A DNA stretch of 21,274 nucleotides from a virus. The translations under genes and the position numbers were made by a program. Below, piece after piece: positions 1 to 21,274 of this stretch. Position 1 is the first letter of the stretch, and every line of letters begins with the position of its first letter. The notes under the pieces were generated by a model. It did no database searches, was not told the DNA's origin, and saw only the letters and a list, made by a program, of their open reading frames with translations. The stretch covers positions 1 through 21,274 of the IMG/VR virus record IMGVR_UViG_3300001533_002053; one strand, given 5' to 3'.

Positions 1-101
1 AATTTTACCATAAAAATCATGATGCCCCAAAAAACGCGATACTATATAATTTGAGTCGCATATAATATACAAACGATATATAAACAGCACATCCCCCCCC
101 C

Positions 102-130
102 TTGACCAAAAAGGTAACTCACGCTAAAAT
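102..130 (+). promoter_or_regulatory. Predicted sigma70-type promoter for the structural/lysis operon
   Basis: A -35 box TTGACC (102-107) and a -10 box TAAAAT (125-130) each match consensus at five of six positions and are separated by exactly 17 bases. A run of nine C residues (93-101) abuts the -35 box and an AT-rich stretch lies further upstream. Transcription would start near 137 and read into the first small gene at 243, making this the likely start of the late operon. An inverted repeat TGCTAT (141-146) / ATAGCA (164-169) just downstream of the start could be a regulator site, but that is only a guess. Confidence 0.6.
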
Positions 131-188
131 GACACCATAATGCTATAGTGCGCATTAGTTGTCATAGCAACACTCCTTATTTGAGAAG

Positions 189-222
189 ACGCTCAGGAAC
201 TTTGAAGCCCTGGGCGTTTTTT
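189..222 (+). terminator. Terminator-like hairpin in the leader of the operon
   Basis: The arms 189-197 and 209-217 pair over nine base pairs (one G-T wobble), with an 11-base loop, and are followed by a T run to 222. It lies between the predicted promoter at 102-130 and the first gene at 243. It could end an upstream transcript, or act as an attenuator that a late-gene antiterminator must overcome. The sequence alone does not decide between these. Confidence 0.55.
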
Positions 223-242
223 GTTTGGGCAGGTGAGCATGA

Positions 243-452
243 ATGAAGAAAACAATTTCAAAACTGAGTTTAAGGGGCAAAGACCTTGAGGATATCGCGG
301 TGCAGAGTCTCAGATGCGACATGAACATGGAGGAGCTTAAAGCATTGTTCAAGGCATTGCACGTGAAATATCACTACCGGCATTTGCAAAAAATTAAAAA
401 CTATAGAGCGCACGTGCGACAGGTGACCAGAAGCCCTGCGTTGGGTTACTGA
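243..452 (+). CDS. Small basic hypothetical protein, first gene of the operon
   Basis: The protein has 69 residues and is rich in Lys, Arg and His. Its middle is predicted helical, and I see no membrane segment or signal peptide. The start is chosen because AGGTGA (231-236) sits six bases upstream. A competing ATG at 239 opens a frame of only 16 codons. The stop is 14 bases before the GTG of the next gene, and the gene lies just downstream of the promoter and hairpin. I do not recognise the family. Its position in a cluster of tiny phage genes supports it being real, but it could be a chance frame. Confidence 0.5.
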   Translation: MKKTISKLSLRGKDLEDIAVQSLRCDMNMEELKALFKALHVKYHYRHLQKIKNYRAHVRQVTRSPALGY

Positions 453-466
453 AAGGGGGTAGTAGA

Positions 467-757
467 GTGGCGAATGGAGTTTTTTCAGGCATAATGCAAT
501 GGCCGGTTCACGCCATAGAAATATTAATGGGGGCAATAAGCTTTATCGGTTTGTTGATAGGCATCATTTATAAAAATTTGCAGGGACGTATTGACAGACT
601 ATCAAATGGTGTTGTCTATAAAGATACTTGCGAAAAGGTTCAAGGTCGTTTTTGTGATGAAATAAAGGAAGTCAAACAGGACGTAAAAGACATGAGGAAA
701 GAAGTCAATGAAGGAATAAGTGACCTGAAGAGAGAAATCATAAACGGTAGAGGGTAA
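467..757 (+). CDS. Small membrane protein with coiled-coil tail (holin or lysis-associated candidate)
   Basis: The protein has 96 residues and starts at GTG 467, preceded by AAAGGGGG (452-459) at a seven-base spacing. Residues about 18-36 form one hydrophobic membrane segment (IEILMGAISFIGLLIGIIY). The rest is a charged, heptad-like Lys/Glu helix with two Cys residues near its beginning. This layout, one N-terminal membrane helix plus a coiled coil, is common in small phage membrane proteins of lysis regions, such as the XhlA type and the Mu gp25/DUF2730 type. It sits in a cluster of tiny genes upstream of an endolysin. A holin-accessory role is an inference and no family was firmly recognised. 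Confidence 0.7.
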   Translation: MANGVFSGIMQWPVHAIEILMGAISFIGLLIGIIYKNLQGRIDRLSNGVVYKDTCEKVQGRFCDEIKEVKQDVKDMRKEVNEGISDLKREIINGRG

Positions 758-765
758 ACAATCTC

Positions 766-945
766 ATGGATATAGATACAATAAAATCCCTTTTAAAAAA
801 ACAGGCGTGCATTGCGGGACTGGCCACAAACTTGATGCGAGAGTACTCCGGCCATACGATGCTGTGCACAGATTTGCAGCTCATAGAGATTCACGTTGAC
901 GCGTCCATGAAAATATTGAGCGAGGAACTGGAGCCCAATGGATAA
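766..945 (+). CDS. Hypothetical protein, 59 residues
   Basis: The frame runs from ATG 766 to TAA 943-945 and gives 59 residues. It has an N-terminal helix with Lys residues, two Cys residues and an acidic C-terminus (ending EELEPNG). A weak ribosome site (AGAGGG near 750) lies about 11 bases upstream. The stop overlaps the ATG of the next small gene at 938, a sign of translational coupling. No membrane segment or known domain was recognised. The close packing between two other small genes is the main support for it being translated. Confidence 0.5.
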   Translation: MDIDTIKSLLKKQACIAGLATNLMREYSGHTMLCTDLQLIEIHVDASMKILSEELEPNG

Positions 946-1069
946 TCCCTATGAATTTCGCAGGGTAAACGACTGGCAGTGGCCGCCTGGGATAAGAATC
1001 AGCGTGCGATCAATGGTAGCCTTGTATAAGTGGATTAAGAAATGTTTGAGAAACTCAAAGAAAAATTAG
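938..1069 (+). CDS. Hypothetical protein, 43 residues
   Basis: The frame runs from ATG 938, inside the last codons of the preceding gene, to TAG 1067-1069. It encodes 43 residues with several Trp (NDWQWPP and YKWIKK) and a basic C-terminus. The eight-base overlap with the upstream gene and a 28-base overlap with the downstream gene fit the packed layout. No domain was recognised. It could be a small structural or accessory protein, or a chance frame. Confidence 0.4.
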   Translation: MDNPYEFRRVNDWQWPPGIRISVRSMVALYKWIKKCLRNSKKN

Positions 1070-1200
1070 CATTCCTGAAAATCATTAAAACGATAGGATT
1101 TATAAGAGCATGGCGCATTTATAAACTCTACTTAAAAATCAAAGAACTTATAAACTACTTTAAGGAGAAAAGCGATGGATCAGGTAATGGAAATAATTAA
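1042..1200 (+). CDS. Small basic helical hypothetical protein, 52 residues
   Basis: ATG 1042 to TAA 1198-1200 gives 52 residues. The protein is dominated by Lys, Ile, Leu, Phe and Tyr in an amphipathic, basic helix pattern and ends in a Gly/Asn-rich tail. It overlaps the genes on both sides by about 26-28 bases, and its 3' end carries the TAAGGAG ribosome site and start of the next gene. A membrane-associated role is possible given the amphipathic helix and the holin-like neighbour. No family was recognised. Confidence 0.45.
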   Translation: MFEKLKEKLAFLKIIKTIGFIRAWRIYKLYLKIKELINYFKEKSDGSGNGNN

Positions 1201-1387
1201 CTGGATCATTGACAATAAGGAGGTGATCCTGGGGGCCTGGGGGATGATCGTTGCGATTGCATCCTTAATCACAAAGATAATCCCAGGGGACGCTGATAAC
1301 AAAATAATTGATTGGCTGCTCAACATAATTCACAAGTGGCTTGCGCTCAATCCGACGGCCACCAGCAAAAGCCTGAGGAAAAAATAA
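1175..1387 (+). CDS. Small membrane protein, putative holin
   Basis: This 70-residue protein starts at ATG 1175 behind TAAGGAG (1160-1166). Residues about 18-36 are a hydrophobic membrane segment (VILGAWGMIVAIASLITKI), followed by a second hydrophobic stretch (IIDWLLNIIHKWLAL) and a basic C-terminal tail. Size, topology and tail composition resemble small phage holin-like proteins found next to endolysin genes. The M15 peptidase gene begins about 530 bases downstream. A holin role is inferred from topology and neighbourhood and is not proven. Confidence 0.65.
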   Translation: MDQVMEIINWIIDNKEVILGAWGMIVAIASLITKIIPGDADNKIIDWLLNIIHKWLALNPTATSKSLRKK

Positions 1388-1396
1388 GGGGGAAGA

Positions 1397-1561
1397 ATGA
1401 ATCTCAATGATTTTGCCGTAGTGGTCACCAAAAAAGAGGGGAAAAAGAAAAGCATTTCTATTGCCCAGGTCAAAGAGGTGATAAGGATTGTGCTTACTGA
1501 GCTGGCCAAGAATCCAGATGAAGCCATGAAAATCATAAGGAGATACACGCACAAGAAATGA
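1397..1561 (+). CDS. Small hypothetical protein, 54 residues
   Basis: ATG 1397 lies behind an AAGGGGGAAG ribosome site and the frame ends at TGA 1559-1561, giving 54 residues. The sequence has a Lys-rich segment, an IAQVKEVIRIVLTEL helix and a basic C-terminus. Small proteins of this shape (VTKKEG...SIAQVKEV) recur near holins in phage genomes, but I know of no function. Its stop overlaps the next start as ATGA, indicating coupled translation. Confidence 0.6.
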   Translation: MNLNDFAVVVTKKEGKKKSISIAQVKEVIRIVLTELAKNPDEAMKIIRRYTHKK

Positions 1562-1680
1562 CAGAGCGAGAAAAAATCATTTTGAAACTGGCAGGTTACG
1601 TTAAGACGCTTCCCTATATGGAGGCGTTTTTCGCGGTGCGGGCGAAAAATGGCAGAAGATTTGCCGAGGGATTTTTTTAA
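1558..1680 (+). CDS. Small hypothetical protein, 40 residues
   Basis: The frame begins at an ATGA overlap (1558-1561) with the preceding gene and ends at TAA 1678-1680, giving 40 residues. It is basic, with Phe/Ala-rich helical content and a hydrophobic C-terminus (EGFF). No domain was recognised. The stop-start overlap is the main support. An even shorter frame of 19 codons starts at ATG 1680 (TAATG overlap) and ends at 1739, but it is too short to call with confidence. Confidence 0.4.
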   Translation: MTEREKIILKLAGYVKTLPYMEAFFAVRAKNGRRFAEGFF

Positions 1681-1739
1681 TGCGTGGAATGAATTTTAGT
1701 GTTGGAATCAATCCGAACCTGTCGATTAATGATTTGTAA

Positions 1740-1918
1740 TATTTTGCTACTAATGTCCTGTGGTAATCAGTGGTTTTCATCTCATACAATCCTTTCTTGT
1801 GAGAGATTTAAAAAGCGAGATAAAAAGAGAGAAAAGTCTTTTTTTCATGTTTTTGAGAAAAAAGTGAAGAAAAAAGCCTTTAAAATACAAACAGATATGA
1901 TTTTTTGAGTATTTTTTT
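1740..1918 (+). other. AT- and purine-rich intergenic stretch, no gene seen
   Basis: This 179-base gap separates the small-gene cluster from the endolysin gene. It is unusually rich in A and G on the plus strand, especially 1801-1880. A weak hairpin, AAAAAGA (1822-1828) with TCTTTTT (1837-1843), is almost all A-T pairs. A TATGAT hexamer near 1895 resembles a -10 box but has no good -35 box at 16-18 bases. I can support neither a clear promoter nor a clear terminator. Confidence 0.4.
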
Positions 1919-2284
1919 ATGACCCTCAGAGAAAAACAGTCTAAATTTGTGCGGATGTTGTGGCAGCTTATAGGATTTGCCCATATCAATGGATTTGAGC
2001 TTACCCTCGGTGAATCCTATGTTGAGGTGGCAAAGTGTCCCCATTGCGGGGCAAAGGTGAGCAAGCATATAGATGATAGCACCCACTTTCATCGGCTTGC
2101 GCAGGATTTGAATCTTTTTAAAGATGGTGTCTATCTCAAAAAAACAGAGGATCATAAACTGCTCGGTGAATTTTGGGAGTCAATCGGCGGCTGTTGGGGC
2201 GGACGTTTCGGAGAGAGCGCACCAGGCGCAGGAGATGGGTGGGATGGGAATCACTATAGCCTGGAACATGATGGGATAAGATGA
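1919..2284 (+). CDS. M15-family peptidoglycan peptidase (endolysin)
   Basis: This 121-residue protein matches the small single-domain phage endolysins of the M15 zinc metallopeptidase family, which cut peptide bonds in peptidoglycan to release progeny. Its N-terminus (MTLREKQSKF) and the stretch around residue 60 (RLAQDLNLFKDG) are typical. The motif SxHxxxxAxD is present as S54, H56, A61 and D63, and H112 in GNHYSLEH fits the third zinc ligand. An unusual CPHCG (C40, C43) lies where many relatives have another loop, and residues 99-110 form a Gly-rich loop. No signal peptide is seen, so export would need a holin. The start has no clear ribosome site, but the N-terminus agrees with the family. 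The stop overlaps the next gene as ATGA. Confidence 0.88.
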   Translation: MTLREKQSKFVRMLWQLIGFAHINGFELTLGESYVEVAKCPHCGAKVSKHIDDSTHFHRLAQDLNLFKDGVYLKKTEDHKLLGEFWESIGGCWGGRFGESAPGAGDGWDGNHYSLEHDGIR

Positions 2285-2514
2285 CCTATAAAATTCCAAA
2301 GCTCACAAGAAATGAGATTGAGACCCTTCAGGTTGACGCAGCGATGAGAACCATGGGGAATCTCTCAAATTCACTAGTGGAAATTAATCAGGAGCTTGGT
2401 CTTGCCATAAGTGATTTAGGCCAGGCGAGAGTAAAAGTAGAGAAACTCAAAGCGGATAAACAGACAGTAGTCGAGCTTATGAGGGCTTTAAAAGTACTGG
2501 TGCAAAGTGGCTAA
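2281..2514 (+). CDS. Coiled-coil hypothetical protein
   Basis: The protein has 77 residues and starts at an ATGA overlap with the endolysin gene. Residues about 25-75 form an alpha-helical, coiled-coil-like region (for example ARVKVEKLKADKQTVVELMR). There is no membrane segment. It lies directly before the terminase small subunit, whose GTG overlaps its last eight bases. The role is unknown. Coupling on both sides shows it belongs to the same transcript, and a DNA-packaging or lysis accessory role is possible but unsupported. Confidence 0.65.
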   Translation: MTYKIPKLTRNEIETLQVDAAMRTMGNLSNSLVEINQELGLAISDLGQARVKVEKLKADKQTVVELMRALKVLVQSG

Positions 2515-3016
2515 AAAGAAAGTTAAAAAGAAGACAACTAAAAAAAAGTTAGTAAAGAAAAAAGTTGCTTCGCCTAAAGAGGCAGCGACCGTAGATCAGG
2601 CTGAGGATAGCAAAGGAAAAGAAAAGCCGCGATTAACCTTTGACGAGATAGAGTGGATTAAGGCGCTACTGGCGGTTAATACAAGCAAGAAGAAAGTGGC
2701 GGATGAGACCGGACGGTCCTGGGATACGATAGACAGGATAGGCAAGTTAAACGAGGAGGAGATCGAGAAGTATCGTGACATAAAAAGGAAAGAATTTGTT
2801 TGTAAGGCGTGGGGGAAAGTAAATTTACTACTGGATAAGGTGACAGATAGCAAGTGTATCTTTGCAACGGTCAGTCAAATAACTACTGCCATGGGCACCA
2901 TATACGATAAGGCAGCACTGGCCAGCGGAGAGGCAACGGACAGGGTACAGCACGATCTCTCAGACAATATCTGCAACCTGTTAAAAAAATGCAGAAATCA
3001 ACGGCAGAAGACCTGA
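2507..3016 (+). CDS. Putative terminase small subunit
   Basis: This 169-residue protein starts at GTG 2507. Residues 1-20 are almost entirely Lys (KKKVKKKTTKKK), a basic tail likely to bind DNA. Residues about 45-75 contain a helix-turn-helix-like segment (DEIEWIKALL, then KKVADETGRSWDTIDRI). Small terminase subunits recognise the packaging site through such N-terminal domains and recruit the large subunit. The remaining helices would serve oligomerisation. Position supports the call: it overlaps the large subunit gene by 28 bases. Sequence similarity to a named family is not obvious, so the call rests on the helix-turn-helix and context. Confidence 0.72.
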   Translation: MAKKKVKKKTTKKKLVKKKVASPKEAATVDQAEDSKGKEKPRLTFDEIEWIKALLAVNTSKKKVADETGRSWDTIDRIGKLNEEEIEKYRDIKRKEFVCKAWGKVNLLLDKVTDSKCIFATVSQITTAMGTIYDKAALASGEATDRVQHDLSDNICNLLKKCRNQRQKT

Positions 3017-4428
3017 AGGAAGTCGCAAAATGGCAGCAAGACTCTGAATATTTTTTTAAGGAAATCCTGGGCATTCACCCATGGGAAAAGCAGATCGAGA
3101 TAGCGGAATCGGTAAGGGATCACGAAAGGACGATCGTACCCGCTGCCTTCGGCGTGGGAAAAACCTACATTTCGGCGGCGATAGTGATTCAGTTTCTCTG
3201 TTCTTATTTTCCCTCAAAGGTAATTACCACCGCCTCTACCGCGAGACAGGTGCGGGATCTCCTCTGGCGTGAGATAAGGAATATCCACAAAAAAAGTCTT
3301 GTCCCCATAGGCGGCCGGCTGCTCACCCAGGTCCTTGAGTTTGATGAAGACTGGTACGCGGTGGGATTTACCACCGACGAGTACGATCCCGATAAATTCA
3401 CCGGCTACCACTCAGAAAATGTGCTCGTGGTGTTTGACCAGGCCTCAGGTATTCCTAAATCGATATGGACCGCAGCCGAGGGATTAATGACCTCGGCGTT
3501 TTGCCGGTGGCTGGCAATTGGCAATTGTACCAGCTCAGACAGCGAGTTTTTTAAGAACTGCAAGCCTAACTCAGGGTGGAATCGCATCCACATAACCGCC
3601 TTTGACTCACCCAACGTAAAGGCAGGCAAAAATATTTACCCGGGAATCATCGCCCATGACTATCCTAAAAAGAAAGCCGAGCAGTGGGGGAAAGAGTCGA
3701 TCCTCTACCAGATGTTTGTCATGGCGGAGTTTCCCCGGGAGGGCACTGATAATCTCATATCCTACTACTATGTAGAGAAGGCGCTGCTCGATAAATGGAA
3801 TAATGGAGATCCGGTAGAGATAGGGGTGGATCCGGCAGAGTACGGAGATGATAAGACGATATTGGTGGCGAGGAGGGGGTATAGAATCGTTGAGATCGAG
3901 GTCCACTCAAAGCAGGATATCATGGTCACCACCGGCAATGCGATTCAGATGGCACACCGGCTGGCCGAGCCTTCCGGGAAGGATCCTAAACGGATCCCCA
4001 TAAAGGTAGATACCATCGGAGTAGGATCCGGGATCCCGCCACGATTGAGAGAGCAGGGGTACAGAGGAATCGATGTCAAGGTATCAGAAAATCCCGCAGA
4101 CAAAGACACCTATGAGAATCTCAGGGCGGAACTCGCATTCAATCTCAAGGATCGTTTTATAAATGAAGAGATCGGCGTTTCGAGCGATATCCCCGCGCAC
4201 ATCATAGAGGAGTGGGAGGCGGACACAATAGAGCCCAAATATAGCGTTAACTCAAAGGGGAAGTACGTCTTGGAGCCAAAAGAAAAGATTAAAAAGAGGC
4301 TTAAAAGATCACCCGACTACTTTGAGGGAACCATGTTAGCCTTTGCACCGACCAAGCAGCTTGAGACGGAGATCTCCTATCAGTCGGTGACGCAAAGACG
4401 GTTTTCTTCAGGGAGGCGTGCCTGGTAA
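2989..4428 (+). CDS. terL: Terminase large subunit (packaging ATPase-nuclease)
   Basis: This 479-residue protein is the motor that pumps DNA into the procapsid and cuts it. The N-terminal ATPase has a Walker A (A52-T59, AAFGVGKT) and a Walker B strand ending at D150 (VLVVFDQASG). The usual motif in this family is DEASG, so Gln151 replaces the catalytic Glu. A C-motif-like GNCTSS follows. The RNase H-like nuclease domain has D281 (GVDPAEYGDDKT) and D341 (VDTIGVGSG), with more acidic residues near 380. Length is normal for a complete subunit. The start overlaps the small subunit by 28 bases, and TAATG joins the stop to the portal start. Confidence 0.93.
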   Translation: MQKSTAEDLKEVAKWQQDSEYFFKEILGIHPWEKQIEIAESVRDHERTIVPAAFGVGKTYISAAIVIQFLCSYFPSKVITTASTARQVRDLLWREIRNIHKKSLVPIGGRLLTQVLEFDEDWYAVGFTTDEYDPDKFTGYHSENVLVVFDQASGIPKSIWTAAEGLMTSAFCRWLAIGNCTSSDSEFFKNCKPNSGWNRIHITAFDSPNVKAGKNIYPGIIAHDYPKKKAEQWGKESILYQMFVMAEFPREGTDNLISYYYVEKALLDKWNNGDPVEIGVDPAEYGDDKTILVARRGYRIVEIEVHSKQDIMVTTGNAIQMAHRLAEPSGKDPKRIPIKVDTIGVGSGIPPRLREQGYRGIDVKVSENPADKDTYENLRAELAFNLKDRFINEEIGVSSDIPAHIIEEWEADTIEPKYSVNSKGKYVLEPKEKIKKRLKRSPDYFEGTMLAFAPTKQLETEISYQSVTQRRFSSGRRAW

Positions 4429-6380
4429 TGATAAAAAATATCTATCATGCGCTAAAGGATAATATAAAAAACAGATTGAGCAACAAGCAGGTAGCGGTGA
4501 CCAATGTCAGGGATAAGTGGTTTAACTATCCCGCAAATAATCTCACCCCTTCCACGCTGGCCTCATGCCTGGAGGAGGCGGACACCGGGTATGTGAGTAC
4601 CGCAATGGAGCTTTTTCAGGAGATTGAAAAGAAGGATCCGCAGATCCAGTCCTGTATGCAGATTAGAAAACTTGCAATTGTGGGAAAAGAGCGGGAGATA
4701 CGACCGGCGTCAGAAGAAAAAGCGCATGTTGAGAATAAAGTTTTCATTGAGGAGCTCTTTGATGATATCCCTAATTTTGACGTCTTTCTGCTTTCTCTGG
4801 CCGAGGCAATAGGTTTGGGATTCGCGGTGAATGAGATCATGTGGGATGTGGTAAACGGCAAGGTAAAGGTGGCTGAGCTCATTGAGGTGAATCAGATCAA
4901 TTTTACCTTTTACGACAACATCAAGGTGCTCACCACCCCCCGCTTACTCACCGATAGCAATCAATTCTCTGGAATCGAGCTTGAAAATAAAAAGTTTGTG
5001 TACCACCGGCATATTCCCTGGGGAAGGCACGTCGCGAGATCGGGAATCTTAAGGACACTTACCTGGTTCTATCTTTTTAAAAACTACAATTTAAAAGACT
5101 GGAGCGTATTTAATGAGGTGTATGGAATGCCGGTGCGGGTGGGAAGATATAAGCCGGGTGCCTCTCCCACGGAAATCGAGGCATTAAAAGACGCACTCGC
5201 AGATATGGCGAGCGATACTTCAATTGCGATCTCGGAGAATACGGTCATTGATTTTTTACAGTCAAGTTCAGCGGGCGGAAAAGGCGGATCAAACACCTAT
5301 AACACCCTGGCGGATTACTGCGACGCGGCAATCGCAAAAACAGTCTTAGGCCAAACGGCGAGCACGGAGGGGACACCGGGGAAACTGGGAGATGAAAAAG
5401 AGCGGGGAAGGGTACGACAGGATATCCTTGAGTACGACTGCAAGAGGATCGAAAACTCCGTCAATGAGCAATTGATACGATGGGTGATTGATTATCAATT
5501 CGGGCCGCAGGAAAAGTACCCGAAACTGAAGATACTCTGTGAGACCAAAGAGGATACAAACCAAAGGGCGGCGAGAGATGAAAAGATAAGAAGGGCGTTT
5601 CCCAGCGTGGTGATCCCGGACAAGTATGTGTATGACACCTACGGAATCCCTGAGCCTGATGAGAAGGAGATAGAGAAAGAAGAGGAGCGAAAGAAGCTGG
5701 AGCTTGAAAAAAAAGAAGGATCAAAAGTTCTACCATTTAAAGAATTAAAGGGAAAAGAAATTATAGAGGTCGCCACAGAAGAGATCGACACAGAGATAGC
5801 GAGCCTGAAAAAGACTATCGCAAACCTCTCCCAAAATCTCACAAAAAAAGAGATGGCGTCGATCATGGGGAGGATAGGGAATAAGATCACGGCCTTTGAG
5901 GGCGAGCTCAAGGAAAAGGTGATCAGGAAAGTACAGCGCGAACTAAAGCCGCTCTTGCAGGGCACAAAAAAACAACAAGAAGTATTGAAAAATTTTACCA
6001 CCTTTTTTAATAAGCCTGAATTTGTGGAAGAAGGATTAAGGCAGATGGAGCCGGCATCCCGGGCCAGGCTCTATATGAGAAATGAGCTAAAAAATGTCTA
6101 TACCGATACCTATCATGAGACGGTAAAAAAGGCCTTTCCGGATGAAGAGTTGTATGCATATTCATCCGGGCCTAGAGATGCACGAACTGCAGACGACAGC
6201 ATAAGCGTTGAAGAGCATACCAACCCCGATTACGGAGGGATGCCTCTTAAATATCCGGAAGAATGGGAGGCCGATCCTATCGTGCAGGCCAGCTTACGAC
6301 CTAACGATAGAGGACAACCACCTATTATTCAACCCTTATTCATGTTTTCACCGGACGTACAGAAAAGAATTAAATCATAA
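4428..6380 (+). CDS. Portal protein (DUF935/Mu gp29-like) with C-terminal MuF-like region
   Basis: This 650-residue protein matches the Mu gp29-like portal family (DUF935) over about residues 20-430, including a conserved WYLFKNYNLKDWSVFNEVYGMP segment (split here as WYLFKNYNLKDW and SVFNEVYGMP). The portal dodecamer forms the DNA gate at one capsid vertex. Residues about 430-540 are a long Lys/Glu helical region. Residues about 540-650 resemble a MuF-type minor head domain (ARLYMRNELKNVYTD, then GPRDARTADDS and NPDYGGMPL) but lack the Cys pair often seen there. Typical gp29 portals are about 480-520 residues with MuF encoded separately, so this looks like a natural fusion. The reading frame is intact throughout. 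Confidence 0.88.
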   Translation: MIKNIYHALKDNIKNRLSNKQVAVTNVRDKWFNYPANNLTPSTLASCLEEADTGYVSTAMELFQEIEKKDPQIQSCMQIRKLAIVGKEREIRPASEEKAHVENKVFIEELFDDIPNFDVFLLSLAEAIGLGFAVNEIMWDVVNGKVKVAELIEVNQINFTFYDNIKVLTTPRLLTDSNQFSGIELENKKFVYHRHIPWGRHVARSGILRTLTWFYLFKNYNLKDWSVFNEVYGMPVRVGRYKPGASPTEIEALKDALADMASDTSIAISENTVIDFLQSSSAGGKGGSNTYNTLADYCDAAIAKTVLGQTASTEGTPGKLGDEKERGRVRQDILEYDCKRIENSVNEQLIRWVIDYQFGPQEKYPKLKILCETKEDTNQRAARDEKIRRAFPSVVIPDKYVYDTYGIPEPDEKEIEKEEERKKLELEKKEGSKVLPFKELKGKEIIEVATEEIDTEIASLKKTIANLSQNLTKKEMASIMGRIGNKITAFEGELKEKVIRKVQRELKPLLQGTKKQQEVLKNFTTFFNKPEFVEEGLRQMEPASRARLYMRNELKNVYTDTYHETVKKAFPDEELYAYSSGPRDARTADDSISVEEHTNPDYGGMPLKYPEEWEADPIVQASLRPNDRGQPPIIQPLFMFSPDVQKRIKS

Positions 6381-6395
6381 TAAAGGTAACGAAAA

Positions 6396-7802
6396 ATGCC
6401 ATATCCCACATTAGCAAGCCTACCCGATCACGTTAAGAAGATGCCGAAAGGCGCGCAGGAAATCTATCAAGCGGCCTTTAACAGCGCCTTTGAACAGTAC
6501 AAAGGTGATGAAGGCAAGGCAACTGCAACTGCAATGGCAGCCGTGCAAAACAAATATAAGCAAGAGGGGGATAAGTGGATAGAGATAGAAGCAACCGACT
6601 ATGATGAAGAAATGCTGGTACTCTCTCCGAAGGCGCTTCAAATATCGGAGGCAGCCGAGATCACGCAAATACTCCCCTTAGGAGAGTGGAAGGGGCACAA
6701 AAAGGGCATCTTTAAAATCACCAGCGATGTCATTAAATCAATGATGGAAAATTTTACGAAAGGGGGGAGAGACAGGGTAGTTGATTATGAGCACGCGACG
6801 CTCACCGGCCAGGAGGCGCCTGCGGCGGGCTGGATCAAGGAGTTAATTGACGGGGGAACTAAAGGACTCTTGGCAAAGGTTGCGTGGAATGACAAAGCAA
6901 AGGAGTACATAAAAAAGAAGGAGTACAGATTTTTATCGCCGGTATTCTCTATGAACAGGAAGGACAAAAAGACGGGAGAGGACACCGGCCCCTACTTACA
7001 CTCAGTGGCGCTGACCAATGACCCTTTTCTTGATGGGATCATGCCGCTTGTAAATAAATCGTTTGTTAATATCTCAAAAATTGAAGAGTCAATAAACCTA
7101 CCTAACAAGGAGGATTGGAAAATGTTGAATAAAATCACAGAACTTTTAAAGCTTAAAGATACCGCAACAGAAGAAGAAATCACCAAGGCGTTAACCGACC
7201 TTGTAAACGCAAAGTCTCCCGAAGACGCGCACACACTCTTAGGAATTGATAAAGACACGAGCATTGATAGTGTGAAGTCAACTTTATCACTGTGTAATGA
7301 TACACTAAAAGAGCTCGGCCTTGAGACCGGGGCAGATATCGAAAAGGTGAAAGAGAAGATTGCCGCGCTTAAAGAAGAAGGCGGCAAAAAGATAGAAAAA
7401 GAGTATGTGCCCTTGAAAGATTTTAAAGCGCTCAATGATCAGATCGCCGAGAAAGACAAGCGAATCGAGGACATTGAGAAGACGCTCGCCTTAAAGGAGC
7501 AGGAGCGACTGAGAAAGTGGGCGGTTGACGATGAGAAACGGCTGACCCCCGCCATGTGGGAGTCCTGGGGTGAAGATATGGCGCTCAAGGACCCGGAGGG
7601 ATTTGAGAAGATCGCCAACACCATGCAAGCTCAGATCAACACCGAGCGGATCAGCGGTGAGAATTCTGTTGAAAAACAGAACGATGAGAAACGCGAACAG
7701 ATGATAAAAGAGGAGATGAAACTCAGCGATTGTGACTACGCTAAGGCTATGCTTACAGTAGCAAAGGATCACCCGGAGCTTTTCAAGGATGCCTTTGAAT
7801 AG
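6396..7802 (+). CDS. Prohead protease-scaffold polyprotein (Mu gpI-like) with N-terminal ChaB-like domain
   Basis: Residues 1-65 of this 468-residue protein resemble the ChaB family (LPDHVKKMPKGAQEIYQAAF, NKYKQEGDKW). Residues about 75-235 match the Mu-like gpI prohead protease, with the conserved VDYEHA (H133 predicted catalytic) and RFLSPVF (S181 predicted catalytic). Residues about 243-468 are a Lys/Glu-rich helical scaffold. In Mu, protease I also yields scaffold Z from an internal in-frame start, and the same arrangement is visible here at 7122. The protease would mature the procapsid by cutting scaffold and capsid parts. The ribosome site AAAGG lies near 6383. A strong hairpin follows the stop. 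Confidence 0.9.
   Translation: MPYPTLASLPDHVKKMPKGAQEIYQAAFNSAFEQYKGDEGKATATAMAAVQNKYKQEGDKWIEIEATDYDEEMLVLSPKALQISEAAEITQILPLGEWKGHKKGIFKITSDVIKSMMENFTKGGRDRVVDYEHATLTGQEAPAAGWIKELIDGGTKGLLAKVAWNDKAKEYIKKKEYRFLSPVFSMNRKDKKTGEDTGPYLHSVALTNDPFLDGIMPLVNKSFVNISKIEESINLPNKEDWKMLNKITELLKLKDTATEEEITKALTDLVNAKSPEDAHTLLGIDKDTSIDSVKSTLSLCNDTLKELGLETGADIEKVKEKIAALKEEGGKKIEKEYVPLKDFKALNDQIAEKDKRIEDIEKTLALKEQERLRKWAVDDEKRLTPAMWESWGEDMALKDPEGFEKIANTMQAQINTERISGENSVEKQNDEKREQMIKEEMKLSDCDYAKAMLTVAKDHPELFKDAFE
7122..7802 (+). CDS. Scaffold protein from an internal in-frame start (Mu gpZ-like)
   Basis: Within the protease gene, ATG 7122 is in frame (codon 243) and has a perfect AAGGAGGA (7107-7114) at a seven-base spacing, better than the site of the full-length gene. 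The product would be 226 residues, all helical and charged, with coiled-coil segments (for example IAALKEEGGKKIEKEYV) and no protease domain. Scaffolding proteins guide capsid assembly and are needed in many more copies than the protease, which such a nested start provides. This parallels Mu I/Z and lambda C/Nu3. It is predicted from the sequence and not shown experimentally. Confidence 0.8.
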   Translation: MLNKITELLKLKDTATEEEITKALTDLVNAKSPEDAHTLLGIDKDTSIDSVKSTLSLCNDTLKELGLETGADIEKVKEKIAALKEEGGKKIEKEYVPLKDFKALNDQIAEKDKRIEDIEKTLALKEQERLRKWAVDDEKRLTPAMWESWGEDMALKDPEGFEKIANTMQAQINTERISGENSVEKQNDEKREQMIKEEMKLSDCDYAKAMLTVAKDHPELFKDAFE

Positions 7803-7831
7803 ACATAGCCTCTAAGCCTTACCAAATTATT

Positions 7832-7862
7832 AAGCCCATCGTTTAAAGCGGTGGGCTTTTTT
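7832..7862 (+). terminator. Terminator-like hairpin between scaffold and decoration genes
   Basis: Arms 7832-7840 and 7850-7858 form nine base pairs (AAGCCCATC with GGTGGGCTT, one G-T wobble) around a nine-base loop, followed by a T run to 7862. It lies 30 bases after the protease-scaffold stop and 45 bases before the decoration start. It is a good intrinsic terminator by structure, but capsid genes continue downstream, so it may be partial, may need antitermination, or may protect the upstream mRNA end. Confidence 0.7.
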
Positions 7863-7906
7863 ATTGCCGGTGAAACACAATTACAACCTTAATGGAGGAT
7901 TTTACA

Positions 7907-8665
7907 ATGGCTATGGGCGAAACCACGATATTAACTAAAGAATTATTGAGTGATGCCGCGGTAACCGTGGCGAATGTATGGGGTAAACTGGGGAGTGACG
8001 ATGATCACTGCGCGGTGTGCTCCGCGGCTACTGATAAATTAATTGGGATCATTCAGCAAACCGCAACCGCAGCCGAGCAGACCATGAGACTAGTGCTCGT
8101 GGGTATTGCCGATCTTAAACTCGGCGACTCGGTAACCAGGGGCGACAGACTGACTTCCGATGCGAGCGGGTACGGTGTCACGGCAACCGCGGGACAGAAT
8201 TCCGGCGGGTGGGCGTGTGCCTCCGGTGTGTCGGGCGATATCATTCCCGTGCTGGTTGCACCTCAGACCCTCTCAAACGCCGCAGGCGTAGACGGTCATT
8301 CGTTTGTGAATTACGCAATGGCGACCTATGATTTTGACGTTGACGGAGGCGACACAGGTGATATCGCATTGGGCGTAACCATCCCCGATAACGCGATTAT
8401 TATCGATGGATTGCTGGATATCATAACGCCTTGTGTTTCTGTGAGTGATAACGGCACCATCGCTCTGAAAGCGCAGACCGCTGGGGATCTCCTGGACACG
8501 GTGGATGCCGACACCCTAAGCGGTGTCGAGGCCCTTATCCCCGTAGGCACGGCGGCGACTGCAATCAAGCTCACTGCGGCGAGAGAGTTAACGCTTACCA
8601 TCGCCACAAACGACTTGACTGCCGGCAAGTTCATCGTGCTCGTAATGTATATCATGAGCATCTAA
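7907..8665 (+). CDS. Capsid decoration protein
   Basis: This protein has 252 residues when started at ATG 7907, which has GGAGGA (7894-7899) seven bases upstream. An in-frame ATG at 7892 overlaps that site and is unlikely. Residues about 1-110 resemble a head decoration domain (DUF2190-like), with a repeated beta pattern and Gly-rich turns (VLVGIADLKLGDSV). Residues about 115-252 form a second beta-rich domain (YDFDVDGGDTGDIALGVTIP and AARELTLTIATNDLTAGKF) of a type seen in phage structural proteins. It lies between scaffold and major capsid genes, where decoration proteins usually lie. It probably coats and stabilises the head. Confidence 0.78.
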   Translation: MAMGETTILTKELLSDAAVTVANVWGKLGSDDDHCAVCSAATDKLIGIIQQTATAAEQTMRLVLVGIADLKLGDSVTRGDRLTSDASGYGVTATAGQNSGGWACASGVSGDIIPVLVAPQTLSNAAGVDGHSFVNYAMATYDFDVDGGDTGDIALGVTIPDNAIIIDGLLDIITPCVSVSDNGTIALKAQTAGDLLDTVDADTLSGVEALIPVGTAATAIKLTAARELTLTIATNDLTAGKFIVLVMYIMSI

Positions 8666-8693
8666 GAATCTCATAAACTAGAATCTCAAAAAT

Positions 8694-8729
8694 AAAGCCT
8701 TGGGCAAAAAACACCGCTCGGGGCTTTTT
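8694..8729 (+). terminator. Terminator-like hairpin before the major capsid gene
   Basis: Arms 8694-8702 and 8719-8727 pair over nine base pairs (AAAGCCTTG with CGGGGCTTT, two G-T wobbles) around a 16-base loop and run into a short T tract to 8729. It sits in the 89-base gap between the decoration and major capsid genes, just upstream of the capsid gene's AAGGAGGA. It may be an intrinsic terminator or an mRNA-stabilising structure. Confidence 0.6.
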
Positions 8730-8754
8730 CACTTTTAAACAAGGAGGATTTACG

Positions 8755-9687
8755 ATGCCTGAACCTAGAGACATGCACGTCAATCGACCATTGACTAAAT
8801 TATCAATCGCGTACAAGAACGATGAGTACATCTGGCCTAAAGTGATGCCGGTGGTAAAGGTGACCAAGCGGAGTGACAGCTACTGGGTGCTTGATAAGGC
8901 CGACGCCTACCGAATCCACGATGATAAGATGGGGCCGACGGCGAAACCCAATGAGATCAAGTGGGGAGTGAGCACCGATAATTACAGCGTTGTCGATCAT
9001 GGCCTGGGTGACTGGGTTGCACAAACTGAGATTGATAACGCCGATGTGCCCCTGGCCCCGCTCGAACAGACAAATGAAAACTTAAATGTTGCGCTTGATA
9101 ATGCGCAGGAGTATAGAGTCGCGCAGATAGCATTCGGCTCAGCCAACTATGGGTCAAATACTACAACTCCCTCTCCCTTGTGGGGTGCATCCAGTGACAC
9201 CCCTATTAAGGATGTGATGGACGCAATCGAGGCGTGTTTTATGAGGGCAAACACCCTGGTGTTCGGCCAGGATGCCTGGAGCGCATTCCGAAGATTGCCG
9301 GAGATCATTGACGCCTGTAAAGCAGTGAATAAGGGCGGCGGTAGCTTTGCAGGCGGCATGGTGAGCCCGAACGAAGTCGCCACCCTCTTTGAGGTCGATG
9401 AGGTGGTCGTGGGTAGAGCGAGAAGGATCAGCACCAAGAGAGGGCAGACGGCAAGCTATGCCAGGATGTGGGGTAAGCACATGGCCGCGCTGCATGTGAC
9501 CAAGAATCCCGGGATTAAATCCATTTCTTTTGGATTGACCTTCTCTGAAATGCAGCGGCAGACACTCACCGTGAAAGACGGCACCCGGGGCACCAAGGGC
9601 GCTACCTTTGTGAAGGTGTGCTGGAACAGTGACGAGAAGGTAGTCGCGAGTGATTGCGGGTACCTCCTGGATTCCGTAATCTCATAA
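8755..9687 (+). CDS. Major capsid protein (HK97-fold predicted)
   Basis: This 310-residue protein has a strong ribosome site, AAGGAGGA (8741-8748), six bases before ATG 8755. Its position directly after protease-scaffold and decoration genes is that of the major head protein in Mu-like modules. The N-terminal segment (LSIAYKNDEYIWPKVMPVV), the central helical region (NENLNVALDNAQEYRVAQ) and the P-domain-like stretch with AWSAFRRLPEI are typical of capsid proteins of this length. No long scaffold-like N-terminal extension is seen, consistent with scaffold supplied separately. The HK97 fold is expected from the family and cannot be shown here. Confidence 0.88.
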   Translation: MPEPRDMHVNRPLTKLSIAYKNDEYIWPKVMPVVKVTKRSDSYWVLDKADAYRIHDDKMGPTAKPNEIKWGVSTDNYSVVDHGLGDWVAQTEIDNADVPLAPLEQTNENLNVALDNAQEYRVAQIAFGSANYGSNTTTPSPLWGASSDTPIKDVMDAIEACFMRANTLVFGQDAWSAFRRLPEIIDACKAVNKGGGSFAGGMVSPNEVATLFEVDEVVVGRARRISTKRGQTASYARMWGKHMAALHVTKNPGIKSISFGLTFSEMQRQTLTVKDGTRGTKGATFVKVCWNSDEKVVASDCGYLLDSVIS

Positions 9688-9705
9688 TCATTGACGAGGT
9701 GATCT

Positions 9706-10131
9706 ATGTCGTACTGTGCACAGTCCGATCTTTTAAGTCAGATTAGCGAGTCTCAATTGATCAGCCTGACCGATGACAACGATACCGGCGCGGTAGTTGA
9801 GGGCATCGTGACCCAGGCGATCGCCGACGCCGATAGTGAGATCGACGGCTGGATAGGGAAAAAGTACCAGGTGCCCTTGACCACCGTCCCCGACATTGTA
9901 CAAAAACTTTCAATTGATATCTCGCTCTACAATCTCTATTCCCGTAGTAGGGGAATCCCCGAGGACCGGAAAGATCGGTACAAGAACGCGATCACCTTTT
10001 TAAAGGCAGTGGCAAAGGGGGAGGCGACGCTCGGAGAGGATGATCCGGGCGGAAGCCCCACTGTTGAAACCATTGAGATTAATGTGGGAGCCGACAGAAC
10101 ATTTGATCGTACAAATTTAGAGGGGTTTTGA
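9706..10131 (+). CDS. Head-tail connector, Mu gp36-like (DUF1320)
   Basis: This 141-residue protein begins MSYCAQSDLLSQISESQLIS, a classic start for the Mu gp36-like DUF1320 family. The DSEIDGWIGKKYQVPL segment and later YNLYSRSRG and YKNAITFLKAVAKGE also match that family. These proteins join the head to the tail as an adaptor on the portal. The ribosome site GAGGTG lies near 9696. The stop overlaps the next start (TGATG, sharing the A at 10131). Confidence 0.9.
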   Translation: MSYCAQSDLLSQISESQLISLTDDNDTGAVVEGIVTQAIADADSEIDGWIGKKYQVPLTTVPDIVQKLSIDISLYNLYSRSRGIPEDRKDRYKNAITFLKAVAKGEATLGEDDPGGSPTVETIEINVGADRTFDRTNLEGF

Positions 10132-10658
10132 TGATTAAAATAAAAGTCAAGACCCCTACGGTCAAAATCCCGAAGCTTTTGACCAGGCAGATAATGCTGG
10201 GCGCAGGTACCCTGATAGTCAATAACTACAAGCAACGCCTAAACCGTGGTATGGGGGTGAGCGAGAGTGGAAACATTGTAAAATTACAGAAACTCTCAGA
10301 AATCACCAAAAAAAACAAAGGCTCTAATATCCCTCTGATAGATACGGCGAGAATGGCGAGTGCATTCAGGGTGGATCCGGCGCTCACCACGGAGAAAAGG
10401 GCGGTCTTTAATTTCCCGCAATCCGAGTCATGGAAAGCGGGAATACACCAGAAGGGAGTGACCATAAAGCCGAAGAAGAAAGGCGGTAGGTTGTGCGTCC
10501 CCTTCGGTGATAAATTTCTGTTCTTAAAATCTGTGACCATCCCGGCGAGGAGGCACGTGGGATTTTCTAAAAAGGATATCAGTGATGCGCTGAAGTACAT
10601 TAACTATAAGACCAGCAAACAATTAGAAGAGGGAACGAAAATTGGGAAGGCCAGGTAA
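10131..10658 (+). CDS. Virion morphogenesis/tail completion protein, Mu gpG-like
   Basis: This 175-residue basic protein starts at ATG 10131, which shares a base with the stop of the connector gene. A TTG one codon earlier is less likely. It has the pattern of the Mu gpG-like phage virion morphogenesis family: a helical N-terminal part, a conserved region with IPLIDTARMASAF, and a C-terminal part with IHQKGVTIKPKKKGGRL and IPARRHVGFSKKDI. Such proteins complete or stabilise the head-tail joint. Its place between the gp36-like protein and the predicted tail terminator agrees. Confidence 0.85.
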   Translation: MIKIKVKTPTVKIPKLLTRQIMLGAGTLIVNNYKQRLNRGMGVSESGNIVKLQKLSEITKKNKGSNIPLIDTARMASAFRVDPALTTEKRAVFNFPQSESWKAGIHQKGVTIKPKKKGGRLCVPFGDKFLFLKSVTIPARRHVGFSKKDISDALKYINYKTSKQLEEGTKIGKAR

Positions 10659-10797
10659 AGAGCAAGATAAAAAGCCTAAGATATTGTGGACCACAAAAGA
10701 CACGGAAGACGGTATTCCTATACCCTTTTTTGTAATTGCGAATCAGGCGGTAGTGCCCGAGAGCCTTATCGAAGAGGAAGAAGATCATGGCGGATGA
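10642..10797 (+). CDS. Small hypothetical protein with TTG start
   Basis: An open frame of 51 codons runs from TTG 10642 to TGA 10795-10797. AGAGGGA (10627-10633) lies eight bases upstream of the TTG, and the frame overlaps both neighbours, by 17 bases at its start and 11 at its end. The C-terminus is acidic (VPESLIEEEEDHGG) and the middle has IPIPFFVIANQAV. A VPE segment also occurs in the 68-residue protein at 11334. It fills a 128-base space that otherwise has no gene. No function is recognised, and a structural accessory role is a guess. Confidence 0.55.
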   Translation: MGRPGKEQDKKPKILWTTKDTEDGIPIPFFVIANQAVVPESLIEEEEDHGG

Positions 10798-11260
10798 GAG
10801 CATAAAAGAGTTGATCGTGGATAATATTACCGACGCGATAAGGGAAATCCAGATCACTAACGGCTATGCCAATACCCTTGAAACCCGGACGGTAGTTCGG
10901 GGAAGAGAAACGCCTGGCGCCAATATCTCACCGATTGTGATGGTATTTGAGGGAGCTGACATAAAAAACACTACACCGGAAAGTGAATTTGGATCGGAAA
11001 TAATAAACCACCGGTCACTCTCTATTGTGGTTGATCTCTATGTCTCTACCCGTGAAAATCTCACCACTAAGTTAAACTCCCTGGAGGCGGATATCATAAA
11101 AGCCGTGATGGTTGATCAGACCCGGGGCGGGTATGCTACTACCACTTCTTTCGAGGAGTCGATGCCCGGCTTTGATGTTGAGGATAAGGCAATAGGGGGA
11201 AGGGAATTAACATTCCATGTGTCTTACACGATGATTGAGACTGATCCCTATAGACAATAA
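10787..11260 (+). CDS. Predicted tail terminator/minor tail protein
   Basis: This 157-residue protein has the features of tail terminator proteins (lambda gpU-like, or DUF3168-like head-tail joining): a helical N-terminus (ELIVDNITDAIREI), a beta strand followed by RGRETPGANISPIVMVFEGA, a strand with SLSIVVDLYVS, a helix (KLNSLEADIIKAVM), and a C-terminal strand (LTFHVSYTMIE). These cap the tail tube and join it to the head. It follows the gpG-like gene and precedes the tube gene, as expected. The exact family is not certain. Confidence 0.7.
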   Translation: MADESIKELIVDNITDAIREIQITNGYANTLETRTVVRGRETPGANISPIVMVFEGADIKNTTPESEFGSEIINHRSLSIVVDLYVSTRENLTTKLNSLEADIIKAVMVDQTRGGYATTTSFEESMPGFDVEDKAIGGRELTFHVSYTMIETDPYRQ

Positions 11261-11287
11261 GAAACTAAAAACAATCACTCATTTAAT

Positions 11288-11318
11288 CCCGTTATCGTTA
11301 TCAGGTAGCGGGTTTTTT
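11288..11318 (+). terminator. Terminator-like hairpin before the 68-residue tail-region gene
   Basis: CCCGTTATC (11288-11296) pairs with GGTAGCGGG (11304-11312) over nine base pairs (two G-T wobbles), loop of seven, and six T residues follow (11313-11318). It lies in the gap between the predicted tail terminator gene and the gene at 11334. By structure it is one of the better intrinsic terminators in the window. Confidence 0.68.
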
Positions 11319-11333
11319 ATATGGGAGGGCAAC

Positions 11334-11540
11334 ATGGCAAAACTGAAAAACGATGATCCTGTCACAAAGACCATCAGGGGCGTGGGTGTCTTTAAGGGTT
11401 ACGAGGAAAGGGACGACGTGCCCGAAAAAGTAGTTGAATCGTATAAGAAACTCGACGGGTGGAGTGTGCCAGCCCCACAAAAGAAAAAATTTTCATCTTC
11501 TCTCACCACCCAGGAAGATGACAAAAAAGAGGAGGATTAA
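11334..11540 (+). CDS. Small hypothetical protein (68 residues) upstream of tail tube gene
   Basis: The start is ATG 11334, with GGGAGGG (11323-11329) four bases upstream. The longer in-frame reading from 11235 would run back through the hairpin and into the previous gene. The product is 68 residues: a Lys/Asp-rich N-terminus, a middle with VGVFKGYEERDDVPEKVVES and KKLDGWSVP, and a highly charged C-terminus (ending EDDKKEED). Similar short phage structural-region proteins are known, but I cannot assign a role. The stop is four bases before the tail tube start. Confidence 0.6.
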   Translation: MAKLKNDDPVTKTIRGVGVFKGYEERDDVPEKVVESYKKLDGWSVPAPQKKKFSSSLTTQEDDKKEED

Positions 11541-11543
11541 CTA

Positions 11544-12716
11544 ATGGCTGTCACAAACAGAATACAGCAAGGAAGGACAGTTCAATTTTTTTCAAAGGTA
11601 GAGACGGAAAAGGGCGTTCTCATCTGTCCAACGGCAACTGACTTTAATGTGATTGCCGGCCAGCCTGATTTCGGGCAGCAGTCCAGTTTTACCGACTCAA
11701 CTGAGATACGAAACTCACGATCGCTGGTAGATCGATTTCAGGACCAGAGACCGGCGGGTAGTTGGAGTGTGCCGATGCTGGTGAGACCATCCGGTACCGC
11801 AGGCACCGCACCGGACGGAGCGGCGATGCTAGAGGCGGCGTTCGGCACAGAGGATATTGTGACCGATACGAGCGTCACCTATTCGTTTACCATGGATAAT
11901 GATCTCCCTACCTTAACTATCGCCATCGGGTACGCGGACGTGGCGTGGTGGCTGGTGGGCGCGACGGTGAATGAATTAAAACTCACTTTGACCAATAAGG
12001 GGGCGCTGCAATTGAATTTTAGCGGTGGCTACATGTGGGATTGTTACGCCGGCTATACCGAGCTCGATGACTCAACCGGTGGTGGCGCCTCGGTAGAGCT
12101 TGCATCGGGAGAGGCGGTTAAGTTTACCGTGGGCGCTCTTATTCAGTTCTATACGGGAGACGCCTGGGATGACAACGAAGATGCCGGCTATGAGATCACC
12201 GCGATTAATTACGATGAAGATACCCTCACCCTGGGAACGTCAGCGCCTGCACTATCTACAGGTGATCTGGTCAAGTACTATCTGCCCGCATCCCCGACCG
12301 AGGTGGGAGAGTCGATCGAGTGCAGAACAGGGACGGTAGAATTTGATGACGTGGTTACCAAGGTGACCTCATGCGAGGCGACACTCGCCAATAACAACAG
12401 TTATCTTGAGGATGAGATCTCAAGCGATGACAATCCCACAGATTTTGTCTCTGATATAAGAAGCATCAAGGCCGCGACCAACATCGTATTGAGAACGGAT
12501 GACCTTATCCACTTCAGGAACTCCCGGGCAAATACCCAGGTGAAGATCGAAATACTGGGGGGAGACGAAGCGGGAAAATACATGGCGTTTAATATTCCCC
12601 AGGCGGTAGGAGACACCCCGGCCATGTCGGGTGATCTTCAGAGAACCGCAGCCCTCAACTTCACCGGCCTCGGGACGACCTCACTGGAGGACGAAGCAAC
12701 GCTCGTATTCACCTAA
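11544..12716 (+). CDS. Major tail tube protein (predicted)
   Basis: This 390-residue, beta-rich protein lies between the tail terminator and the chaperone gene, the standard place for the tube protein. Its start has AAGAGGAGGA 13-3 bases upstream. Sequence cues are the N-terminal QGRTVQFFSKVETEKG, the Asp/Thr-rich STEIRNSRSLVD region, and a C-terminal part with KIEILGGDEAGKYMAF and RTAALNFTG. Residues about 180-260 (from SVELASGEAVKFTVGALIQF) look like an inserted beta domain that splits the tube fold and may be displayed on the tail surface. The length is above that of minimal tube proteins, consistent with an insertion. Confidence 0.78.
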   Translation: MAVTNRIQQGRTVQFFSKVETEKGVLICPTATDFNVIAGQPDFGQQSSFTDSTEIRNSRSLVDRFQDQRPAGSWSVPMLVRPSGTAGTAPDGAAMLEAAFGTEDIVTDTSVTYSFTMDNDLPTLTIAIGYADVAWWLVGATVNELKLTLTNKGALQLNFSGGYMWDCYAGYTELDDSTGGGASVELASGEAVKFTVGALIQFYTGDAWDDNEDAGYEITAINYDEDTLTLGTSAPALSTGDLVKYYLPASPTEVGESIECRTGTVEFDDVVTKVTSCEATLANNNSYLEDEISSDDNPTDFVSDIRSIKAATNIVLRTDDLIHFRNSRANTQVKIEILGGDEAGKYMAFNIPQAVGDTPAMSGDLQRTAALNFTGLGTTSLEDEATLVFT

Positions 12717-12755
12717 AACAATATTCAACCAAATAACTTTAACGTATCGAGAGAA

Positions 12756-12787
12756 AGGGGCAGCGCCTTTAACCGGGCGCTGTCCTT
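12756..12787 (+). terminator. Strong 12-base-pair hairpin before the tail chaperone gene
   Basis: Arms 12756-12767 and 12776-12787 pair over 12 base pairs (two G-T wobbles) around an eight-base loop. Only a poor T-run follows, so the structure may act as an mRNA stability or processing element rather than a full terminator. It sits in the 91-base gap between the tail tube and chaperone genes, 20 bases before the chaperone start, which has its own AGAGGAGG ribosome site. Confidence 0.5.
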
Positions 12788-12807
12788 ATCTTGTTAGAGG
12801 AGGTTTT

Positions 12808-13200
12808 ATGTCAAGTTTCATTGAGGTCGTTACTGACGATGAAGAAATACCGTTAAAGGTTGGTGACTCAACGATCTGGTACCGCAGGTTTGATATCGAA
12901 GAGTATAACCGGATTGTGAAGCGGTGGACCACAAAGGGAAAAATTAATCGCGCAACCGGCGAGCGCATTCTCCACACGGACGATCAAGGGGTGAGCAATG
13001 ACCTCTTGGATTACCTTATCAAAAGGTGGGAAAACATCAAGCATCCTAAAACTAAAAAGGATGTTGAGTGTACCAAGGAAATGAAACTGAAGCTCCCCAC
13101 CGATATACGGCTTGAGATACTGGACAAAGCCGGTGCGAAGGATGCAATCGGTGACACTGAACCAGAAAAAAAAACATCCGTGAGTACGCCGAGTACATAA
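12808..13200 (+). CDS. Tail assembly chaperone, short form (lambda gpG-like role)
   Basis: The start is ATG 12808 with AGAGGAGG (12797-12804) just upstream. An in-frame reading from 12631 runs back into the tail tube gene and is discounted. The product is 130 residues: a beta-strand N-terminal region (IEVVTDDEEIPLKVGDSTIW), then helices (FDIEEYNRIVKRW), typical of tail chaperones that act before the tape measure is coated with tube protein. The gene ends at TAA 13198-13200 after a run of nine A residues. It lies between the tail tube and tape measure genes, as chaperones do. Ribosomes that do not shift make this form. Confidence 0.8.
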   Translation: MSSFIEVVTDDEEIPLKVGDSTIWYRRFDIEEYNRIVKRWTTKGKINRATGERILHTDDQGVSNDLLDYLIKRWENIKHPKTKKDVECTKEMKLKLPTDIRLEILDKAGAKDAIGDTEPEKKTSVSTPST

Positions 13201-13505
13201 GATCGACCAGGAAAGAGATCAACGGTCAGAAGATCCTTACCTGTGAAGAGTGTGAGAAATTATATGAGGACGATCCCAATGGGACGCCCTGTGATTCCTG
13301 CCATGTGCCCCGGCTATGGCAAATCAACTATGAGGCATGGGAATTATACCAGTTTATAAACTCACAGTTTGTTTATGATTTCCATGCTCTCCCCCTGGTA
13401 TTTGAAATCTTGAAACCCCGCTGGAGCCGGGCAGAGGCAGTCCTGATGCTCGAAAAACTCATTATTATCCACGCTGAATTAACAAAAAGAGAAGAGGACG
13501 CATAA
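12808..13505 (+). CDS. Tail assembly chaperone, -1 frameshift fusion (lambda gpGT-like)
   Basis: A run of nine A residues (13166-13174) contains the zero-frame heptamer A-AAA-AAA (13167-13173). Slipping -1 there joins 122 residues of the short form to 110 further residues in a second frame, 232 in all, ending at TAA 13503-13505. The second frame has no suitable early start and its last stop before the site is at 13152-13154, so the overlap is only 13155-13200. The extension has CEEC and CDSC pairs (Cys codons at 13242, 13251, 13290 and 13299), a possible zinc knuckle, then aromatic-rich helices. Lambda makes gpGT by the same kind of shift. The 13305 start in this frame has no good ribosome site and is less likely. 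Confidence 0.78.
13167..13173 (+). promoter_or_regulatory. Predicted -1 ribosomal slippage site (A-AAA-AAA)
   Basis: The zero-frame codons are GAA AAA AAA ACA, so tRNA-Lys could slip back one base on AAA AAA and continue at AAC (13173-13175). The overlap between the upstream frame's last -1-frame stop (13152-13154) and the zero-frame stop (13198-13200) contains only this long A run as a plausible site. I did not find an obvious strong stem-loop stimulator just downstream. Polymerase slippage on A9 is an alternative mechanism. Confidence 0.72.
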
Positions 13506-13510
13506 ACAAA

Positions 13511-16500
13511 ATGGCTGATAAGGTCACCATACAGCTTGATGTTGATGATAAGGGATCGGTCAAGATAACAGATTTCGGCAAAAAATATAACGCCGCAATG
13601 AACAAGCTCAAAACATCAACTACCGCTGCGTCTAATATAGCTAAAAAGGCTTTTGGCGCTATGAGTACCGGATTGCAAAGCTTGAGAAAACACTGGCTTG
13701 CGCTCACCGCGGCCGCCACCGCGCTCCTTTATACCGCAAAAAGATTGGTTGATGCCTACCTGGTCCAGGAGAGGGCCGAACGACTACTCGCAGATGCGAT
13801 GAAAACAGCCGGCTACTATACGGAGACAGCGCATAGCGAACTCAAGAAATACGCAACTGCTCTGCAGATGACTACTCGTTTTGGTGATGAGATGACCCTA
13901 CAGGCAATGGCAATGATGGAGGCATTTCAGCTTAATACACAAGAATTGAAATGGGCTGCACAGGCCGCGCAGAATTTATCAGTTGCATTAGGCTTTGACA
14001 TGCGGACGGCAGCCCGCTACGTCGCAATGGCCTTGCAGGGTAACATTGAGATGCTCGGCCGGCACATCGCTCAGTTAAAGACCAATATCAATACAAAACT
14101 GAAAGACATGTCGGTCACCGAGAAGGTCACCTATTTTATCAAATTAATGAATGAGCAGTTCGGCGGCAGGGCTCAGGCAGAGATGGAATCCTACGGCGCC
14201 CAGCTTGCATGGCTCGGGAATCTCATGGGAGATGTCAAGGAACAAATAGGGTTGGGGATTCTGGAGGCCTTCGCCGGTGAAAACATCGAGGCCGCCAGCA
14301 AAAACATGAAGTCTTTAGGACTCACTGTTATTGAGTGGGGAGAGAAAATAACAAAGACAATCTTTATGCTAAGCGTTGCCTTTGATGGATGGCGTAATGT
14401 GTGGGACATTCTAAAATTGGCCTGGCTTAATTTAGTGGAGATAATTCTCAAAGGAATAGAAAAAATACAGAAGGCGAATATCTGGCTAAAAGAATTATTG
14501 GGAGCAAATGCAGATGAGTTGAAAGTGTATTACAGAAATTTACTGAGTACCCAGGAGTCTCTCAGTGAGAATCTACAGAAACAAGCGGATATTACACAAA
14601 GCTTAACTGATCGAGGCTCGCATTTAGTAAAGGGGCTGGAAGAGATTGAACTCCGGTTCGCGGGTATGAGGGAAACCATTAAAGATATCCCCGATGTGAT
14701 GGCGATGATTCCGAAAGAATTTGAGCTATCAGTGAAAGACATGCCTAAAAAAGCAGAGGAGGCAACAGAAGGGGTCAAGGAGGCCACCAAGAATTTAGTG
14801 GATGATAGCAAGTCACAGTATGAAGAGATGGGAAACGCCTGGAACGATAAGGTCGATTCAATGGCGGGATCACTAAAAGGATTTTTGCGGGAAACCGCTC
14901 AAGGTGAGTGGACAGGATTTAGTGATTTCCTTAATAAGCTGTGGGACAGAATGCGAAATGCTTTCTCAGACATGCTTATTTCAATGGCTATTGATTGGGC
15001 GGCTAGTATGTTCAAAATGCAGGAGGTTGCAAATCTCAATGTCAACGTCGCCGGTGGTGGCATTGGCGGGATAGCGGGAGCGGCAGGGGGCGGTGCCGAG
15101 GGCGGAGGGGGGGTTATGCAGCAGGGCGGCAGCATGGCGCTCAATCTTGGAATGAAAAAACTGGGATTTAGCTACGCCGGTCTTGCCTCAAGGATTCCCA
15201 TGATTGGAAATATGATTACCTCAACTGAGTATGTGATGCTCGCCACCGGCGCGGTAGTGCCCGCCAACTCAACAGCAGGGGCTGCGGCAATTTCCGAGGG
15301 AACCGGAATGGCATCAATGCAGGGGTCACCCTATTTTTCTGGCGCTCTTGGCGCTGGAATGGCTGGCATAGCAGGCGGCATGATAGGCGCTTATGGCGGC
15401 AGTATGGTTGGAGAGACAAGAGGTGAGGGAGCACAAATCGGGGCAGGGGCCGGTATGGGTGGCGTAGCAGGCGGGGCATTAGGAGGAGGAATGGCGGCAG
15501 CTGGATTAATTTCAATGGCTCCGTTGATGGCGACTGGTGTAGGTGCAATAGTGGGAACAATAGCCGCCGCAGTAATGTCAGCTATGGGGCCAGACCAGGT
15601 AGAGCGCAGACGTCAGGCAAAGGGCGGAATGTTTACTGAAGCCTCTTCTGATTGGACTGCAGGAGAGTATGGCTCACTCGCTGAAATGATGGCAGCGCAG
15701 CCTAATTTTTTAAGGAATCAAAAATATCTTCACTATGCACAAGAGTACAAGGGCGCGGGTGGTGGTGGACTTGCCTACATGACGCAAGAGCAGACAACGA
15801 TACTTCACGAACTCACAAAGTTTGGCGGTGGCGCTGCCCCGGCGGTCGGCGGTCAGCTCAATACCCTGACCTCCTCATTTAAAATACTCAATGCGACGCT
15901 CACGGACCCGGAAGCACTGGAGAAGATGAAAAAGTGGGAAGATAACATGAAAAATCTTTTCAAGGAGGATACCTTAAGAAGTCTGGAAATGGGGACCCGG
16001 AGCTTGAGAAACGCGAGAGAGGGACTAAAGAATTTAGGGCTTGAAGACGCCGAGACCATGACGGCGATGTTTGAGGCGTCACTTAAATCTCTCTTCTCAG
16101 ATACGCTGCCCCTTGGGCCGGTACAGATAAAACGACTCTATGAAGATCTGCGGCAGCTCAAAGAGGATATGGAAGAGGCGGGATCCGCCGCCGCAGGGCA
16201 GGAGGTGGTAATGCGGGCAATGGCCGCCGGCTATGAGTTTACCGCAGAGCAATTAGAGCTGCTCAGAAGTAATGTCGAGAATCTGAGAAACCTGGAATAC
16301 ATAAGCCTCTATGAGGCATTCGGTATCGAGGAAATGGAGCTCGTGCCCGGGACCATAGACGACACCGAAGAGGCGATCGAACAGATGAGGGTCTCGATTG
16401 ATAAAGCGAACGCCTCGATCGAACAGTACAAACAGTGGGTGAGCGAGCTGCCGGATGCGTTGGGCGAGGTCAAGAAGGCCCTTGAATTGATGGCCACTGC

Positions 16501-17287
16501 GATGCAGATAGGCACGCAGATAATGAAAGAGGCAACCGATGTGGTGGAAAATCTCTCCAACATTGGCGAGACCATGGAAGATTTCAAAGAGGCCATGGAG
16601 GCGGGAGACCTGGGCGCGATTTCAGACAGCCTCTATACGATCAATATGCAGTGGACGGATATGATCGAGCTCATGACCTACCTCACCGCGCTTATCCCTC
16701 AACTACAGGGTGTGACGTTTGTGATGATGGGTATTTCAACGGCCATCCAGGGGATTACCCTCGCTCTCCAGGGGTTTCAGATTTTAAAGACATTTATCAA
16801 GACGGTCCTTTCTTGGGGAGACAGAATCGCTGAGATGCGCGGTGAGATGGAGAAGTGGAAGGAGATCAAACAGATAATACTTGAGGCGCTATTTACGCCG
16901 CTTCTCCTGGTGTTGGATACGATCGGTATTCTTATACCGTTTTTCAAAGATCTCGCAAAGATTATCAGGGAGGATCTCGCGGATGCCTTTGAAGAACCGG
17001 AAAAGCAGGCCCTCTATCTTGAGGACATAATAAAATCTTTAAGAGCGATTTCAAAAGAGACCTTCATGCAGATGACCCTTGACATGGCGGAGTGGGGAAA
17101 GAACCTTGACTACTCCTCATTTGAATTGGCCCTCGAAGAAATGAAGCAATCCTGGGAGGGCTATTTCGACTATCTCTCTGAACATTGGGAGGATCTGGCG
17201 CCAGAGATACAGGATGCAATCCAGAAAAACATGCTCGACTATTTCGAGGATGCGATTGAAAAAATGTATGAGCAGTTTGTACGATGA
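13511..17287 (+). CDS. Tape measure protein, N-terminal and central part
   Basis: At 1258 residues this is by far the largest gene, directly after the chaperone pair, which identifies the tape measure that sets tail length. The N-terminal third is helical, with a typical segment (MALQGNIEMLGRHIAQLKTN). Residues about 513-700 are Gly/Ala-rich and strongly hydrophobic (for example GAGMGGVAGGALGGGMAAAG), suited to membrane insertion during DNA ejection. The C-terminal half is charged and helical. The frame ends at TGA 17285-17287 with FVR, while helical coding continues in the +1 frame at 17268-18701. If joined, the protein would be about 1,730 residues. At about 1.5 angstrom per residue this predicts a tail near 260 nm, against about 190 nm for the first part alone. 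Confidence 0.85.
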   Translation: MADKVTIQLDVDDKGSVKITDFGKKYNAAMNKLKTSTTAASNIAKKAFGAMSTGLQSLRKHWLALTAAATALLYTAKRLVDAYLVQERAERLLADAMKTAGYYTETAHSELKKYATALQMTTRFGDEMTLQAMAMMEAFQLNTQELKWAAQAAQNLSVALGFDMRTAARYVAMALQGNIEMLGRHIAQLKTNINTKLKDMSVTEKVTYFIKLMNEQFGGRAQAEMESYGAQLAWLGNLMGDVKEQIGLGILEAFAGENIEAASKNMKSLGLTVIEWGEKITKTIFMLSVAFDGWRNVWDILKLAWLNLVEIILKGIEKIQKANIWLKELLGANADELKVYYRNLLSTQESLSENLQKQADITQSLTDRGSHLVKGLEEIELRFAGMRETIKDIPDVMAMIPKEFELSVKDMPKKAEEATEGVKEATKNLVDDSKSQYEEMGNAWNDKVDSMAGSLKGFLRETAQGEWTGFSDFLNKLWDRMRNAFSDMLISMAIDWAASMFKMQEVANLNVNVAGGGIGGIAGAAGGGAEGGGGVMQQGGSMALNLGMKKLGFSYAGLASRIPMIGNMITSTEYVMLATGAVVPANSTAGAAAISEGTGMASMQGSPYFSGALGAGMAGIAGGMIGAYGGSMVGETRGEGAQIGAGAGMGGVAGGALGGGMAAAGLISMAPLMATGVGAIVGTIAAAVMSAMGPDQVERRRQAKGGMFTEASSDWTAGEYGSLAEMMAAQPNFLRNQKYLHYAQEYKGAGGGGLAYMTQEQTTILHELTKFGGGAAPAVGGQLNTLTSSFKILNATLTDPEALEKMKKWEDNMKNLFKEDTLRSLEMGTRSLRNAREGLKNLGLEDAETMTAMFEASLKSLFSDTLPLGPVQIKRLYEDLRQLKEDMEEAGSAAAGQEVVMRAMAAGYEFTAEQLELLRSNVENLRNLEYISLYEAFGIEEMELVPGTIDDTEEAIEQMRVSIDKANASIEQYKQWVSELPDALGEVKKALELMATAMQIGTQIMKEATDVVENLSNIGETMEDFKEAMEAGDLGAISDSLYTINMQWTDMIELMTYLTALIPQLQGVTFVMMGISTAIQGITLALQGFQILKTFIKTVLSWGDRIAEMRGEMEKWKEIKQIILEALFTPLLLVLDTIGILIPFFKDLAKIIREDLADAFEEPEKQALYLEDIIKSLRAISKETFMQMTLDMAEWGKNLDYSSFELALEEMKQSWEGYFDYLSEHWEDLAPEIQDAIQKNMLDYFEDAIEKMYEQFVR

Positions 17288-18701
17288 AGATATGCTCAAG
17301 GGGCTGATTGACGAGCAGGCGGTAAAGACCTGGATGAAAATGCAGGAATCCCTGGCCGAGCAGGATTATGAGAAGTGGCTGTCACAGGCCCAGGAATTAC
17401 GGGGGCTCATAATGGAGCGTTACCAAATGGAAAAGGCGAGGCTAGAGGAGCTTGAGCGGCAGATCGAGGCGATCTCTAACCTGCAGAGAAGTATCAAATT
17501 AGATCTGCAGGAGCTCGCCGGCGGGAGAACGGGCGCGGATGTAACCGCAGACATACAGGATGTAATGGGCTCAATGCTAGAGGCCATTAAAGGCGAGGAC
17601 ATTGACGAAGCGATTAGTAATGCAGAGGAGATGCGATCCTTGATCCTGGAGCGCTATGAGATTGAAAAGAAGAAAATAGAAGAGACCTACAAGACACAGA
17701 TCGAGGCCATGGAGAAGATCAAGGATGCCTATCAATCACTCCATAGCAAGGTATCCGATCAGATATTGAGTATTACCACCTCCGGGGCAAGTCAAAAAGA
17801 TATCTATGAGCGGATTGAGGTGCAGAAGGGAGAGGTAGAACGATTGCGGGAATTGGCGGCAGGCGCGGAGGGAGCAGAGCGAGCAGGCTATTTGAGTCAA
17901 CTCTCAACTGCCCTGGGTGACTATCTTACTATGGCCGAAGAGGGGTACTCTCGACCATCACTTGAGTACGGCAATATTTATGAGGAGGTAGTCGCAGAGC
18001 TTAGGGCGATTCAGGAAGAGGCTGCAACCCAGGTCAGTTACGCGGAAGGTGAGGTCATCAGACTGGGAACGGAGATGAACGATAAACTTGAGGCGCTTAA
18101 AAATGATACAGTCACGCAATTGCAGTGGTTGAACGATATCATGGGCGGGGTAAAGAGCGGGCTTGAAACTGAGAGAGAGGCGGTGCTTTTAAAGATTGAG
18201 GAACTCAAGGGGTACCTGGATGAACTGGAGGGTATCACCGGTGATATTATCACAGAGCTTGGGATACAAAAAGATGCTGCTATTGAGGATATGAAGGCAT
18301 ACTGGAATGAGAAACTTGAAACACTTGGTGGTATAGAGGCACAAAACAGGGACTGGAACAGAGATTCGGCGATTTATTTGGGTCGGCTGGTAGGAATGTA
18401 TAGAGTAGGGGGGATCCCCGGGTCTCCAGGGTCACCCGGGGGTAATAGGGGTATTGTCAGGCACCATGATTTACAGGGCACCTTTACGGTGCCCTATACC
18501 GGCTATACCGCAGAGCTCAAGGCAGGCGAGAAGATTGTGGGAGGAGGCGGTGACAGTATAAACATAAATCTTGGCGGTATTACGGTGAATGCGAATGACG
18601 GAAAGATAGACATAAGAAAAGTCGAACGCCAGTTTATCCATGAGATAAAATGGGGAAATATCGGCAAAGCTATTAAGGACACAACAAGGAAGGTCGCGTA
18701 A
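17268..18701 (+). CDS. Tape measure C-terminal part or separate coiled-coil tail protein
   Basis: The product is 477 residues if started at ATG 17268, which has no strong ribosome site. The same frame is open from 17214, but that stretch does not look coding. The sequence continues the charged helical character of the preceding gene, and DEDMLKGLIDEQAVKTWM follows naturally after FV of the upstream frame. An internal duplication of about 78 residues is visible (LRGLIMERYQMEK and MRSLILERYEIEK). Near residue 385 there is a short collagen-like stretch (GIPGSPGSPGGNRG), then a beta-rich C-terminus (SININLGGITVNAN). It is either the second part of one tape measure, reached by a +1 shift at CGA TGA, or a separate coupled protein. 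Confidence 0.7.
   Translation: MSSLYDEDMLKGLIDEQAVKTWMKMQESLAEQDYEKWLSQAQELRGLIMERYQMEKARLEELERQIEAISNLQRSIKLDLQELAGGRTGADVTADIQDVMGSMLEAIKGEDIDEAISNAEEMRSLILERYEIEKKKIEETYKTQIEAMEKIKDAYQSLHSKVSDQILSITTSGASQKDIYERIEVQKGEVERLRELAAGAEGAERAGYLSQLSTALGDYLTMAEEGYSRPSLEYGNIYEEVVAELRAIQEEAATQVSYAEGEVIRLGTEMNDKLEALKNDTVTQLQWLNDIMGGVKSGLETEREAVLLKIEELKGYLDELEGITGDIITELGIQKDAAIEDMKAYWNEKLETLGGIEAQNRDWNRDSAIYLGRLVGMYRVGGIPGSPGSPGGNRGIVRHHDLQGTFTVPYTGYTAELKAGEKIVGGGGDSININLGGITVNANDGKIDIRKVERQFIHEIKWGNIGKAIKDTTRKVA
17385..17720 (+). repeat. Degenerate internal duplication in the tape measure C-terminal part (78-residue period)
   Basis: The coding stretches starting near 17385 and 17619 encode related segments: QAQELRGLIMERYQMEKARL and NAEEMRSLILERYEIEKKKI. 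They are 234 bases (78 codons) apart and in the same frame. The match is clear for about 20-30 residues and fades outward. This fits duplication of a helical unit, a common way for tape measures to change length. Confidence 0.55.
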
Positions 18702-19454
18702 ATGGCGAATGATTTCTCAAACGTTTTTATTTTTCTCTACGATTTTGCCGAGACAGACTCAACGGTTACCTGCGATAATGAAGACAGCGCTTTTCTTTTA
18801 GAGAATGCTACTGAAGATTATGACCGGCCTCACAAACGATTTCACTCGCAGGACACTACCGAGACCACCATAGAAATGGGCTATCAATCTAGCATTGATA
18901 CTATCTTTCTCGGCAACTGTAATTTTGACAGCTTTAAAATCGAGATTAGCGGCGTCCAGTATGATTTTACAACGGTCATGGATATTGACACCGGCATCTA
19001 CAATGCTGTGATACGCCTTGATTCGGCAAGTCCTATTGCTTCATTTAAAATCATTATCCCCGCGCAGACCCCGAATAGCGGTGAGTCATTCTTTGCGATT
19101 GGTGTGATTTTGGCATGTATCCGGAAAGATCTCACTATGGGGCCGCACTATCCACTGAGAAAAACAGTGGAAGAGCCTACTGTGATGATGCGCTTTGACA
19201 AACAAAACAGTGAAATGCAGGAAATAGGCAGAGCATTTCATGTGCTGGAACTTAACTGGAATCAACTGAGCAATACGAATTTAGCGCAGTTGGAAGACGC
19301 GGTGAGAGTGGTAGGACAAGACGGCATAGTAGCCATATATGAAAAACGGGATGCCTACGAGGCATCGTATCTTTGTCAAATGCTCGGGGGATTTTCTACT
19401 TCCAGGGGAAAGAGCAGATATCATGCGCCTCTTAGCTATCGTGAACTCACATGA
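18702..19454 (+). CDS. Distal/minor tail protein
   Basis: This 250-residue protein starts one base after the previous stop and has AAGGAAGGT (18686-18694) eight bases upstream. It is beta-rich (IDTIFLGNCNFDSFKIEISG, FTTVMDIDTGIYNAVIRL) and its layout is consistent with distal tail or minor tail proteins located after the tape measure. The C-terminal part contains GQDGIVAIYEKRD. The stop overlaps the next gene as ATGA. The exact role, for example in the tail-tip complex, is inferred from position. No specific family was recognised. Confidence 0.65.
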   Translation: MANDFSNVFIFLYDFAETDSTVTCDNEDSAFLLENATEDYDRPHKRFHSQDTTETTIEMGYQSSIDTIFLGNCNFDSFKIEISGVQYDFTTVMDIDTGIYNAVIRLDSASPIASFKIIIPAQTPNSGESFFAIGVILACIRKDLTMGPHYPLRKTVEEPTVMMRFDKQNSEMQEIGRAFHVLELNWNQLSNTNLAQLEDAVRVVGQDGIVAIYEKRDAYEASYLCQMLGGFSTSRGKSRYHAPLSYRELT

Positions 19455-19858
19455 TAATTGTAAGCGATATAAAAACTATAACGGAATCATCTGTCACCAG
19501 CGAGGCGGCAGGATATCCCCTGTCAAATGCCCTCGACTATAAAAAGCCCTGGCTAAAGTGGAGGTCTACTGATTTATCTGCACAGACAATTACTTTACCC
19601 TATTCAGGCTCGATTGACTGTGTGACCATCCTGGGGGCTAATTTTGAGGACATAACCCTTTTCCCTGTTCCCATCGCCCACTGGAAATGCAACGATGATG
19701 CAGCCAACACTACCGTTACTGATGATAGAGGGAATTATGACGGCACATCTGAAGTGAATACTGACACCATATCTAGCGTTTGGCTTTACCAATTCACTCA
19801 TTACTATTCCTTCATCAATCCCCATGAAAGACCTTTGGAGTATTGCGTTTTGGATTAA
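19451..19858 (+). CDS. Tail protein with LamG-like domain, N-terminal fragment (frame-disrupted)
   Basis: This 135-residue frame begins at an ATGA overlap. Residues about 10-75 look like a galactose-binding-like (F5/8-type) beta region (GYPLSNALDYKKPW, LPYSGSIDCVTILGA). From residue 73 a LamG-type sequence begins (PVPIAHWKCNDDAANTTVTD, then NYDGTSEVNTDTISS), but the residues after TISS (VWLYQFTHYYSF and on to the stop) do not fit the fold. In the +1 frame the same DNA reads AFGFTNSLITIPSSIPMKDL and leads into the next entry. The gene therefore appears broken by a frame change near 19772-19785. A receptor- or glycan-binding role is inferred. Confidence 0.65.
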   Translation: MIIVSDIKTITESSVTSEAAGYPLSNALDYKKPWLKWRSTDLSAQTITLPYSGSIDCVTILGANFEDITLFPVPIAHWKCNDDAANTTVTDDRGNYDGTSEVNTDTISSVWLYQFTHYYSFINPHERPLEYCVLD

Positions 19859-20765
19859 AGGTGGAGATGATGTGGGAGATTGGGAAACTTTTTTCCGAAA
19901 ATTTGACACCCACGGATTTGACATTAAATCTGATAATAGGGTTGGAGCAGACAGGCGGATTTGTATAAGACTTGATAGCAGTGGAGGTGCCGGCCAACTT
20001 AAATGCTATACTGACGCCGTATGTGATGATAACTGGCATTTTATTGTCTACTATGTAAACAACGGAAACGTGGGAGTAAGTGTTGACGGAGCGAGTTTTA
20101 CCACCGAGACATACACGGTGGGCGATGGGTTAGACAATGATGCAGGATCTATGGTTGTCAATAGTAGTAAGGCACCGATTGAACTGGACAACATTATGGT
20201 CTTCGACTATCAGCTCACACAGGCGCAGGTATCGACGCTATGGAACGGCGGGGACGGTACGGAAGAGAATGTCGCACAGGATGAAGAACTGGGCTACCAC
20301 CGGGCTTTGGGAGAATATCGAGGTCTTTTTTCTTTTGATGATCAGAGCAGCTCTATAATACTTCAAATCCCCAATCAATCCTGTGACGATAGTTACTTTA
20401 CCATCTCAGGACTCATACCGGGAAATAAAACTACTTTCTCAAAGAGGTCCTATGGATCGCTCGACCATGAATTGATACACCCCGTTAGTGAAATTACCCT
20501 GGGAAGCGGGATTCCCAGGAAGGCGGCGCTCGGCAATAGATATCACACTATTGAGTTAAATCGTAGATACATGAATATGACAGCCCTCAGCGAGGGGAGA
20601 AGCGTAAAAAGACTCATGGGCAAAACAGAGCCCTTTGTCTATTATGAAAACCTGGATAGGCCGGAAAACGTATTTTTAGTCAAGCGAATAGGTGCCTTTG
20701 ACTATCAGGAGGCCGGTATTCACAATTATCAAGATTCTTTTTTCTTGGAGGAATTGGCGGGATAA
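19824..20765 (+). CDS. Tail protein with LamG-like domain, C-terminal fragment (frame-disrupted)
   Basis: The 313-residue frame opens at ATG 19824 but reads sensibly from about 19776 (AFGFTNSLITI), so this ATG is probably not a true start and has no ribosome site. Residues up to about 150 are the rest of the LamG domain: SIAFWIKGG, then DDNWHFIVYYVNNGNVGVSV and DNIMVFDYQLTQAQVSTLWN, the typical end of such domains. The remaining 160 residues are a beta-rich tail protein (YNLDRPENVF-type region with YYENLDRPENVFLVKRIGAF). Joined to the fragment at 19451, the intact protein would be about 437 residues. It lies in the distal tail region, fitting a receptor- or glycan-binding role. It may be a decaying gene, a recent deletion or an assembly error. 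Confidence 0.65.
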   Translation: MKDLWSIAFWIKGGDDVGDWETFFRKFDTHGFDIKSDNRVGADRRICIRLDSSGGAGQLKCYTDAVCDDNWHFIVYYVNNGNVGVSVDGASFTTETYTVGDGLDNDAGSMVVNSSKAPIELDNIMVFDYQLTQAQVSTLWNGGDGTEENVAQDEELGYHRALGEYRGLFSFDDQSSSIILQIPNQSCDDSYFTISGLIPGNKTTFSKRSYGSLDHELIHPVSEITLGSGIPRKAALGNRYHTIELNRRYMNMTALSEGRSVKRLMGKTEPFVYYENLDRPENVFLVKRIGAFDYQEAGIHNYQDSFFLEELAG

Positions 20766-20797
20766 CTTCTCTTAAATGTATACAAGGAGATTAAAAA

Positions 20798-21208
20798 ATG
20801 AGTGAATCTGTATTTTGTGACGATGGACGTGAAGAAATGGCTGAGGTGTTTTGGAAGGGGAGCGATAAAACACTTTGCCTTTTTACAAACGATATAACAC
20901 CTGCGAGGAGTGATTCCTATGCTGATTATACTGTAGCGTCCGGTAGCGGGTATGCTGACAAGACGCTTACCGGATCATCATTTAGCATTTCCACCGTGAG
21001 CAATGAGACAATTATTACCTATGCACAGCAGTCATGGACGTTTACCGGCGATGCGGGCACGATCTACGGGTATATCATCGTTACCACTGATGCAACTCCA
21101 ATATTACTACAGGCGCAAAGATTCGATATCCCTCAACCCACCTCAAACGGAAAGATAATAAAGGTAACCCCGAGAATTGTTGATAAATCTGAGTATCCAT
21201 TAAGTTAA
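20798..21208 (+). CDS. Tail-tip or fiber-associated structural protein (hypothetical)
   Basis: This 136-residue protein has AAGGAG (20784-20789) eight bases before ATG 20798. It is beta-rich with a Ser/Thr-rich middle (SDSYADYTVASGSGYADK) and later TFTGDAGTIYGYIIVTTDA. Such small beta proteins follow distal tail genes in many phages and may form part of a tail tip or fiber. No family was firmly recognised. It follows the LamG gene after a 32-base gap and precedes another gene cut by the window edge. Confidence 0.55.
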   Translation: MSESVFCDDGREEMAEVFWKGSDKTLCLFTNDITPARSDSYADYTVASGSGYADKTLTGSSFSISTVSNETIITYAQQSWTFTGDAGTIYGYIIVTTDATPILLQAQRFDIPQPTSNGKIIKVTPRIVDKSEYPLS

Positions 21209-21221
21209 GGGAGAATAGACT

Positions 21222-21274
21222 ATGATTTGGCTCACACCTTCTTCAGCCTCGGGGTCTGGCTGGTACTATCATGA
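21222..21274 (+). CDS. Start of a further tail-region gene (truncated by window end)
   Basis: ATG 21222 lies behind AAGGGAG (21207-21213) at an eight-base spacing, and the frame stays open to the edge of the window. It gives only 17 codons, MIWLTPSSASGSGWYYH. The Ser/Gly/Trp/Tyr content fits a tail fiber or baseplate-type protein, but nothing can be assigned from so little. Confidence 0.5.
   Translation, partial: MIWLTPSSASGSGWYYH

Follow-up and report, generated by a model that had tools for sequence, protein, structure and literature searches.

The window considered here is a whole IMG/VR record of 21,274 bases from a Mu-like phage, in which a Mu-type portal and an I protease are encoded. 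On its plus strand, a gpG-like open reading frame for a tail assembly chaperone (TAC) extends from 12,808 to 13,200 and specifies a zero-frame product of 130 residues, its ATG being preceded by GAGGAGG, a strong ribosome binding site. A second, gpT-like open frame is found on the same strand at 13,161-13,505, in the -1 frame relative to the first. Both are located between a putative tail tube gene (11,544-12,716, plus strand) and the tape measure gene (13,511-17,287, plus strand), immediately 5' of the latter, which has its own start (ATG 13,511). This placement had been proposed in an initial annotation and holds on the tape measure side, where phrog_167 is matched (E 8.5e-7), while the tube gene is assigned by position only, with no family match and no similarity to its positional counterpart in a more distant locus, L002. 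Elsewhere in the window, an A7 run at 2,983-2,989 is in the zero frame of an open reading frame at 2,507-3,016, just 5' of the ATG (2,989) of the large terminase gene, whose frame is -1 relative to that open reading frame; the terminase has its own start, and the arrangement is probably an ordinary gene overlap.

The chaperone frame stops at 13,198-13,200 and the -1 frame opens after a TGA at 13,158-13,160, the stretch open in both frames being 13,161-13,200, i.e., 40 bases and not the 46 (13,155-13,200) reported initially. It contains an A9 run at 13,166-13,174 (plus strand), read as GAA AAA AAA ACA in the zero frame, with the in-phase heptamer A_AAA_AAA at 13,167-13,173, as the initial annotation had described. 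With A7 as frequent as it is in the window, a 40-base overlap would be expected to contain about 0.008 in-phase A7 heptamers, and, besides this A9, no A/T run in the window reaches nine bases. A change of frame at this point adds 110 residues, starting at N123 (codon 13,173), to 122 residues of the chaperone, in agreement with the 232-residue fusion first proposed. The same junction residues, E-K-K-N-I, are given by a -1 ribosomal shift and by an A10 transcript.

Regarding the extension, the two cysteine pairs noted initially are present, the Cys codons beginning at 13,242, 13,251, 13,290, and 13,299 and forming a C-x2-C-x12-C-x2-C motif (13,242-13,301, plus strand). This is a C4 motif, and the zinc knuckle then suggested, a CCHC arrangement (C-x2-C-x4-H-x4-C), is ruled out. 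In a 27-row alignment of extensions, the four cysteines are invariant (27/27) and no other column is; the two conserved CxxC pairs expected of a C4 zinc domain are found in every row. The motif probably constitutes a structural zinc site, to which a metal would bind. As in zinc ribbon and treble-clef C4 domains, the two pairs lie 12 residues apart; unlike these domains, the extension has no significant match among C4 zinc families, Zn_ribbon_15 being the best (E 0.086). More generally, neither the chaperone nor the extension of the window has a confident match in Pfam, PHROG, or NCBIfam. DUF1799 (PF08809) is matched by three of the 27 extensions, all from distant relatives of the window; the window's own extension has no PF08809 match in a profile search judged by the curated cut-off and is tied to DUF1799 through alignment only. 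In relatives, judging from a dN/dS of about 0.12-0.16 in the extension frame (pairs with computable dS), the extension is under purifying selection and coding in nature. According to its AlphaFold model, which is of moderate confidence (pLDDT 77), the extension is mostly helical; the chaperone model has the same pLDDT (77). No clear relative of the two models was found in the PDB (best Foldseek E 3.0 and 0.52; VIA-align Z of at most 3.7), and for predicted structures such a lack of a solved relative says little.

Queries with the fusion against annotated phages, at both the DNA and the protein level, retrieved no relative, and no match was obtained when viral contigs were scanned with the fusion or the tube as single proteins. 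As the annotated phages had yielded no relative of the fusion, 160 Mu-like loci were gathered via portal alignment and screened for overlapping frames, and the set was enlarged by extension alignments and whole genomes. In 37 distinct loci, a chaperone-like open reading frame is accompanied by a C4 extension and an A-rich slip site; 10 of these loci belong to clade A, 12 to clade B, 6 are more distant (L002, L011, L031, L073, L082, and L091), and 9 come from genomes. Of the 37, 36 have the extension in the -1 frame. Two weak genome matches, L199 and L200, were left out of this count: they have a similar C4 stretch within a long open frame and no A run, and possibly represent a fused or an unrelated gene. 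Of the 21 aligned loci with chaperone homologues, 11 show a match to phrog_313 ('Tail assembly chaperone'); the window's own chaperone does not.

Clade A comprises the window, L035, L171, L173, L174, L176, L190, L191, L192, and L194, and has FVYDF(H/Q)AL in common in the extension. It is fully supported in the tree, with L194 falling inside at a weakly supported fork. Clade B consists of L034, L043, L178, L179, and L181-L188, and its extensions are homologous to those of clade A (hhalign E 2.9e-12). In clade B, a run of A6-A8 precedes a C or T at the slip site, A_AAA_AAC being the prevailing form, and the zero-frame stop is often directly behind it. The more distant members display A_AAA_AAC or A_AAA_AAG, and this outgroup site is the classical ribosomal heptamer.

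It is therefore very probable, on comparative grounds, that a minor 232-residue fusion is made beside an abundant 130-residue chaperone, two products arising from one start. Of the programmed -1 frameshift originally put forward, the fused chaperone is upheld, slip site and four cysteines being kept in relatives; the route, however, need not be ribosomal, because the conservation of exactly nine A's, the changing codon phase of the run, and L176 (see below) fit slippage of RNA polymerase about equally. A -1 ribosomal frameshift acting alone at A_AAA_AAA, with A9 arising incidentally from the choice of codons, is given an even chance. In the window, and in those other members of clade A whose extension lies in the -1 frame, the heptamer is in phase; the outgroups carry A_AAA_AAC or A_AAA_AAG, and the phages RC1 and ThpS-P1 have GGGAAAC just before a TGA. 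The prior from long-tailed phages is strong (PMC5009743). The literature searched presents the frameshift of tail chaperones as a ribosomal one. A possible ribosomal stimulator, the SD-like GGTGA at 13,150-13,155 (plus strand), is located about 11 bases 5' of the A run in the window, where its SD energy is -7.3 (p 0.04); it is not conserved among relatives, the mean p in clade A being 0.53. Against a purely ribosomal route, an exact A9 in three codon phases exceeds what the heptamer needs, no conserved SD element or downstream hairpin that could serve as stimulator was found in clade A, and the frame of L176 is left unexplained.

Only a little less weight is given to the possibility that A's are inserted or skipped by RNA polymerase at A9, some mRNAs thereby encoding the fusion in a single frame with no ribosomal shift needed. 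The conserved A/T homopolymer of at least 8-9 bases associated with programmed transcriptional realignment is found here as exactly A9 in nine of the ten clade A members, and across the 81 kb of these nine contigs the slip-site A9 is the sole A/T run of at least nine bases. It persists even in contigs of about 58-60% G+C. Furthermore, it occurs in three phases, NAA AAA AAA AC, GGA AAA AAA AAG, and GAT AAA AAA AAA, for which an in-phase heptamer alone would require just 8, 7, and 9 A's, respectively. In L176, where A9 is at 2,982-2,990, the frame of the extension is +1/-2 with respect to that of the chaperone, which is unattainable by -1 ribosomal shifting, and the lack of a conserved SD-like element or structure in clade A also favors slippage. 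Nine is a reported length threshold for polymerase slippage: selection against A/T runs is evident from nine in many bacterial genomes (Baranov et al., PMC1088944), and slippage is efficient at nine A or T (Atkins et al., PMC5009743). In other genes, measured frameshifting correlated with poly-A length (PMC3711429). The part of the literature covered by the search describes no tail chaperone with slippage.

Other observations speak against slippage. The slip site of L194, apparently within clade A, is A7C, a plain ribosomal site; L176 may be a natural variant but may also reflect a one-base homopolymer error, and caution is therefore warranted. In addition, an in-phase A_AAA_AAA is present within every A9, the outgroup sites are of the ribosomal type, and the structure difference between clade A and the outgroups is not significant (p 0.11-0.17). 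With these reservations, clade A may have come to use a homopolymer in place of, or in addition to, the ribosomal site of its relatives. That this A9 clade of Mu-like phages sets its chaperone:fusion ratio by polymerase slippage, having switched from a ribosomal A_AAA_AAC-type site, is a tentative proposal, held at somewhat less than even.

Two separate proteins, with the extension using a start codon of its own, are very improbable. The first ATG, GTG, or TTG in the -1 frame, GTG 13,305, could begin a 66-residue open reading frame, but it falls downstream of all four conserved cysteines, whose part of the extension is the most conserved, and relatives have no conserved start for the downstream part between slip site and cysteines. 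Least probable of all is a sequencing or assembly error within a single continuous gene, since, although homopolymers are error-prone and the frame of L176 differs at the same run, the -1 relation recurs in 36 loci that come from numerous contigs and genomes, and such an error is unlikely at the short A6-A7C sites which many of these loci have.

A fusion produced by a change of frame is reminiscent of gpG/gpGT of lambda, with which the locus shares a chaperone open reading frame, an overlapping -1 frame at a slippery run, the placing between tube position and tape measure gene, and a short and a fused product. Unlike in lambda, the extension here has an invariant C4 motif, and clade A has an exact A9 run as opposed to a bare heptamer. 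Extensions of the DUF1799 type in Mu-like siphophages such as RC1 and ThpS-P1 also follow the chaperone after a -1 shift, and these two phages appear to reach a DUF1799-like extension through their GGGAAAC site. While three C4 members match PF08809, the extensions of RC1 and ThpS-P1 lack the cysteines and that of the window falls below this family. Because of these three matches and of the route taken in RC1 and ThpS-P1, the C4 extension seems to be one version of a T-like half that Mu-like phages already employ. In RC1 itself (L006), a 345-base DUF1799-like gene at 2,679-3,023 is annotated as tail length tape measure protein and looks like a -1 extension of the chaperone rather than a tape measure. 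Among Mu-like contractile relatives, the Faecalibacterium phage Mushu (L003, at 20,785) and many Bacillota prophage loci (such as L134, L155, and L162) have in-phase AAATTTG/AAATTTA or AAAAAAG sites followed by a -1 extension that is short, has no Cys, and precedes the tape measure gene. With regard to programmed transcriptional realignment at A9/T9, as in Thermus dnaX, IS elements, and Shigella secretion genes, a nine-base homopolymer likewise joins two frames and downstream structure is not needed; in contrast, no such case for a tail chaperone was found in the papers searched, and slippage is here a candidate route proposed from DNA sequence.

With the classical heptamer in outgroups and three extensions matching DUF1799, the locus is best regarded as a G/GT-type frame change with a C4 domain, which is real and conserved and, by comparative evidence, functional. 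Translation from ATG 12,808 would yield the 130-residue TAC as the abundant zero-frame product, and a minor 232-residue form would leave the frame at the A9 run and gain the four-cysteine domain. The -1 change could result from the ribosome slipping at A_AAA_AAA, for which the chances are about balanced, from RNA polymerase inserting one A, which is slightly less probable, or from both. The four cysteines of the extension would bind one zinc ion. In lambda, gpG as well as gpGT binds to the tape measure protein, the partner of the T part being the tail tube protein (PMC5009743). By analogy, the chaperone half may hold the tape measure protein and the extension may recruit tail tube subunits.

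The C4 extension, invariant in its cysteines and mostly missed by existing families, makes it easier to recognize T-like halves that lack annotation in environmental phages and prophages. Regarding the route, a clade with A9 and sisters with ribosomal heptamers is a natural candidate for a switch from ribosome to polymerase in the production of the same fusion protein, and, if slippage is true, the loose frame requirement that comes with it would be visible in L176.
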